NCBI GenBank assembly: GCA_022823945.1
Contig: JAJEBK010000014.1
Location: 62,001 to 126,000 of the forward strand
Source: Anaerolineae bacterium
Lineage (GTDB): Bacteria > Chloroflexota > Anaerolineae > Aggregatilineales > Phototrophicaceae
Reading direction: 5' to 3'
Length of the DNA: 64,000 nt
In this document: positions 1 to 64,000 of the stretch, piece by piece
How the letters are laid out: every line of letters begins with the position of its first letter
Position numbering within the stretch: position 1 is the first letter of the stretch
Made by a program: the position numbers and the translations under genes
The notes under the pieces: model-generated
The model's database searches: none
What the model was told of the DNA's origin: nothing
The model's input: only the letters and a program-made list of their open reading frames with translations

Positions 1-11
1 CAGGCGCATAA

Positions 12-623
12 TCAGTCGAATTCGCTGGGCAGACCGGGCTGGCGATAATGCTGGAACCAGCGGCGGATCTGCCCTGTGGTCACGCGTCCCAGCGACAGCG
101 GCGGGATCTCGTCTTCGCCAAACCAGCCTACCGCGGTGGTTTCACTGCTGGTTTGCGCTGCGCCACCGATCAACTCGCAGAGGAAGGCGACTTTGTAGAC
201 AGCATAAATCAGGGACGGGTGTCGACGACGGCGGTCTTCCAGCGCCAACAATTTGACAGCTTTTGCCTCGTAGCCGCTTTCTTCGCGGATTTCACGCTCG
301 ACCGCTTGTGAGGGCGCATCGCCGACATCTGCCCAACCGCCGGGCAACGTCCACAAACCATCGGCTGCTTCGCGCACCAGCAAGATTTTGTCGTCTCTGA
401 AGACAGCGCCACGCACATCGACTTTGGGCGTGATATAGCCATCGTCCGCTGCCAGCAGCAGCGCCACTTCGGCAACATCGGCATGAGCAGCATCAGCCAG
501 CATTTGCGCGGCAATATCCAATTGCGCCCGATACCGTCCGGCATCATAGTCGTTTTGAGCGTAGTGAAGGCCCGTCTTGGCGAGCGCGGCGAGTTGCTGC
601 GCCCATTCCACCTGTTTGCTCAT
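12..623 (-). CDS. Nudix hydrolase with N-terminal helical domain
   Basis: Likely hydrolyses a nucleoside-diphosphate-linked substrate such as ADP-ribose; the substrate cannot be read from sequence. Residues 95-118 form a complete Nudix box (GG, then REIREESGY), with the catalytic glutamates present. Residues 1-65 are a helical extension (begins MSKQVEWAQQLAALAKTGLHY) typical of the Nudix subfamily annotated as ADP-ribose pyrophosphatase with an N-terminal hydrolase domain. The ATG at 623 is preferred over an upstream one at 647 because homologues begin with this W-A-x-x-L segment. About 204 aa, a normal length. It is followed after about 190 bp by a flavoenzyme on the same strand, with no evident functional link. 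Confidence 0.88.
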   Translation of the reverse strand: MSKQVEWAQQLAALAKTGLHYAQNDYDAGRYRAQLDIAAQMLADAAHADVAEVALLLAADDGYITPKVDVRGAVFRDDKILLVREAADGLWTLPGGWADVGDAPSQAVEREIREESGYEAKAVKLLALEDRRRRHPSLIYAVYKVAFLCELIGGAAQTSSETTAVGWFGEDEIPPLSLGRVTTGQIRRWFQHYRQPGLPSEFD

Positions 624-705
624 CGCGGTCCCTTGTCGCTGCCACACTGCATAACATCAGGAAACTATAGAGGCAAAGCGGCGGCTCGCCCATATTGAAC
701 TCTGC

Positions 706-735
706 CACCGAGCATGCCGAGTATCTTGAATACAC
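706..735 (+). repeat. 30-bp dispersed repeat (CACCGAG family)
   Basis: This spacer copy reads CACCGAGCATGCCGAGTATC and ends TTGAATACAC. The same word, with a few changes, occurs twice as an inverted pair at 30902-30931 and 31053-31082. A neighbouring AGAGGCAAAG (about 670) also recurs next to the 30902 copy. The rest of the 624-816 spacer shows no gene. Confidence 0.6.
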
Positions 736-816
736 CGGGCGGTTGGCAACGGCGCTGCGTCATCTGTGCCTTCGGTGGAACTAATGATTTGATGCAATTG
801 TCCTGGCTGCGGGCGC

Positions 817-1959
817 TCATAGACGAGACAGGCGAAACGAGGAGATGTCATGGGGCGACCCACCCTGCTGCGCCAGGTCAGCCATGATTTCGCCAACCAC
901 ACTCGCCATTTTGAAGCCATGTCCGCTGAAACCAGCCGCCACCGAAACCTGGGGCGCATCGGGCAGGATGTCCAGCACAAAATGTTCGTCGGCTGTGTTC
1001 GTGAACATGCAGACGACCATATCCAGCGTGGGACCCGCGCCTTCGGGGAAGTAGCGCTCGGCGAAAGTCCGCAGCAAGGCTTCGTCTGCGCTATGGATAG
1101 CGCGATTGACTGTATCGGGATCGCAGATTTCGTCCAGATGATGATACCGTCCCAGCTTCATACCCGGCGTGCCCCCGCTCGGATTAAACTCGGGCAAGCC
1201 ATAATAGCGCCCCTCTTCGACCTGCCCATTCCACACGGGGAAGCGCTCCAGGCCGAATAAGTCGGGTCGTTTGGGCTGCAGCCAGATCAGCGCCTGGCGT
1301 TCGGGGACAGCTTTGTCCGCCAGCACCGGCACCAGCTTCGACATCCAGGCGCCGCCACAGATTATCAGCTTCTCCGCCAGATAATTGCCTTGGTCGCTGC
1401 GCACCTGGACGCGCGCATCGGGCAGAATTTCCCAGCCCAGCACGCGCTCGCCGGCCTGAAGCCTTGCGCCATGCCGCTGTGCCAATTCCGCATGCGCAAC
1501 GATGCAGCGCTCGGGGACGAGCAAGCCGCCTTGTGGCTGATACAGCGCCATAGTCTCCGCGGGCATCTGATAGGCAGGGAAGCGCGCTTGCAAGGCACGG
1601 CTGTCCAGAACCTGGTATGGGAAGTCGTTCTCGATGCAACTGTTCAGGCTGCCGCGGAAAACCTCGCTGTCGGCAGGACCCATATCGATGCTGCCGGTCT
1701 GATAAAAAAGCTGCTCGCCAAACTCATTTTCCAGGTCTGCCCACAGCGCATACGCCCGACGCAGCAATGGCACATAGGCCAAATCTTCGTAATAAGCCAG
1801 GCGGATGATGCGCGTCAAGCCATGCGAAGAGCCGCGATTGTGCGGGATAGCAAACTGGTCGATGCCCAGCGCTTTTTGTCCGCGTTTGGCGAGGTGATAA
1901 AGCGCGGCGCTGCCCATCCCGCCGAGGCCGATGACGATTACGTCATACTGGTTGTTCAT
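817..1959 (-). CDS. FAD-dependent oxidoreductase, monomeric sarcosine oxidase / N-methyltryptophan oxidase family
   Basis: Predicted to demethylate an N-methyl amino acid oxidatively, releasing formaldehyde and hydrogen peroxide. Residues 8-19 hold the Rossmann dinucleotide fold (V-I-G-L-G-G-M-G-S-A-A). The following HNRGSSHGLTRIIR is the family's conserved Ser-Ser-His / Arg-Ile-Ile-Arg region. Cys317 in CMFTNTADEHF sits where monomeric sarcosine oxidases attach FAD covalently. The 380-aa length is normal for the family. It lies 19 bp downstream of the restriction gene on the same strand and may be read from the same transcript. The true amine substrate (sarcosine, N-methyltryptophan or other) is unknown. 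Confidence 0.88.
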   Translation of the reverse strand: MNNQYDVIVIGLGGMGSAALYHLAKRGQKALGIDQFAIPHNRGSSHGLTRIIRLAYYEDLAYVPLLRRAYALWADLENEFGEQLFYQTGSIDMGPADSEVFRGSLNSCIENDFPYQVLDSRALQARFPAYQMPAETMALYQPQGGLLVPERCIVAHAELAQRHGARLQAGERVLGWEILPDARVQVRSDQGNYLAEKLIICGGAWMSKLVPVLADKAVPERQALIWLQPKRPDLFGLERFPVWNGQVEEGRYYGLPEFNPSGGTPGMKLGRYHHLDEICDPDTVNRAIHSADEALLRTFAERYFPEGAGPTLDMVVCMFTNTADEHFVLDILPDAPQVSVAAGFSGHGFKMASVVGEIMADLAQQGGSPHDISSFRLSRL

Positions 1960-1978
1960 GGCTCGTTCTCAGTGGCTG

Positions 1979-4567
1979 CTACTCGGGCAAAACCGGTTGC
2001 ACATTTGCAAACTGAACACAATCCGCGAAGGTCTTTGGCGTCTGGCCTTGAAAAACTACTTGCAAAACCTTTATGTATCGCCATGCTTGGCCGGTGAGCG
2101 CGGTCGCTTTTTCAGTCCAGATTATCGCCGAACGGTCTTTGTTCGCCACTTCAATATCTTCAAGTCCTTTTGTTTCCACCAGATAAGAAACGCCGTCATC
2201 GTCAACCACGACAAAGTCGGGATAGTAGTGACGCAGGTTGCCACGCGTGTCGATGTAAGGGATTGAAAAGCCAAACTGCAACGGCAGCTTGCCAAACAAG
2301 ACGACATCGTTCGCGTTGTCTAAAAATCGCGCAAAAGCCACTTCAAAATTGTTATCACAAGCGACCTTGTTGAAAATTGTCTTGCGGCATTCCGGCGCGA
2401 CTTGCGACCAGGGGAAGGGCGCGGTAGACGATAGCTTGCGACCGGCGCTTTCCAGTACCGGCGCTTGCGGTTGGACGATCTTTTCCCGCAGCGCATCCAG
2501 GAATACTTTCATCGTGACCATCTGATTCAGTCGGTGGCTGATTGCCCGCAGCACCTCCGGGCTGTCCAGATCGACCTCGTGTCCAAATGCCCGAAACTTC
2601 AAAAAGTCGCGCACTTTTGGCGCAAGGACGGCAAATTGACCCGGCATCCGCGCCTCTTTCGCGATGATATTCGCATAATAGGCGACCACCTCTTGCGATG
2701 TCTGCGGAGACCGGATTGTGTAAATGCGCTCGAACAAGGTTTCCGAAGTGAGCAGATCCTTGCCCGCATACAGGAAGGTGCGCTCGGCCTCTTCGCTCGC
2801 TGTGATGGGCAGCGGCTCGCCCGTGTACAAGCTGGCAATATCGAGCGCTTCAATCGCTTCGTGAAGGCTGCTCGTCCGCGCAAGGATTGGGCTGAGCGTC
2901 GGCAAGGCGACATCGTACTCGGCTTTGTCCGGCTCCGGCTTGATAATCGTGATTTGCAGCTTGTCCTTCCCGACTTGCCAGGTATCCAGCTGCAAGTCCT
3001 CTTCCTCTTCCAATTGCTCAACGAAATTGATGAAGGCTGCATTGCCGATGATATCCACCCGCTCTTGATACCCGTTTTGCTGCCCCCGGAACATCAGCCG
3101 CAGCCCGCGCCCGATGGTTTGCTCGGGCAAGATATTGGCTTTGGAGGTGTAGGGGCGCAAGCCGACTATCACGGTCACATTCTGCACATCCCAGCCTTCG
3201 CGCAGCATCAATACGCTGACGATGGCGTTGATGGGGCTTTCGTCGAAATCGACTTCTTTCGCCGCCTTGCGCGCGTCATCCAGATCCTTCTTCGATACTT
3301 CGCCCTTTCTGTCCGTATGGATGATCAGCGTCTTGTCGCCAGCGAATTCTTCAGGAAATTTTCGGCGCAGGTAGGCGCCAATATCGTCCGCTTCTCTGGT
3401 CTTGTTCATCATGATGAAGAGCAGCGGTTTCTTGCCCGTGGGCGCAAGTTGTTCACGATACTCCCGCCAGCGCTCGATCCCGGCGATGATGAACGGTTCA
3501 ACCCGGATAGCGGTATCTTCGCTGGGCATCTCGCCAATGTCGGCGATGCCTTTGACCGGGCGTTTGACAATCCCGTCCACAATCGCCTGCTTGAGCGGGT
3601 AATCGCTGATCGTCCAGGCGAAGAGCGCGCCTTTCTGGTAGCGCGGCGTGGCGGTGAAGTCCAGTTGCGCGGAGAGCCCAAGCGGATGGCCGTCATGCAA
3701 GGCGCGTATCGTTTCGTTCCAGGCGCTCGCCGGGTCGTGCGTGTGATGCGCCTCGTCATTCAGCACCAGCAGCGGCGACCCGCCCCGCTCGATAATGCGT
3801 CCACGAAAATCCACTTCATCATCGAGGCTGGCTGGCGGCTTCTCCCCCAGAACCGCGGTCATGATCGCCGGTTCGCTGTCTTTCTTGCGCTCTTCGCGAT
3901 CATACAGCTGCTGGATATTGGTCAGGTACAAAGCGCCAGCCGACGAAGCGCGCTCGGCATCGCCGCGCATATAACACTGCATCTCCCAATAAATCTTGAA
4001 TTGCTTGGGAATCACCGGATCGCTCTCGAAGATGCGGCCGCCAGCAAAGTCGCCGCGCAGCCGCTCGAAGACGATGACATTCGGCGCGATCAGCAGGAAT
4101 GTCTTGGCATAATCCGTGCTGTTTTCCAACACGGCGTTGAAATACTGCCAGGCGATTGCCAGCGCCATGACCTTGGTTTTGCCGCTGCCGGTCGCCATCT
4201 TGGTGCAATAGCGAGCGAATGAGTCGTGCTGGGGCAAACGAATAGACGACCGCAAATCGGCCGGGATGAAGCGCCGATACAACGTGACCAGGTCGCGGAT
4301 TTTCGCCACCTCATAGACATAAATCAGACTTTCGACCGCCTGTCGCTGGGCGGCGTAATAGCGAAACTCCCCGCCCGTCCGCAATTTGTGGTCGCTGTGG
4401 AACCAGTGATTCAGCAGCACGCGCGATGTGTCGGTTGCGCCTGGATAGTTGTCAGCGCGCCATTCGTCGACGGCTTGGCGGATGGCGGGGACGGCGGGGG
4501 CGGTATTGCCAAAATCTTCCAGGAAGCTCTGCTGGGCTGGGCTGATTTTCTGTCTGCGCCGCGCCAC
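1979..4567 (-). CDS. Type III restriction enzyme, Res (helicase/endonuclease) subunit
   Basis: ATP-dependent translocase and nuclease of a type III restriction system; it normally works in complex with Mod. Seen in order: Walker A ATGSGKT (residues 125-131), DEAHH helicase box (271-275), an SF2 motif VI (EQTIGRGLRLM), and a C-terminal PD-(D/E)xK nuclease (PDFVVV then ETKG, near residues 780-800). The preferred start is the GTG at 4567 (V-A-R-R-R-Q), just after the mod stop at 4570-4572; a TTG at 4573 overlapping that stop is the alternative. This translational arrangement indicates a mod-res operon. About 862 aa. The res frame is intact although mod is broken, so the nuclease may lack a functional partner. 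Confidence 0.9.
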   Translation of the reverse strand: MARRRQKISPAQQSFLEDFGNTAPAVPAIRQAVDEWRADNYPGATDTSRVLLNHWFHSDHKLRTGGEFRYYAAQRQAVESLIYVYEVAKIRDLVTLYRRFIPADLRSSIRLPQHDSFARYCTKMATGSGKTKVMALAIAWQYFNAVLENSTDYAKTFLLIAPNVIVFERLRGDFAGGRIFESDPVIPKQFKIYWEMQCYMRGDAERASSAGALYLTNIQQLYDREERKKDSEPAIMTAVLGEKPPASLDDEVDFRGRIIERGGSPLLVLNDEAHHTHDPASAWNETIRALHDGHPLGLSAQLDFTATPRYQKGALFAWTISDYPLKQAIVDGIVKRPVKGIADIGEMPSEDTAIRVEPFIIAGIERWREYREQLAPTGKKPLLFIMMNKTREADDIGAYLRRKFPEEFAGDKTLIIHTDRKGEVSKKDLDDARKAAKEVDFDESPINAIVSVLMLREGWDVQNVTVIVGLRPYTSKANILPEQTIGRGLRLMFRGQQNGYQERVDIIGNAAFINFVEQLEEEEDLQLDTWQVGKDKLQITIIKPEPDKAEYDVALPTLSPILARTSSLHEAIEALDIASLYTGEPLPITASEEAERTFLYAGKDLLTSETLFERIYTIRSPQTSQEVVAYYANIIAKEARMPGQFAVLAPKVRDFLKFRAFGHEVDLDSPEVLRAISHRLNQMVTMKVFLDALREKIVQPQAPVLESAGRKLSSTAPFPWSQVAPECRKTIFNKVACDNNFEVAFARFLDNANDVVLFGKLPLQFGFSIPYIDTRGNLRHYYPDFVVVDDDGVSYLVETKGLEDIEVANKDRSAIIWTEKATALTGQAWRYIKVLQVVFQGQTPKTFADCVQFANVQPVLPE

Positions 4568-4569
4568 AG

Positions 4570-6526
4570 TCAAGCCACCGTCACTTTCAAGGTCTTGGTG
4601 CTGTCGTTGCCCAGGATATCGATCACTTTCACCAGGACGACATACTCGCCCGGCTCGGCATAGCGGTGATTCGCCCGCAGCAGCAGCGTCCGGTCTTTGC
4701 GCGTGCGGTAGCTTTGCCACTCGTTGTGAAAAGTGTCATCGCGGTAATTCCAATCCACCGCCCAATAATCGATCCAGTCCGACCAGTGCCGCACCGCTTT
4801 CATCACATCGTCAGGCACATCATCGGGCGGGATCATGAAGTCGCTCAGCTCGATGCTCAATTCGCGCCTTGTGATGCTCATGCCCACCGACAGCGCCGCC
4901 AACTCGAAGAATTGGATATCGCCTTGATCGACCGCTTTAGGCTCCAGCACCTCGCGCGGGATGCGCAGAAAACGCACTTGCAAACCCGCCTCCTGCGCGA
5001 TTTGTCCAGCCGTTTCGTTCATATCCAGGGCGAAATCCCAGCCCAGCACATCGACGCCAGCCAAAGTCGGCGCGTCTGCCCCGGCGCCAACCGCCCGCCG
5101 AAACTCCAGCGCGATATTGCGCACATCGCCGACCGCCACCGGGCTGTCCACCGAGCCGACATGCACCATGCGCCCGCCCTTGCGCCCGTGCAGCCAGGCA
5201 TAGCCCTCGACCAGCTCGCCGTGATACAGGTCGAGGATAAACTTGCGGTAAGCGCGCGTTTGCAAAGCGGCTTCGTCGCCGAATTCGGCTTTCTGCCAGT
5301 GCTGGCGCTCGTATTTGCCGAGGTTCTGCACGACGAACGGCCGCACATTCTCGATTGCCAGCAGGCGCTTGCGGGAAGTGTGAATGGCGAAGCGGCCGAG
5401 ATCGCAGGCGATCCAGCGGCGATTGAGTTTCTCGGCGACGGCGGCGGTCGTGCCGCTGCCACAGAAGCAATCCAGGACGAGGTCGCCTTCGTTGGAGCTG
5501 GCGCGGATGATGCGCTCTAGCAGAGCTTCGGGCTTTTGGGTGGGGTAGTTTAGGCGTTCGCTACCTTTGGCTTCTTTGATGTCATCCCAAAGATTGTTTC
5601 GAATACGTCCGGCTTTCGGACGAATCTTGCGATATAGTCTGTCGTTTTGAACTACTAATTCACCAGCTTCATCTCATTCTTGCATGCGTGTTCGCCCAAC
5701 TTTCCAACCGGAAGGGTGCGGGGGGAAGAACCCTTTGTATTGATAGCAGAGGTTGGGACGAGGACTCGCGCTTGGCCGATTATAGGCAACATCCAAGTAA
5801 TACCTACCATTGTCATCTTCAAACTTGAAAGCCTTATCAAGATACTCGGCATCATAGGGTGCGAGAACCTTGTTCATATCAAATTTTGCGTTTTCGTTAC
5901 GAGAAAAAAAGAGAATTGTTTCGGTATTGGTATTGAAATTCCGAGCAATAAATTGTGATCCCTTGAAACCTCGTTCAGTTCGTTTCCACACTATTTCATT
6001 TCGATAGTTCTTTATATCAAAGACATCATCAAGGATCGTCTTTGCGTAGTGACTGACATTCGAGTCTAAGTGGATATAGAGGCTACCCGTTTCACTCAGC
6101 AGTTCGTAGAGGAAAACCACCGTCTCATAAATCCACTTGAGGTAAGACCCCAAGCCGTTAGCCCCCCCACGTATCCCGATAGGCTTTTTGCTCTATAATA
6201 CTCGGTTCTTTCGTAAAGTGCTCGTCGCCAACGCTCGTTTGGAAGGAAAAATCCTGCCCGGTCGCAAAGGGCGGGTCGATGTAGATCAAGTCGACTTTGC
6301 CGGCAAACTCGGGCAGCAGCGATGGCAGCACATATTTCTTGTCGCCCCAGATAAGGCGGTTGCGCCATTCCGCGTCGCGTCCCGCCAGCATGAATTCGAG
6401 GGAGCGCTGGCGCTGCTGGGCGGATTCGTTGACGGTCTCGACTGTCTGGAAAGGCAGCGCGACTTTCAATGGCGCGGTTCGTTTTCCGTCTTTGTCATAT
6501 TTGCCATCCCAGATGAGCTCGACCAT
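4570..6526 (-). pseudogene. Type III DNA methyltransferase (mod), frameshifted and interrupted by a nonsense codon
   Basis: Should be the adenine-N6 methylase and DNA-recognition subunit partnering the downstream res. Three homologous segments are visible. The first (from ATG 6526, AAGGA ribosome site upstream) carries the DPPF catalytic motif. The second (about 6153-5677) continues LGSYLKWIYE with the typical VHLDSNVSHYAK-like helix. The third (about 5673-4570) has the NYPTQKP block and SAM-binding motif DCFCGSGTT. Segments one and two are separated by a frameshift at a G7 run (6162-6168); six Gs would restore WGANGLGSYL. Segments two and three are in the same frame, separated by TGA at 5674-5676 where relatives have a Leu-like residue. 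The middle is visibly AT-richer than its flanks. Confidence 0.87.
6162..6168 (-). repeat. G7 homopolymer at the mod frameshift
   Basis: On the coding strand the sequence reads ACGTGGGGGGGCTAAC. With seven Gs the reading frame ends at TAA; with six (or nine) it runs into LGSYLKWIYE. Simple repeats in mod genes are known phase-variation switches in other bacteria, but a homopolymer miscall would look the same. Confidence 0.7.
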
Positions 6527-6575
6527 GGCGGGGTATCCTTTTGTGCCTGGGCTTGCAACGGCATCGCGTCCCATT

Positions 6576-6604
6576 TTGACAGAAAGCGAGCGGTATGTTA
6601 TGTT
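6576..6604 (+). promoter_or_regulatory. Sigma70-type promoter of first RelE-like TA pair
   Basis: Perfect TTGACA (6576-6581), 17-bp spacer, TATGTT (6599-6604). It lies about 40 bp before the antitoxin start and reads away from mod. Confidence 0.65.
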
Positions 6605-6642
6605 ATCTGCAAGTGAAGACGACAACAAGAGCGAGCAGGCGC

Positions 6643-6855
6643 ATGGACAGGCCAGCAGAAGTGCCACAGGCGCAGCCAGCTACAGAGGCGCCAGCCACCA
6701 CCGATTTGACGCCAGAGCAGCGAGCGTTCATCCGCAGCATGCGGGACGCTGCGAACGGCAAAGGGCAGCCAGCGCGCGAGTTCATGGAAGAGTTGCGGCA
6801 GGAAATACAGATGGAACGCGCGACGGCAGACAATGGAAGTCATCGCAACGCGTGA
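6643..6855 (+). CDS. Putative antitoxin of RelE-like module 1 (70 aa)
   Basis: Small protein preceding a RelE-superfamily toxin. It starts with a Pro/Ala/Glu-rich, probably disordered stretch (MDRPAEVPQAQPATEAP), followed by a helical part (LTPEQRAFIRSMRDAA, then REFMEELRQEIQMER). I see no helix-turn-helix, ribbon-helix-helix or AbrB fold, so it may neutralise without binding DNA. The ATG at 6643 gives exactly the 70-aa length of its paralogue at 8023-8235, which supports this start over 6595. Its 3' end overlaps the toxin start by 23 nt. The role is inferred from position, size and duplication; the family is not one I recognise. Confidence 0.65.
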   Translation: MDRPAEVPQAQPATEAPATTDLTPEQRAFIRSMRDAANGKGQPAREFMEELRQEIQMERATADNGSHRNA

Positions 6856-7165
6856 TTTCAGACGTTGCTTGCGACGGCTGGTCAGAAAGTTCCCTCTGGC
6901 ATATGGAACCGTCGATGAGCTGATAAATGAGTTGGCTGCCGGGCCCCGGGCAACTGACAACCGCCTCTATAGCCTGGGCGGCGCGCAGGTGTACAAAGGC
7001 CGGCTGCCAAATCGGTCAGCCGCGCGCGGGAAGAGTGGCGGCTTCCGCGTGTATTATTCGATCAAGCAGGATACGGTTCATTTGTTGTGGATTGAATTAA
7101 GGTCCAAGAGCCAGCTGTTTTCCGATACGGAAATCCGCGCTATTGCTCGGGATTTATACGCTTGA
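6833..7165 (+). CDS. RelE/ParE-superfamily toxin of module 1
   Basis: Probable type II toxin, about 110 aa, most likely an mRNA interferase of the RelE/HigB type. The core YKGRLPNRSAARGKSGGFRVYY, with the Arg/Lys-rich loop before GGFRVYY and a hydrophobic strand (VHLLWIEL), is typical of the superfamily. The C-terminal helix EIRAIARDLYA matches its paralogue at 8213-8539. The ATG lies inside the antitoxin gene (23-nt overlap), implying translational coupling. Catalytic residues of RelE-like toxins vary too much to assign here. Confidence 0.8.
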   Translation: MEVIATRDFRRCLRRLVRKFPLAYGTVDELINELAAGPRATDNRLYSLGGAQVYKGRLPNRSAARGKSGGFRVYYSIKQDTVHLLWIELRSKSQLFSDTEIRAIARDLYA

Positions 7166-7236
7166 GTCCGACTGTGCGCTGCGCATCCTTCGCCTGCGCG
7201 ATGTGCCTGCCGTCCGAGCGGGACGAGGCGCGAAAA

Positions 7237-7911
7237 TCAGCCTGCGCGGTCCAATTCCGCCAATATGTCCAGGATGGCTTCTTTTAATTCGGGCACATGC
7301 TCCTGCGTGTATCGCCACACCGAGGCAAGGCGAATATGCCGGTACTGATGCGCAAGCATATCGCGGAATCCAGCAAAGCCGCGCCATGGGATATGCGGGT
7401 AGTGGCTCTTGAGTTCGGGGTCGAGCTGCTTTATAGCCTCGCCAATGACTGAAAAGGCGCGTTCCACGCCATCCTGTATCAATCTTGTCGACATGAATTC
7501 GTCGTGTCCGCCGCTGGTGTATTCTTCGATTCGCCCGATGCGGTCGAGAATGTCGTTGCAGTAAATGCGCTGATTTCGTTTCATAGGGGGCAGGTCCCGT
7601 CTGGTTTTCGCGCCCAGCGGCGTTTCTTCCGCGAGGATGTTGGGCGCAAGTTCTTCACGCAGATTGTCGCGCTCGACGACATCCACGCGCCGTCCCAGCA
7701 GGTCGCCCAGATCATCAATCAAACCGATTCGATCATGCAAAGCGTAATCCGCCTCAAAGTCGACCAGGAAGTCGATGTCGCTTTCGGGCTGCAGATCGCC
7801 ACGCACGATCGAGCCAAATACGGCGATGCGCTGCGCCTTGTGCTGCTTGGCCAGCGCCATGATCTGCTCGCGATATTGCGCCAGGTCTTCCAATGTATTG
7901 ATAGCGTTCAT
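7237..7911 (-). CDS. MntA-like nucleotidyltransferase fused to HepT-like HEPN domain
   Basis: One reading frame carries both halves of a HepT/MntA (type VII) toxin-antitoxin pair. Residues ~1-100 are a minimal nucleotidyltransferase with the signature GSIVRGD...SDIDFLVDF; known MntA antitoxins AMPylate their HEPN partner. Residues ~110-225 are a HEPN domain (MKRNQRIYCNDILDRIGRIEEYT...) with the RNase motif Rx4H followed by Tyr (RDMLAHQY). In other genomes these are normally two adjacent genes. Here the Met that would begin HepT is still present at 7584, 15 codons after the usual MntA ending. Start taken at 7911; ATGs at 7923 and 7959 are possible. It lies between, and opposite to, two RelE-like modules. 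Confidence 0.82.
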   Translation of the reverse strand: MNAINTLEDLAQYREQIMALAKQHKAQRIAVFGSIVRGDLQPESDIDFLVDFEADYALHDRIGLIDDLGDLLGRRVDVVERDNLREELAPNILAEETPLGAKTRRDLPPMKRNQRIYCNDILDRIGRIEEYTSGGHDEFMSTRLIQDGVERAFSVIGEAIKQLDPELKSHYPHIPWRGFAGFRDMLAHQYRHIRLASVWRYTQEHVPELKEAILDILAELDRAG

Positions 7912-7963
7912 GCGCCGTTCCATGGTTGCCTGTTGCCCGTATTCTAGCCGATTGCGCACTCGC

Positions 7964-7993
7964 TTGACAGCATTTAATCGTATCGGCTAGACT
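7964..7993 (+). promoter_or_regulatory. Promoter of second RelE-like TA pair, with strong ribosome site
   Basis: Perfect TTGACA (7964-7969), 18-bp spacer, TAGACT (7988-7993). A GGAGGA ribosome site follows at 8010-8015, 7 nt before the ATG at 8023. The promoter faces away from the MNT-HEPN gene. Confidence 0.6.
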
Positions 7994-8022
7994 TAATCAG
8001 ACAGCCAGCGGAGGACACGAGA

Positions 8023-8235
8023 ATGAGCGCAGGAATCGAGCCGGGTGGCGATGCGGTTGCCGCCATTGCCTCAGACGCGCCAGCATTGACAGCCGAGCAG
8101 CAGGAACTTGTCGCGGCATTGCATCGCAGTTTCCAGCAAGCCGCGCGGGGTGAGACGCGACCTTTTCACGAATTCTTGCGGGAATTGCGCCTGGAGCGGG
8201 AAGCGGAAGAACATGCAGCTAATCCAGACGCCTGA
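8023..8235 (+). CDS. Putative antitoxin of RelE-like module 2 (70 aa)
   Basis: Paralogue of the protein at 6643-6855, with identical length. It has an Ala/Pro/Asp-rich N-terminus, then LTAEQQELVAALHRSFQQAA and a charged C-terminal helix (HEFLRELRLEREAEE). The shared block is L-T-x-E-Q followed 20 residues later by (E/H)-E-F-(M/L)-x-E-L-R. No DNA-binding fold is visible. Translation start is firm: GGAGGA sits 7 nt upstream. It overlaps the toxin gene by 23 nt, the same as module 1. Confidence 0.68.
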   Translation: MSAGIEPGGDAVAAIASDAPALTAEQQELVAALHRSFQQAARGETRPFHEFLRELRLEREAEEHAANPDA

Positions 8236-8539
8236 GTTTGAGGCGCAGGTCAAGCAGCTCCGAAAGACATATCGTCAAATCGATATAGACCTCGCGCTAT
8301 TGAGCGTGTTGGAAGAGGGAGTCCGCCCCCAAGACAATCGATTGCAGAATATGGGCGGCATGGAGGTCTACAAGGCGCGCTTGCCCAACACTTCTGCGAG
8401 GGTCGGTACGCGTGGCGGCTTTAGAGTCGTATACCGCGTCAAGGATGGGACAGTAATTCTTCTGCTGCTTATTTGGGCGAAGTCGCGGACGGTCAACATT
8501 CCGGACAGCGAGATCCGTCGTGTAGCCAGCCAGTACTAA
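8213..8539 (+). CDS. RelE/ParE-superfamily toxin of module 2
   Basis: Clear paralogue of the toxin at 6833-7165: both share DNRL...GG..VYK.RLPN.SA, GGFRV.Y and EIR..A. About 108 aa, starting MQLIQTPEFEAQVKQL at the ATG inside the antitoxin gene. An upstream ATG at 8108 in the same frame lies well inside the antitoxin gene and has no family similarity before residue 36. Predicted ribosome-dependent mRNA interferase by family; not provable from sequence. Confidence 0.8.
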   Translation: MQLIQTPEFEAQVKQLRKTYRQIDIDLALLSVLEEGVRPQDNRLQNMGGMEVYKARLPNTSARVGTRGGFRVVYRVKDGTVILLLLIWAKSRTVNIPDSEIRRVASQY

Positions 8540-8546
8540 GCCGCTT

Positions 8547-9863
8547 TTATCTGCAAGTCCCCGCCACCTCCACCAGCCACAATCCGCCATCCGCGCCGTT
8601 GGCCGTCAGCGCAATAGTCCCGCCGTCCGGCGACAGCCACGCCCAAGCCCGCGTCGACCGCGTCAAGCGCAAGGGCAGCGCAGTCAATGTTTGCAACTCG
8701 CCCGCATCCCGCCGATAACATTGCAACTGCGGCGCAGCATCGCCCTCGGTAAAGACATAAATGCGCTCGCCATCCAGGACAGGCGCAGGATAATTGTTGC
8801 CGGGCAGCCTGGACTGGAAGAGCAACTCGCTGCCACCATAGGCATTCTGCAAATAATAACCGCTGATGCCGGCTTGTGCGCGCCCAACCAGCGCCGTCAG
8901 GCCATCGGCTGCAGGCGCGGGCACGGTGATCGAAGCCGGCATGTCTTCCAGCCGCTGGCTCAGCAAGCGACCATCGGTGTTGGCGGCAAAGTAGCGCACG
9001 GGCTCGCCATACGCCCCGATATAAATCGCCAGAAAGACGCCTGGCTGCCGCGCCCACTGGAATCCGCGCAGGCTGTATTGATGCAAGCCATCGTGTATCA
9101 AACGCGGGAAGCTGCCATCGGGCTCGGCCGAAAAGAGCGTGTGCAAGTCGTTCTGATAGACGACGCGCCGCGCATGGGGCGGAAAAGTCATTTGTGAGCC
9201 GCCAAAGAGCGCCGGATTGGGCTCGCCGCTCTGCGTGATCATGGCTGCGCCGCTGTTGGCGATCAGCTCGGGCGTAATCTTTTGCGCATCGGGGTGCTCA
9301 ATATCGGAAAGCGCATTGTCCGCCAGGCTGTAACGCTGCCAGTCCAGCCCGGTGAAGAGCGCGCCATCACAGCCAGACCCAAAGATCAAAGCCGAGTCGT
9401 CCAGCCACTCCAGCAAAACGACCTCTTTGTCGCTGATTTGCCGAACCCCGGGCATTGCCGGCGCAATGGGCGGTGGCGCGACTGCATCGGCAGCCACTTC
9501 CAGCTTCAGGCGCGCGATTTCGCTGTCGGCGAATAGTTCAAAAGGCGCGCTGAAATCTTGATAAGCGCCGGGTGGCAGAGCATGATCAAGCAGCGCTGTG
9601 CCGCAAGCATCAACCAGATAGCCAAATCCCTCGCCAATCAGGCCATCGGCGGCATCATAGGCGCTCAGGCTGAGGGCGATATTGGTGTAGGCTTCCGCGC
9701 CGTGATTGAATAATTCGCCGCGCGCCACCAGACTCTCGCCGCCGAATAAATCTGGCTGGCTACCGATCTCGGTGTTGAAGAAGTAAAGCGGGAGGGAGTC
9801 CTGCGCCTGGACAGGCAGCGCCAGCAGCAGGGCATACAGACAAATCTTGCGTATCGCCCGCAT
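8547..9863 (-). CDS. Secreted hypothetical protein with propeller-like repeats
   Basis: Begins with a signal peptide (MRAIRKICLYALLLALPVQA, cut before QDSLPLYFF). The next 100 residues resemble a beta-sandwich. From about residue 160 there are repeated segments of the TolB/WD-like kind (VVLLEWLDDSALIFGSG, FPPHARRVVYQNDLHTLF, RAWAWLSPDGGTIALTA), suggesting a beta-propeller. About 438 aa. The start at 9863 is preferred because GAGGGGGA lies just upstream; that ribosome site is inside the hairpin at 9869-9912. No enzyme motif recognised. It lies immediately downstream of, and on the same strand as, the BMP binding protein. Confidence 0.72.
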   Translation of the reverse strand: MRAIRKICLYALLLALPVQAQDSLPLYFFNTEIGSQPDLFGGESLVARGELFNHGAEAYTNIALSLSAYDAADGLIGEGFGYLVDACGTALLDHALPPGAYQDFSAPFELFADSEIARLKLEVAADAVAPPPIAPAMPGVRQISDKEVVLLEWLDDSALIFGSGCDGALFTGLDWQRYSLADNALSDIEHPDAQKITPELIANSGAAMITQSGEPNPALFGGSQMTFPPHARRVVYQNDLHTLFSAEPDGSFPRLIHDGLHQYSLRGFQWARQPGVFLAIYIGAYGEPVRYFAANTDGRLLSQRLEDMPASITVPAPAADGLTALVGRAQAGISGYYLQNAYGGSELLFQSRLPGNNYPAPVLDGERIYVFTEGDAAPQLQCYRRDAGELQTLTALPLRLTRSTRAWAWLSPDGGTIALTANGADGGLWLVEVAGTCR

Positions 9864-9868
9864 TGGAT

Positions 9869-9912
9869 CCCCCTCATTTTCAAACCCCCTCACCCCAAAA
9901 TGAGGGAGGGGG
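9869..9912 (-). repeat. Hairpin covering the ribosome site of the 8547 gene
   Basis: CCCCCTCATTTT (9869-9880) and AAAATGAGGG (from 9897) are complementary, with a 16-nt loop that is itself C-rich. On the minus-strand transcript the arm nearest the start codon contains GAGGGGGA, the likely ribosome site. It belongs to the dispersed GC-rich spacer family. Confidence 0.6.
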
Positions 9913-9958
9913 CATGCTTGCGCCTACCGCCGGCCTGACGGGAGGACTGAGGAGGTGT

Positions 9959-11218
9959 CTATTCGCTTGCGCCGGTCATGCCTTCCAGCAACTGGGGCAA
10001 GAACCAGATATCCAGCAAGCTGACGGATTCCATGTCGCCAGCCAGCGGCGTGCCATCTTGCAGGCTCAGCGGTCCGCTCCATCCGAACATCTGCCCGGCG
10101 TTCATGGGGTCGGTCTGGAAGTCGTGAATCTCTTGGGCGAAGGCTTTGAGCGTCTCGCGCGTTTCCATGCTCAGCGCATCGCCAAAGACATAGCCGCCAA
10201 CGCTGTAATCGGTATCGGTGTAGAAGCCATCGTCGCCGATCTCGTCCCACTTCGGCTCCCACCAGATCCATTCTTGCGACCAAGTGCCGTCCACGACGCG
10301 CTCGACGACATCCAGATAGGCGGGGCCCCAGTTGTAATATGCTGCGCCCAGGCAGGCATCCGGCGCTTCGGAACAGCCGTTGACATTGCCATAGGGCACG
10401 CCATAGCTGGTATCGCCTTCTGCCATGTATTGCCCAGAAACGGTGATGGCTTCGGTGGTGTCGATTCCCGAGATGATCACATCGGCACCGCCATCGAGGA
10501 AGCCCTGCGCCACTTCGGTCGGATCAAGCGTCACGCCCGGAATATTGAACCAGAACCCGATCCAAACGACCTCAAAGGCGATGTCGTCAGCGGACATGTC
10601 GTCGCGGTAGTTGTCGGCGCAATACCGCGCGCCCAGATAGCTGCTGGCAGCCAGTCGACGCGTTTCGGGGTTGATTAGCGCGCCCAGATAACCGATATGT
10701 CCCGACTCGCTGGTGAGCGCCGCGGCGCAGCCAGCGATCATACGCGGCAGCTCCATATAGGTATTGAAGTTGCCAACATTGGCGGGCGGCAGTTCGGGCA
10801 GCTCGTGCATCATGGCGTGCTCGCCTTCGACGATGCTGTTGGACTGAATGGCGTTGCTGCCAGTGATATTGATGAAGGTGACATCGGGGAAGGCCGCGGC
10901 GACGACATTGGTGTCTTCTTCAAAGCTATCGGATGTGGTGAAGATGACGGAAGCGCCATCGTCAACCATGAATTCAACGACATCCATGAGCGTGGTTTCG
11001 GGCGAGTCGGCGGGGTTGAGGCTTTCAAATTCCAGTATGGTCGCGCCCGTCTGCGCAGCGACATACTCGCCAGCTTCGTGATGCGAGGTGCTCCAGCCAC
11101 GGTCGTCGTTGGGGCCAACCAACACGACGCCAACTACGAGGTCGCTCTGCGCTGCGGCCGGCGCGACCAATGCCAAAACGACAGCGACTGCCAGCATGAA
11201 CAAGGGAATCTTGCGCAT
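9959..11218 (-). CDS. BMP-family ABC transporter substrate-binding protein
   Basis: Periplasmic-type ligand-binding protein of the basic-membrane-protein (PnrA/BMP) family, whose known ligands are mostly nucleosides. A signal peptide (MRKIPLFMLAVAVVLALVAPAAA) is followed directly by the binding fold (VVGVVLVGPNDDRGWSTSHHEAGEYV; GADVIISGIDTTEAI). About 419 aa. Start at 11218 is supported by GTGGAGGAAGATAAA upstream. No lipobox cysteine is present, unlike many Gram-positive homologues. There are no permease or ATPase genes beside it, so its ABC partners must lie elsewhere. Confidence 0.88.
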   Translation of the reverse strand: MRKIPLFMLAVAVVLALVAPAAAQSDLVVGVVLVGPNDDRGWSTSHHEAGEYVAAQTGATILEFESLNPADSPETTLMDVVEFMVDDGASVIFTTSDSFEEDTNVVAAAFPDVTFINITGSNAIQSNSIVEGEHAMMHELPELPPANVGNFNTYMELPRMIAGCAAALTSESGHIGYLGALINPETRRLAASSYLGARYCADNYRDDMSADDIAFEVVWIGFWFNIPGVTLDPTEVAQGFLDGGADVIISGIDTTEAITVSGQYMAEGDTSYGVPYGNVNGCSEAPDACLGAAYYNWGPAYLDVVERVVDGTWSQEWIWWEPKWDEIGDDGFYTDTDYSVGGYVFGDALSMETRETLKAFAQEIHDFQTDPMNAGQMFGWSGPLSLQDGTPLAGDMESVSLLDIWFLPQLLEGMTGASE

Positions 11219-11338
11219 TTTATCTTCCTCCACGGGAATGAGTTTGGACGGGATTTGCCAACTCCAAGTGTAACGCAAATGCCTGACAATGCAAACAGCT
11301 CGTGCCCGGAAGACCAGCCTTGCGAGCAAGCCCGCCAC

Positions 11339-12061
11339 CTAGAGGCGCCGATACAGCGCGATGGTCATTTCGCGGTGGATGCGGATGAGGAAGTCTTCGG
11401 CATCGGCGGTCAATTCTTCGATTCGTGGCAGGACAAAAGCGGGCATGCGGCTGCGGCGGAAGCCTTTCGCATATTCGCGCAGATCAGCGACGCTGTCGCA
11501 GTCGACGACGATCTCGAAAAGAGCGCTGTGGCGGGCGCGCAACTGATTCGCAGCAACGGCAGCTTGCAACGCCGAGTCGGCCGCGTCTCTTTCAGGACTG
11601 GTGGCGCTGGCATCAATCTCGCCAATGTTCCAGCAACCGCCGGGCATATCCAATTCAATGCGCCGGTTCTTTTTGGTGGGGCGCAGGTCAATCAGCCAGC
11701 CGCCAATTTTTAGCGCCCGCCGCGCTTCTGACAGGGCATGGACCATGCCCGCAATGTCGATTCATCAGAATGAGAGCGCGAAGATCGCCCCATCAAAACA
11801 AGCATCGCGAAAAGGCAAATCTATGGCGCTGGCAGCCAGGCACGTTGCTCGGGGCATATCATCAAAGCCAACTGCATCCAAAGCATCTGGCAGGTCGATG
11901 CCCACCACGCTCTCGGCAAGTTGATAATACTTGCGCGTCAGCCGCCCGCCGCCACAGCCAATCTCCAAAACACAGCCGACATCTTCGGCCAGCATGTCGT
12001 GCAGGTAGCTCTGCTCTGCGCCCGCTGTATCGCTTCGTATCGCCACTGCGCTCAGCCGCAA
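11339..12061 (-). pseudogene. Class I SAM-dependent methyltransferase, interrupted by tandem stop codons
   Basis: The first part (12061-11768) carries the SAM-binding core: CVLEIGCGGGRLTRKY (motif I), then VGIDLP, and ends DGAIFALSF. The second part (from about 11761) continues in the same frame with IDIAGMVHALSEARRALKIGGWLIDLRP and the family's C-terminal region. Between them are two consecutive TGA codons (11762-11767). Joined, they would make a ~240-aa methyltransferase. The start overlaps the end of the upstream SH3b gene by 10 bp. Two partial proteins are possible, but neither half has both substrate and cofactor elements. Substrate unknown. Confidence 0.72.
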
Positions 12062-13656
12062 GCGCCAGTGCGAAAGACATAGGCATGATTCACCCAGCCG
12101 GCCAGGCCCGCATACTCGACCATAAACCAGTCTCCCGACCGTCCAGTTGCGCTCATGTTTGTCTGAAATGGGATTTCCGCGATGACAGGATAAGCGAGAC
12201 TCGGTCCCTGACGCAGGTTGATTATGTCAACTGCGCGCAGACTGCAGTCAGTCAACGGGCTGGCATCAGGCACCGCTATGGCTGTCACTTCGGGCACCAC
12301 CGTCGCTGCCATGGGGGCATCGCAATTTCCAGAGCGAAACACATATTCCCGGTTGACCCAGCCGCCTTGGCCCGCATATTCGACCAGGAACCAAGCCTGG
12401 GCTATGGCTGTCGCGTTCAATCTCGACTCGTTGGGGATCTCGGCGTAGATGTCATAGTCGAGCCCGGGACCAGCGCGCAGATTGAGGATGTCGCCGGCTG
12501 TCAGCCAGCAGCCAGACAGCGCTTGTCCGGCTGAAATCACCATCTCGGCTGAATCCACTTCCGACATGGTCCCTTCTGTGTCCGTCTGCGTCGTTTCCGC
12601 TTCTGGCGTTGGGGTCTCGATCATCGGCGGCAGGATGATAGCGCCCGCCTCGCCGAGAGAATCACAGCCCGGGCTGACTGCCAAATACCCCCCGTGCGCC
12701 CAGCCCAACTGTCCTTCGTAAGTAACCATGAACCAGTCGTCAGTTCTTGCCCTGGCGACCAGCGTGACGCCGCGAGGCATCGACAGCAAGCGAGAGTAAT
12801 AAAGGCTGGGACCAGCGCGGAGACTCAGAATGCCGCTGGTTTCCACTTCGCAGGCGGTTGTCGAGGCGGGACCAGTTTCCGCGGGGGGCGGCGGACTGTC
12901 GCTCGTCTCCGCGATTGTTTGCACGGCTGTTTGACCACCTGGCAAGAGCGCCACCGTGCCCGCCCGGGTAATCCAACCGCAAGTCATGCCATCGACATTT
13001 TCTGCGGCCAGATCCGAGACTGCGCGCGGCGCTGTGGCAGCGTCCAGAAACTTCAGCCTTCCCTGCTGGCGAAAACAGACTCGAATCTCGGCATTGGCGT
13101 TGCCCCAAACATCAACAGCGCCGAGGACGCCCTGGGCGATCAACCCGGCATTGCCCACGCCAGCGCTGTCCACCTGTTGGCATTGAGTCTCGAAAGCGCG
13201 AAAACCGCTGACGACGATGTGAGCTGGTAAGTTCGCGCAAGTATCAACGGGCGGTTTGGGGGTCGGGGTCTCCGAAATATATTCCGGGCAAGAGCGTCTT
13301 GTTCCTTTAAAGTAGACCGCGTCACCATATACCGTGCCGCCACTGGTGACTCTGTCCAAATAATAGCTAGTTGTTTGGCCTCGATTTAGCCCCTTGATAA
13401 CACAGTGCGGTTCGGAGTCGCTGCATACAACCTTCGCGCCGCTGTCGTCTCTAGGAATAAAAAGATACCCCCCTGCCTTGGGCGGGGCATCCCACGAAAC
13501 CAATAGATCGCCGTCACAATCCGCCTCAACATGGACATCCTGAGCCTCAACCCGCGGCAGCGCGCTGGTGGCAATCAGCGCCAGCCCAAGCGCCAGCCAG
13601 GTACACAAACCTTTCATGAAAAACGCCCGATTGGTTAGATTTCTCGCGATATCCAT
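12052..13656 (-). CDS. Secreted FN3 / DVWG-domain / triple SH3b protein
   Basis: Exported protein of about 534 aa. The signal peptide ends near LPRVEAQ. It is followed by a fibronectin-III-like segment (DLLVSWDAPPKAGGYLF...CVIKGL), a ~90-residue domain (ETQCQQVD...LGAVDVWGNANAEIRVCF...FLDAATAPRA...MTCGWITRAGTVALL), a Thr/Pro/Glu linker, and three SH3b repeats, each with LRAGPS/LRQGPS and a GWV or GWA strand ending near a Cys. The domain order matches the proteins at 38010-39430 and 53806-60852. Start at 13656 is chosen for AAGGA 8 nt upstream. SH3b repeats commonly bind peptidoglycan or surface polymers, so a cell-surface role is inferred. Confidence 0.8.
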   Translation of the reverse strand: MDIARNLTNRAFFMKGLCTWLALGLALIATSALPRVEAQDVHVEADCDGDLLVSWDAPPKAGGYLFIPRDDSGAKVVCSDSEPHCVIKGLNRGQTTSYYLDRVTSGGTVYGDAVYFKGTRRSCPEYISETPTPKPPVDTCANLPAHIVVSGFRAFETQCQQVDSAGVGNAGLIAQGVLGAVDVWGNANAEIRVCFRQQGRLKFLDAATAPRAVSDLAAENVDGMTCGWITRAGTVALLPGGQTAVQTIAETSDSPPPPAETGPASTTACEVETSGILSLRAGPSLYYSRLLSMPRGVTLVARARTDDWFMVTYEGQLGWAHGGYLAVSPGCDSLGEAGAIILPPMIETPTPEAETTQTDTEGTMSEVDSAEMVISAGQALSGCWLTAGDILNLRAGPGLDYDIYAEIPNESRLNATAIAQAWFLVEYAGQGGWVNREYVFRSGNCDAPMAATVVPEVTAIAVPDASPLTDCSLRAVDIINLRQGPSLAYPVIAEIPFQTNMSATGRSGDWFMVEYAGLAGWVNHAYVFRTGACG

Positions 13657-13684
13657 GGCGAAATCCTTCACTCGCATTTAATTC

Positions 13685-13714
13685 ATAGTAACCGTAATCG
13701 ACAACCCATGTCAA
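13685..13714 (-). promoter_or_regulatory. Promoter of the triple-SH3b protein
   Basis: On the minus strand: perfect TTGACA (13714-13709), 18-bp spacer, TACTAT (13690-13685). Start codon is at 13656, giving a short leader. Confidence 0.6.
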
Positions 13715-13839
13715 ATCTTGGAGTACGGCGGAGTGGGCTACGCGCTGCTTTGCCCTGCCAGCTTCCTGCGCATGGAAACAGCAGCGATTTGGCGCTAGCA
13801 TTGGGCTATGCCAAGCAAGAGCGAGGTCGCTTGCGCAGG

Positions 13840-15294
13840 ATGTCTGACCTCACGCTCAACATCACAGTGGACCGCGATAGCGCGACGCCGATTTATCGCC
13901 AGTTGATCGCGCAGATCCGCAGCTTGATCGAAAGTGGCGACCTGCCCGCCGGCGCTCGTTTGCCAGCCAGCCGCTCGCTCGCCCGCCAGCAGGGCATCAG
14001 CCGCATCAGCGTCGTCAATGCCTACCGGGAATTGCGCGACGCGGGTTTGCTCAGCAGCCATACCGGCAAAGGCACTTTTGTCGCGCGCCAGCAGACCGCC
14101 AGCGCCATGCCTCGTGCACAGCCTCCCGAACAGAGCCAGCGCGCCCCCGCCCTGCGCCACATGCTGCGGACAGACCGCCGCGACGGCATCATCGACTTCA
14201 GCGGCGGCACGCCACCCACCGAGTTCTTCCCGGTGCGCTATCTGCAAGACGCCATCAATCAAGTCATCGATCGGGATGGCGCGGACGCCTTGTCCTACGA
14301 AGTGGCGGAGGGCTATCGACCGCTGCGCATCGCCGTGCGCGATTATGTGCGGGCGATTGGCATTCGCTGCCGCCACCAGGATGTGCTGATCACCGGCGGC
14401 GCGCAGCAAGCCATCGATCTGGTCGTGCAATCGTTGATGAAGCCGGGCGAAACCTTGCTGACCGCCGACCCGACCTACCTGGGCATCATTGATATCGCGC
14501 AGGCGCGGCGCGTGCGCATCCATGGCTCGCCGGTCGACGACCAGGGCATCCGCATCGACGCGCTGGAGCAGGCTTGCCGCGACTTGCAGCCCCGCCTCAT
14601 CTATGTCATGCCCAGCTATCAAAACCCGACCGGACACCTGATGCCCTTGCACCGCCGCCGACAACTGGCGCGACTCGCGGCTGACCTGCGCATCCCCATC
14701 CTGGAAGACGAGGTCTACCGCGAATTCCGCTTTGATGGCGAGGCGCTGCCGCCATTAAAGGCGCTGGATGAAAGCGGCGTGGTCATCCATACCAACGCCT
14801 TCACCAAGGTGCTGCTGCCAGGCGTGCGCATTGGTTATCTGGTGGCGGATGGCGCATGGCACGAGCGGCTGGTGCGCGTCAAACAAGCGGCCGATATCTC
14901 GACATCGGGCTTGAACCAGCGCGCGATTCACCTGCTGCTGGAGCGGGGCGTGCTGGGCAAGCAGCTGGAGCGCAACCGGCTGGAGCTGCGGCGGCGGCGT
15001 GGCGCGGCGCTGGCGGCTGCCCGGCGGCATTTTCCGGCTGGCGCGAGCTGGTTTTCTCCGCGCGGCGGCTTGTATCTGTGGGTGGAACTGCCAGCCGACG
15101 GTCCCAGCGCGGCGGACACCTTGCAAGCGGCGCTGGAACAGGGAGCGGCTTTTGCGCCGGGCGATCAATTCTCGGTGCGCGGCGGACACAAATATGCGCT
15201 GCGGCTGAACTTTGGCTTGCATCCGCCAGCTTTGATCGAAGCCGGTTTCCTGCGCATCGGCGAGGCCTGGCGGAGCTTGCGGGCGGTTACTTGA
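13840..15294 (+). CDS. MocR-type GntR transcriptional regulator with aminotransferase domain
   Basis: DNA-binding regulator fused to a fold-type I PLP domain, as in PdxR, GabR and TauR. Residues 1-75 are the GntR winged helix (TPIYRQLIAQIRSLIESGDL; SRSLARQQGISRISVVNAYREL; TGKGTFVA). The rest resembles an aspartate aminotransferase, with VMPSYQNPTG and a PLP-lysine region HTNAFTKVLLPGVRIGYL. About 484 aa. Start set at 13840 because the GntR fold begins there; ribosome site weak (AGG adjacent). MocR regulators often control vitamin B6 or amino-acid genes nearby, but none is adjacent. It converges with and overlaps the restriction enzyme gene by 8 bp. Confidence 0.87.
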   Translation: MSDLTLNITVDRDSATPIYRQLIAQIRSLIESGDLPAGARLPASRSLARQQGISRISVVNAYRELRDAGLLSSHTGKGTFVARQQTASAMPRAQPPEQSQRAPALRHMLRTDRRDGIIDFSGGTPPTEFFPVRYLQDAINQVIDRDGADALSYEVAEGYRPLRIAVRDYVRAIGIRCRHQDVLITGGAQQAIDLVVQSLMKPGETLLTADPTYLGIIDIAQARRVRIHGSPVDDQGIRIDALEQACRDLQPRLIYVMPSYQNPTGHLMPLHRRRQLARLAADLRIPILEDEVYREFRFDGEALPPLKALDESGVVIHTNAFTKVLLPGVRIGYLVADGAWHERLVRVKQAADISTSGLNQRAIHLLLERGVLGKQLERNRLELRRRRGAALAAARRHFPAGASWFSPRGGLYLWVELPADGPSAADTLQAALEQGAAFAPGDQFSVRGGHKYALRLNFGLHPPALIEAGFLRIGEAWRSLRAVT

Positions 15295-18200
15295 GAGGAA
15301 AGCCCGGAATCGCCGCGTCAATCGCCGCCATGATGCGCCGCGTCTCCGCCAGCGCGACGATGATTTTCTGATAGTGCGTCAGGTCTGCGTAGGACAAGTT
15401 GCGCCCGCGCCGGTCTTTCAGCCATTTATGCGGCACTTGATAGCCGCCAATATGAAAATCCCATATCTCCCGCGGAACGCCGCCGACATATTGCGTCTTG
15501 TTGATGTACACGCGCTGCTGGACCTCGTTGTACTTGGGATAACCGCGAGCCACTTCGTTGTCGCCTTCGATATCGAATGTGGTGATGAAGTCCGACAGCC
15601 TGGGCGATTTCATCAGGTGCAGGCCCACCAACTCCGCGCCGTATTGGACGAGCCTCCCGAACAGCCCCGCATCCGATGTCAGGGGCAGGCGCGGAAAATC
15701 GATTTTGAGGAACTCGGCATAGCGCTGGCGGTAGCTCGGGCTGTGGAAGATGGCGTAGGCGTAATAAAAGACATCTTCGGGACCGAACCAATCGGGAGGG
15801 TCGCCATTGGCAAAGGCGCTGCCCTCGGTTTGGAATGGCAGGCCGAGCTTGGCTTCCAGTTCGGCGACGAAGGCTTTGGACAGGTTGGGTCGGCGGCCTT
15901 TGTCGCTTAGAGGAAATTCTTCTGGATCTGTCAGTTCCTTTTGTTTGTTTGGGTACAAATAGACGGGAAACAGTCGACAACCACCGCGTCGGAAGATATT
16001 GTAATCTACTAGGTTTTCGACACAGAATACTACATTCCACGCGGTGAAATCCGCAGCCTGCCCTGATCTACCTACAGTCAGTCCTATATTGGGTCTGGTT
16101 TGATCATTGGAATGCACATGGTTCATAATTCTTGCCCGAGGTCTGCACATGAACCCCTTGGATTTTCCAGTGTAATAGGAGAATCTGAAGTCGAATGGTC
16201 TGTAAGCTATTCGAGCTACATTGTCCCTTCTAGGACCGCTTGATTGGACGTCTGTTTGGGCCAGATGTACTTTCCAATCTTGCACATCTTTTCCTAATGT
16301 GAAACGTTCTCGGGCCGATTCCGGATCAAGCGTCGAGAATAGCGTGACAGTTTGCCAGACTGAAGTGACACTATCTCTAATTGTCAGTTTGTCTCGCGAA
16401 GTCACAATGCCGGAGTCGCTGTCAACCACCATATCGTGCAGCGCGTAGTAGTCCTGAAACTCGAGTGCTGTGTCAGCGTTTTGCGAAACAAAAAGATAAT
16501 CTGGTGCACTGCTCTTAAGGGTTTTCCAAGCAGGTGTCAAAAGACTATTATTGCTTAGCCACAACTGCTTTTCTTTTCGCTTGCCCCAAACATCTATGTA
16601 CTTAACGTCTGCGGCTTCCACTGATTTGTTGCTATCCTTGATGAATATGCCAATGGCTACCCCCATCTGTATGTCAAATACATTATCGTCCTTCGTTCCT
16701 TCTGGCGTAGCTTCCCGTTTTCTTGTGTTACCATGCAGATTTATGATCAAAATGTCGGTAAAAGACTGAAGCAAACTTGCCCGCATCCCCCGAAAGGTAG
16801 AGTTATCAAGGTATCCATGATTTGTTATGAATGCTAGTATCCCTTCACCTGATTGCTCAATGCGCCACTGTCCAAAGCGAATGAATTTTACATAGTCATC
16901 CTGCAAAGCTTTTGGATTCCGTTCGCCCAGTGGTTCACCATCTACAAAGTAATAATCAAGCAACAAATCACTAATCCAATCACTTTTATTCTGCGAATCA
17001 TAAGAATAGGGCGGATTGCCCAGCACGACCATGATCGGCTTGTCGCGTTTGATGGCGGCCGCTTGATTCGCTTCGTCGGCGATGAAATTGGCAAATGGCA
17101 GTTCGGGCGCTTCTTTCGCCTCTTCCAGCGAGTTCGTCAGATATATGCCCAGCCGTTCGCCTTCCTTGAACTCGTAGCCGGCTTCTTTCAGCTGCAAGCT
17201 CAGGTTCATGTGGGCGACGGTGTAGGGTGCCATCAGCAGCTCGAAGCCGAAGATGCGCGGCAGCAGGCGCTCTTCGACATAGCTCTTCCACAAGCCCTGC
17301 TGACCGGCGAAGGCCTCTTTTATTTGCTCGATGACGAAATACAGGAATGTGCCCGTTCCCGCGGCCGGGTCGAGAATGAGCGCGTTCTCGTCGGCTAATC
17401 CGCGCGGTCGGTCGAAGCGCGTTTTCAAGATGTGGTCGACGCTGCGCACGATGTATTTGACGACCGGCTCGGGCGTGTAATAGACGCCGCGCGTTTCTCG
17501 CAGGCTCGGGTTGTAAGCGCTGAGGAAGCTCTCGTAGAAGTGCACGACCGGGTCGGTTTGCCCCGTGCGCGTGCCGAAGTGGGCGAGGATGCTGTCCATA
17601 TCGGTGTGGCGCAAGATCTCGACCAGGCTGTCCGCCATCCAGGTGAGGCGGCTGCCCATGTCGAAGCGGCTGTGATAGAAGAGATCGCGCAGGAAAGGGT
17701 TTGTGCGAGGAATGTCGTCGGCAGCTCCGCGCAGGCTGAATTTTGCGGGATCGCCGGGATAATTCACGCGCGAAGCGAACAGCCCATAAGCCAGCGTTTG
17801 GGCGTACATATCGGCGAAACTGGGGATGTCGAGGTCGGGCAGCAGGGTCTTCTGGAAGGCGGCCAATTGATTTTGCAGGTTTGCGCTGGGCGCGCCGCTC
17901 TTGAGATCTTTTTCAATGAAGTGGGCGATGAAGTGGGCGCTGCGGGCGAGCCGATCGGCCAATTCGCGGGCGCTGTTGACCGACTGGGTCGTCTGCCGGG
18001 CGAAGCGTTGCAGCATCTCGGTCAGGTCGCCATAGGCCGCGGATATCCGTTGTATTTTCCCTTGCTTCAGCCGCGCGATGCGGATGGTTTGGATCTTCTC
18101 GCCATTCACATACCAGCGGAATTCGAGGTAGTTGGTCAGAATCAGATTGCCGTGCGCCAGGTAGCGCTTGATTTGCTCTGATTTTTCCGTGCGGCTCAAC

Positions 18201-18433
18201 TGGTTGCCGATGTCTTTGGCTTCGACGATGCCGATGGGCACATTGCCCGGCTGTCGCAAGACGACAAAATCGGGCATGCCGATTGCTGTGCGCGCGGGGT
18301 CGTTGACGGCGTTGAGGCGCGCGTCTGCGCTTTCCAGCAATGTTTGCAAAGCCGGGCGATAGGCGTGCTCGCCGGCCACATCGGTTCGGTATTTGTCTTG
18401 AATCCCGGCCAGATACTCGCGGATGGCGCTCAT
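15287..18433 (-). CDS. Single-polypeptide restriction-modification enzyme (type IIG-like)
   Basis: About 1048 aa, combining nuclease and adenine methylase. Residues 54-73 show a PD-(D/E)xK nuclease signature (P54-D55 ... E71-A-K73). The gamma-class N6-adenine methylase has SAM motif DPAAGTGTF (355-363) and catalytic NPPY (473-476), preceded by the usual RGVYYTPEPVVKYIV. The C-terminal half (from ~480) is the presumed target-recognition region. No helicase motifs are seen, so this is unlike the helicase-bearing type ISP enzymes, although databases often use that name. The frame is intact. DNA for about 15950-16980 is clearly AT-richer than its flanks, suggesting exchange of the recognition region. 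Confidence 0.85.
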   Translation of the reverse strand: MSAIREYLAGIQDKYRTDVAGEHAYRPALQTLLESADARLNAVNDPARTAIGMPDFVVLRQPGNVPIGIVEAKDIGNQLSRTEKSEQIKRYLAHGNLILTNYLEFRWYVNGEKIQTIRIARLKQGKIQRISAAYGDLTEMLQRFARQTTQSVNSARELADRLARSAHFIAHFIEKDLKSGAPSANLQNQLAAFQKTLLPDLDIPSFADMYAQTLAYGLFASRVNYPGDPAKFSLRGAADDIPRTNPFLRDLFYHSRFDMGSRLTWMADSLVEILRHTDMDSILAHFGTRTGQTDPVVHFYESFLSAYNPSLRETRGVYYTPEPVVKYIVRSVDHILKTRFDRPRGLADENALILDPAAGTGTFLYFVIEQIKEAFAGQQGLWKSYVEERLLPRIFGFELLMAPYTVAHMNLSLQLKEAGYEFKEGERLGIYLTNSLEEAKEAPELPFANFIADEANQAAAIKRDKPIMVVLGNPPYSYDSQNKSDWISDLLLDYYFVDGEPLGERNPKALQDDYVKFIRFGQWRIEQSGEGILAFITNHGYLDNSTFRGMRASLLQSFTDILIINLHGNTRKREATPEGTKDDNVFDIQMGVAIGIFIKDSNKSVEAADVKYIDVWGKRKEKQLWLSNNSLLTPAWKTLKSSAPDYLFVSQNADTALEFQDYYALHDMVVDSDSGIVTSRDKLTIRDSVTSVWQTVTLFSTLDPESARERFTLGKDVQDWKVHLAQTDVQSSGPRRDNVARIAYRPFDFRFSYYTGKSKGFMCRPRARIMNHVHSNDQTRPNIGLTVGRSGQAADFTAWNVVFCVENLVDYNIFRRGGCRLFPVYLYPNKQKELTDPEEFPLSDKGRRPNLSKAFVAELEAKLGLPFQTEGSAFANGDPPDWFGPEDVFYYAYAIFHSPSYRQRYAEFLKIDFPRLPLTSDAGLFGRLVQYGAELVGLHLMKSPRLSDFITTFDIEGDNEVARGYPKYNEVQQRVYINKTQYVGGVPREIWDFHIGGYQVPHKWLKDRRGRNLSYADLTHYQKIIVALAETRRIMAAIDAAIPGFPLK

Positions 18434-18507
18434 GCTTTTGTCTGCGCTCTCGTGTCCTTTGTTGGCTGCGGCGTATTATGCCACAGGGATTGACTGGCCC
18501 GAGCCGC

Positions 18508-19719
18508 TCACGCATCCAGATCGACTGGCGCGGCTGCATCGTCCACGCAGTTGGGGTCGCTCTCGATTGCCGCCAGCCCCTGCAGCACATTGCGCGTGGT
18601 CGCCTGGTCGCCATTTGCCTGTGCCAGCGCCAGCGACTCGCGCAGCAGCGACCAGCCCCGCGTGCAATCGCCGGTGTAATAATGCGACAAGCCCAGTCGG
18701 TAGCGGCAAGACAAGTCGTAGGCGCCATCATCGTGCTCCAGGCAGGCCTGGAAGGCTGCGCGCGACTCATTGAATTGGCGTTCTCGGTAATGCAGCAATC
18801 CCAACTGGAATTGGGCGGCTGCGTCGTTGGGGTTGTTGTCCACCGAATCTTTGCAGAAGCCCAGGGCGCGAGCGAATTCGCCCACTTTGCGATACGCCAG
18901 GCACAGGCGCAGCAAGCCGCGGGCGTTGCGCGGGTCGATTGACAAGACACGGTTGTAGAGGTCGATGGCGCTGCTGTTTTCATCGCGGGCCAGGTACAAG
19001 CCAGCCAGCTCCAAATGGGTCGGCAGATAGGTTGGCCGCAGTTCAATGGCGCGCTGCAAGTGGTTTATGGCATCGTTGTACGAGCCCACCGACTGCAAGG
19101 CATAGGCATAGGCGCGGATGAGATCGGCATCGTCAGGATTGACCGACAAGCCGCGTTCGCCAGTTTCCAGCGCTTCAGTCCAACGATCGGTATCGACATA
19201 GGCGCGGGTCAACGCGGCATACAGCGGCGTATAGCGCGGGTTCAGCTCCAAGCCCGACAAGGCGATCGGGATAGCCAAGGCGGCCTGCCCCCGCCAGGTC
19301 AATGCGGCGGCTTGCAAAGCGAATCCCCGCTCATCGCGAGCGTCCAGATCGGTTATCGTCGCGCCCAGCTCCAGCGCTTCGGCATAGCGCTCCAGCTCGA
19401 TCAGCAAGCTGCCATGCGCATAGAGATAGGCGATGCTGCGCGGCCGCTCGGCGACGGCCCTGGCCAATTCGGCTTCGGCGGCCAGCAAATCGTTGTCGAT
19501 GATCAACTGCGCGGCATAAGCGGCGCGATGGCTGGGTCGTGGCGTGGGCGTGGGTGGTGGCGCGCCCAGGCTGGTGACGGTGGCTGCCAGCCGATCCCAC
19601 TGCCAGACCAGCGCCGATATCAACAGCGCCAGCAGCGCAGCGACAAAAAGCAGGTTGCGGATGCGGCGGCGTTTGGGCTGTCGGAAGAAGGGCTGCGTGT
19701 AATCACGCTTGATCTGCAT
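18508..19719 (-). CDS. Membrane-anchored TPR protein B
   Basis: N-terminal cytoplasmic basic stretch, one transmembrane helix (NLLFVAALLALLISALVW, ~residues 22-39), a short Pro/Thr linker, then about nine tetratricopeptide repeats (for example VNPDDADLIRAYAYALQSVG and SIDPRNARGLLRLCLAYRKVG). About 403 aa. Such proteins scaffold envelope complexes; no partner is identifiable. It begins 3 bp after the stop of paralogue A, so the two are surely co-transcribed. The restriction enzyme follows 74 bp downstream on the same strand. Confidence 0.82.
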   Translation of the reverse strand: MQIKRDYTQPFFRQPKRRRIRNLLFVAALLALLISALVWQWDRLAATVTSLGAPPPTPTPRPSHRAAYAAQLIIDNDLLAAEAELARAVAERPRSIAYLYAHGSLLIELERYAEALELGATITDLDARDERGFALQAAALTWRGQAALAIPIALSGLELNPRYTPLYAALTRAYVDTDRWTEALETGERGLSVNPDDADLIRAYAYALQSVGSYNDAINHLQRAIELRPTYLPTHLELAGLYLARDENSSAIDLYNRVLSIDPRNARGLLRLCLAYRKVGEFARALGFCKDSVDNNPNDAAAQFQLGLLHYRERQFNESRAAFQACLEHDDGAYDLSCRYRLGLSHYYTGDCTRGWSLLRESLALAQANGDQATTRNVLQGLAAIESDPNCVDDAAAPVDLDA

Positions 19720-19722
19720 GCC

Positions 19723-20973
19723 CTAGATGCCTCCAATGGGCGTGGGCGGGATAGCCGTCGGCGGGATGGCTGTGGGCAACAGCACATTTTCATAGCCTGG
19801 GCAATTGGCGCGGATGCCGCCCAAACCTTCGTTGATAATGGCGATGATGCTGGGTTGGCTCGTCAGTTGCAGCGCCTCTTGCAGCACCTGCCAGGCTGTA
19901 TCGCATTGATCCAGAAAGTAATAGGCCAGGCCGCGAATGTAATAGCATTCCACTGCGATCGACCCCAGCTCGACGCAGCGCTCCAGCGAGTCCAGCGCGC
20001 TTTCATAATTGCGGCGGTTGTATTGCAGTTGCCCCAGATACTGCCAGGCTGGCGCATACGTCGCGTCAATTTCGGTGGCGGTTTCGCAATAACGGCTGCC
20101 TTCCAGAAATTCGCCAACTTCGGCATAGGTTTGGCAGATGCGCAGATAGGCTTTGGCATTGTCCGGCTCCAGCTCCAGGATGCGCCGGTAGATGCCCACC
20201 GCCATCTCCTGATAATTCTGCTGTCGATACTGTCCCGCCAGCTCGAAGTAGGGCGCGGTGTGGTTGGGGTTGATAGCCACAGCCTGTTCCAGCGCGGCGA
20301 TTGCTTCGCTGCTGCGCCCGGTGTAGATAAGTGGGATAGAAAACGCGCGATGAGCGAAAGGATCGAGCGGGTCGAGCCGGGTGGCGTGCAAACCGCGTTG
20401 ATAGCCTTCTGCATACCGGCCGATATTGGTGTAGGCAACTGCCAGCGCGGCATGCAAAGGCGCAAAGTTGGCATCGCGCTCCAGGCCCGAGACAGCCACC
20501 GGGATGGCGCTGCCGGGGTCTGACCATATCAATGAACGCGCCTTCAAGGCATAGCCACGCGGATCGTCAGGCGCCACGGCAATCGCCCGGTCACCCAGTT
20601 CGCGTGCCAATGCATACTGGTCGGCTTCGATCAGCACACGCCCATATTCATAGAGATAGGCGACATCGTTGGGTCGCTGTGCGATCGCCAACTCAAAATC
20701 TGCCAGCGCCAGGTCAATATCGCCCTCGTTGTAAAGCGCAATGCCCTGCTCGGCATGCTGACTGGGGAAGAGCGTCGGCGTCGGCGCCCAGCCCAAAAAG
20801 GACAGCGCCGCGCCCTGCATCTCGTCGTAATAGAAAAAAGTGAGCGCCAGCAAAGTCACGCAGATGCCCAAAATCGTCCCGGCGAAGAGCGCAAGCGGAA
20901 TACCCGACAAGCCACGCCGCTGATTGAAAAATAGCCGCTTTCTGCCGCGGTCGATCCTGCGATAATACGCCAT
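19723..20973 (-). CDS. Membrane-anchored TPR protein A
   Basis: Same plan as protein B: basic N-terminus, one membrane helix (LALFAGTILGICVTLLALTFFYY), then TPR units (LADFELAIAQRPNDVAYLYEYGRVL; EQAVAINPNHTAPYFELAGQYR; RRILELEPDNAKAYLRICQTYAEVG). About 416 aa, with a short Pro-rich tail containing three A-I-P-P-T repeats. Paralogy with B is visible in the matching opening after the anchor (P-T-P-T-x-x-P-S-x-x-A) and in repeat order. Function beyond protein-protein contact is unknown. Confidence 0.82.
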   Translation of the reverse strand: MAYYRRIDRGRKRLFFNQRRGLSGIPLALFAGTILGICVTLLALTFFYYDEMQGAALSFLGWAPTPTLFPSQHAEQGIALYNEGDIDLALADFELAIAQRPNDVAYLYEYGRVLIEADQYALARELGDRAIAVAPDDPRGYALKARSLIWSDPGSAIPVAVSGLERDANFAPLHAALAVAYTNIGRYAEGYQRGLHATRLDPLDPFAHRAFSIPLIYTGRSSEAIAALEQAVAINPNHTAPYFELAGQYRQQNYQEMAVGIYRRILELEPDNAKAYLRICQTYAEVGEFLEGSRYCETATEIDATYAPAWQYLGQLQYNRRNYESALDSLERCVELGSIAVECYYIRGLAYYFLDQCDTAWQVLQEALQLTSQPSIIAIINEGLGGIRANCPGYENVLLPTAIPPTAIPPTPIGGI

Positions 20974-21034
20974 GGGTATAGTTTAGCACGGCTGCAGGCC
21001 GCATCTGCTATACTGGCGCAGGAGCAACTTGCCT

Positions 21035-21727
21035 ATGCGACGAATTGGCTTGATTGGCGGCTTGAGTTGGGAATCGAGCGCCGAATACTACCGCATCATC
21101 AACCAGGCAGCGCAGCGGCGACTGGGCGGTTTGCATTCTGCCGATTGCCTGATGCTGTCCTTTGACTTCGCCGAGATCGAAGCCCTGCAGGTGGCGGGCG
21201 ACTGGGCGGCGGCAACCCAACGGATGGTATCGGCGGCGCAGCAACTGGCAGGGGCGGGAGCGGGCTGCATCGTTATCTGCAGCAACACCATGCACCGGAT
21301 GGCGGACGCTGTGCAGGCAGCTGTCGAATTGCCGCTCATCCACATCGCCGATGCCACAGCCCAGCCCATTTTGCAGGCGGGATTGCACACAGTCGGCCTG
21401 CTGGGCACGCGCTTCACCATGCAGCAGGATTTCTATCGCGGACGACTGAGCGAGCGGCATGGCTTGAAAGTGCTCATCCCTGACGAAGCTGGCTGCGCAG
21501 CCGTGCATGGCATCATCTACGCCGAGCTGGTGCGTGGCGAGATCCGCGACGAGTCGCGACGCGAATATCAGCGCGTTATCGAGCAGTTGGGGGCGGCTGG
21601 CGCGCAGGCGGTCATCCTGGGCTGCACCGAGATCAGCCTGCTGATTAAGCCGCCGGACTCTGCCCTGCCCACCTTCGACAGCACCGAGCTGCATGCTCTG
21701 GCGGCGCTGGACTGGGCGCTGGCCTGA
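21035..21727 (+). CDS. Aspartate/glutamate racemase family protein
   Basis: PLP-independent racemase fold. Both catalytic cysteines are present: Cys82 in CSNTMH and Cys197 in GCTEI. The N-terminal GLIGGLSWESSAEYYRIIN is diagnostic of the aspartate racemase (RacD/YgeA-like) branch. About 230 aa, normal. ATG at 21035 preferred (GGAG 10 nt upstream); an in-frame TTG at 21029 is possible. Exact substrate (D-Asp, D-Glu or broad-specificity) is not readable. A TATACT -10-like element lies at 21009-21014. Confidence 0.88.
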   Translation: MRRIGLIGGLSWESSAEYYRIINQAAQRRLGGLHSADCLMLSFDFAEIEALQVAGDWAAATQRMVSAAQQLAGAGAGCIVICSNTMHRMADAVQAAVELPLIHIADATAQPILQAGLHTVGLLGTRFTMQQDFYRGRLSERHGLKVLIPDEAGCAAVHGIIYAELVRGEIRDESRREYQRVIEQLGAAGAQAVILGCTEISLLIKPPDSALPTFDSTELHALAALDWALA

Positions 21728-21798
21728 TGTTTTTGATTTTGTCAAACGGGGCAGGTAGAATTGCTGGATAAAGTTCACAACGGCAGCGAGGACAGGAA

Positions 21799-22914
21799 AT
21801 GGCGGAAAATACCAAACAAGCGAAGGATTTGCAGCCAGCGGCAGGCAACGCGAACAGCCCGGCATCTATCACGCTGGCGGACAAGATTGATATTCAATTT
21901 ATGCCCGCATCTGGTGAACGCGCCATGTCGATGGCGGGCTTCAATCCGCGTTATCGCGATTTCGTGGACTATATCATCGGCATCACCCACGAAATCTGGG
22001 AAGAAAAAGGCATCGGCAAGCTCTACGATTATTATGCCAACACGATACATTTTCACACGGCCAGCGGCACGATGTATGGTCGCGAAGCCGTCTTTGCCAG
22101 CACAATCGAAGCCCTGGCTGCTTATCCCGACCGGCGGCTGTATGGCCACGAGGTGATCTGGGGCGGCGATGATCAGGTTGGGCTGTATTCCTCGCATCGA
22201 TTGATGCACGAAGGCACAAACCGCGGCTGGTCGAATTATGGCCCGCCCACGGGCAAGCGCGTCAACTATCTCGCCATCGCCGATTGCTTCTGCAAGCGCA
22301 ACATGGTCGTCGAGGAATGGGTCGTGCGCGATGAACTGAGCAAGGTGATCCAGCTGGGCTTGGATCCAGTCGCCTCAGCCAAAGAGATGGCGGCTCGTCA
22401 GCGTGATGATGCCGCATTTTCGGCGCGCATCGCTGGCGATATCGAGCGCGGCAACGGCCAGCTGCCACCAGCCGAGTGGGTCTCCCGCCCTGGCGAAGCA
22501 TTCGACCCCGAAGATTTCATCGGGCAAATGTTTCACGAAATCTGGAATTGGCGCTTGCTGAACAAGGCGAGCGAGTTTTATCACGAGAACTTCGCCTTCG
22601 AGGGTCCCGCGGGCCGATCCTTCCTGGGTATCAACGACTTTCACAACTATGTGTTGTCGCTGCTTTCGCCCTTCCCGGATCTCGCCATCAGCACAGACCA
22701 TTTTTGTCATGTTGGCGATGCCGAGGCGGGCTGGCGGGTCGCGACTCGCTGGACTCTGCGCGGCACGCATACGGGCTTTGGTCGCTACGGCGAGCCGACC
22801 GGCAAACCGGTGCGCTTGCTGGGCATCACCCATCATTTGATCCGGGATGGGCTGATCGCCAACGAGTGGACGGTCTTCGATGAATTCGCCCTGTTGCAGC
22901 AGATTTATGCCTAG
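21799..22914 (+). CDS. Two-domain SnoaL-like (NTF2-fold) protein 1
   Basis: Contains two tandem SnoaL-like / ester-cyclase domains, ~residues 55-185 (ITHEIWEEKGIGKLYDYYANTIHFHTASGTMYGREAV) and ~235-371 (IGQMFHEIWNWRLLNKASEFYHENFAFEGPAGRSFLG). Each ends in a conserved strand (EEWVVRDELS; NEWTVFDEFALL). Such folds bind small hydrophobic substrates; some cyclise polyketides, many are uncharacterised. The ribosome site is AGGA just before the ATG. It heads a set of three related genes and overlaps the next by 8 bp. Confidence 0.82.
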   Translation: MAENTKQAKDLQPAAGNANSPASITLADKIDIQFMPASGERAMSMAGFNPRYRDFVDYIIGITHEIWEEKGIGKLYDYYANTIHFHTASGTMYGREAVFASTIEALAAYPDRRLYGHEVIWGGDDQVGLYSSHRLMHEGTNRGWSNYGPPTGKRVNYLAIADCFCKRNMVVEEWVVRDELSKVIQLGLDPVASAKEMAARQRDDAAFSARIAGDIERGNGQLPPAEWVSRPGEAFDPEDFIGQMFHEIWNWRLLNKASEFYHENFAFEGPAGRSFLGINDFHNYVLSLLSPFPDLAISTDHFCHVGDAEAGWRVATRWTLRGTHTGFGRYGEPTGKPVRLLGITHHLIRDGLIANEWTVFDEFALLQQIYA

Positions 22915-24052
22915 CGCCGATGCCGCAGAAAGACGATTGAGTGTGTCCCGTACCGACGACAAATACTTCACCACATCGTTTCAATACAGCCCGATTGACC
23001 AGGCGCGCAACATCGCCAACAAGCGACGCGTTGTCGCCATCCAACAGGCGCTGACCGAGCAGTCAATCGAAAGCCTGCTCGAGGTCGCGCGAGAAGTTTA
23101 TGCCGCTGATGTCGCGCTGAATGTCACGCACCCCATCAACGAACTGAGCGGCGCTGCAGCCGGACTATCGGCGTTGTGGCTGCCCTTGCGAAAGGCGCTG
23201 CCCGATATGGAACGGCGCGATTTCTTTGTGGCGGGCGGACGTTACCGCGATGGCGATATGGTGGCTTGCATGGGCGAATATGTCGGCACATTCGTCAATG
23301 ACTGGCTGGACATTCCGGCCACGCGCGGCGTCGTCCAGTTGCGCTATTGCGAGGCGCACAAGCTGCGCAACGACAAGATCGCGACCAGCTATATCTTCCT
23401 GGATGCGCTGGACTTGATGCGACAGGCTGGTTACTGGCCGATCGCGCCTAGCCTGGGCAAAGAGATGGCTTGGCTGCCGCCACGCACGCTGGATGGCCTG
23501 GTCTTGTCGCCGCAGGACGAAGACCGCTCGCGGCGGACAATCGAAACGATCTTGCGCATGCACGCGGCGCTGGGCTACTACAGCGGTCAACCACCGACTC
23601 GCTCCGTCCTTGATGAAATGGAACAGGCGGAGCACTGGCATCGCAACTTCATGTGGTACGGGCCAGCCGGCATCGGCACGACGCGCGGCTTGAAGGGCTT
23701 TGAAGATTATCATCAGATTCCCTTTTTGGTGGCATTTCCCGACCGCGCGGGCAGCGAGCAGGGCCACTTCATTCGCATCGGCGATGGCTATTTTGCGGTC
23801 ACGGGCGGCTGGGGCTATCTGCGGGCGACGCACACTGGCGGCGGCCTCTTTGGCGTGCCAGCCACGGGCAAACGGATCAAAATGCGCGTCATGGACTTTT
23901 ATCGCTGCGATGACGAAACCATCGTCGAAAATTGGGTGCCGATTGATGTGCCGCATATCCTGCTGCAGATGGGCGTGGATGTGTTCGGGCGCATGCGGCA
24001 TCAATTCCGACAGCATGGCGCGGCGTCGGCAGGCGAATGGCTGGTCGGTTGA
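22907..24052 (+). CDS. Two-domain SnoaL-like protein 2
   Basis: Two NTF2-fold domains. The second carries WHRNFMWYGPAGIG and FEDYHQIPFLVAFPDR, closely matched in the next gene (WHPQMMWYGPAGIG ... NWHQIPFLKAMPDR). The first domain has LPDMERRDFFVAGG, matched by VPDLERRDFIVMAG. About 381 aa. The start overlaps the previous stop (ATGCCTAG), implying coupled translation; a downstream TTG near 22937 is possible. No catalytic residues assigned; function unknown. Confidence 0.8.
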   Translation: MPSADAAERRLSVSRTDDKYFTTSFQYSPIDQARNIANKRRVVAIQQALTEQSIESLLEVAREVYAADVALNVTHPINELSGAAAGLSALWLPLRKALPDMERRDFFVAGGRYRDGDMVACMGEYVGTFVNDWLDIPATRGVVQLRYCEAHKLRNDKIATSYIFLDALDLMRQAGYWPIAPSLGKEMAWLPPRTLDGLVLSPQDEDRSRRTIETILRMHAALGYYSGQPPTRSVLDEMEQAEHWHRNFMWYGPAGIGTTRGLKGFEDYHQIPFLVAFPDRAGSEQGHFIRIGDGYFAVTGGWGYLRATHTGGGLFGVPATGKRIKMRVMDFYRCDDETIVENWVPIDVPHILLQMGVDVFGRMRHQFRQHGAASAGEWLVG

Positions 24053-24223
24053 CCTGCTAGACCCCCCTCGGTCCCCCCGTCGGGTCGAGGGGAGGATGGC
24101 TGCCCGAAACCGGACGCAGTCGTAGGGGCGATTTATCAAGTCGCCCGATTTACAATCAATGGCAAGGTCGGGCGATCTGATAGATCTCCCCTACGCGAGA
24201 TACGCTGTATTCACGGAGGCCTG
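24053..24223 (+). repeat. Spacer with GC-rich and GGGGCGA-type repeats
   Basis: Contains a C/G-rich inverted segment (CCCCCCTCGG ... GTCGAGGGGAGG, ~24060-24093) and a second one (GTCGTAGGGGCGA ... CGGGCGATC ... CCCCTACG, ~24118-24196). Both word types recur in other spacers of the window. No gene is seen in this spacer. Confidence 0.5.
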
Positions 24224-25249
24224 ATGCACACAGATATTCATAACGCCAACAAAGCACGCATCGGCGAATTGCGCGCTGTTCTCTATGATATAGACGCGGC
24301 GGCTTTGCGCGGGCGGCTGGCTGAGTTCTTTGCGGCCGATTGCGCTGTGCATTTGGCGAATCCACTGGAAAAAATGACGGGGCCCGCTCAACTTTACGAA
24401 GAGGCTTACGCGCCACTGCTGCAGGCTGTGCCCGATTTGGAACGGCGCGACTTCATCGTCATGGCGGGCGAAAGCAACGGGCATAACTGGGTTGGCTGCT
24501 GTGGGCACTATATGGGCGTCTTTGAACGCGCCTGGCTGAGCATCCCGCCGACGCAACACCTGATGGCGATGCGTTATCACGAGTTCTTCCGCCTGGAAGA
24601 CGGGCAGATCGTCGAGATGCAAGCGCTGTGGGATATCCCGCAAGTGATGATGCAAGCGGGTGCCTGGGCGATGTCACCGAGCCTGGCGGTGGAATGGGTC
24701 GTGCCGGGTCCCGCAACAGAAGATGGCATCATCAGCGCCGCGCACGACGTTGACGAATCCGCCGCTAGCCTGCAATGGGTGCTGGACATGCTCATCGGCT
24801 TGAAGCGCAATGAAGAAAGCGTCGAAGCCATGCAGTTGGACAAATACTGGCATCCGCAGATGATGTGGTATGGACCGGCCGGCATCGGCTCTATGCGGCG
24901 CATCAGCGGCTTCCGCAATTGGCATCAGATTCCTTTTTTGAAAGCCATGCCCGACCGCGACGCCTTCACCGACGGGCGCAGCGTCTTCTTCGCTGACAAC
25001 GCTTATGTCGGCTTCACGGCATTCCCCGGCATGCAAATGACCATCAGCGGCGATGGCTGGCTGGGAATCGCGGCATCGGGACAGGCGATCACCATGCGCA
25101 GTCTCGACTTCTGGCGCATGGAGAATGGGCGCATCCGCGAAAACTGGGTGCTGGTCGACCTGCTGGATGTCTATACACAGCTGGGAGTCGATGTCTTCGG
25201 CCGCATGCGCGAGCTGACAGTGGCGCGACACGGGCATATCGCGGTGTAA
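24224..25249 (+). CDS. Two-domain SnoaL-like protein 3
   Basis: Paralogue of the preceding protein: N-terminal SnoaL unit (~20-150) with VPDLERRDFIVMAG and ALWDIPQVMMQAGAW, C-terminal unit (~185-341) with MMWYGPAGIG and WHQIPFLKAMPDRDAF. It ends RENWVLVDLLDVYTQLGVDVFGRM, matching VENWVPIDVPHILLQMGVDVFGRM in protein 2. About 341 aa. The ribosome site GGAGG is 6 nt before the ATG. It is separated from protein 2 by a repeat-bearing spacer, so it may have its own promoter. Substrate unknown. Confidence 0.82.
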   Translation: MHTDIHNANKARIGELRAVLYDIDAAALRGRLAEFFAADCAVHLANPLEKMTGPAQLYEEAYAPLLQAVPDLERRDFIVMAGESNGHNWVGCCGHYMGVFERAWLSIPPTQHLMAMRYHEFFRLEDGQIVEMQALWDIPQVMMQAGAWAMSPSLAVEWVVPGPATEDGIISAAHDVDESAASLQWVLDMLIGLKRNEESVEAMQLDKYWHPQMMWYGPAGIGSMRRISGFRNWHQIPFLKAMPDRDAFTDGRSVFFADNAYVGFTAFPGMQMTISGDGWLGIAASGQAITMRSLDFWRMENGRIRENWVLVDLLDVYTQLGVDVFGRMRELTVARHGHIAV

Positions 25250-25295
25250 GTCGCAAGTCAATTGCCACAGAGACTCTGAGGCACCGAGGGGAGTG

Positions 25296-25480
25296 AACGC
25301 CCTCTCCCCGTCAGAACGGAGTGGGTAGCCAAAGCCTGCTATAACCCCTCCCCAGCCCCTCCCCGTCAGAACGGAGTGGGTAGCCAAAGCCTGCTATAAC
25401 CCCTCCCCAGCCCCTCCCCGACGAGTCAGGGAGGGTAGCCAAAGCCTGCCTCCCCCAGACCCGTCGTTGAGACCGAGGGG
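25296..25480 (+). repeat. Tandem GC-rich repeat array between convergent genes
   Basis: A ~63-bp unit is present twice almost perfectly, plus partial copies: CCCCGTCAGAACGGAGTGGG, then TAGCCAAAGCCTGCTATAAC, then CCCCTCCCCAGCCCCTC. The last copy changes to GACGAGTCAGGGAGGGTAGC, the version also found at 49194-49325. No gene is seen here. Confidence 0.7.
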
Positions 25481-25495
25481 GCACCTCCCCCTGTC

Positions 25496-26062
25496 TTACC
25501 GCGGGGACTGCGGGTCGTGCATGGGCAGTTGCTCGACCGGGATGTCAGCCAGGCGCGGATTCGACCTATCGCGCGCCGATAGCTGCGGGCTGGTCAATCC
25601 CCAGTCGATATTGGCTTGTGGATCGTCCCAGGCGACGCCAAATTCGTCCGCGCCATCATAATAATTGTTGACGATGTAAAGCAGCGTGCAGTCGCTGAGA
25701 GCGGCGTATCCGTGCGCCACGCCCACGGGAATGAAGACGCCCACGGGATCAGCGCCGTCTATGTCAATAGTCGCGGACATCCCGAAGCTCGGCGAGTTGC
25801 GGCGCAGGTCAAAGAGCCCTACGCGGATGCGCCCGCTGGTTACGCACCAGTAATCGACTTGTTTGAAGTGATAATGCAATCCGCGCAAGGCGCCGGCTTG
25901 GCTGTCGCTGCGGTTGCTTTGCAGGCGCGCCCAGCTGACCTGCGGGAACCACTCGCTGCGAAAAGTTTCCATGAAGCGGCCGCGGGCGTCGGCTGCGGGT
26001 TTATATGGCACCGTCATAAGATCTCGGATGATCGGGTGAGGACGAGCAGGGTTGAGAGGCAT
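25496..26062 (-). CDS. rfbC: dTDP-4-dehydrorhamnose 3,5-epimerase family protein
   Basis: Cupin-fold epimerase of dTDP-L-rhamnose synthesis. Visible family features: GALRGLHYHFKQVDYWCVTSG (substrate-binding Arg and catalytic His), GVFIPVGVAHGYAAL and the Tyr-rich YIVNNYYDGADEFGVAWDDP. About 188 aa, the expected size. The other rhamnose genes (rfbA, B, D) are not in this window, but glycosyltransferase and methyltransferase genes follow nearby, consistent with surface-sugar work. A 3-epimerase or other NDP-sugar variant cannot be excluded. Confidence 0.85.
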   Translation of the reverse strand: MPLNPARPHPIIRDLMTVPYKPAADARGRFMETFRSEWFPQVSWARLQSNRSDSQAGALRGLHYHFKQVDYWCVTSGRIRVGLFDLRRNSPSFGMSATIDIDGADPVGVFIPVGVAHGYAALSDCTLLYIVNNYYDGADEFGVAWDDPQANIDWGLTSPQLSARDRSNPRLADIPVEQLPMHDPQSPR

Positions 26063-26164
26063 GATGAAGACCTCGGGCGCTTAATCGCAGCACATTAGCA
26101 CAAATTGCGGGCAGAGCGCAAGTTGCCAATTTTTGCGGGAGCAGGGAGTTTTGCTGGCTGTGCG

Positions 26165-26272
26165 CTGCGTTGCCCCCACCCCAAACCCCTCCCCCAAGAT
26201 GAGGGAAGGGCTTCAAATCCTACTGACAGCGCAGATAACTCCCCTTCCCTCGTTCTGGGGAAAGGGGGCTTG
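26165..26272 (+). repeat. GC-rich dispersed element (same type as 34797-34912)
   Basis: Outer arms CCCCACCCCAAACCCCTCCC (start) and TTCTGGGGAAAGGGGG (end), with AAGATGAGGGAAGGGCTT and CTCCCCTTCCCTCGTTCTGG inside and a variable centre. The element at 34797-34912 is the same in the opposite orientation with a different centre. This fills most of the 26063-26330 spacer. Confidence 0.7.
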
Positions 26273-26330
26273 ATTATCGTGGCGGATAGCGACCATAATG
26301 CCGACACGAAACAACGACAGGAGCGCAACT

Positions 26331-26513
26331 ATGGCAATCGCGGTGATGGCAGTGATTATCGCGCTGAATATCCTGCTGCTGCTGGTGGTCATGCGCATCG
26401 GCACGCGCGAAGAGCATGCAGGCGAAATCGCGGCGACCGATTCGCCCGCTGTGCTGGCTTGGCGGGCGCGCGCCCAAAGCAGCCAACCTTCCGCCGAAAC
26501 CAGCGACGCCTGA
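26331..26513 (+). CDS. Small single-pass membrane protein
   Basis: About 60 aa: one membrane helix (MAIAVMAVIIALNILLLLVV) followed by a short polar tail. CAGGAG lies 8 nt upstream of the ATG at 26331. It ends 9 bp before the glycosyltransferase start, so the two are probably co-transcribed. I do not recognise the family. A longer start at 26298 is possible but lacks a ribosome site. Confidence 0.5.
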   Translation: MAIAVMAVIIALNILLLLVVMRIGTREEHAGEIAATDSPAVLAWRARAQSSQPSAETSDA

Positions 26514-26522
26514 TCCTCGCCA

Positions 26523-27626
26523 ATGCGCATTGGGCTGTTGACCGCCGAGTTGAACCGCGCGAACGGCTGGGCAACTTACAGCTCCAATCTGGTCGAAGGC
26601 TTGCAGGCGCTGGATATCCAGATAGTCGTCGTCAGCGCCAGGAACAGCCCGCCGACCGACATCAAAACGCGGACTCTGCTGCCGACCCTGACTCCGCCTG
26701 ACAGCCACAGCCTGGCGCGTTCCTTGCGCTTGCTGCCCCGCTTGCGGACGATATTCCGCGACTGCGACATCATCCACGCCACAGCCGAACCCTACGCGAT
26801 TTTGGCGGCCGCGCTGGCGAGGGAGCGTCCACTCTTCATCACCGCCCACGGCAGCTATGTCAATCTGCCGCGCATGCGCCGTTTTCCCGTGGGAGCGCTG
26901 TATCGGCGCGCCCTGCAGCGAGCGCAGTTGATATGTGTCAGCCGTCATACGGCGAAAGTGGCGGCAGAATTGATGCCCGGCGTCAGCACAGCCGTCATCA
27001 ACAACGGCGTGGATGCCGCGCGATATGCCAGGTCCGCGCCAGAAATCGACAAGCGAGCGCCCACAGCGCTGGCTGCTGGCGGGATCAAGCCGCGCAAAGG
27101 CACGCTGCAACTGGTCGAGGCGATGGCAGTGGTGCGGGAATCGCTGCCAGAGGCGCAATGCGTGATCCTGGGCGATCCCGGCGAAAGCAGCGATTACACG
27201 CGGCTGGTGCGGCGGCGCATAGCTGAACTGGGTTTGGGCGACGCCGTGAATATAGCAGGCTTCGTAGACGAGGCGATCATGCGCGGTTGGCTGGCGGCGG
27301 CTGATGTGGTGGCGCTGCCGGCGCTGAACGATGGCATGTTCTTCGAAGGCTTTGGGCTTGTGCTGCTGGAAGCTTGCGCGGCGGGCACAGCGGTGGTCGG
27401 CACGGACAACTGCGGCGTGGCTGATGCCATCATTGACGGCGAAACCGGCTTGGTCGTCTCGCAAGCCAATGTAGCGGACGAGCTGCCGCGGGCGTTGATT
27501 CGCTTGCTGAGCGATGTGGATTATGCGGCGAAATTGGGCGCGGCGGGACGGCGATACGCGCAGACACAAACCTGGCGGGCGGTCGCCGAGCAGGTGAGCG
27601 AGCTGTATCGCGCGGCGCTAGGCTGA
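26523..27626 (+). CDS. Family 4 glycosyltransferase
   Basis: GT-B fold retaining glycosyltransferase, transferring a sugar from a nucleotide donor. The N-terminal domain begins MRIGLLTAELNRANGWATYSS. The C-terminal Rossmann domain has GGIKPRKGTLQLVEA and the donor-binding E-x7-E block (FFEGFGLVLLEACAAGTAVVGT), followed by GVADAIIDGETGLVV. About 367 aa. Acceptor unknown. Probably works on a surface glycan; the rhamnose epimerase is encoded nearby on the other strand. Its 3' end overlaps the convergent methyltransferase by 9 bp. Confidence 0.88.
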   Translation: MRIGLLTAELNRANGWATYSSNLVEGLQALDIQIVVVSARNSPPTDIKTRTLLPTLTPPDSHSLARSLRLLPRLRTIFRDCDIIHATAEPYAILAAALARERPLFITAHGSYVNLPRMRRFPVGALYRRALQRAQLICVSRHTAKVAAELMPGVSTAVINNGVDAARYARSAPEIDKRAPTALAAGGIKPRKGTLQLVEAMAVVRESLPEAQCVILGDPGESSDYTRLVRRRIAELGLGDAVNIAGFVDEAIMRGWLAAADVVALPALNDGMFFEGFGLVLLEACAAGTAVVGTDNCGVADAIIDGETGLVVSQANVADELPRALIRLLSDVDYAAKLGAAGRRYAQTQTWRAVAEQVSELYRAALG

Positions 27627-28304
27627 GCGCAGCCCATCGGCATATAGAAAGAAGCTGTCGGTGGCTTGCACTTGGATGTCGAAACCGTGCTCGCGCAGAG
27701 TCGCCGTCAGCGCTTGCGGCTGGTAATAGATCTTGACGATTTCGTATTGTCGCCCGTCTTTGAGTTCGCGCTGCTGCCGGTCTGCGCCCAGCGATTGTGT
27801 GCCCGTGCGCGGATTGGACGAATCTGGCTCGCGGGAATCCACGATGAACAAGCGGCCACCAGGTCTCAGCGACGCCCGCACTGCTTGCAAGAAGCTCGAC
27901 AGCTTGTCGGCCGGCACATGCGACAGCCAGAAGCCAAAGAAGACCATATCGACTTGCTGCTGTGGTCGCCACTGAAACAAATCGCACAGCGCATATTCGA
28001 CATGGTCGGCGGCCAGTTTGGCGCGATTGATGGCGATCATCTCTGGCGATGCGTCCAGCGCCGTGACTCGCTCGCCCAACTGCGCTAACTCCTGCGTCCA
28101 GATGCCCGTGCCCGGCGCAAGCTCCAGGATATGCTCGCAGCGCGTCCCGCTGTGCAACTGGCGATGTACGATTTCCACTTCCTGCTGCCATTGCTTCGTG
28201 TGTGCAGGCCCGTGATCGTAACGTCCTTTTCGATAGAACCACTCGTCATATTCTGGCGCGCGGGCGCGATAATATTCGATCTGCTGCTGCAAGCGCGTGG
28301 TCAT
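27618..28304 (-). CDS. Class I SAM-dependent methyltransferase
   Basis: About 228 aa. SAM-binding motif I is ILELAPGTGIWTQEL, followed by VTALDASPEM (acidic motif II) and the post-motif region VEYALCDLFQW. WFYRKGRYDHGPAHTKQW near the N-terminus is unusual and may bind substrate. Substrate cannot be deduced. The gene is convergent with the glycosyltransferase and separated from the sulfatase by a 37-bp spacer holding a GC-rich repeat. Confidence 0.83.
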   Translation of the reverse strand: MTTRLQQQIEYYRARAPEYDEWFYRKGRYDHGPAHTKQWQQEVEIVHRQLHSGTRCEHILELAPGTGIWTQELAQLGERVTALDASPEMIAINRAKLAADHVEYALCDLFQWRPQQQVDMVFFGFWLSHVPADKLSSFLQAVRASLRPGGRLFIVDSREPDSSNPRTGTQSLGADRQQRELKDGRQYEIVKIYYQPQALTATLREHGFDIQVQATDSFFLYADGLRSA

Positions 28305-28341
28305 AACCCCCCTCAGTCCCCCGTCGGTTCGGGGGAAGGAT

Positions 28342-29646
28342 TTACTTCATCGTCCGTACGGGATCTCGCGGGGACTGCCCGTCCGGGTCGTTGAGTTGCG
28401 TGCCCGGCGGCGCGGGCACATCGCCCTGCAGCAGCGGGTCGTCGGTTTCGCGCATCCAACGGTCGAGCCTCGCGCGCATATCAGCCAGCGCCGGCGCATA
28501 GGCCGCGTCATCGACAAGGTTATTGCGCTCGACCGGATCCAGCAATGTGTCATAGAGCTGTTCGGGCGCAGGCGCTCGCTCGCCAAAACCCGCGGCAAGC
28601 AGTTCGGATTTGGCGAAGCCGTCATCGATATTGCTCAGCACAGGTCCCTGGCGGTCGTCATAGCGGCGGATGTATTTGTACCGGTCGCTGCGCACAGCGC
28701 GTTTGGGTTCATAAGCGGCGTGATAGCTGACTTCGGCGAAGAGCTCAGCGCGGATTGAATCGGCTTCGCCACGCAGCAAGGGCAGCATGGATGTTCCTTG
28801 CAGCCAGTCGGGCGCTGGGATATCCAGCAGGTCGCAGATGGTGGGAAAGATGTCGATATGGCTGATCATGGCGTCGATGACCCGTCCGCCGGCAAAAAGA
28901 CCCGCGCCATGCATAATCAGCGATACACCGATGCCATGGTCTGTCAAGTTGCATTTCATGCCGGGGAAGGCCAAGCCATGATCGGTCGTGTAGATGACCA
29001 GGGTATTGTCGCGCAGGCCACTTTCGTCCAGGGCGCGCAGCACCTGCCCGATCTTGTCATCGAGGATCTTCGCCATGGCGATGAAGTTGGCCATGTCCTG
29101 ACGTCCAGCCGGCGTATCGGGCATTGGCGTCGGCGGCAGCACATAAGCCGGATCGACATCATTTTCCAGCGGGAACTCGCGGTGCGTCTCGAAGAAACCG
29201 ACAGTCAGCCAAAAGGGCGTCTCTGGCGCGTCGCGCAGGAAGTCCACGGCGGCGGTGTGGGCTTGGGCATGCTTGTCCGTCAGCACCTGGTCATAACCGA
29301 CTTCAGACGCGGCGTTGGGACGGGCGGCGGGATTGACATGCTGGATGCCGGCCAGCGCCGAGGTGTAGCCCGCGCCTTTCAACGTATGGATGATGTGCTG
29401 GCGGAAGTCTCCCAGCTGAAAGCCGCGATTCGCCAAGCCCAGCATGCCAGCGCTGTGCGGTGATTGCCCGGTGAGCAAGGCAGCCCGGCTGGGCGAGCAG
29501 GTGGGCGCGGCGCAATAAGCTCGGCGGAAGAGCGCGCCTTGCTGAGCGAGTCGCTGCAGGTTCGGCGTGGGCACAGCGTGGCCATAGGGGCTGATGTAAC
29601 GCCCCGTATCGTGCGAATGAATGTAGAGGATATTTGGTCGCGGCAT
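28342..29646 (-). CDS. Sulfatase (formylglycine-dependent)
   Basis: Hydrolyses a sulfate ester. The signature C-x-P-S-R is present (Cys50 in TCSPSRAALLTG); a formylglycine-generating enzyme must convert this Cys, and none is encoded here. Metal-binding N-terminal residues are in NILYIHSHDTGRYISPYG, and the second metal site is in TTDHGLAFPGMK. About 434 aa with no signal peptide, so it is likely cytoplasmic. It lies 15 bp downstream of the phytanoyl-CoA dioxygenase gene on the same strand, suggesting joint action. The true sulfated substrate is unknown. Confidence 0.88.
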   Translation of the reverse strand: MPRPNILYIHSHDTGRYISPYGHAVPTPNLQRLAQQGALFRRAYCAAPTCSPSRAALLTGQSPHSAGMLGLANRGFQLGDFRQHIIHTLKGAGYTSALAGIQHVNPAARPNAASEVGYDQVLTDKHAQAHTAAVDFLRDAPETPFWLTVGFFETHREFPLENDVDPAYVLPPTPMPDTPAGRQDMANFIAMAKILDDKIGQVLRALDESGLRDNTLVIYTTDHGLAFPGMKCNLTDHGIGVSLIMHGAGLFAGGRVIDAMISHIDIFPTICDLLDIPAPDWLQGTSMLPLLRGEADSIRAELFAEVSYHAAYEPKRAVRSDRYKYIRRYDDRQGPVLSNIDDGFAKSELLAAGFGERAPAPEQLYDTLLDPVERNNLVDDAAYAPALADMRARLDRWMRETDDPLLQGDVPAPPGTQLNDPDGQSPRDPVRTMK

Positions 29647-29661
29647 GACGCTCTCGTCTGG

Positions 29662-30447
29662 CTAGGCGGGCATCCAGCCTTCTTTGCCTTGGAAGGGCAT
29701 GTGCGTTTCCGCGTCAAAGGTCGGGCGGTCGGCATATTGGTTGTCGTTGCCGCTGTCGGGCGCGCCCCGCACCAGGATAGCCCGGTCGCTACCACGCAGG
29801 ACGCGCGTCGAGGTGGGGATGTAACGCAGCGTCAAGCCGATGCGCCATTTTTCCGACTCGTTGGGCTCTGAGCAGTGGATGATGCGCGGGTTGTGCAGGG
29901 ACACATCGCCCGGCGCAAGCTCCAGGTCGACCACATGCGAGTCGTCGATTTGCGAAGGGTGAATGCCAGACGCGAGCACATTTTTGCCATCGGGCACATC
30001 GACCATCTCACGGCGCGATAGCAGGCGGTTGTTTTGCGTGCCCGGCAAGACGCGCAGGCAGCCATTTTCGCGCGTGGACTCGGTGGCGGCCAGCCAGATC
30101 GTCGTGACTTCCATGGGCTCCAGGGGCCAATAGCTGCCATCCTGATGCCAAAGCACCCGTTGCCCGTGTCGCGGCGGTTTGGCGATATAGTGCGCTGCCC
30201 ACATGGCGATGTTGGGACCCAGAAATTGCTCGACGATATCCACCAGTCGATCATCGCTGACGAGCCGGTGCATGAATGGGTCGCTCACCAGCATGTCGTG
30301 CCCGAACTTCTCCGGGCGGATGTCGGGGTGGCGCTTGGCGAGCCAGTGTACATGCTCGGCGGTTTCTTGCGCGAGACCGGCATCAATCGCGTTGCGGACG
30401 ATTACATAGCCTCGTTCATCGTATTCCTGGCGCAGGGTGGCGCTCAT
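29662..30447 (-). CDS. Phytanoyl-CoA dioxygenase (PhyH) family Fe(II)/2-oxoglutarate oxygenase
   Basis: About 261 aa. The metal triad is complete: H101-x-D103 (WHQDGSYWPL) and H191 (RIIHCSEPN), with Arg202 positioned for 2-oxoglutarate. Start at 30447 is supported by GGGAGAAAGATC immediately upstream. Bacterial PhyH proteins hydroxylate many small molecules (ectoine, chlorinated amino acids, phosphonates), so the human name says little. Co-directional with the sulfatase, probably an operon. Confidence 0.86.
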   Translation of the reverse strand: MSATLRQEYDERGYVIVRNAIDAGLAQETAEHVHWLAKRHPDIRPEKFGHDMLVSDPFMHRLVSDDRLVDIVEQFLGPNIAMWAAHYIAKPPRHGQRVLWHQDGSYWPLEPMEVTTIWLAATESTRENGCLRVLPGTQNNRLLSRREMVDVPDGKNVLASGIHPSQIDDSHVVDLELAPGDVSLHNPRIIHCSEPNESEKWRIGLTLRYIPTSTRVLRGSDRAILVRGAPDSGNDNQYADRPTFDAETHMPFQGKEGWMPA

Positions 30448-30526
30448 GATCTTTCTCCCATTTTGCGGGTCACTTTGGCGCATAGTTTCAGCAATCCGCG
30501 AGCAAATGTCAAGTGATTGCAGCGCA

Positions 30527-30850
30527 TCAGCCCCTGTCGACATCAGCCTTCTGTTTGCGCGGCGGGTGCTGGGGCTTCAGGTGCAGCGTGACGCCGCCGA
30601 AGACGGGCGCGCAGAGGTTGTAGATGACGACCGTGAGCGCGGTGGAGATGCCGCCAGCCAGCGCGCCCAACAAGGACATCTGCGCCAGCAAGGGAGCGAG
30701 CACATCGGGCGGCACAAAGACATCCCAGAACTGGAACAAGTTGTTGAGCAGCAACAGCAGCCCCACAGGCAGCGCCGCCGCCAATGCCGAGACGACCGCG
30801 GCGATTTTGACTGTCGATGCAAATCCGATGCGGGTGATGGTGTGGGTCAT
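30527..30850 (-). CDS. Small two-helix membrane protein
   Basis: About 107 aa with two hydrophobic segments (IAAVVSALAAALPVGLLLLL, residues ~14-34, and LLGALAGGISTALTVVIYNLC, ~60-81) and a basic C-terminal tail. It somewhat resembles DUF3566-type membrane proteins, low certainty. Start at 30850 has AGAGGA 6 nt upstream. It is upstream of the PhyH gene on the same strand with a 79-bp gap. Confidence 0.65.
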   Translation of the reverse strand: MTHTITRIGFASTVKIAAVVSALAAALPVGLLLLLNNLFQFWDVFVPPDVLAPLLAQMSLLGALAGGISTALTVVIYNLCAPVFGGVTLHLKPQHPPRKQKADVDRG

Positions 30851-30901
30851 GGGATTTCCTCTGTTCCTCAGTGAAACCAAGAAATTCATACACATTTTTA
30901 C

Positions 30902-31082
30902 CACCGAGTACGCCGAGTATATTGAGTACACAGAGGCAAAGGCAAAAGCGAATCGAGCTGGAATCTGGCTAGCCAAAGTACATAAGGGTCTGCGTGAAGT
31001 ATACGAATGAGCCGGTCATATTAAATTCCAGCATACTCTAAAAGTATTCTCAGTGTACTCGTTAAACTCGGTGAACTCGGTG
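30902..31082 (+). repeat. Element with 30-bp inverted ends
   Basis: The left end (30902-30931, starts CACCGAGTACGCCGAG) and the reverse complement of the right end (31053-31082) match at 25 of 30 positions. An inner inverted pair, GCTGGAAT (~30957) and ATTCCAGC (~31025), lies inside. No coding frame of note. It occupies the 315-bp spacer between the membrane protein and metH. Another copy of the end sequence is at 706-735. The rest of the spacer (31083-31165) starts with a T-run and shows no feature. Confidence 0.65.
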
Positions 31083-31165
31083 TCCCGTTTTTTTATTACT
31101 TACTTGGCATTCCCTTTGTGCTTCTGTGTCAAATTGCGTGTGGCATCCATTTTGAATTGCTGTTT

Positions 31166-34100
31166 CTACCCCAACACCTGCGCGGCGCGATCAATGTTGC
31201 CGACGCTGTAGTATTTCGCAGCGGGATGATGCGTGAAGAGGGCGGCGGTGCTTTGCTCGGGCAGCCACTGCCAGCTCTCGGTCAGTCCCATGCCCAGTTC
31301 TGTTTCCAGCTGCGGCAGCAAGCGCAGCACGATCTCGTGGTCGCGCAATTCGGGACAAGCGGGATAACCCCAGCTATAGCGTTTGCCTTGCCCGGCCGCG
31401 ATGCCCAGCTGGCCTTGCACGAGCCGCGTCAGGTAGTTGGCGGTGGCTTCGGCCGCCTGCACAGCCAGCCCATGAAAAAAGTAGGCTTCGCTGTATTCGT
31501 CAGCCGCTTGCATACGGTCAAATTCGCGCGTGGCTGCCTCGCCCACGGTCACCGCTTGCAAGGCGACCACATCGACTTTTCCGCCCTCGATAGGCGCGAA
31601 GTAATCGCTGATGCACAGGAACTCGCCGGCGGGCTGCCGTGGAAAGCGAAAACGCGCCGCTTCTTGCAAATCGCCTCTGGCTTCAAATAGGGCGGCATCC
31701 CAGATAATGAGCTCATCGCCAGCGCTGTTGACGGGCAGATAGGCATAGACCGCTTGCGGCTGTAGTGTGCGGTGGCGCTGGGCATCCCGCGACATACGCC
31801 CCAACCGCGCTTCAAACTCGGCATGCAGTTGCTGCCATTCCGCGCCCTGCTTGTTCTTTGCGCCCCAGGAGAGGCGGAAAAGCTCCGGCTTGTGCAGGTG
31901 TTGCAGCACAATTTCCAGCGGCATTTCCCGGATGACGCGGCTGCCCCAAAAAGGTGGCTCGGGAATGGCGGGAGCATTGGCAACTGTCTTGCGACTGCCA
32001 CCACGGCGGGCGCGGCGGCGACGCGGCTTGCGATTCACTTCGGCATAGGCTTGGCTGAAGACCTCGTCCAGGAATTGGTCGTGGCGCGCGGCATCCAGCA
32101 GCTGATCGACCACCGCCAGCCCTTCGAAAGCATCGCGGCAATAAAAAACGCCGGCTTCGTACGGATCGCCGCCATCGTCGAGGAACAGGATGCGCGATCC
32201 AAAACGCCGATTGATGGCTGCCCCGCCCACCAGAACCGGTATATGCAATCCGCGCCGCGCCAATTCGTTGACGATGAGGGGCATCTGCCGCGAAGTGCTC
32301 ACCAGCAGCGCCGACAAGCCGATGGCATCCGCGCCATATTCCAGCGCTTTTTCGATGATGGTGTTGGCGGGCACCTGCTTGCCCAGGTCGTGCACGGTGT
32401 AGCCATTGTTGCTGAGGATGGTTTTGACCAGGTTCTTACCAATATCGTGTACATCGCCGTAGACCGTCGCCAGCACAACGATGCCCTTGCTGGCACCTTC
32501 GATCACTTCCATGAATTGTTCAAGATAGGCGACCGACTTTTTCATCACCTCCGCCGATTGCAGCACAAAAGGCAAAATCAACTCGCCCGCGCCGAATTTG
32601 TCGCCGACTTCTTTCATAGCCGGCAGCAGCACCGTATTCAGCGCGTCGACCGCATCCATGCGCGTCAAGATGTCGTCGATGAGCGCTTCTACGCCCTCTT
32701 TCTTGCGGTGCACAATCTGCCAATGCAGCGCTGCTTCGCTGGTCATATCGGCGGTGGGGTCGATGACTTCCGCGCCCGCCAGCTGCACCTCGTTGTCTTC
32801 GAAGTACTGGATGAATCGCGGCAGGGCATCGGCATCGCTGTTGAAGATCAGGTCTTCGGCGACCTGGCGCTGGTCGGCAGGAATTTCGGCATAGGGCGTG
32901 ATATGCGCGGGATTGACGATTGCCATATCCAACCCGGCTTTGACCGCATGATACAAAAAGACGCTGTTCAACACGCCGCGCGCCGCCGCTCCGACCCCGA
33001 AGCTGACATTGGATATGCCCAGCGCCGTCATCACGCCGGGTATGCGCTGCTTGATCAAGCGAATGCCTTCCAGGGTTTCGACAGCGTCATTGCGCAGTTC
33101 TTCTTGCCCCGTCGTCAGCGGGAAGGTTAACGCGTCGAAGATGAGGTCTTCGGGCTGCAGGCCATACTCGTGCATTGCGATGTCGCAGATGCGCTGGGCG
33201 ACAGTGAATTTGTGCTCGCGGGTGTGCGCCATGCCATCTTCGTCGATAGTCATGGACAAGACAGCCGCGCCATGTTTGCGGGCGATTGGCAAGATGCTAT
33301 CGATGCGCTCGCGCCCGTTTTCGAGGTTGTTGCCATTGATGATGCCGCGTCCGGGATACAGCGCCAGCGCGGCTTCGGCGACATCCGCTTCTGTGGTATC
33401 GATAATCAGCGGGGCTTCCACCGCCATCGACAGCTTCTTGACGACTTGCTGCATCTGCGTCAGTTCGTCATCGCGCTCGGTCAAGGCGACGCAAACATCG
33501 AGCATGTGCGCGCCGCCATCGACCTGCCCCACCGCGATCTGCACGATGCTGTCATAATCGTCCGCCAACAGCAGTCGTTTGACTTTGCGGCTGCCCTGGC
33601 TGTTAACGCGCTCACCGATCAAAGTGGGTCCCGGATCTTGCAGCATGCGCGTGGCGGTCATTCCGCTGGAGGCTTGTGGCTCATGCAGGGGTTGCCTGGC
33701 GGTTGGCGCGCGGCGATCGTGCTGCCCGGCCAGCACATCAGCGTAGGAGCAGCGGTGCACAGCCTGGAAGAGCTCGGAGATATGTTCGGGCGTCGTGCCG
33801 CAGCAGCCACCCACCACATTGACACCCCAGCGCGCAAATTCGCCCACCATCTCGGCGAAAGGTCCTGGCTGCATGGGATACACTGCCTCGCCATCGACAT
33901 TGATGGGCAAGCCGGCATTGGGCACTACGCTGATCGGCAAGGGCGACCGTTCCAGCAAATACTGGACGGGCTGGCGCATATATTCGGGACCCGTTGAACA
34001 ATTCATGCCCAGCACATCAATCGGCAGCGGCTGCAGGGTGGCCAGCGCGCCGGCGATATCGGTGCCAAAGAGCATGCGCCCGCTGACATCCAGGGTGATC

Positions 34101-34714
34101 TGCGCTTGCAGGGGGATGCGTCTGCCCAGTTTTACGAAGCAGCGGTTGATGCCATGAATTGCCGCTTTGACCTCGAGGATGTCCTGGCTGGTTTCCAGCA
34201 GCAGCAAGTCCGCGCCGCCTTCAATCAGCCCTTGTGCCTGCTCCGCGAACAGCTCGGCGAGCTCGTCAAATGTGATATCGCTGAGGTCGGGGTCGTCGCC
34301 AGAAGGCAGCATGCCGCTGGGACCCAGGCTGCCAGCGACAAAGCGTGGGATGCCCGTTTCAGCTTCAGCGGCATCACAAGCTGCGCGAGCGACCTCCGCT
34401 GCGGCGCGGTTGATCTCCAGCGTGCGCGCGCCCAGCCCGTGTTCATCCAGGGTGCGGCGGTTGGCGCGGAAGGTGTTGGTTATGATTGCCTCTGCGCCAG
34501 CCTGCAAAAACGAATCGTGAATGGCGCGAATGATATCGGGGCGCGTGATGACCAGATAATCGATACAATCTTGATAGGCTTCGCCACCGAAGTCGGCTGG
34601 AGACAGGTCAAACTGCTGGATGCTGGTGCCCATCGCGCCATCCAGGACGATAACATGGTCGTCCATGGCGTCCAGATAACGGCGGTTGGTGAAAGGTGGT
34701 GGTGAGTTTTTCAT
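31166..34714 (-). CDS. metH: Cobalamin-dependent methionine synthase
   Basis: Transfers a methyl group from methyltetrahydrofolate to homocysteine through cobalamin. All four modules are present in ~1182 aa: homocysteine/zinc domain (GMNCSTGP and GGCCGTTPEH near residues 240-310), pterin-binding domain (GERVNSQGSRK; DTTEADVAE), B12 cap and Rossmann domain (DVHDIGKNLVKTIL, cobalt-ligating His), and the C-terminal SAM activation domain (RYSWGYPACPELRDH). Start at 34714 (MKNSPPPFTNRRYLDAM); upstream in-frame ATGs lie in repeat DNA. No B12 riboswitch recognised upstream. Confidence 0.95.
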   Translation of the reverse strand: MKNSPPPFTNRRYLDAMDDHVIVLDGAMGTSIQQFDLSPADFGGEAYQDCIDYLVITRPDIIRAIHDSFLQAGAEAIITNTFRANRRTLDEHGLGARTLEINRAAAEVARAACDAAEAETGIPRFVAGSLGPSGMLPSGDDPDLSDITFDELAELFAEQAQGLIEGGADLLLLETSQDILEVKAAIHGINRCFVKLGRRIPLQAQITLDVSGRMLFGTDIAGALATLQPLPIDVLGMNCSTGPEYMRQPVQYLLERSPLPISVVPNAGLPINVDGEAVYPMQPGPFAEMVGEFARWGVNVVGGCCGTTPEHISELFQAVHRCSYADVLAGQHDRRAPTARQPLHEPQASSGMTATRMLQDPGPTLIGERVNSQGSRKVKRLLLADDYDSIVQIAVGQVDGGAHMLDVCVALTERDDELTQMQQVVKKLSMAVEAPLIIDTTEADVAEAALALYPGRGIINGNNLENGRERIDSILPIARKHGAAVLSMTIDEDGMAHTREHKFTVAQRICDIAMHEYGLQPEDLIFDALTFPLTTGQEELRNDAVETLEGIRLIKQRIPGVMTALGISNVSFGVGAAARGVLNSVFLYHAVKAGLDMAIVNPAHITPYAEIPADQRQVAEDLIFNSDADALPRFIQYFEDNEVQLAGAEVIDPTADMTSEAALHWQIVHRKKEGVEALIDDILTRMDAVDALNTVLLPAMKEVGDKFGAGELILPFVLQSAEVMKKSVAYLEQFMEVIEGASKGIVVLATVYGDVHDIGKNLVKTILSNNGYTVHDLGKQVPANTIIEKALEYGADAIGLSALLVSTSRQMPLIVNELARRGLHIPVLVGGAAINRRFGSRILFLDDGGDPYEAGVFYCRDAFEGLAVVDQLLDAARHDQFLDEVFSQAYAEVNRKPRRRRARRGGSRKTVANAPAIPEPPFWGSRVIREMPLEIVLQHLHKPELFRLSWGAKNKQGAEWQQLHAEFEARLGRMSRDAQRHRTLQPQAVYAYLPVNSAGDELIIWDAALFEARGDLQEAARFRFPRQPAGEFLCISDYFAPIEGGKVDVVALQAVTVGEAATREFDRMQAADEYSEAYFFHGLAVQAAEATANYLTRLVQGQLGIAAGQGKRYSWGYPACPELRDHEIVLRLLPQLETELGMGLTESWQWLPEQSTAALFTHHPAAKYYSVGNIDRAAQVLG

Positions 34715-34796
34715 ATCGTCATCATAGCAGACAATGCGCACGATTTCATGATGACAGCCGGCTGCGGAGCGGTGCGGCATTGATATCTCAACAAGC

Positions 34797-34912
34797 CCCC
34801 ATCCCCCGACCCCTTGCCCCCAGAACGAGGGAAGGGGAGTATTTCCAGCAATTCTGCAGAAAGTAAGCCCCTCCCTCATCTTGGCTGAGGAGGGGTTTGG
34901 GGTGGGGGAAAT
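34797..34912 (-). repeat. GC-rich dispersed element, inverted copy of 26165-26272
   Basis: Read on the minus strand it starts CCCCACCCCAAACCCCTCCT and contains AAGATGAGGGAGGGGCTT and CTCCCCTTCCCTCGTTCTGG, the same words and order as 26165-26272. The centres differ. It sits between metH and the divergent MFS gene. Confidence 0.68.
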
Positions 34913-34994
34913 AGCGCCATATCAACATATTCAGCACTCCCGATGGGCGCTTGCCGCGTACCTGGTCATGCGCTAGGCTCTGCCGCAAGCCAGG

Positions 34995-36221
34995 ATGGAC
35001 AATCGACGAGATGACCAGCACATGACGACAAACGCGGCAGCCCTGCCCGGCAAGCCCAAAAAGAGCGATATATTTCAAACGAGCCGCATCATCCTGATAT
35101 GCAGCGGCCACTTCGTGCACGATGTCTTTTCAGCATTTATCGCGCCGCTTTTGCCGCTGCTGATCGAAAAGCTGGGCCTCTCGCTGGCCATGGCTGGATC
35201 GCTGCCCGTGTTCATGCAGATGCCTTCGCTGCTGGGTCCTTTGATTGGCTGGCTGGCCGATCGGTTCAGCCTGCGCTACCTGGTCATCTTTGCGCCGGCT
35301 GCTACCGCCACAATGGCTTCGTTGATCGGCTTTATGCCCAGCTATGGCACGGCGGCGTTGTTGCTCTTTGGCGTTGGCGTCAGCATCATGGCTTTTCACG
35401 CGCCTGCTCCCGCCATGATCGCGCATATGTCTGGCGAAAGGGTCGGCCGCGGCATGAGCTTCTTCATGGCGGGGGGCGAACTGGCGCGCTCGGTGGGACC
35501 GTTGCTGGTGGGTTTTGGCGTGGCGCAATGGGGCATGGAAGGCTTGTGGCGGCTGATGTTCTTCGGCTGGCTGGCGAGCGCCGTGCTGTGGTGGCGCCTG
35601 CGCGATGTATCGGCCAAGCGAGAAAGGCGCAAGAGCGTTGGCAAACCGATGCTGCGGCGTTTTGCGCGGGTGTTCGCGCCGCTGTTGGGGGTGATGCTGC
35701 TGCGCAACATGTCCGTCAGCTGCCTGGGCATATTCATGGTCGTCTACCTGGTGGATGTGCGCGGGTATGAATTGACGCTGGCAACGAGCGCGCTGGCGCT
35801 ATACGAATTTTCGGGTGTGGGCGGGGCGCTGGCCGGCGGCACCTTGAGCGACCGCGTTGGCCGGCGCAGAATGGTGGCCGGCGCGACATTGATTTCGGCG
35901 TTGCTGATGCTGCTCTTCGTGCATGTGGAGGGCGCGCTGATGCTGCCGTTGTTGATCGGGTTGGGCTTGACGGCGCTGTCTGTTTCGCCGGTCTTCCTGG
36001 CGTTGGTGCAGGATCAACTGCCAGACAGCCGCGCCACCGCCAACGGCATCTTCATGTTATACGCCTTTGGAATCCGCGCGGTGAATGTGATGATCGCCGG
36101 CATATTGGGCGATATTTTTGGGTTGCAGAACGCCTTCATCCTGGCCGCGCTCATATCCATGCTGTCGCTGCCGCTGATCTTGGCGCTGCCCGCAACGCAA
36201 ACCCGACACGAAGACCTCTAG
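34995..36221 (+). CDS. Major facilitator superfamily exporter (fosmidomycin-resistance-like)
   Basis: About 408 aa with 12 predicted membrane helices. The loop 2-3 motif GWLADRFSLRYLVIF and its C-terminal echo GGTLSDRVGRRRMVAG are MFS hallmarks. The opening (SGHFVHDVFSAFIAPLLPLLIEKLG) resembles Fsr-type drug exporters. Substrate is unknown. ATGs at 34995 and 35022 are both possible. The stop overlaps the convergent STAS-like gene by 4 bp. Confidence 0.85.
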   Translation: MDNRRDDQHMTTNAAALPGKPKKSDIFQTSRIILICSGHFVHDVFSAFIAPLLPLLIEKLGLSLAMAGSLPVFMQMPSLLGPLIGWLADRFSLRYLVIFAPAATATMASLIGFMPSYGTAALLLFGVGVSIMAFHAPAPAMIAHMSGERVGRGMSFFMAGGELARSVGPLLVGFGVAQWGMEGLWRLMFFGWLASAVLWWRLRDVSAKRERRKSVGKPMLRRFARVFAPLLGVMLLRNMSVSCLGIFMVVYLVDVRGYELTLATSALALYEFSGVGGALAGGTLSDRVGRRRMVAGATLISALLMLLFVHVEGALMLPLLIGLGLTALSVSPVFLALVQDQLPDSRATANGIFMLYAFGIRAVNVMIAGILGDIFGLQNAFILAALISMLSLPLILALPATQTRHEDL

Positions 36222-36607
36222 CCAGCCCACATTTCCAGCAGACGTTCAAGCTCTGCCTCGCTTTCTACGAAGCGCACCAAGCCATCGGCGGTGACCAGGC
36301 TGCCATCGGCGCCCAATCCCAAATCAGCCCAGCGCGCGCTATCCACGCCGATGACCGCCGCGCGCGCGCTGAGATTCACCTGCGTGATGCGCCCGAAGCT
36401 GTGCACATGCGCCGCCGCGCCAGCCGGCAAGTCGGTCCGTGTCGAGCCGCGCAGGTCGATGATGCTGTGCACACCGGGCTGGGCGTCCAGCAGCGTGAAT
36501 GCAGATGCCCGCACTGCCTGATGATAATCGCGCCAGTTCCAGGTGCCTTCGGCTATGTAACAGATGGCGCGTTTCGATTCATCTTTCCATTCAAAACGAA
36601 ATGGCAT
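36218..36607 (-). CDS. STAS/SpoIIAA-like protein
   Basis: About 129 aa. The alternating pattern (RAICYIAEGTWNWRDYHQAV, VHSIIDLRGSTRTDLPAGA, RAAVIGVDSARWADL, RFVESEAELERLLEMW) fits the SpoIIAA-like STAS fold found in free-standing bacterial proteins of unknown role. No phosphoserine site can be assigned with confidence. No neighbouring kinase or sigma factor. Confidence 0.6.
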   Translation of the reverse strand: MPFRFEWKDESKRAICYIAEGTWNWRDYHQAVRASAFTLLDAQPGVHSIIDLRGSTRTDLPAGAAAHVHSFGRITQVNLSARAAVIGVDSARWADLGLGADGSLVTADGLVRFVESEAELERLLEMWAG

Positions 36608-36673
36608 GGGATTTTTAATACTCCTTCGGTCGTGGTGAAATTGCGGGATGTGAATTTTGGGCGAGTCACTGCC

Positions 36674-36746
36674 TCGCCCCTACGACTTCCTTCCTATTGT
36701 TGCATTACATTGTTGATTTCACAGAGATTCCGAGACGGCAAGTAGG
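36674..36746 (+). repeat. TCGCCCCTACGAC dispersed repeat, copy A
   Basis: Runs from TCGCCCCTACGACTTCCTTC through TATTGTTGCATTACATTG and ACAGAGATTCCGAGACGGC to AAGTAGG. Copy B (53487-53565) follows the same order of words with small gaps; copy C (61034-61080) shares the first half. Confidence 0.7.
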
Positions 36747-36818
36747 CGCGAAGGGGTTGACGGTCGGCTTGCCTCTTGAACGCGACTCTGCCACAATCAA
36801 CCCTATACCAACACTTGG

Positions 36819-37469
36819 ATGGACACCGTCCCCATGGATTTGCGACTGCGCCTGATTCTGCTGACTTTGGTGGCTTTGGTCGCGGTGGCTGTCTGGAGCT
36901 TTCCTGCCTGGCGGCACAGCTTGCAGCCGCCGTCGCTGCGTGGCGGCTTCCCGGGCCTGGAGATGGACTTGCAAGCCAACTATCTGGCGCTGCCCCGCGA
37001 GCAACGCGAAGAGCTGCTGGCGGAACATGCAGAAGACCCCGCCAAAGCGCTGGCGATGGTACGAGTCGCCATCAGCGAGCCAGAACTGGCGCCCCGCGAT
37101 TCCAGCGTCAGCGCTGCCCAGAATGAAGCGAGCGCGCTGGTCGGCGGCGACTTCATCCAGCTGAACGCCCTGCATTGGGGAGCGGGCACGGCTACCATCT
37201 ATGCATGGGCGGACGGACGGCGCACCCTGCAGTTGATGAACTTTGAATCGGCGCGCGGCGGCGATATGCGCATGTACCTTTCGCGGGATCCGCAACCGCT
37301 CGTGCAGGCGCAGATCGGCGCGGACTTCCTTGATCTGGGGCGGCTCAAAGGCAATATCGGCGACCAGAGTTACCTGCTGCCAGCCGGGCACGACCTGACG
37401 ATCTATAAATCCGCCGTCATCTATTGTCGTCAGTTTGATGATGTCATCACGGTGGCGACATTGCGCTAG
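36819..37469 (+). CDS. DM13-domain protein, membrane-anchored
   Basis: About 216 aa. One N-terminal membrane helix (LRLILLTLVALVAVAVWSF) is followed by a spacer and, from about residue 105, a DM13 domain: GGDFIQLNALHWGAGTATIY, RTLQLMNFESARGGDMRMYL, FLDLGRLKGNIGDQSYLLP, and the closing VIYCRQFDDVITVATL with its conserved Cys. DM13 domains are proposed to have redox or electron-transfer roles. Start at 36819; an ATG at 36834 is also possible. Confidence 0.78.
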   Translation: MDTVPMDLRLRLILLTLVALVAVAVWSFPAWRHSLQPPSLRGGFPGLEMDLQANYLALPREQREELLAEHAEDPAKALAMVRVAISEPELAPRDSSVSAAQNEASALVGGDFIQLNALHWGAGTATIYAWADGRRTLQLMNFESARGGDMRMYLSRDPQPLVQAQIGADFLDLGRLKGNIGDQSYLLPAGHDLTIYKSAVIYCRQFDDVITVATLR

Positions 37470-38009
37470 GAGGCAAGCGCTCCGCCGTGAAGATGAGCCA
37501 GGAAACCACAAGACACCCAGAGGTTTTCCTTAGTGCTGCTGCCGTTAAGCCCTGACACGGTTCGGAATTTTCTGCCGCAAGGGACCCGGCTCATCATCAC
37601 GAAGGAGCGCTATCGCGCCAGTTTAGCCGCTGCGCAGCGCCGCGTCAATGCAAGCGCATTCGATTGTTACCCCCACCTCAAAACTATCCCCCAAAATGAG
37701 CGATCGAAAGTCCCTCCCTCTTTATGGGCTCTGGACAGGACAGGTTTCCAAGGGCGCGCATGTGAGGGTCTACCCCACCCCCCAGCCCCCTCCCCGAAGC
37801 ATCAGGGAGGGGAAGCGCATTCAGAGAAGCTGAATTCTGATGCTCGGTTTCATACAGATTAGCAAAAAACGCACAGGTTTCTCGACGAGTCACCCTTCCC
37901 CATTGATATGGGGAAGGCCCGGAGATGGGGTAGCAAAAAATGTCCCCTCCTCAGCTCGTTCTGGGGGAAGGGATTTAAGGTGGGGCAAACCGCGAGCTTC
38001 CATCAGCCC
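37470..38009 (+). repeat. 540-bp spacer of GC-rich repeats and a strong hairpin
   Basis: I see no gene here. An open frame at 37533-37862 reads through repeat words (PHPPAPSPKHQGG) and is rejected. Contents: CCCCCAGCCCCCTCCCCGAA / CAGGGAGGGG words (~37780-37812); a perfect 10-bp stem with a 4-nt loop, CCTTCCCCAT-TGAT-ATGGGGAAGG (37894-37917); and CTCGTTCTGGGGGAAGGGAT (~37956-37976), shared with the elements at 26165 and 34797. Confidence 0.6.
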
Positions 38010-39430
38010 CTAGCAGCTGCCAGAAAGCACCCGGCTGTGATAGCGGCTGATGAAGCCGGCCTGCCCTTCAAATTCCACTTGATACCAATGCCCGTCCACA
38101 GCGAAGACCGGCACCTCTGAATTCATCCAGACCAGTCCGATCCTCTGCCCATTGGGCGCGGCGCGCAGGTAAAGCGTGGTTTCAAGCTTGATTTGGCAGA
38201 TTGGCGACGACGGCGGTGACACGGGTGGCGATACGGCTGGCGACTCAGGCTGCGGCGCGGAAACCGAAGAAAAGCCTCCGCCACTGACCAATGCCACGGT
38301 GCCCTCACCCGGGATGTCCACGCAGGTGTCGCTGCCCAGCATATAGTGCGTCAGCCAATAAATCGGATGCGGCGTGATCGACGAATCCTTGAACATGACG
38401 CCGCCGCCAGTTTGCCCGATGAAGCAGACGCGCGTGCCCGCCGGGACTGTGCCCCAGACATTGGTCGTCGACAAAATGCCTTGTTCGATGATGTCCATGT
38501 GGCCCACCATCGAGTTCGTCAGCGCCTGGTTGTGCAGGGCACACATGCCGAACGCCGGGCAAGTGACAACAACATTGTGGTCGTGATATGGTTCGATCGG
38601 CTGAGTGGGCGCTTCGCTGGCGGAAGTCGCGCCGCTATCATCACTGCCGCTATCATCACCGCCACTACTGCCACGATCACCGCCTGCTCGAGCCGGGGCG
38701 CGCGCTGCAGACATCGCGATGCCCGACGCGTGCGGCGTATCGGTAGCGTTTATCAGCGAACATCCACTCACCACCACTTCACCCGGCAGGCAGGAATAGG
38801 AATCCACATCCCAGTTGTATTCTCTGCCAGATTCCAAGCCGCTGATGGTAATGGACAGCTTGTCGGTAAGTTCGCCGCCACTCGCGTAATGCACCATATA
38901 CCAAATTTTGCCGCCTTCAGGATCCTTCGCGGCGGGCCATGAAATGGTTATGGAGCCGCTGGTATCTACTGGCGCTGCCGGCGGTATTGGCGTTGGTGGA
39001 TCATCCTGGGCTGGCGGATCATCCTGAGGCGGCGGATCTTGCACTGACGTAGGGCTAGTCGCTGGGGATTCGCCAGAAGGACCTTGGTTAGTTGTCGCCG
39101 CGCAGCTTGGCAAGCCCATCTGCGCATTTGTATAGCTCGAAGCCTCACTGGCTGTGCAGCTGTAAACATGAATAAGCCAACTGTATGACACGCCCACAGT
39201 CAGCCCGGTAACTTTGAAGCTGGTCGACTGCGTTTTATATTCTAGCCAACTATAGTCTTCTTGCCGAATAGATAGGCCATACCAAACTTGCAGCCCGGCT
39301 TCGCTGGGGTTTACTGCGCTCCAGGTCAGCGTCAGTTCCCCCCCCCCTGCGCGCTCAAGGGAATTAGCCCTGAAAAGACTATAAGCATTAGGGAAAAAAG
39401 TAGCGCCGTGCGTATCTGCATTCTTCTCAT
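38010..39430 (-). CDS. Secreted FN3 / DVWG-domain / SH3b protein, out of frame at a G10 tract
   Basis: A perfect export start lies at 39430: GGGAGG ribosome site, then MRRMQIRTALLFSLMLIVFS and GLIPLSAQ. It enters a run of ten Gs and stops at TGA. The rest (from ~39337) continues in another frame as ELTLTWSAVNPSEAG, two FN3 units, a Pro/Asp linker (PPPQDDPPAQDDPP), a Ser/Gly/Asp-rich stretch, the ~90-residue domain with TNVWG, RVCFIGQTGG, SDTCVDI, GTVALV, and one SH3b domain ending SGSC. Eight or eleven Gs would join signal peptide and body (~470 aa). The long frame alone (to 39476) has no export signal. Confidence 0.78.
39338..39347 (-). repeat. G10 homopolymer after the signal peptide
   Basis: Ten consecutive Gs on the coding strand, between codons for SAQ and the FN3 body. 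With ten Gs translation from 39430 ends at once in AAC-TGA; with 8 or 11 Gs it reads into ELTLTW. It is the longest such run I noticed inside a coding region of the window. Confidence 0.8.
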
Positions 39431-39508
39431 TTTGTCTGCCTCCCGTGGTTCGGCTGTATAAACGGGCAACTACCATGCGCAGTCACAGCGCAGGCACACA
39501 ATTTGCAC

Positions 39509-39548
39509 ACTATAGTCTACATTTTTCTTTCAGTCAATAGTCTGTAGA
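39509..39548 (-). promoter_or_regulatory. Strong promoter with overlapping inverted repeat, upstream of G10 surface gene
   Basis: Minus strand: TTGACT (39537-39532), 17-bp spacer, TATAGT (39514-39509), each 5/6 to consensus, about 72 nt before the ATG at 39430. TCTACA (39516-39521) and TGTAGA (39543-39548) form an inverted repeat spanning the -35. ATAGTCT also occurs as a direct repeat (39512 and 39537). It is a plausible operator for the divergent XRE protein. Confidence 0.6.
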
Positions 39549-39578
39549 GAATTGACGCCGTAGTCGGACAATTGTGCT

Positions 39579-39833
39579 ATGCGTCCATTCGAAAGCATCT
39601 TTGGCGAAGTCGTGCGCAAGCGGCGGCGGGAGCTCGGTTTGTCGCAGGAGGAATTGGGTTTTCGCTCGGGGTTGCATCGCACCTATATCAGCGAAATCGA
39701 GCGCGGCTTGAAGTCCCCCTCGCTGCGGGCGATGATCGGCATTGCAAAAGCGCTGGATACACGGGTATCCGCGCTGATGATGCAGACGGAGAAGATTTCG
39801 ATGATGCAGACGCCGGCGATAAGCAATAACTAG
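39579..39833 (+). CDS. XRE-family HTH transcriptional regulator
   Basis: 84 aa, a single Cro/CI-type helix-turn-helix: VRKRRRELGLSQEELGFRSGLHRTYISEIERGLKSPSLRAM. No sensor or dimerisation domain follows. It is divergent from the G10 surface-protein gene (148-bp shared spacer containing the promoter and inverted repeat), so local control of that gene is likely but inferred. No clear ribosome site precedes the ATG; it could be leaderless. Confidence 0.85.
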   Translation: MRPFESIFGEVVRKRRRELGLSQEELGFRSGLHRTYISEIERGLKSPSLRAMIGIAKALDTRVSALMMQTEKISMMQTPAISNN

Positions 39834-40166
39834 ATGGCGCTACGCGAAAGGGACGATCTGTACGAGAGAGCCGGTGGCGGCTGTTGAAATACACTGATTT
39901 CCCCCAACCGTAATCCCTTCCCCACGAAGAGGGATGGACTTTTCGTCGCTTTGAGCGGGATGCGTCATTTTGAACGAAGTAGCCTCCGGATGCGGGCGAG
40001 TCGTCGCCTCGCCCCTACAATCCCTAGGTTCTTCGGGCATTTGCTCCCCTTCCCACATGTTGGGGCCAAGGGACCGGGGGATGGGGGAGATTTCCATCAG
40101 CCAGTTGCGCCTGCGTGGGCGGGCAGGCATAATCCCGCCTAGTAACCAGGCACGGAGAAATGTCCC
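39834..40166 (+). repeat. 333-bp spacer with dispersed repeat words
   Basis: No gene seen. It contains CCCCAACCGTAATCCCTTCC / GAAGAGGGA, GGCGAGTCGTCGCCTCGCCC followed by CTACAA (39998-40020, related to the TCGCCCC family), and TCCCCTTCCCACATGTTGGG ... CCGGGGGATGGGGG (~40045-40090). The trpB2 ribosome site GGAG lies near the end. Confidence 0.5.
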
Positions 40167-41531
40167 ATGACCGAGACGATTCGATTCGACCTGCCCCAGA
40201 GCGCCATCCCCACGCACTGGTACAACATCCAGGCAGACCTGCCGCGTCCGCTGCCGCCCGTGCTGCATCCAGGCACGCACCAGCCAGTGGGACCAGACGA
40301 CCTTGCGCCGCTCTTCCCCATGGGGCTGATCCTGCAAGAGGTCAGCCAGGAGCGCTACATTGAAATCCCCGAAGAAGTGCGCGAGATCTACAAGTTGTGG
40401 CGGCCGACGCCTTTGCTGCGCGCGCGCCGGCTGGAAAAAGCGCTGGATACGCCGGCGCATATCTATTACAAATACGAAGGCGTATCGCCATCGGGCAGCC
40501 ACAAGCTCAACACCGCCACGGCGCAAGCCTGGTACAACAAGCAGGAAGGCATTGCCGGCCTCACCACCGAGACGGGTGCCGGGCAATGGGGCACGGCTTT
40601 GGCGCAGGCTTGCAGCTTCTTCGACATGGAATGCATCGTCTATATGGTGCGCATCAGCTACGAGCAGAAACCGTATAGACGCGCCATCATGCAGAGTTTC
40701 GGCGCGAGCGTAACCGCCAGCCCCAGCGCTGCCACCCATGCCGGGCGCGCTATCCTCGAGCAAAATGCCGAAAGCACGGGTTCGTTGGGGATCGCCATCA
40801 GCGAGGCGGTGGAAGCGGCCGCCACCAGCCAGGGCAAATACAAATATGCCTTGGGCAGCGTGCTCAATCATGTGCTGATGCACCAGACTATCATCGGACA
40901 AGAAGCCTTGCAGCAGATGGAACTGGCCGGCGCGTATCCCGATGTGGTGGTGGGTCCCACAGGCGGCGGCAGCAATTTCGCTGGCATCGCCCTGCCCTTC
41001 TTGCATCAAAACCTCACAGCGGGCAAGACGACGCGCTTGCTGGGAGTCGAGCCAGCCGCCTGCCCCAGTCTGACGCGCGGCCAATATGCCTACGACTTCG
41101 GCGACACGATCGGCATGACGCCCCTGGTGAAAATGTATACGTTGGGACACAGCTTTGTGCCGCCGCCGCTGCATGCCGGTGGCTTGCGCTATCACGGCAT
41201 GGCGTCCATCATCTGCGAGCTGTGGGATCAAGACCTCATCGACATGCGCGCCATCCCGCAGATGGAAACATTTGCTGCCGCCATCACCTTTGCCAAAGCC
41301 GAGGGCATAATCGCCGCGCCAGAAGCTGCGCACGGAATCGCCGGAGCAATCCGCGAGGCGCAGGCTGCCAAAGAAGCTGGCGAAGAACGGGTCATCCTGT
41401 TCAACCTGTGCGGACATGGGCATTTTGATATGAGCGCCTACGATGCCTACCTGGGCGGGCAGCTGAGCAATTATGACTATCCGCAGGAAGCTATCGACCG
41501 CGCCATGGCCGAGCTGCCACAAGTTGGCTAG
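40167..41531 (+). CDS. trpB: Tryptophan synthase beta chain-like protein (TrpB2 type)
   Basis: PLP enzyme condensing indole with serine. About 454 aa, longer than TrpB1 and with the TrpB2 N-terminal extension (IPTHWYNIQADLPRPLPPVL). The PLP lysine is in GSHKLNT; the phosphate-binding Gly-rich loop is GPTGGGSNFAG; GAGQWG is also present. No trpA or other trp gene is adjacent, as is usual for TrpB2, which may scavenge free indole. GGAG precedes the ATG. Confidence 0.9.
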   Translation: MTETIRFDLPQSAIPTHWYNIQADLPRPLPPVLHPGTHQPVGPDDLAPLFPMGLILQEVSQERYIEIPEEVREIYKLWRPTPLLRARRLEKALDTPAHIYYKYEGVSPSGSHKLNTATAQAWYNKQEGIAGLTTETGAGQWGTALAQACSFFDMECIVYMVRISYEQKPYRRAIMQSFGASVTASPSAATHAGRAILEQNAESTGSLGIAISEAVEAAATSQGKYKYALGSVLNHVLMHQTIIGQEALQQMELAGAYPDVVVGPTGGGSNFAGIALPFLHQNLTAGKTTRLLGVEPAACPSLTRGQYAYDFGDTIGMTPLVKMYTLGHSFVPPPLHAGGLRYHGMASIICELWDQDLIDMRAIPQMETFAAAITFAKAEGIIAAPEAAHGIAGAIREAQAAKEAGEERVILFNLCGHGHFDMSAYDAYLGGQLSNYDYPQEAIDRAMAELPQVG

Positions 41532-41567
41532 CGACTTGTTCGGCTGCAGACAGCGCTGAGGCAAGCT

Positions 41568-43247
41568 GTGGCCAGTCGATTCGCGCGGACGTTGGGGACG
41601 GGTGGGAATCCCTGGATCGCCCTGAGCCTTGTGTATGGCGCTGCTTTTGCCACGCTGGCTGCCCGGGGCTTCTCGCTGGGCTTTTATGGCGATGTGCTCG
41701 CCTACCACTACCATTATCATTTTGAGGGCCTCATCGGCGGGATGAACTGGCTGGTGAGCGAGCACTGGCAGCGGCATTTGCTGGGCGCGCTTTTTTCTGC
41801 CCCGCTTCATGCGCTGGTGCCCGGACGCTATGATCTGTGGTATGCGCTGGCGCTGGCGGCGCACTTCGCTGTTGGCCTGGCGGTCTTTCTGCTGGTGGAT
41901 GCGCTGCAGAGGGGCGAACGGCGCTGGCTGGCGCTGGGTATCAGCCTGCTATTCGTCTTCGATCCGCTGCAGACGCCGTCCACGCTGGGATTCGCCACCG
42001 GCACACATCGCAAGGCGGCGTTGCTGCTGGCGTTGCTGGCGTTGTGGTCGTACCTGCGTTTTGTGCGCGGCAAGCGACAGCAGTTGGCTTGGTACAGCCT
42101 GAATATCGCCTGCTTTGGCGCAGCGCTGATGATCTATGAGCAATCAATCTTCTTCTTTTTACTACAGCCGCTGATCGCCTACATTGAAGATCGCCGATTG
42201 GGCGTATTCAGCGCTTCGCGGAGTTATGTCTGGCTGATTGTGCGCGATGCGGCGCTGCATGTGGCTTTCGCTGGCGTGTACATTTATCTGCTGCTGATCC
42301 TCTTCCCGGGCGGCAACTCCAATCTCGTGCTTCGCCCCGAGCATATCCTGCGGCAATTCGCCGACGCGCTGGTTTTGCTGTTCAGTCCGCTGGACTATGT
42401 TGGTCGGCTGGGCGCTGCGGCCGCGCTGAGTCAGCTTTGGCTGCTGGTTCTGCTGGCGCTGGGCGTGGTGGGGATATTCGGCGGCAGTTTGTGGTTTGCG
42501 CCACGAGCCAACACCGATGCAATTGCCTGGACGCCGGGCTGGCTGGCGGTTTTTGGCTTGTTGTTGACCCTCTTGAATATCGCTGGCACTGCGCCGACGC
42601 ACTGGGTCTTCCGCGATCACGAGCGACTGCTCTACGCCTCGTCAGTGGGCAGCGCCATGCTGATTTTGTGTGCCCTCGCCTGGCTGCATGCGCGGTATCG
42701 GCGGGTCGGTGGCGCGCTGATAATCGGCTTTCTGACATGTACGCTGGCACCGGGCATCTCTTTCCTATACGAGCAGCAGGCAATCCTGCGGGGGGAGGAC
42801 GAAGTCAGCAGCCGTGTGGTCGACGCCATCGTCGAGGCGATCCCGGAATTTGCGCCGCAGACTCGCCCCTATCTGCTGCTCGTCAGCGATGCCGACCCGC
42901 AGAGTGAACTGGCGCTGCACCCGGGCGATGTGCGCTTTCCCCACCTGTTTGCGCTGCGCTATGGCATCCGCGACTTTCGAGCCGATGCGCTGTTGCACGA
43001 TCACGCGGAGAAATACCCGACGATGGGAAGCCTGGTAATGACCGAAGCGGGCATCATATCATCGCTCAGCCCGCATGAAACAATCGACTATGATCGCGTG
43101 ATTATCGTGGCGTATGACAGCGAAAGCGACAGCGCCCAGCTGCTGGAACGCATTCCGGAAGCGGCGCTGCGCGACACCAACATCATCAATGAATCCGCTG
43201 CGATACTGGAGACGAATTGGTTGCTGCTGCCGCCAAATCAACGCTAA
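41568..43247 (+). CDS. Polytopic membrane protein, GT-C-like
   Basis: About 559 aa. Starts at GTG with GAGG 7 nt upstream. Roughly ten hydrophobic helices occupy residues 15-400 (for example LWYALALAAHFAVGLAVFLL; LWLLVLLALGVVGIFGGSLW), followed by a soluble C-terminal part (VDAIVEAIPEFAPQTRPYLLLVSDADPQ). An early acidic residue after helix 1 (FYGDVLAYHYHYHFEG) recalls the first loop of GT-C glycosyltransferases, but no defined signature is seen. Substrate and family uncertain. It follows trpB by 36 bp. Confidence 0.7.
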   Translation: MASRFARTLGTGGNPWIALSLVYGAAFATLAARGFSLGFYGDVLAYHYHYHFEGLIGGMNWLVSEHWQRHLLGALFSAPLHALVPGRYDLWYALALAAHFAVGLAVFLLVDALQRGERRWLALGISLLFVFDPLQTPSTLGFATGTHRKAALLLALLALWSYLRFVRGKRQQLAWYSLNIACFGAALMIYEQSIFFFLLQPLIAYIEDRRLGVFSASRSYVWLIVRDAALHVAFAGVYIYLLLILFPGGNSNLVLRPEHILRQFADALVLLFSPLDYVGRLGAAAALSQLWLLVLLALGVVGIFGGSLWFAPRANTDAIAWTPGWLAVFGLLLTLLNIAGTAPTHWVFRDHERLLYASSVGSAMLILCALAWLHARYRRVGGALIIGFLTCTLAPGISFLYEQQAILRGEDEVSSRVVDAIVEAIPEFAPQTRPYLLLVSDADPQSELALHPGDVRFPHLFALRYGIRDFRADALLHDHAEKYPTMGSLVMTEAGIISSLSPHETIDYDRVIIVAYDSESDSAQLLERIPEAALRDTNIINESAAILETNWLLLPPNQR

Positions 43248-43381
43248 ACCCCGCCAACGACAGATCAAAACCCTGACAAATAGCGAGTGATGGGCAAATA
43301 CGCGCCTGGCTGGCTATCGCGTTTGTTGCGCCTGGCTTATAATGCTCTGAGCGAAATTGTAGGCGAGAGGGTTCTGTCCGC

Positions 43382-44116
43382 ATGAAGCCGAGACTGCTCG
43401 TCCCCTTGCTGCTGTGTGTGCTGCTGTTGGCCGGCTGTTATCGACAGGCAGAAGAGACTTTCCAGCAGGTCGACAGCGCTGTGGTGGTCAGCGATGTGAC
43501 GCCGACCAGCCTGCAAGGCATTATTGTAATCGGCGAGGAGGGAGCGGGCATAGAGACGCGCCAACCCTATATCACGCCCGAGACGGTGCCGGGCCAAGTC
43601 GAGCAACCGACCGTCATACCGGCGACGGGCGAGGTCGTTACCGCTTTGACCACACCATCCCTGATTTCAACGCCGTTGGCGACCAACTTGCCCACGCAGG
43701 TTGTGCCGGAAGAGCTCGATCCCGAAAGCCCCTGCGTCCATACAGTGCAAGGCGGCGATAGCATCTTCCGCTTGTCGCTCAACTGGGACACAACCATAGA
43801 CGAAGTGGCAGAACTGAACGACCTGGACAATGTAGATGTGCTTTCGTTGGGGCAGTTGCTGCGGATCCCGGGCTGCGTAGTCGTGACGCCGACCATCGAA
43901 CCTTCACCAGAGCCGACCATGCCGCCGACGGTGACTTCTATCCCGCAGCCGCTCTTGCCAGATTCGGGACCGCCCATTCATGTGGTTTCGGCTGGCGAAA
44001 CGCTGGAAAGCATCTCGCTGCGTTACCGCGCCGATGTCAATGCGATCATCGAGCTCAACAACCTGACCAACCCCGACCAGTTGCGAGTCGGTCAAGAGCT
44101 ACTGCTGCCTGGTTAG
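43382..44116 (+). CDS. LysM-repeat lipoprotein
   Basis: About 244 aa. The signal peptide has lipobox LLAGC (Cys at ~19), so it is probably lipid-anchored outside. A Thr/Pro/Glu-rich linker follows, then two LysM domains (~119-163: HTVQGGDSIFRLSLNWDTTI; ~199-242: HVVSAGETLESISLRYRADV), which bind N-acetylglucosamine polymers such as peptidoglycan. No catalytic domain. A TATAAT -10 element is at 43338-43343. The stop overlaps the convergent peptidase gene by 4 bp. Confidence 0.86.
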   Translation: MKPRLLVPLLLCVLLLAGCYRQAEETFQQVDSAVVVSDVTPTSLQGIIVIGEEGAGIETRQPYITPETVPGQVEQPTVIPATGEVVTALTTPSLISTPLATNLPTQVVPEELDPESPCVHTVQGGDSIFRLSLNWDTTIDEVAELNDLDNVDVLSLGQLLRIPGCVVVTPTIEPSPEPTMPPTVTSIPQPLLPDSGPPIHVVSAGETLESISLRYRADVNAIIELNNLTNPDQLRVGQELLLPG

Positions 44117-45150
44117 TCGCGCCGAAATGTAGCCGAGTCAATGCGTCGCAGCGCCGCTTGCGAGAGCCGCAGCACACAGTCATAGTCGTTCAAGTCCAGC
44201 AAGGCGCTGGGCGAGTGGATATAGCGGCAGGGCGCAGAAAGGATCATGGTGGGCACCCCGGTCTGCGCTGTGTGAATCGCGCCACCGTCTGTGCCACCGC
44301 CGCCAACTGACTTCAGCTGATAGGGTATGCCCTGCGCATCGGCAGTCTCTTGCAGAAAACGGATGACGCGCGGGTCGGCAATCATGCTGGCATCGACCAG
44401 GGTCAGCACGACACCAGCGCCCATGCGTGTGGCTGGGTTTGTTGGCAGGTCGCCTGCTTCAACTTCGCGCGTGGGGTCGGGCACATCAAATGCGGGGGTG
44501 CCTTCCAGCACGATAGCCGCGTCAGGATTGATGCGCCGCGCTGCCACAGTCGCGCCACGAAGACCGATCTCTTCTTGCACAGTGAAGGCTGCCGCCACAG
44601 TCACAGGATAGGGTCCGCCTGCCAGGATATCCACCAGCAGCGAACAGCCGACGCGATCGTCCAGCGCCTTGCCGCGCACGACCGTTTCGCTCAGCTTTTT
44701 GAACTCGGCAGCAAAGGCGATGCGCTCGCCAAGCTTGACGGCATTTTTGTCTGTCGCGCCGATATCGATGCGCAGGCTGTCCATCTCGACAGTTTTCATG
44801 TCGCGCCACATGTGGATGGGCTTCCACAAGACGACGCCATTTTTGCGGTCTGCGCCCACTTTGACGCGCAAACCGGGCAAGATGCGTGCATCAATGCCGC
44901 CGACATTGGTGAATTGCAGCAAACCATTGCTATCGACAGCCGTGACCATCAAGCCGACTTCGTCCATGTGCGCGGCGATCATAACCGTATGATCGGGATG
45001 GCTTGTGCCGCGCTGAAAAACGATCAGATTTCCTAGCGCATCGACCAGCATGTCATCGGCGTGATCGCGGACAGCTTCAATCAGCAACTGGCGGACTTCG
45101 TCTTCTTCGCCGCTAATGCCAATGGCGTTTGAGAGGCTTTGCAGGATCAT
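44113..45150 (-). CDS. M42 family metallo-aminopeptidase
   Basis: About 345 aa co-catalytic zinc peptidase (sometimes labelled endoglucanase FrvX/CelM). Metal ligands and catalytic residues appear in order: AAHMDEVGLMV, ALDDRVGCSLL, VQEEIGLRGA, GTPAFDVPD, and a final His in APCRYIHSPSALL. These proteins usually form dodecamers that trim peptides in the cytoplasm. Start ATG at 45150. Confidence 0.9.
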   Translation of the reverse strand: MILQSLSNAIGISGEEDEVRQLLIEAVRDHADDMLVDALGNLIVFQRGTSHPDHTVMIAAHMDEVGLMVTAVDSNGLLQFTNVGGIDARILPGLRVKVGADRKNGVVLWKPIHMWRDMKTVEMDSLRIDIGATDKNAVKLGERIAFAAEFKKLSETVVRGKALDDRVGCSLLVDILAGGPYPVTVAAAFTVQEEIGLRGATVAARRINPDAAIVLEGTPAFDVPDPTREVEAGDLPTNPATRMGAGVVLTLVDASMIADPRVIRFLQETADAQGIPYQLKSVGGGGTDGGAIHTAQTGVPTMILSAPCRYIHSPSALLDLNDYDCVLRLSQAALRRIDSATFRRD

Positions 45151-45187
45151 TGAGGTGCCTTGGGGCGCGGAGAGGCTTGCGACACAA

Positions 45188-45385
45188 TTACGAACTCGGC
45201 GTCGCGGTGGCGGCCGGGGTAGCCGCAGCCGTGCCGTTTATCGAGTCGACAAATTCAGTGAAGATGTTGGAAATGGATGGACCCAGAAGCAACAGAATGA
45301 CGATGACGACTACGGCAACCAGCACCAGAATCAATGCGTATTCGACCAGGCCTTGTCCTTCTTTGCCTCGTGATTGCTTTACCAT
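45188..45385 (-). CDS. Flp/Fap-type IVb pilin
   Basis: About 65 aa. The prepilin motif GKEGQG-LVEYALILVLVAV has the Glu at +5-like position and a single hydrophobic helix, typical of Flp pilins processed by a TadV-like peptidase. The tail is Ala/Thr/Pro-rich (AAATPAATATPSS). Start at 45385 supported by AGGAG 7 nt upstream. No tad secretion genes lie in the window, so it is an orphan pilin here. Confidence 0.85.
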   Translation of the reverse strand: MVKQSRGKEGQGLVEYALILVLVAVVVIVILLLLGPSISNIFTEFVDSINGTAAATPAATATPSS

Positions 45386-45443
45386 GAGACTACTCCTGCG
45401 GCGAGTCTGCGTTGAGAACGAAAACCGAATGTTGCTTCCGAAC

Positions 45444-45472
45444 AATATAGCATAACTTGGCGCTAATTACAA
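45444..45472 (-). promoter_or_regulatory. Promoter of the Flp pilin
   Basis: Minus strand TTGTAA (45472-45467), 17-bp spacer, TATATT (45449-45444), about 60 nt before the start codon. Confidence 0.55.
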
Positions 45473-45487
45473 CGACTGCCGGCGCGC

Positions 45488-48208
45488 TCAGTCATAGCGC
45501 AGCACATTCATCACCCGCTTCTTGAGGGCGACGCGCGCGCTGAGAAATGTCGCTGTCCAGCCGATCAGCACCGCCGCGACCAACAGCCCAGCCGCGACCA
45601 GCTGTGCATCGGCGGGCAGCGGGATGACGATGCCGCCAGTCGCGCCCAGGCCGGTGATGATTGCCGCGCTCAAGCCGATGCCGATAGCCGCGCTGAGCAA
45701 GCCGATCAGGCTCGATTCGATGAACATCACCGAAAGCACGCGCCGCGACTTCAGGCCGATGGCTTTTAATATGCCGATCTGCCGGCGGCGTTCCAGCGTG
45801 GAAAGCGCCACTGTGTTCGCCATGATCACGGCAGCTGCAAACAGCGAAAGAATGCCCACGATGGTCGGGATGGCGGCGAACTGGTCGATGAGCCGGCCGA
45901 TCAGCCCGTCTATGAATTGCACATCGACCGCCAGCGCAAATATCAGCGCCGACAGCTCAGCCAGCGCCTCGTTCAAATACTCGCTGGGGATCTGGAAGCT
46001 GTACATCGCGAACGAGGGCGAAGCGCTTGCTGGAAGCACATCGGGCGGGATCAAGCCGCTTTCGCCACCAAAGCCAAAGCCATCCGCCGCCGCGGTGATG
46101 CCGACTACTTCCAGTTCGCGGTCGCCGGCAGCATCCAGCCTGACGCGGTCGCCAACCTGGATGCCCAGTTGGTCGGCGCTTTCTGATGGCAGCACAAGCA
46201 GTGGCGCACCACGGTCGGCTTGCGTCAACATGCGCCCAGAGCGCACAGCCGGCTGGCCGCTGTAGATATCGGGTTTGTCCGAATCCCAAGCGGTGAATTC
46301 CACTGGGCTGGAGTCGCTGATCAACTCGCCGTTGAGCGTGCGCGGTTCGGCTTCATGAAACTCAATTGTGGTACGAAAATCGACCGGCACATCGGCCAAG
46401 GCATTGTTGATGCCATTGGATACCAGGCTCTGTGGCAAGCCTGGAAAAGCGAAAACCAGCACATTGCCGCCGAAGCTGCGGCTCAGCTGCAAGTTCAGCA
46501 ACTCGCGCGTGCCCTCGCCGACAAAGGCAATGCTGCTGAGCGCCATCATGCCCGCGCTGAGCGCCAATAAGGTGACGGCTGTGCGCAGGCGGTTGGTCGA
46601 CAAGTTGCGCAAAGCCAGCCGAGCCGTCACGACGCCCAGAGTCGGCAGCTTGCCGATCACAAAGACGATCAGCCAGAGCAGGCCGATCATCACAGCGAAG
46701 ATGACGAATACCGCGCTGACGCCCACCACGCCCACCAGATAGGGCGACGGCAACGACTCTGCTGGCGGCTCGGACGCTGCGCCAGAACCGAAGCGGCGCG
46801 CCCCGGCAAATTCGGCGTCTCTGGCTGGCGATTCGGCGCGCTCTGCCATACGCTCGCTGGTCAGCTCAAATGACGGACGAACGATATGCCCGGTGACCAA
46901 GCCCAGGCTGACGATAACGAAGACCAGCAGCGCGCCAGATTGCAGGATACCCAGCGTAACCAGATGATTTTCGTTGGGGCGCAGAATGATGCTGGGGCGG
47001 ACTTGCACAGCGGTCAATACAGGTGCCACGCCGAATATCGCCGTTACGACCATGCCCAGCACGAAACCAAATATCAGCGCTTCGGGGTAAACCTGCCAAA
47101 TCAGCGGCTGGCGCAGCGCGACCGACCCATATTGGTTGACGATGACGCTCAAACCGATGCCCACCAGCATGCCCAGCAGACTGCCCAGCGCGCCCAGCAG
47201 CAAGCCCTCGGTCAAAAAGAGCGCCGCCACCTGTCGCCCCTGCAAACCAAAAGTCTTGACTGCCGCGATCTCCGATGTGCGCCGCCGTACCAGCACCAAC
47301 ATGGTATTCATGATGCCGACGCCGCCAATCAACAACGCGCCCAAGCCCATCACCACCACAAAGTCGCCAAGGTATTGCGAAAGAACCTCGTAACGTTCCA
47401 GGAAGTCGGCAATCACGGTCGTTTGCACGCCCGGCAATAGTGCCTCGATTTCTGCGCCGTAGGCTGCCAGCTGCTCGTCGCTGACTCCGCCGGGGAAGAG
47501 CACGCCAATGCGGTTGGGCGCGAAATCCTCGTTGATCGCAACCCGGGCATTCGCCAGATCGAAGTAGGCAAAACCGAAAAAAGCGTTGAGGAAGTTGGTC
47601 ACGCTGCTTTCTTCGGCGACAGAAACGATGCCGCGCACCGTGAAGACTTCTTCTGTGCCACTAACGCGCACAGAATCGCCAACGGCGATGTCGCTTGATG
47701 AAGCCAGGTTGTCGCTGATGACCACATCGTTGCCACCCGTGAAGAGTGTCGCCAGCGGCGCATCTGGCGGGTCCAGCGCGTGGATGGTGTGCGTGGGCGG
47801 ATAAGTCTGCGGGTCGATAAAGTTGCTGCCAATGAAGCTGGGGCGTCCAAACTGGCGCGCGTCCAGCGGCGTCAGCTGCATATTGCGCCCGCTCATATAG
47901 GCTGTGGTCTGCGCGCCCGCCCCCTCCGCCCATGCCAAGAGCGTCTCCAACTCGGCCGGCGAGAAAGCATTGGGGTCATTGTCGCCGAAGCCGCCAAATA
48001 TGCTGTCGTTGCGGATGAGCAAGTCGCCTTTGATCTCGATGCGCACATTGTTGGTCAATGTGTCGCCGACAGCCAAACCCAGCGAGCGCAGCGCCACGAC
48101 TGTCGCGACCCCCACCGTAATGCACAAGACGGCCAGGGACGTCCAGCGTCCGCCGCGCCGGATATTGCGCAGGGCATACATGACATAGAAGCGGAGACGT
48201 TGGATCAT
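45488..48208 (-). CDS. ABC transporter permease with two FtsX domains
   Basis: About 906 aa, MacB/LolC-like permease. An N-terminal helix (LAVLCITVGVATVVAL) is followed by a large extracytoplasmic MacB-PCD-like domain, an FtsX unit (VVMGLGALLIGGVGIMNTMLVLVRRRTSEIAAVKTFG), a second set of helices with its own soluble domain, and a second FtsX unit (AAVIMANTVALSTLERRRQIGILKAIGLKS). Probably extrudes lipoproteins, peptides or works mechanically on the wall. The cognate ATPase is not adjacent. ATG 48208 has GAGAGGA 7 nt upstream. Confidence 0.87.
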   Translation of the reverse strand: MIQRLRFYVMYALRNIRRGGRWTSLAVLCITVGVATVVALRSLGLAVGDTLTNNVRIEIKGDLLIRNDSIFGGFGDNDPNAFSPAELETLLAWAEGAGAQTTAYMSGRNMQLTPLDARQFGRPSFIGSNFIDPQTYPPTHTIHALDPPDAPLATLFTGGNDVVISDNLASSSDIAVGDSVRVSGTEEVFTVRGIVSVAEESSVTNFLNAFFGFAYFDLANARVAINEDFAPNRIGVLFPGGVSDEQLAAYGAEIEALLPGVQTTVIADFLERYEVLSQYLGDFVVVMGLGALLIGGVGIMNTMLVLVRRRTSEIAAVKTFGLQGRQVAALFLTEGLLLGALGSLLGMLVGIGLSVIVNQYGSVALRQPLIWQVYPEALIFGFVLGMVVTAIFGVAPVLTAVQVRPSIILRPNENHLVTLGILQSGALLVFVIVSLGLVTGHIVRPSFELTSERMAERAESPARDAEFAGARRFGSGAASEPPAESLPSPYLVGVVGVSAVFVIFAVMIGLLWLIVFVIGKLPTLGVVTARLALRNLSTNRLRTAVTLLALSAGMMALSSIAFVGEGTRELLNLQLSRSFGGNVLVFAFPGLPQSLVSNGINNALADVPVDFRTTIEFHEAEPRTLNGELISDSSPVEFTAWDSDKPDIYSGQPAVRSGRMLTQADRGAPLLVLPSESADQLGIQVGDRVRLDAAGDRELEVVGITAAADGFGFGGESGLIPPDVLPASASPSFAMYSFQIPSEYLNEALAELSALIFALAVDVQFIDGLIGRLIDQFAAIPTIVGILSLFAAAVIMANTVALSTLERRRQIGILKAIGLKSRRVLSVMFIESSLIGLLSAAIGIGLSAAIITGLGATGGIVIPLPADAQLVAAGLLVAAVLIGWTATFLSARVALKKRVMNVLRYD

Positions 48209-48452
48209 CAAGGCATCCTCTCTGGTTGTCTGCTGCGTTGGCTGACCCGTTCATTGTAGCCGATGCGCGCGAATATCTTGCCAGCGAAATATGCGCAACC
48301 AGCGGGCAAGTTCTGAAAAGACAAAATGCAGGGGACCAGACTTGCCTCGCCCCTGCACTGGTTGCGCTGGCGAGAGGCTTGCCGCCGCCAGTTTTAAGCA
48401 AATGATGTTATACTGGCTGTATATCAAGGAGAGAAGCAGACGAGCCCGGCAC

Positions 48453-49193
48453 ATGCAGAAACCAGTCATCGGCATCACCAGCGGCGGACGCAATGAAGGC
48501 TATGTGAAAGCGCCTTATTATGATGGCTACTTCAGCGTGCCCGTGCCCTATGTCGATGCGGTGCTGCGGGCGGGCGGCATCCCGTTGATCGTTCCGGCTG
48601 CCGTCAGCGACTGGGAGTCTGTCTTGCCGCTGCTGGATGGCCTCATCGTCACCGGCGGCACAGATATCGACCCGATCGAATATGGCGGCGACCGCTCCAA
48701 TCCCGCGCTGCTGCCGGCCGACCGCGAACGCGACCACAGCGAGTTGACTTTGGTTCGGCGCTTGCTGGACGAAGGACAAATACCGCTTCTGTGCATCTGC
48801 CGCGGCTTGCAGGCATTGAATGTGGCGAGGGGCGGCACCTTGCATGAACATATCCCCGATATCTACGAGGGGGACATTCACCGCAGCACCAGCAACTTTT
48901 GGGCGATGCAAGACTTGCGAATCGAGCCAGACAGCTTGCTGGCAAAGGTGATGGGCACGACAGCCCTGCGCACGGCTTCCGGGCATCATCAGGCGGTGAA
49001 AGATGTCGGAGCGGGGCTGCGGGTGGTGTGCCGCGCCACCGACGGCATCATCGAGGCGCTGGAAATGCCGGGACATGCCTGGCTGTTGGCTGTGCAGTGG
49101 CACCCGGAAGTCACCGCGGCGCAAGACCGCACCCAGCAGGCGCTTTTTGACGCCCTCGTGGCAAAAGCCGCTGATGGACAGCCGCCAGCTTAA
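48453..49193 (+). CDS. Class I glutamine amidotransferase-like hydrolase (PuuD family)
   Basis: About 246 aa, gamma-glutamyl-gamma-aminobutyrate hydrolase type. Nucleophile Cys lies in CICRGLQALNV, with His-x-Glu in AVQWHPEV; GLIVTGGTDIDPIEYG and SGHHQAVKDVG are family blocks. Splits gamma-glutamyl amides such as those of putrescine breakdown; no other puu genes nearby. ATG at 48453 matches family N-termini (KPVIGITSGG); ribosome site weak, with AAGGAGAG about 20 nt upstream. A TATACT element lies at ~48411. Confidence 0.86.
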   Translation: MQKPVIGITSGGRNEGYVKAPYYDGYFSVPVPYVDAVLRAGGIPLIVPAAVSDWESVLPLLDGLIVTGGTDIDPIEYGGDRSNPALLPADRERDHSELTLVRRLLDEGQIPLLCICRGLQALNVARGGTLHEHIPDIYEGDIHRSTSNFWAMQDLRIEPDSLLAKVMGTTALRTASGHHQAVKDVGAGLRVVCRATDGIIEALEMPGHAWLLAVQWHPEVTAAQDRTQQALFDALVAKAADGQPPA

Positions 49194-49325
49194 GCGACCC
49201 CTCCCCCAGCCCCTCCCCGACGAGTCGGAGAGGGTAGCCAATGCTTGCCTCCCCCTGACCTGTCGGGGGGAATGAGGGGGGTTAAAGCCTCCCCCTGACC
49301 TGTCGCGGGGGCCGAGGGGGTCAGC
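49194..49325 (+). repeat. GC-rich dispersed repeats between convergent genes
   Basis: CCCCTCCCCGACGAGTCGGA, then GAGGGTAGCCAATGCTTGCC, then two copies of CCTCCCCCTGACCTGTCG. This closely parallels 25400-25480. No gene is seen in this spacer. Confidence 0.65.
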
Positions 49326-51803
49326 CTAATCCAGCGTAACCGTCCCGATATCAACTTCCCGGCGGAATCTCGTGTCGGTGTCAACGATGATGCCGCTTAC
49401 GCTTTTGCCCGTTTCGTAATTGTAAACAACCAGCTTCGCTTGATAGTCGCCGGCAGGCAGCGCCGAAACATCAATGCGGTGCAACTGCGACGAGTTGTAG
49501 ATGACCCTGTCCGCGCCGAATGCCCGCTCGCCAGCGGCGTTGACCAATTGCAGCGAGAAGGAGTGCAGATCTTCGATCAACACCCGCCACAAGAATTGCA
49601 ATTCGATCGTCCGCCCCTCCAGCGACAAGAAAAAAGTTGACAGGCGGATGTCGTTGTCGTACTGGATTCGCAGCGGCTCTTCGCTCCAGACCACATTGCA
49701 GGATACGCCCCGCCGCGCCATGAGCTCCACATGGATGGCGGCGGACTCCAGGCGCAGATCGCAGGACACAAAGTCGTCCGCCAGCCAATCCCGGTAAGCC
49801 TGGACGAGGTTGTCGGGGACATTTTGCGGGTCATGCGCCAGCAGCAAGGCGACGCGGGCATTGACGATTCGCTTCGCTTGCTTGCGGCTGTTTTCGCGCG
49901 CCAGCTCAAAGCGCATTTCGCTGTGTAGCGTGCGCAACGTTACCAAGGACTCGTCGAGCAAAGTCAGCGTGGACACAAAATCGTCAAGCAAGAGCGTGGG
50001 TCTTGTTTCCAGCAGGTCCTTCAACGCGCGGTCGGCCGCGGCGATTGGTTGGCTCGCGTCACAAGCCAGCGGCAAGTCGTCCACACGAAAGACGCTGACA
50101 TGGTTGTCGTCAAAGACCGACGGCACATAATCAAATGTCGCGAAAATCGTCTGGTGTGTAATCCGTGTGCGATGGTAAATGATATGCGTGAAGCCGTGGG
50201 CGCGCAGCTCATCCACCGCGGCCAGGTAGTCCGATTTGTTGGCAGCTGCGCAAAGCTGAAATTCGCCATCAAACCAGGCGCTCAATAGCAAGTTGCTTTC
50301 GATGGTAGCATAGGCTTGCGAAGGCGTGCGCGATGCCAAACCTTCGGCATGCGGGATGCGGTTGAAAGTCTGGAAGTAGCCATATTCTTTCGAGCGATTC
50401 CTGCCCATTGGCAAGTGGACCAGGCGCAGGTCGTCGGCGCTGCCCTCGCCCTCCAGCCAGTCGATCCAGGCCAGCCGTTGCGAGTCGCGGGAGATCATCC
50501 AGCTTGTTACGCTGTAATTCTCGGCGCAGATGACCAGCAGAACCGCGGCGACTGCGGCGAGTCGCCTGCGGGCGGACAGCGAGCCGAGCAGCCAATCCAG
50601 GCTGAGGCAGAACAGCGCCGCCCAGGGCAGCAAGATGCCGATTTGGAAATTGGAAATATCCCAGAATGCCTCGAAAATCCAGGGCAGCAATCTGTCCAGC
50701 GCGTGCTTGGGCAGGGGGATGTTTGCAAATTGTGTGCCGCCAATGGTCAGGAAGCTGCCCAGGCGCAAGACGATGAACAGCGAGGCAAGAACCAGCCAGG
50801 GCAGCATTTGTCGTCGGCGGCGGCTGCGCAGGGCGCACAGGCTGATGACCACAATGGGCAGATAGCCCAAATAGCCATCGGCAACCTTCCACAGCCTGAC
50901 TCCTGCAAATATCCGCGCCTTGACCCGCCACATCAGCGGATGATCGGTATTCACAAACAGCATCAACAGGTCATTGTGTTGTTCCTCGCCGCTGCGTTTG
51001 TCCAGCGCCTCGTCCAGCAAAGCGCGGTCGGCGATCATGGGAACCAGGCGCGGCAGGCTGATTGCGCCCGCCACCAGCAGAATCAGCGCAAGCAACAGCC
51101 AAAAGCGCGCATCGCGCCAGCGAGTCTGCGCCAGAAACAGCGCGTATATGCCCAGCGTCATCATCAAGCAGACAAAGACATACATGCCGATGAAGGCAGT
51201 GAAACCCGCGGCGATGCCGGCAAAGATGCACCAGCGCCACTGTCCCTCGTGTACAGCGAGCTGCAAACCATAGAGCGCCAGGGGAATCGTGGCCATCAGC
51301 GCCATATCCGGGTGTTCTTGATGTTTCAGCACAAAGGTGCTCATGCCAAAGACAAATGCGCCGGCGCAGGCGACAACCGGGCGTGAAACCAGACGCAGCA
51401 AAAACACATAAGCCGATAACAGGTTGGCAGCGATGATCAACAAATAGGTCAATACATAGGCGTTGACGGGCGGCAAGACATGCTGCAGCCAGCCAAACAC
51501 CAGCATGTGCGGCAAGCTGAAATTGTGAAAAGCCAGCGACAATTCATTGGGATGAAAAAGCAAGTCGGTATGAAAAAAATCGGCGCGGCCAGCCAGCATC
51601 TCTCCGCCATACCAGGCATCCCAGTACTTCATGAAGATGTCGCTGGGACCCGTAGGCACGCGCCAGGTGTCCACATCGCCGACGAGCGCCAGACTCGGGT
51701 GTGTCATCACGATGATGGCGACAGGCGCGGCGATGATAAACAGCCAGTGCAGACGCGCGGCTTGTGCGAGACGCCCTAGAGACCGCGGCAATTGCCCGGG
51801 CAT
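49326..51803 (-). CDS. Large polytopic membrane protein with C-terminal soluble domain
   Basis: About 825 aa. N-terminal half has ~11 membrane helices in GT-C style, with a conserved-looking early loop (SDIFMKYWDAWYGGEML) and TDLLFHPNELSLAFHNFS. The C-terminal ~370 residues are soluble and end in a beta-rich part (ADRVIYNSSQLHRIDVSALPAGDYQAKLVVYN). Likely a lipid-linked sugar transferase or related envelope protein, inferred only. Its ATG shares one base with the hemB stop (TGATG), so translation is coupled to hemB. Confidence 0.72.
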   Translation of the reverse strand: MPGQLPRSLGRLAQAARLHWLFIIAAPVAIIVMTHPSLALVGDVDTWRVPTGPSDIFMKYWDAWYGGEMLAGRADFFHTDLLFHPNELSLAFHNFSLPHMLVFGWLQHVLPPVNAYVLTYLLIIAANLLSAYVFLLRLVSRPVVACAGAFVFGMSTFVLKHQEHPDMALMATIPLALYGLQLAVHEGQWRWCIFAGIAAGFTAFIGMYVFVCLMMTLGIYALFLAQTRWRDARFWLLLALILLVAGAISLPRLVPMIADRALLDEALDKRSGEEQHNDLLMLFVNTDHPLMWRVKARIFAGVRLWKVADGYLGYLPIVVISLCALRSRRRRQMLPWLVLASLFIVLRLGSFLTIGGTQFANIPLPKHALDRLLPWIFEAFWDISNFQIGILLPWAALFCLSLDWLLGSLSARRRLAAVAAVLLVICAENYSVTSWMISRDSQRLAWIDWLEGEGSADDLRLVHLPMGRNRSKEYGYFQTFNRIPHAEGLASRTPSQAYATIESNLLLSAWFDGEFQLCAAANKSDYLAAVDELRAHGFTHIIYHRTRITHQTIFATFDYVPSVFDDNHVSVFRVDDLPLACDASQPIAAADRALKDLLETRPTLLLDDFVSTLTLLDESLVTLRTLHSEMRFELARENSRKQAKRIVNARVALLLAHDPQNVPDNLVQAYRDWLADDFVSCDLRLESAAIHVELMARRGVSCNVVWSEEPLRIQYDNDIRLSTFFLSLEGRTIELQFLWRVLIEDLHSFSLQLVNAAGERAFGADRVIYNSSQLHRIDVSALPAGDYQAKLVVYNYETGKSVSGIIVDTDTRFRREVDIGTVTLD

Positions 51804-52813
51804 CAGGCGCTTTCCAGCCAGCGCGAAGCCTCTTTGGCGAAGTAGCTGATGATCATGTCGGCGCCGGCGCGTTTGATGCTGATGAGGCTTTCCAGCGCTG
51901 CGCCTGGCAGCTTCAGCCAACCCATTTGTGCCGCTGCGTGCAACATGGCATATTCACCGCTGACCTGGTAGGCGGCCAGCGGCAGATGGCAGCTTTCGCG
52001 GGCATCGCGGATGATATCCAGGCTGGGCAGCGCCGGCTTGATGAGAAGCATGTCTGCGCCCTGCTCGATATCCAAATCGATTTCTTTTTGCGCCTCGCGC
52101 CGATTGGCCGGGTCGATCTGATACTGGGCGCGGTCGCCAAAACCGGGCGGGCTCTCGGCTGCATCGCGAAAAGGCCCATAAAATACGCTGGCGGCTTTCG
52201 AGGCATAACTCATGATGGCCGTGTGCGCGAAGCCTTGCGCATCCAGCGCCGCGCGTATCGCGCCGACCATGCCATCCAACATGCCCGAAGGCGCGATGAT
52301 ATCGGCGCCGGCGCGAGCATGCACCACCGATGCCTGTCCCAGCAAATCCAGTGTGGCGTCATTGAGCAGGTAGCCAGCCGGCAACCGCGGATTGTAGCGC
52401 TCGTGCTCGGGCGTGTTGATGATGCCGCAGTGCCCATGATCGGTATATTCGCAAAAGCACATGTCGCTGATAACCAGCAGATCGGGCGCTGCTGCTTTGA
52501 TGGCGCGGATGGCATTGGGGATGATGCCGCAGTCATGGAAATTGTCGCTGCCAATCGCATCTTTTTGCGCCGGGATGCCAAACAAGATCACCGCCGGGAT
52601 GCCCAGCCGGGAGATTTCGCGCGCTTCGTCCGCCAGCAGGTCGATCGTCAGTTGCGCCTGCCCCGGCATGGATTCGATAGGGATGCGCAGCCCCTCACCA
52701 TGACGAACGAAGAGCGGATAGATAAAATCGGCGGGCTGCAGAGTCGTTTCGCGCACCAGGCGGCGGATAGCGGGAGTCAAGCGCAGGCGGCGTGGACGGT
52801 TGACGAGGCTCAC
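51803..52813 (-). CDS. hemB: Porphobilinogen synthase (delta-aminolevulinic acid dehydratase)
   Basis: Condenses two 5-aminolevulinate molecules in tetrapyrrole synthesis. The metal-site cysteines are in MCFCEYTDHGHCG, a zinc-type site. Two active-site lysines occur in YASKAASVFYGPF and LLIKPALPSLDI. About 336 aa. GTG at 52813 is preferred (GGGAGA 4 nt upstream; overlaps the nitroreductase stop as GTGA). A TTG at 52825 would add four residues. Its position between a nitroreductase and a membrane protein, both overlapping it, indicates a three-gene operon. Confidence 0.93.
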   Translation of the reverse strand: MSLVNRPRRLRLTPAIRRLVRETTLQPADFIYPLFVRHGEGLRIPIESMPGQAQLTIDLLADEAREISRLGIPAVILFGIPAQKDAIGSDNFHDCGIIPNAIRAIKAAAPDLLVISDMCFCEYTDHGHCGIINTPEHERYNPRLPAGYLLNDATLDLLGQASVVHARAGADIIAPSGMLDGMVGAIRAALDAQGFAHTAIMSYASKAASVFYGPFRDAAESPPGFGDRAQYQIDPANRREAQKEIDLDIEQGADMLLIKPALPSLDIIRDARESCHLPLAAYQVSGEYAMLHAAAQMGWLKLPGAALESLISIKRAGADMIISYFAKEASRWLESA

Positions 52814-53325
52814 CAGGTCTCCCAATGCACGATGTCGTCAAAGCTGTTGCGTCCGCCAGCTCGGAGTGGTTTGGCGGCGGCGGCGGCATCGGCCGGATAA
52901 CCGAAAGAAATGACCAGGCGCGTCTGCATATCGGCCGGCATGCCCAGCAGATCGCGCGCTTCGTCAGGCTCGTAGATCGTGCCCAGGCAAGAGCCAATGC
53001 CCAGATCGGTGGCCGCCAACTGCATGTAAGCCGCGCTCTGCCCCGAGTCGAAGAAATGCCACAGGGTGCGCTCGTTTTGCACCGGGACGGCGATGACAAC
53101 GCACAGCGCCGCGCCAGCCACATGCCCCATCCCGGCGCCGGTTTGGGCGAGCTTTTGTAATCGCGCGCGGTCTTGCACAGCGATGAAATGCCAAGGCTGG
53201 CTGTTCTTGGAGCTTTGCGCGCGCCGCCCCGCCCGCAAGATGCGCTCAATATGCGCGGACTGCAGCGGCTCGTCGCGAAATTCACGAATGGCGCGTTTGC
53301 TGTGGATGGCGTGCCAGACTTCCAT
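52810..53325 (-). CDS. Nitroreductase family protein
   Basis: About 171 aa FMN-dependent oxidoreductase. MEVWHAIHSKRAIREFRDEPL is the usual start with the FMN-phosphate-binding Arg-x-x-Arg region. QSSKNSQPWHFIAVQD, AAYMQLAATDLGIGSCLGTIYEP and LVISFGYPAD are the conserved blocks. Substrate unknown. Start at 53325 has GAGGAC about 10 nt upstream; an ATG at 53358 is possible. First gene of the hemB operon. Confidence 0.88.
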   Translation of the reverse strand: MEVWHAIHSKRAIREFRDEPLQSAHIERILRAGRRAQSSKNSQPWHFIAVQDRARLQKLAQTGAGMGHVAGAALCVVIAVPVQNERTLWHFFDSGQSAAYMQLAATDLGIGSCLGTIYEPDEARDLLGMPADMQTRLVISFGYPADAAAAAKPLRAGGRNSFDDIVHWETW

Positions 53326-53486
53326 GATGACTTGTCCTCTATAGTCGTTTGTCTGCATTTTACACGCCGTCGCCCGCGAGGCAAAGCGCCGCTCGGGCAG
53401 GCGCCAGGGTATCAAATGGAAACGCATCGGGGGCGACTATTGAGTCGCCCACAACACCGCAATGATTCGGTTGGGCGACTCAATAG

Positions 53487-53565
53487 TCGCCCCTACGACG
53501 TTCCTTCATATTGTTTTGTTGCAATACTTTATTGGTTTCACAGAGCTCCCTAGACGGCAAGTAGG
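53487..53565 (+). repeat. TCGCCCCTACGAC dispersed repeat, copy B
   Basis: Same word order as copy A at 36674-36746. It is preceded by GGGCGACTATTGAGTCGCCC and its inverse GGGCGACTCAATAGTCGCCC (about 53431-53495), and followed by a GGGGCGAGGCAGTGACTCGC word. With the 17-bp iterons this fills the 480-bp spacer 53326-53805, which has no gene. Confidence 0.7.
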
Positions 53566-53637
53566 GGCGAGGCAGTGACTCGCCCTAAAAACCCCCTTCG
53601 ATAAGTCGGGGAAGCAAAATACGCGCGGGCTATCATT

Positions 53638-53691
53638 TTGATGCGATTGCCTGTTTGATGCGATTGCCTGTAAGTTGATGCGATTGCCTGT
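53638..53691 (+). repeat. Three 17-bp direct repeats upstream of the giant FN3 gene
   Basis: TTGATGCGATTGCCTGT occurs perfectly at 53638-53654, 53655-53671 and 53675-53691 (the last two 3 bp apart by AAG). They lie 115 bp before the start codon, upstream of a weak promoter (TTGCGC 53730, 16 bp, TACAAT 53752). Operator or iteron-like. Confidence 0.75.
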
Positions 53692-53805
53692 AAGTAACGG
53701 CGATTATTCAAAATCATTCGCGTATTGAATTGCGCAAGCAGCGCTTCCAAATACAATGGATACTTGTGCTGCTTGCGATATCTCCGAATTATGCGAGAGG
53801 GCAAT

Positions 53806-56800
53806 ATGGGCTTCAAGAAGTTCTTTCCAAAATCCCGTCTGATGTGGCTGGTCATCGTGCTTTTGAGCCTGCTTGCGCTGCCTGTCGGCGTGCAGGCGCA
53901 AGATCCGCCAGAAAATGTACAGCTTTCCAACCCCACCACGAGCAGCCTTACCCTGTCCTGGGACGTGGTCGACGGGGCGACAGGTTATGAATACCGTGAG
54001 GTATCTCCTAACACCGGCATAGAACAGTCGGTTGTGGGCGGCAGCACATCTTCCGTCACAATCAGCGGCCTGGGTTCTTCCACATTTTATGGATTCCAGA
54101 TGCGCACTGTGGTCGGCAGCCAAAAATCATTGTGGACCCAAACAGCCATTCAGTATACAAGTCCAAAGCCGCCAAGAAATCTACGGACAATTTGTGTGGC
54201 TGGCACCACTGCGCAAGTCGCCTGGGATGCGCCGGATTTAAGCGGCAGAACCAGCGTAGTGTACCCGCCATTCAATTATGAGGTCAAGATCAACAACGGC
54301 AACTGGCAAGCCCGAGCCTCGTCGCGGGGCCGCCTGATTAGCCAGCTGACTGTGGGTACAACTTACACCTTCCATGTTCGCGCGCTGCTGCAAAATGCTT
54401 TCAGCGCCGAAACGAGCGCCCAAGTAACCACCAAGGTTGTGCACATTGCGCCGCCGACAAATTTGCAAACCTCCGATATCACTAGCAGTTCTATGACGTT
54501 GACCTGGAATGCGAGCAGCACCAGCTCAGTTTCTTCCTATGAAGTCAGCTCCGATGATGGTGCCACCTGGGTCGATTCTGGCAGCGACCTCACCCACAGC
54601 TTCACAAATCTGGATGACCACACCAGCTATAGACTGCGTGTTCGCGCGAAAAGCGGCAGCGACATCTCCTGCCCTGTCACTGCGGAGGCGGCGACAACCT
54701 TGTCGAACTCGCCGACGAACTTGAGCACCAGCGGCATCACCCAAACCGCCATCACCTTGTCCTGGACGAAATCCGCCACCGCCACCGCCTACAAGGTGCG
54801 CAAGGACACGGACAGCTGGACGACCTTGGGCGATGTTGCGACTTATGACTTCACCGGGCTGACTGCCGATACCGCCTACAACCTGCAAGTCCTCGCCGTC
54901 CATCAGCACGGCGATTCCGATATCGCAGCCATAAACGCCCGGACCTTGATCAATGTGCCAGCCGCGCCATCGGGCTTGGCTACCAGCGGCTTCACCGAAA
55001 CCGGCATCACGCTGTCCTGGACGAAATCCGCCACCGCCAGCGCCTACAAAGTGCGCAAAGACAGCGGCGATAGCTGGACGACCCTGGGCGATGTCGCGAC
55101 TTACAGCTTCACCGGCTTGAGCGCCGGGGCGAGCTACAGCCTGCAAGTGCTCGCCAGCAACGCCGGTGGCGATTCTGCCCCTGTTTCTATTGATGCCAGC
55201 ACCCTGCCCGCCGCGCCAACGGGCTTGGCTACCAGCGGCATCACGCAGACGGGCATCACCCTGTCCTGGACGAAATCGACTGGCGCAACCGCCTACAAGG
55301 TGCGCAAAGACAGCAACGATAGCTGGACGACCCTGGGCGATGTCGCGACTTACACCTTTACCGGCTTGGATGCCAACACGGCTTACACTTTGCAAGTCCT
55401 CGCCAGCAACGCGAGCGGTGATTCTGCCTCTGCGTCCATCAGCGCAACGACGTTACTCAACGCGCCTGCCGCGCCAACGGGCTTGAGCACCAGCAGCATC
55501 ACGCAGACCGCTATCACGTTGTCCTGGACGAAATCCGCCACCGCAACCGCCTACAAGGTGCGCAAAGACAGCGGTGATAGCTGGACGACCCTGGGCGATG
55601 TCGCGACTTACAACTTCACCGGGCTGACTGCCAACACGGCTTACACCTTGCAAGTCCTCGCCAGCAACGCCGGCGGTGATTCTGCCCCTGCGTCCAGCAG
55701 CGCAACGACGTTACCCAATGCGCCCGCCGCGCCAACCGGCTTGGTCGGCAGCAACTTCTCGACGACAGGCATCACCCTGTCCTGGACGAAATCGACTGGC
55801 GCAACCGCCTACAAGGTGCGCAAGGACAGCAACGATAGCTGGACGACCCTGGGCGATGTCGCGACTTACAACTTCACCGGCTTGAGCGCCGGGACGAACT
55901 ACAGCCTGCAAGTCCTCGCCAGCAATGCCGGTGGCGACTCCACTGCCGCTTCTATCGATGCCTTCACCCTGTCTGTCGCGCCAACGGGCTTGAGCACCAG
56001 CAGCATCACGCAGTCCAGCATCACACTGAATTGGACGAAATCGACTGGGGCAACTGGCTACCAGGTGAACGGCGGGGCGCTGTCCGACTGGACGACGTTG
56101 GGGGATGTCGCGACTTATACATTCAGCGGCTTGAGCGCCAACACGCAGTACACATTGCAGGTGCGGGCGGTTAATTCGAGCGGCGAGTCCAGCGCGGCAT
56201 CAGCCACCGCCAGCACGCTGCCCAATGCGCCGGGCGCGCCGACGAGTTTGACGACCAGTGGCATCACGCAAACAGCCATCACCTTGAATTGGACGAAGCC
56301 GGCCAGTGGGGACGGCTACCAGGTGAATGGCGGGGCGCTGTCCGGCTGGACGAATGCCGGCGATGTAACGACCTATACTTTCACTGGCTTGACCGCCAAC
56401 ACACAATATACATTGCAGGTGCGGGCGTTGAACCAGGGCGGGAATTCGGGCGCGGTATCCGCAGCCGCCAAGACCTTGCCCAACGCGCCCACCAGCCCGG
56501 CAACTTCCGAAATCACGAGCAACAGCATCAAGCTGAGCTGGACAGCCAGCGCTGGCGGTGCCGACAGCTACGAAGTCAGCAGCGACGGATCGACCTGGGT
56601 GGATTCGGGCGGCAGCGATACGGAACATATCTTCACCGGCCTGGATGCCAATACGGCATACACGCTGCGAGTACGGGCGAAAAATAGCAGCGGGGAATCG
56701 ACTGCGGTTTCTATCGCAGCCAGGACATTGGTCAACGCGCCGGGCACACCAGATGACTTGGAAACCAGCGGCATCACGCAAACGGCTATCACGCTGTCCT

Positions 56801-59800
56801 GGACGAAATCGACTGGCGCAACCGCCTACAAGGTGCGCAAAGACAGCGGCGATAGCTGGACGACCCTGGGCGATGTCGCGACTTATGAATTCACCGGGCT
56901 GACCGCCGATACGGCTTACACCTTGCAAGTTCTCGCCAACAACGCCGGCGGCGATTCCGAGATCGCTTCTATCGATGCCTCGACGCTGCCGAATGCGCCA
57001 GCCGCGCCGACAGGTCTGACCACCAGCGGCATCACCCAAAACAGCATCACCCTGTCCTGGACGAAGTCAACTGGCGCAACCGCCTACAAAGTCCGCAGAG
57101 GCACAAATGGCGCGTTCACAGAACTCGGCGATGTCGCGACTTATACTTTCACTGGCTTGACTGCCAATACGGCTTACACCTTGCAAGTGCTGGCTAGCAA
57201 TGCCGGCGGCGATTCTGCCACCGCGCAAACATCCGCAACGACCAATAATGTGCCGCCACCGGCCGCGCCGGCCGCGCCAACAGGCTTGAGCACCAGCGGC
57301 ATCACGCAGACGTCGATCACCCTGTCCTGGACGAAGTCAACTGGCGCAACCGCCTACAAAGTGCGCAAGGGCACGGACAGCTGGGCGACCCTGGGCGATG
57401 TCGCGACTTACCAATTCACCGGGCTGACTGCCGATACGGCTTACAGCCTGCAAGTGCTGGCCAACAATGCCGGCGGCGACTCCACTGCCGCGTCCGTCAA
57501 CGCCAGGACACTGGTCAACCCTCCAGCCGCGCCAACGGGCTTGAGTACCAGCAGCATCACCCATAACAGCATCACGTTGAATTGGACGAGAGTGTCCGGG
57601 ATCACCTACCGGGTGAACGGCGGGGCGCTCACAGAATGGACTACGGTGGGTGGTGTCGCGACCTACACTTTCACCGGCTTGGCCGCCAACACACCATATA
57701 CATTGCAGGTGCGGGCGCTGAACAGGAGCGGGCCGTCCAGCGCGGCATCAACCAGCGCCACGACACTGGCCGCCCCGCCAGCTGCGCCAGCTGCGCCGAC
57801 GAGTTTGACGACCAGCGGCATCACGCAGACGGCCATTACCTTGAATTGGACGAAGCAGGCCGGTGCGAGCGGCTATCAGGTGAACGGGGGAGTGCTGTCC
57901 GACTGGACAAATGCCGGCGATGTCGCGACTTATACATTCACCAGCTTGACCGCCAACACGCAGTACACATTGCAGGTGCGAGCGCTAAACCGGGGCGGGA
58001 ATTCGGCCGCGGTATCCTCAGACGCCAAGACCTTGCCGAATGCGCCCACCAGCCCGGCAACTTCCGAGATCACAAACAACAGCATCAAGCTGAGCTGGAC
58101 GGCCAGCATCGTCGGCGCCGACAGCTACGAAGTCAGCGCCGACGGGTCGACCTGGGTGGATTCGGGCGGTAGCGATACCGAGCATGCCTTTACCGGTTTG
58201 GATGCCGATACGGCGTACACATTGCAAGTGCGGGCGAAAAATAGCAGCGGGGTATCGGCGGCGGTTTCTGTCGCCGCCAGGACCCTGCCCAATGCGCCGG
58301 CCGCGCCGACAGGCTTGACCACCAGCGGCATCACCCAGAGCAGCGTCACCTTGTCCTGGACGAAATCGACTGGCGCTACCGCCTACAAAGTCCGCGCAGG
58401 CACAACTGGCGCGTTCACAGTACTCGGCGATGTCGCGACTTACACCTTTACGGGCTTGACTGCCAACACGGCTTACACCTTGCAAGTGCTGGCCAGCAAT
58501 GCCGGCGGCGATTCTGCCACCGCACAAACGACGGCTACGACGAACAATGTGCCGCCACCGGCCGCGCCAGCCCCGCCAACGGGCTTGGCCACCAGCGGCA
58601 TCACCCAGACAGAAATCACGCTGTCCTGGACGAAATCGACTGGCGCAATCGCCTACAAAGTCCGCAAAGACAGCAACGATAGCTGGACGCCCCTGGGCGA
58701 TGTCGCGACTTACGAATTTACCGGACTGACTGCCGATACCGACTACAGCCTGCAAGTGCTGGCCAGCAATGCCGGCGGTGATTCTGCTGCCGCGTCCATC
58801 AGAGCCAAGACACTGGCCAACGTGCCAGCCACGCCAGCAGACCTGGCTACCAGCGAAATCACGCAGACAGAAATCACCCTGTCGTGGACAAAGTCGACTG
58901 GCGCAACCGCCTACAAGGTGCGCAAAGACACGGACAGTTGGACAACGTTGGGCGATGTCGCGACTTACCAATTCACCGGGCTGACTGCCGATACCACCTA
59001 CAGCCTGCAAGTTCTCGCCAGCAACGACGCCGGTGATTCTGCTGCCGATTCCATCGCCGCCAAGACCCTGCCCAATGTGCCAGCCGCGCCGACAGGCTTG
59101 ACCGCCAGCGACTACACGCCGACAGGCATCACGCTGTCGTGGACAAAGTCGACTGGCGCAACCGCCTACAAAGTCCGCAAGGACAGCAACGATAGCTGGA
59201 CGATCCTGGGCGATGTCGCGACGTACCAATTCACCGGCTTGACAGCCAATACGCAATATACACTGGAAGTGCTGGCCAGCAACGCCGGCGGCGATTCTGC
59301 TGCCGCTTCTATCAATGAAAGCACTTTGCCCGCCGTGCCAATTGGCTTGACAACCAGTGGCATCACGCAAACAGCCATCACCCTGTCCTGGACGAAATCG
59401 ACCGGTGCCACTGGCTACGATGTGCAAGGCGGTACGCTCAATAGCTGGACCGATGTCGGCGATGTCGCCACCTATACCTTCAGCGGGCTGACTGTCAATA
59501 CGCAGTACAACTTGAGTGTCAGAGCCAAGAGCAGCGATGGAACAACCGCTGGCGCTTCCATTTCCACGCGCACGCTCCCGCAGACCGGGCTCGCCAGCCC
59601 CTCCGATGTGAATACCAGCGGCATCACGCAGACCGCCATCACCCTGAACTGGACCAAGGTCAGCGCCGCCACGAGCTACGAGGTCAATGGCGGCGCGCTC
59701 ACCGGCTGGACAGATGTTGGCGATGTCGCCGCCTACACCTTCAGCGGGCTGAATGACAACACGCAATACAGCTTGCAAGTGCGCGCCATAGACAGCTTCG

Positions 59801-60852
59801 ACAACCGCACCTCCGCCGCCGTTTCTGTTTCGGCACAAACCTTGCTCAATGTCAACCCGCCCCAGAATTTGCAAGCCAGCGAGATCGATGAAACGCAAGT
59901 TACAGTGGAGTGGACGGACCCGGTCGAATCCCAGAGTTTGCAGATCCAAGCCGCGATGAATTATCAGGTTCGAGGCGGCATGGTATCCAGCTGGACGAAT
60001 GTTGGCGATGTCAACAGCTACACATTTGTTGGCTTGAACCCAAATACACAATACAACTTGCAAGTGCGGGCGCAGCAGAGCAGCGTATACTCGCCACCAG
60101 TCGAGGTATTGGCGCAAACGCGCAGGCCGTCAACGGGCAGTTCGGGGCAGGATTCAATAAATTTGGGGCAGCCACCGCGGCCATCGGGCAATGGCGATGC
60201 TGGAGATGAAGACACTCGCGGCTCCAGCAGCACCACCGCGAGCGACCTCTTCACCGAGCCGAGCGAGCCGAGCGCACCGAGTGGACCCGCCTTCAACTGC
60301 AATGACGAACAGAAAGCAATGATCAGCATCAGCCCACAGCCGCCCGGATTGAATGTGCAATGCGTCGGTCCCAACGGCGTCGGCGACCCCGGCCTGGTTG
60401 CGCGCGGCGTTGTCCTGGGAGTCGATGTCTGGGGCTGGGTGCGCGATTTCGAGGTCTGCTTCAAGCCGGCCGGCGCGGTGGTCTTCCTGGATGCCTCCTT
60501 TAGCCCGCGCCGCCTGACAGATGTTGGTCTCTATAGCCGCGCTGGCATGACCTGCGCGCGACTGGCTCGCCCCGGCACCCTGGTGCTGCTGACCGAGCCT
60601 TCCAGCGATCAGCCGCCAGCTATCGCGTCAGATCCCCTCCCTCCAGCATCTTCGGTCGGCAATTGTATGGTGCAGACCCTCGACAACATCAACTTCCGCG
60701 CCACGCCGGGCGGTCAACTCATCGTGGTCCTGGGGCGCGGCCTCATCCTGAGGGTCTATGAAAAGCAGGGAGACTGGTACAACGTTGACTTTTATGAGCA
60801 GCGGGGCTGGCTGCATGCAGATTATGTGAGAGCGATCGGGGATTGCGGCTAA
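53806..60852 (+). CDS. Giant secreted protein: 24 FN3 repeats, DVWG domain, SH3b
   Basis: About 2348 aa, uninterrupted. The signal peptide (LMWLVIVLLSLLALPVGVQAQ) is followed by 24 fibronectin-III units of about 85-95 residues. Most open with PAAPTGLxTSGITQT and contain SWTKSTGATAYKVRKD and GDVATYxFTGL, nearly identical at DNA level. A Ser/Pro linker leads to the ~90-residue domain (VQCVGPNGVG...LGVDVWGWVRDFEVCF...FLDASFSPRR...MTCARLARPGTLVLL) and one SH3b domain (NINFRATPGGQ...RGWLHADYV). No membrane anchor or LPxTG motif; attachment is probably through SH3b. Ribosome site GAGAGGGC. Likely adhesin or matrix fibre, by inference. Confidence 0.85.
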   Translation: MGFKKFFPKSRLMWLVIVLLSLLALPVGVQAQDPPENVQLSNPTTSSLTLSWDVVDGATGYEYREVSPNTGIEQSVVGGSTSSVTISGLGSSTFYGFQMRTVVGSQKSLWTQTAIQYTSPKPPRNLRTICVAGTTAQVAWDAPDLSGRTSVVYPPFNYEVKINNGNWQARASSRGRLISQLTVGTTYTFHVRALLQNAFSAETSAQVTTKVVHIAPPTNLQTSDITSSSMTLTWNASSTSSVSSYEVSSDDGATWVDSGSDLTHSFTNLDDHTSYRLRVRAKSGSDISCPVTAEAATTLSNSPTNLSTSGITQTAITLSWTKSATATAYKVRKDTDSWTTLGDVATYDFTGLTADTAYNLQVLAVHQHGDSDIAAINARTLINVPAAPSGLATSGFTETGITLSWTKSATASAYKVRKDSGDSWTTLGDVATYSFTGLSAGASYSLQVLASNAGGDSAPVSIDASTLPAAPTGLATSGITQTGITLSWTKSTGATAYKVRKDSNDSWTTLGDVATYTFTGLDANTAYTLQVLASNASGDSASASISATTLLNAPAAPTGLSTSSITQTAITLSWTKSATATAYKVRKDSGDSWTTLGDVATYNFTGLTANTAYTLQVLASNAGGDSAPASSSATTLPNAPAAPTGLVGSNFSTTGITLSWTKSTGATAYKVRKDSNDSWTTLGDVATYNFTGLSAGTNYSLQVLASNAGGDSTAASIDAFTLSVAPTGLSTSSITQSSITLNWTKSTGATGYQVNGGALSDWTTLGDVATYTFSGLSANTQYTLQVRAVNSSGESSAASATASTLPNAPGAPTSLTTSGITQTAITLNWTKPASGDGYQVNGGALSGWTNAGDVTTYTFTGLTANTQYTLQVRALNQGGNSGAVSAAAKTLPNAPTSPATSEITSNSIKLSWTASAGGADSYEVSSDGSTWVDSGGSDTEHIFTGLDANTAYTLRVRAKNSSGESTAVSIAARTLVNAPGTPDDLETSGITQTAITLSWTKSTGATAYKVRKDSGDSWTTLGDVATYEFTGLTADTAYTLQVLANNAGGDSEIASIDASTLPNAPAAPTGLTTSGITQNSITLSWTKSTGATAYKVRRGTNGAFTELGDVATYTFTGLTANTAYTLQVLASNAGGDSATAQTSATTNNVPPPAAPAAPTGLSTSGITQTSITLSWTKSTGATAYKVRKGTDSWATLGDVATYQFTGLTADTAYSLQVLANNAGGDSTAASVNARTLVNPPAAPTGLSTSSITHNSITLNWTRVSGITYRVNGGALTEWTTVGGVATYTFTGLAANTPYTLQVRALNRSGPSSAASTSATTLAAPPAAPAAPTSLTTSGITQTAITLNWTKQAGASGYQVNGGVLSDWTNAGDVATYTFTSLTANTQYTLQVRALNRGGNSAAVSSDAKTLPNAPTSPATSEITNNSIKLSWTASIVGADSYEVSADGSTWVDSGGSDTEHAFTGLDADTAYTLQVRAKNSSGVSAAVSVAARTLPNAPAAPTGLTTSGITQSSVTLSWTKSTGATAYKVRAGTTGAFTVLGDVATYTFTGLTANTAYTLQVLASNAGGDSATAQTTATTNNVPPPAAPAPPTGLATSGITQTEITLSWTKSTGAIAYKVRKDSNDSWTPLGDVATYEFTGLTADTDYSLQVLASNAGGDSAAASIRAKTLANVPATPADLATSEITQTEITLSWTKSTGATAYKVRKDTDSWTTLGDVATYQFTGLTADTTYSLQVLASNDAGDSAADSIAAKTLPNVPAAPTGLTASDYTPTGITLSWTKSTGATAYKVRKDSNDSWTILGDVATYQFTGLTANTQYTLEVLASNAGGDSAAASINESTLPAVPIGLTTSGITQTAITLSWTKSTGATGYDVQGGTLNSWTDVGDVATYTFSGLTVNTQYNLSVRAKSSDGTTAGASISTRTLPQTGLASPSDVNTSGITQTAITLNWTKVSAATSYEVNGGALTGWTDVGDVAAYTFSGLNDNTQYSLQVRAIDSFDNRTSAAVSVSAQTLLNVNPPQNLQASEIDETQVTVEWTDPVESQSLQIQAAMNYQVRGGMVSSWTNVGDVNSYTFVGLNPNTQYNLQVRAQQSSVYSPPVEVLAQTRRPSTGSSGQDSINLGQPPRPSGNGDAGDEDTRGSSSTTASDLFTEPSEPSAPSGPAFNCNDEQKAMISISPQPPGLNVQCVGPNGVGDPGLVARGVVLGVDVWGWVRDFEVCFKPAGAVVFLDASFSPRRLTDVGLYSRAGMTCARLARPGTLVLLTEPSSDQPPAIASDPLPPASSVGNCMVQTLDNINFRATPGGQLIVVLGRGLILRVYEKQGDWYNVDFYEQRGWLHADYVRAIGDCG

Positions 60853-60874
60853 CATAGCGCAGTTCCCCCGCCTC

Positions 60875-60939
60875 GGTGGGTCAGTGTCGGCGCGCTCTAT
60901 GCGACTCCAACCGAGCGCGGTAGTGCTATCTGACCCGCC
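60875..60939 (+). terminator. Two-tier stem downstream of the giant gene
   Basis: Outer stem GGTGGGTCAG (60875-60884) with CTGACCCGCC (60930-60939), 10 pairs with one G-U. Inner stem CGCGCTC (60891-60897) with GAGCGCG (60913-60919). No strong T-run follows (CTTTCTCGCG), so a structured 3' UTR is as likely as a classic terminator. The rest of the 288-bp spacer holds repeat copy C. Confidence 0.45.
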
Positions 60940-61033
60940 TTTCTCGCGCTAGAACTCTCAGTAAACGCGAGCAAGTCGTGCGAAAAAGAGCGCTGGTATT
61001 CTGATTCGAAGTTTGTGGGGGGCGAGACTTGAG

Positions 61034-61080
61034 TCGCCCCTGCGACGTTCGTTCATATTGTTGCCTTACTTTGTTGGACT
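61034..61080 (+). repeat. TCGCCCCTACGAC dispersed repeat, copy C (partial)
   Basis: TCGCCCCTGCGACGTTCGTT followed by CATATTGTTGCCTTACTTTG, matching the first half of copies A and B, then diverging. It sits just before the TauE/SafE gene. Confidence 0.6.
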
Positions 61081-61140
61081 TGCTTCTGTGTCTTGTCGCT
61101 CAGCTGTGGTTACAATCTGGCGCGCACCCGGAGGCTCGGA

Positions 61141-61869
61141 ATGGCGCTTTTTTGGGCGAGCATCATCTTGTTTGGCGGCAGCATCGTACAGGGCACAATT
61201 GGCTTTGCGCTGGGCATGATCGCCGTGCCGCTGCTGGTCGAGGCGGGCTACAGCTTGTCGCAGGCGGTGGCGCTGACCACCCTGGCGATCGGCATCCAGG
61301 TGGCATTCGGTGTCTGGCAACTGCGCGAGCACATCCCCTGGGACGATGTCAAATTGGCGGCGCTGCTGCGTTATCTGACCGTGCCACTGGGCATCTGGCT
61401 GTTGTTGCAAATTGAAAATATGGACGCAAACGCCGTCAAACGGCTGGTCGGCTGTGGCGTGCTGCTTGGCGTGGGCTTGCGCATGCTGGCGCGTAGGCAG
61501 AAAGCGCGCGATTTGCCCCTGTCGATTTCTGCCGCCGCCTTTGCGCTGAGCGGCATCTTGCAGGGGCTGGTCGCCATGGGCGGTCCGCCATTGGTGCTGT
61601 GGATGACAACGCGCAGCTTTGACGCGCACCAGGCACGGGCTTTTACCAAAACGCTTTTCCTGTTGAACGCGCCGCTGCAAGTGCTGCTGCTGCTCTTGCT
61701 TTCACAAACCATGAACGCGCAGGCGCTGGGCACGGCGCTGCTGCTGACACCGCTGATCTTCGCAGGCACGACAATCGGCGTGCGCATCGGCAACCGCTTG
61801 TCCAAAGCGCGCTTGAATGCGATCGCGCTGGCGCTGCTTGCGCTGATCGGCTTGAACGCCATTTTCTAG
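61141..61869 (+). CDS. TauE/SafE family (sulfite exporter-like) permease
   Basis: About 242 aa with around eight membrane helices. The two half-repeats are visible: GGSIVQGTIGFALGMIAVPLL (first) and FALSGILQGLVAMGGPPLVLW (second), each with the family's G-x-G-x-G-x-x-x-P-like motif. Family members export sulfite or sulfoacetate or take up organic anions; the substrate here is unknown. GGAGG precedes the ATG at 61141. Confidence 0.86.
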   Translation: MALFWASIILFGGSIVQGTIGFALGMIAVPLLVEAGYSLSQAVALTTLAIGIQVAFGVWQLREHIPWDDVKLAALLRYLTVPLGIWLLLQIENMDANAVKRLVGCGVLLGVGLRMLARRQKARDLPLSISAAAFALSGILQGLVAMGGPPLVLWMTTRSFDAHQARAFTKTLFLLNAPLQVLLLLLLSQTMNAQALGTALLLTPLIFAGTTIGVRIGNRLSKARLNAIALALLALIGLNAIF

Positions 61870-61891
61870 TGGTTCGCTGTGGAGAGGCAAC

Positions 61892-63340
61892 ATGGACGAT
61901 CGCCAGGCGCTTTCTTTCAGCCGAAAAGACATGCGCGAAATCGGTTATGCCGTCATCGAATCGCTGTTGGATTATTACGATTCGCGCGACCAGCGGCGAG
62001 TCGCGCCCCGGCTGGATCATGCCGCTCTGGAGGCGATCTTGCGCGAGCCGCTGCCCCGAGAGGCATCCGACTGGCGCGATGTGCTGGCGCAGTTCCAGCA
62101 GCAAGTTGTCGAAGCGACCAACCATGTCGATCATCCGCGTTTCTTTGGATACATCCCACTGGCGAACAATTTCATAGGCGTGATGGCTGATGCGCTGGCA
62201 GCCGGGCACAACATCTTCAACGCGGTGTGGCTGCAAGGACCGGGCGCGGCGCAAATCGAACGGCTGACGGTCGACTGGCTGCGGCAGATCATGCGTATGC
62301 CCGCCCAGGCTGGCGGCACATTCGTCAGTGGCGGCTCGGTAGCCAATCTGTCGGCGCTGGCTGTGGCGCGCACGGTCTGGCTGGATGGCGACATGTCCGG
62401 CGCAGTCGTCTATTGCTCCGATCAACTGCACTTCGCCATTTCGCGCGGATTGCGGGTGTTGGGCTTCGCCGATGAACAACTGCGGATCTTGCCCAGCGAC
62501 GGCGATTATCGCTTGTCGCCACAACGTTTGCGCGCAGCCGTACGGGCCGATCGCGCGGCGGGATTACGCCCCTTTTGTGTGGCGGCTATCGCAGGCACCA
62601 CCAGCACCGGCGCGGTCGACCCGCTGGATGCGCTGGCGGATACCTGCGCCGAAGAAGGCTTGTGGCTGCATGTGGACGGAGCCTATGGCGCGCCAGCCAT
62701 ATTGACCGAGCCGGGGGCGCGGGCTTTGCGGGGGCTGGGCCGCGCTCATTCCCTGGCTTTGGACGCCCACAAGTGGCTCTTCCAGCCTATCGAATGCGGC
62801 TGTGTGCTGGTGCGCGAGCGGCAATGGCTGCAGCAGACCTTCGCGGCATCGGGCGAATATCTGAAAGACATGGAGCAGCCGGGCGAAGAAAGAAACTACG
62901 GCTATCTGGGCATCCAACTGACCCGTCAATTCCGCGCGTTGAAATTGTGGATGAGCTTCAAGGTCTTCGGTCTGGACGCCATCAGCGAGGCGATCGCGCA
63001 GGGCTTTGCCAATGCAGAACTGGCCGAGCGGCTGCTGCGCGAAGCCGGCTGTTGGCAGATCGTCACGCCGGCGCAGATGGCCATCGTTACATTCCGCTAT
63101 ATCCCGACCAATGGCGATGCGGCGTTGGCTGATGAAATCACGCATGGGCTGGTGGCTCGGCTGTTGGAAGATGGCAGCGCATTCGCCAGTGGCACCCGTT
63201 TGCGAGGCAGGCCCGTCATGCGCATCTGCGCCAACAACCCGCGCACCAGCGAAGCCGACCTGCGGCAGACTGTTCAGATCATGGGGCGACTGGCAGTCGA
63301 CCTGGAAGCCGGAATTTCCAGCAAGTCCGCGCGAGGCTGA
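61892..63340 (+). CDS. PLP-dependent group II decarboxylase (aromatic amino acid decarboxylase-like)
   Basis: About 482 aa. PLP lysine in LALDAHKWLFQPIECG, preceded by the cofactor-binding block LWLHVDGAYGAPAIL. The N-terminal HPRFFGYIPLANNFIGVMADAL is typical of this family. Substrates in the family include aromatic amino acids, glutamate and diaminobutyrate; sequence alone does not decide. GGAGAGG lies 5 nt before the ATG. Co-directional with the TauE/SafE gene (22-bp gap), a probable operon. Confidence 0.87.
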   Translation: MDDRQALSFSRKDMREIGYAVIESLLDYYDSRDQRRVAPRLDHAALEAILREPLPREASDWRDVLAQFQQQVVEATNHVDHPRFFGYIPLANNFIGVMADALAAGHNIFNAVWLQGPGAAQIERLTVDWLRQIMRMPAQAGGTFVSGGSVANLSALAVARTVWLDGDMSGAVVYCSDQLHFAISRGLRVLGFADEQLRILPSDGDYRLSPQRLRAAVRADRAAGLRPFCVAAIAGTTSTGAVDPLDALADTCAEEGLWLHVDGAYGAPAILTEPGARALRGLGRAHSLALDAHKWLFQPIECGCVLVRERQWLQQTFAASGEYLKDMEQPGEERNYGYLGIQLTRQFRALKLWMSFKVFGLDAISEAIAQGFANAELAERLLREAGCWQIVTPAQMAIVTFRYIPTNGDAALADEITHGLVARLLEDGSAFASGTRLRGRPVMRICANNPRTSEADLRQTVQIMGRLAVDLEAGISSKSARG

Positions 63341-63349
63341 GCGCGTCGT

Positions 63350-63387
63350 CTGTACAGTCTGTACAGATGGCGTATCCTTGCTACAAT
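63350..63387 (+). promoter_or_regulatory. Double palindrome and -10 element before the antiporter gene
   Basis: CTGTACAG (self-palindromic) occurs twice, 63350-63357 and 63359-63366, one base apart. TACAAT follows at 63382-63387, so the second palindrome covers the expected -35 position. Looks like a repressor operator. Confidence 0.5.
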
Positions 63388-63443
63388 ACCTACGCTTTCG
63401 TAAACAGTTGCTTCTGATTCCCGTTTGAACTGAGGTCTGGGCT

Positions 63444-64000
63444 TTGGATATTGAATTCCTGGCGCTTTCTCTCGCCAGCTTCCTTTTTGTCGCGCTCGCC
63501 GCCATTCAGATTGGTCGCTTGGCTGCGCACTTCCAGCTGCCCCTGATTACCGGCTATTTGGTGGCGGGCATACTGGCCGGCCCGTTCATCTTTTCCTTCA
63601 TTCAGCAGGTGGATGTCGGGTCCCTGCGCTTCCTGGACGAAATGGCGCTGGCATTCATCGCTTTTGCCGCGGGCAGCGAGATGGCGCTGGACGAGCTGCG
63701 CGGGCGCTTCCGCAGCATCGGCTGGAATACGGTCATGCAGATCGGCGCGGTCTATCTCGTTTGCGGCGCGGTCATCTTGCTGCTTGGCGACCACATCCCC
63801 TTCATGCGCGACTTGTCGCCGGCCGGGCGCTTTGCCGCCGCCCTGCTGAGCGGGCCCATCCTGTCGGCGCGTTCGCCATCATCGGCCATCGCCGTCATCA
63901 ACGAAATGCGCGCGCGCGGACCCTTCACCAAAACCGTGCTCGGCGTGACGGTCGTCAAAGATGTGCTGATCGTCGTGCTCTTCGCGCTGAGCTCGTCAAT
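63444..64000 (+). CDS. Kef/CPA2-type cation:proton antiporter (5' part, runs off window)
   Basis: Frame open to the last base, at least 185 codons. Begins at TTG (GAGG about 8 nt upstream): LDIEFLALSLASFLFVALAA. It continues with QLPLITGYLVAGILAGPFIF, the CPA2 first-half signature, then further helices (LAFIAFAAGSEMALDEL; LLSGPILSARSPSSAIAVI; VTVVKDVLIVVLFAL). The A-R-S-P-S-S-A segment corresponds to the ion-binding helix of this superfamily. Any C-terminal TrkA domain lies outside the window. Confidence 0.8.
   Translation, partial: MDIEFLALSLASFLFVALAAIQIGRLAAHFQLPLITGYLVAGILAGPFIFSFIQQVDVGSLRFLDEMALAFIAFAAGSEMALDELRGRFRSIGWNTVMQIGAVYLVCGAVILLLGDHIPFMRDLSPAGRFAAALLSGPILSARSPSSAIAVINEMRARGPFTKTVLGVTVVKDVLIVVLFALSSS

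Follow-up and report, generated by a model that had tools for sequence, protein, structure and literature searches.

A poly-G tract between signal peptide and body of a Chloroflexota FN3 protein is a candidate slipped-strand switch with counterparts across the genus

We describe a tract of ten Gs (G10) lying exactly between the signal peptide and the body of a predicted surface protein in a 64,000-nt stretch of an Anaerolineae genome (the window), and we consider it highly probable that this tract is a slipped-strand contingency switch and one of several such loci in the genome and in the genus. According to this model, replication slippage would change the number of Gs in the tract. Tracts of 8, 11 or 14 Gs would bring signal peptide and FN3-FN3-DVWG-SH3 body into one frame and allow export of the protein (ON), whereas at other lengths translation would end soon past the tract (OFF), the assembled genome representing an OFF state. 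Similar switches on secreted proteins and membrane glycosyltransferases would result in differing surface combinations among the cells of one population, and an adjoining XRE-type regulator may add transcriptional control. We infer slippage within the population, surface exposure of the protein and a role towards host, phages or grazers. A candidate phase-variation switch had been proposed here by a first-pass annotation of the DNA, and, as an inference, the proposal is supported by a tract length that is not fixed and by selection on the body. Both an assembly error and a dead gene are unlikely, because separate assemblies carry homologous tracts in five gene families and because the part behind the tract is under selection.

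Results

A G10 tract separates a signal peptide from an open FN3-DVWG-SH3 body

By sequence inspection, the ATG at position 39430 on the minus strand is followed by a signal peptide of 28 residues which runs into G10, the last base of the CAG closing the signal peptide doubling as the first G of the tract (Table 1). The product of the G10 state, MRRMQIRTALLFSLMLIVFSGLIPLSAQGGGN, comprises 32 codons and ends as GGGN-stop. The body, starting with LTLTWSAVNPSEAG... and ending at the stop codon 38012-38010, is read in a frame different from that of the signal peptide; the two are in frame at 8 or 11 Gs and out of frame at 10. The body is built of FN3-1, FN3-2, linkers rich in Ser, Gly and Pro, a DVWG block and SH3_3; Pfam assigns two stretches to fn3 (E 2e-8) and detects SH3_3 at E 1e-6. 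The first-pass annotation had described a ribosome site and signal peptide leading into ten Gs and a stop, with the body in frame at 8 or 11 Gs, between intact FN3 and metH neighbours. Sequence and translation bear out the former, the 441 open codons with their fn3 and SH3_3 domains agree with the latter, and the neighbours encode a 2375-aa protein with 24 fn3 stretches and a MetH with five matching domains.

Table 1. Features of the candidate switch gene and its surroundings, in window positions
Feature	Position	Strand	Basis
SH3_3 domain	38043..38177	-	Pfam, residues 434-478 of P0001
Surface-protein body, 441 codons + stop	38010..39335	-	Pfam, alignment A1, dN/dS
DVWG block, HDHNVVVT...TTNVWGTVPAGTRVCF...DTCVDIPG	38280..38585	-	alignment A1; dN/dS 0.16 vs G003, the strongest constraint within the body
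FN3-2 domain, best PF00041 stretch	38796..38963	-	Pfam, residues 172-227 of P0001
Stop codon TGA after 32 codons, used with G10 (OFF)	39332..39334	-	translation
G10 homopolymer, proposed switch	39338..39347	-	sequence, frame count, G15 at the equivalent junction in G003
Signal-peptide coding part, MRRMQIRTALLFSLMLIVFSGLIPLSAQ	39347..39430	-	sequence, translation; intact in tractless orthologues G005/G001/G014
Ribosome-binding site GGGAGG	39439..39444	-	sequence; 8 nt 5' of ATG 39430
Promoter/operator-like region with CTACAGACTATTGACTGAA and GTAGACTATAGTGTGC	39500..39560	.	alignment A2, stretches of columns identical in 6/6 sequences
Divergent XRE-type HTH regulator gene, 84 aa	39579..39833	+	Pfam HTH_3 E 3e-15

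The window gene belongs to an FN3-DVWG-SH3 family of the genus characterised by signal peptide, FN3, DVWG and SH3 (alignment A1), in which the DVWG block is among the best conserved parts. We drew the boundaries of this block, and the domain split used for dN/dS, ourselves; no Pfam family covers the block up to E 10. The strongly conserved block recurs, among the matches listed, in many proteins of the genus, likewise without a Pfam family.

An uninterrupted open reading frame of 488 codons, missed by the first-pass annotation, starts at ATG 39476 and passes through G10. Used as an alternative start, this ATG would yield a 488-aa protein without signal peptide at ten Gs. The open frame is present, but no ribosome site is seen 5' of ATG 39476, the N-terminus of its product is the signal-peptide region read in another frame, and ribosome site and conserved start go with ATG 39430, GGGAGG being found 5' of the ATG in the aligned orthologues of G003 and G022 as well. 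As the body frame of G003 has stops in the region concerned, the 488-aa frame was rejected as a real gene, and we regard the alternative start as the least probable of all explanations considered here.

Tract length and position vary among relatives of the window gene

The window protein was searched in 61 genomes (three-digit handles such as G003 denote genomes, in distinction to tracts such as G10 or C12) and matches somewhere in 40 of them, mostly with its C-terminal part among the matches listed. Near-full-length matches are found in G003 (73% identity), G022 (68%), G001 (46%) and G014 (43%), and the match in G005 comes in two pieces (56% and 49%). At the equivalent junction G003 carries G15, also out of frame (SAQDGGGGG-stop). 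In the G022 orthologue the junction is tractless, and a separate G11 lies within the signal peptide, in frame, at a place where the source genome has GGG; in the orthologues of G005, G001 and G014 the signal peptide is intact and a tract is absent. A G10 fixed in all relatives, named by the first-pass annotation as a sign of a decayed gene, is hence not what this comparison gives. At the exact window junction no ON form was seen, both tract-bearing species (the source and G003) being OFF as assembled, and no within-species variants of P0001 were found among the best 8000 scored candidates of the protein database, its cluster having one member.

Upstream, the first codons of the XRE gene were found next to the orthologues in G003, G022, G005 and G014, and intergenic motifs are common to all six aligned sequences, suggesting a regulatory role of positions 39500..39560. 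Regulator and shared motifs (39500-39833) are thus kept beside orthologues of the window gene.

The part behind the tract is under purifying selection

Between the source and G003, the dN/dS of the whole body is 0.64, a value that on its own would suggest relaxed selection. Domain by domain, the same comparison gives 0.16 for DVWG, 0.33 for SH3 and 0.22 for the DVWG-to-SH3 stretch (191 codons including the linker; Fisher p about 1e-6 from counts and site numbers rounded by us), while FN3-1 (0.93) and FN3-2 (1.73) are near or above neutrality, the latter value being uncertain and resting on few synonymous changes, since FN3-2 of the source compared to G022 gives 0.31. Behind the tract, the frame stays free of stops over 441 codons in the source and 559 in G003; a neutral simulation over 441 codons results in 4.8 stops per lineage and in none in 0.6% of the runs. 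The DVWG-to-SH3 part is under purifying selection, and the domain-split values together with the simulation imply that the sequence downstream of the frameshift is maintained, whereas the FN3 modules evolve rapidly. We read this as a possible exposed, diversifying FN3 tip on a conserved base.

These data bear on the explanation that the gene is on its way out and the tract a frameshift that has become fixed. Such decay would agree with the OFF state of both species carrying the tract here, with the near-neutral FN3 values and with the ratio for the body as a whole, but it is contradicted by the open codons behind the tract, by the low C-terminal dN/dS between two species that are both OFF and by the simulation (P 0.006 per lineage), so that we consider it very improbable.

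Long tracts in the source genome are enriched at gene starts and signal peptides

Taken by itself, the G10 of the window is only mildly improbable: one such tract is observed against 0.14 expected in 64,000 nt, and at least one occurs in 9 of 100 window shuffles. As the tract itself is not very rare, the case rests on its position and on the relatives. In the source genome, 52 overlapping 10-mers are observed compared to approximately 8 expected if the window rate holds (our scaling); counted by hand, the 52 10-mers correspond to 18 tracts of 10 to 18 bases, the longest being G18. Reading all 18, we could assign seven to genes, 11 being without gene assignment.

Applying a scripted criterion, 8 of the 18 tracts mark the start of a signal-peptide-like gene, which holds for 304 of 3000 points drawn at random from the window (p 2e-4); the signal peptides were called by a home-made hydrophobicity rule, which also counts two glycosyltransferases of the source genome and L053, in our view an upstream repeat. 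In G030, whose 55 tracts of at least 12 were all examined, as 39 loci, the figure is 11 of 39 (p 0.0014 against the source-window control; G030's own control is 77/919). As 10 of the 18 source tracts lie elsewhere by this criterion and 11 are without a gene, the genus also builds up G tracts in places other than switches. At four loci (L040, L045, L051, L053), G11-G13 follows CTGTC (CTCGTC in L053) with GAGGG a few bases on; judged by these shared flanks, they are probably a tract-carrying repeat family outside genes.

Homologous tracts in other species differ in length and frame

The tract-bearing genes are predicted to encode surface, secreted or surface-modifying proteins, as indicated by signal peptides and by FN3, Pmp and PMT-like families, and tracts at homologous places were found in other species. 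A vanadium-haloperoxidase-like gene (L052; VCPO_2nd, DUF6851) has C12 directly 3' of the signal peptide in the source and C9 at the signal-peptide junction in G004, both OFF, and is tractless and in frame in G003, G027, G014 and G018; dN/dS behind the tract is 0.09-0.15 in five pairs, some with tractless species. An FN3 paralogue carries C12 5' of the h-region in the source (L041, ON) and C11 in G006 and G015 (both OFF). The Pmp-FN3 gene L054, encoding FN3 and Chlam_PMP repeats, has C18 directly 3' of its ATG (OFF), its counterpart in G023 has C14 after the h-region (ON), and in a further gene for a Chlam_PMP protein (L048) C15 lies two bases 5' of the ATG. L048 and L054 show that Chlam_PMP repeat proteins, one of them with FN3, occur in Chloroflexota, both adjoining long C tracts.

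Two PMT-like membrane glycosyltransferases, GT1 and GT2, carry mid-gene tracts. In one loop of GT1, we found C11 in the source (L043, OFF), C14 in G003, C16 in G007 and C17 in G030, the latter followed by C13 and located in the second copy of a tandem pair, whose closer copy is open and tractless; in a second loop, there are C10 in G025, C11 in G012 and C8 in G005. All seven tract-bearing GT1 genes are OFF (chance 0.06 by our arithmetic), which may hint at selection for OFF. GT1 loci are tractless with open frames in G013, G024, G009, G002 and G022, and tractless with one in-frame TAG in G018; the G001 gene, split at a contig end, was dropped. Behind the tract, dN/dS of GT1 is 0.20-0.32 in six pairs, some with tractless species. 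The mutS search gave a lower-scoring hit, which we read as possibly MutS2-like, no more than ~5 kb from the tract-bearing GT1 gene in G000:C9, G003:C35, G007:C61, G012:C26, G025:C27 and G005:C164 (genome:contig). For GT2, tracts share one loop in five species, i.e. G18 in the source (L050, ON), G9 in G024 (ON), G15 in G028 (OFF), G11 in G026 (OFF) and G32 in G030 (OFF); among the 12 loci examined, those in G003, G025, G004, G019, G029 and G017 are tractless and that of G002 is cut by a contig end. Since several species have more than one GT2 copy, this comparison establishes homology, not strict orthology. In any one of these gene families many members of the genus are tractless.

Among 32 assigned tract genes, 8 are in frame (ON) and 24 OFF, which is compatible with 1/3 (p 0.35); these genes were picked by us, are no census and are non-independent, 10 of the 32 coming from G030 and L123/L159 being near-duplicates. 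Seven loci with ambiguous start or frame (L107, L125, L134, L138, L145, L146, L158) were left out of the tally, as were L048 with its tract 5' of the ATG and the second tract of L169, which lies in a neighbouring copy and would be in frame. The loci share several features with contingency loci: a frame-changing repeat in coding sequence, length variation at a conserved place between species, each represented by one genome, a gene kept by selection and predicted surface-related targets.

The main rival of a heritable switch is recoding, in which slippage of RNA polymerase or ribosome gives a constant low output of full-length exported protein in all cells, irrespective of tract length. It would also account for selection on an out-of-frame body, and poly-A transcriptional slippage is reported for Buchnera in an excerpt of PMC2831843. 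However, tract lengths at homologous sites range from 8 to 32 without a preferred frame, and the proportion in frame is what a free draw predicts. The fixed frame at a conserved slippery site that characterises programmed frameshifting was not found among the 32 genes, 8 being in and 24 out of frame, nor was a conserved slippery site found in the window gene, the tract being absent in three of six orthologues and moved in one. We therefore judge recoding to be unlikely.

Finally, the length of the homopolymer might be an error of assembly or sequencing, such as poly-G from two-colour Illumina chemistry, the true tract being a fixed G8 or G11. Several contigs of G018, G027 and G001 do end in poly-G, and exact tract lengths in short-read MAGs are uncertain. 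Against this, the window tract is located inside a 152-kb contig and, in five gene families, separately assembled species have tracts at shared places, the coding strand showing poly-G in some cases and poly-C in others, which makes a length error slightly less probable still than gene decay. The slipped-strand switch remains the reading we prefer.

Long tracts are commoner inside the genus than outside and include a recurrent 5' module

Across 34 genomes of the genus, tracts of at least 12 have a median of 11 per genome (0-55), whereas 27 genomes that represent other genera within the family and order have a median of 0 (p 2e-7; raw tract counts, uncorrected for base composition). Inside the genus, G004 and G033 have zero such tracts. 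Outside the genus, G047 (14) and G060 (11) are rich in them. Poly-G is also found at contig ends (L094 in G001, L104 in G026, L180 in G014 and many in G018 and G027), possibly as a two-colour sequencing artefact or due to breaks at heterogeneous tracts; contig-end tracts were excluded as evidence.

We rejected a loss of mismatch repair as an explanation for the long tracts, since all 61 genomes match the mutS1 model. In 58 of the 61 the match is above the family cut-off, giving no sign of mismatch-repair loss as far as mutS1 is concerned; in G005, G037 and G056 it is below the cut-off and in pieces.

Four loci of G030 (L123, L124, L128, L142) share a short start (MNAGKRNI-like or MITL), C12-C17, a similar n-region (GTAATATCGCGTAACAATTCCGC..., VISRNNS or VISSSNT) and a signal peptide, and then continue into different bodies. 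The n-region occurs without the cassette start in L125 and L134, and VISLNN after C9 in G020 (L119) and VISSDN after C11 in G012 (L183) are both in frame. From its sequence, this poly-C 5' module looks like a portable switch cassette placed before different bodies.

Discussion

Phase variation by slippage has mostly been described from pathogens, and Pmp genes of Chlamydia carry poly-G tracts. Comparable to these, the Chlam_PMP repeats of L048 and L054 lie beside C15 and C18, although the phylum is unrelated and L054 adds FN3. The nearest precedent for the window gene, on the parts of the literature consulted, is pilC1/pilC2 of Neisseria, in which poly-G in the region encoding the signal peptide switches translation of PilC by slipped-strand mispairing (PMC13190605, excerpt). 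The tract lies within the signal-peptide region there and at the junction of signal peptide and body here, protein and phylum are unrelated, and switching was measured in Neisseria whereas we infer it for the window gene. More widely, according to an excerpt of PMC5953494, intragenic tracts of G9-G21 are located on adhesins and glycosyltransferases of Neisseria (pilC G9-20, lgtA G9-20), the mean number of poly-G tracts per genome being given as 15.4 and 18.2 for the two pathogenic species and 19.4 for N. lactamica; these numbers are only roughly comparable with the 18 tracts of at least 10 in the source genome, because the cut-offs differ. This phasome, including lgtA and the pilin glycosyltransferases, resembles ours in having tracts on adhesins and glycosyltransferases, while genes and phylum differ. 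In the neisserial opa genes a repeat in the leader-peptide part likewise switches Opa (PMC3960869, in part), the repeat being the pentamer CTCTT there and a homopolymer here.

Homopolymeric tracts near 5' ends reversibly inactivate genes, and in the same survey of 99 genomes poly-A/T is biased to 5' ends while poly-G/C is unbiased (Orsi et al. 2010, PMC2831843, in the portion consulted). The window G10 agrees with these 5' inactivating tracts, albeit as a poly-G for which that survey saw no 5' bias; the string 'Chloroflex' is absent from its main text. In PMC6329791, phase variation occurs solely in the reference list. The per-phylum table of a frameshift survey lists Chloroflexi once, with 10, 14 and 2265 in the first columns (PMC3711429, partial text), and the frame-transition survey behind it may contain unnamed Chloroflexi cases. 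Screening titles and beginnings of abstracts, mainly in the open literature, we found no report of phase variation in Chloroflexota; the first-pass annotation had called such switching little described in this phylum. The same screen of papers on phase variation in sponge symbionts gave none on Chloroflexota. The mechanism is already known, and for its presence in Chloroflexota we found no report.

A sponge origin of the named MAGs of this genus is likely, judged by their names: the COS and CAR of COS4_bin_42 and CAR2_bin_3 agree with Coscinoderma and Carteriospongia, sponges from which the study PMC8163846 took samples. An excerpt of that study reports FN3-domain genes to be enriched in sponge MAGs and especially abundant in Actinobacteriota and Chloroflexota.

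We consider it moderately probable that this uncultured Chloroflexota genus, probably comprising sponge symbionts, possesses a genus-wide phasome of independent G/C switches on FN3 and Pmp-like proteins and on glycosyltransferases, including a portable 5' cassette. If true, tract-rich members such as G030 with its 55 tracts of at least 12 could rival pathogenic Neisseria, and a non-pathogen inside an animal symbiosis would generate cell-to-cell surface diversity. Genes of these MAGs that look truncated or signal-less can reflect a single state of the tract in an otherwise intact gene, and existing read sets allow the switch reading to be tested. Genus-wide switches on adhesin-like FN3 proteins, Pmp-like proteins and glycosyltransferases would point to surface bet-hedging in an apparent symbiosis, directed against recognition by the host, phages or grazers.
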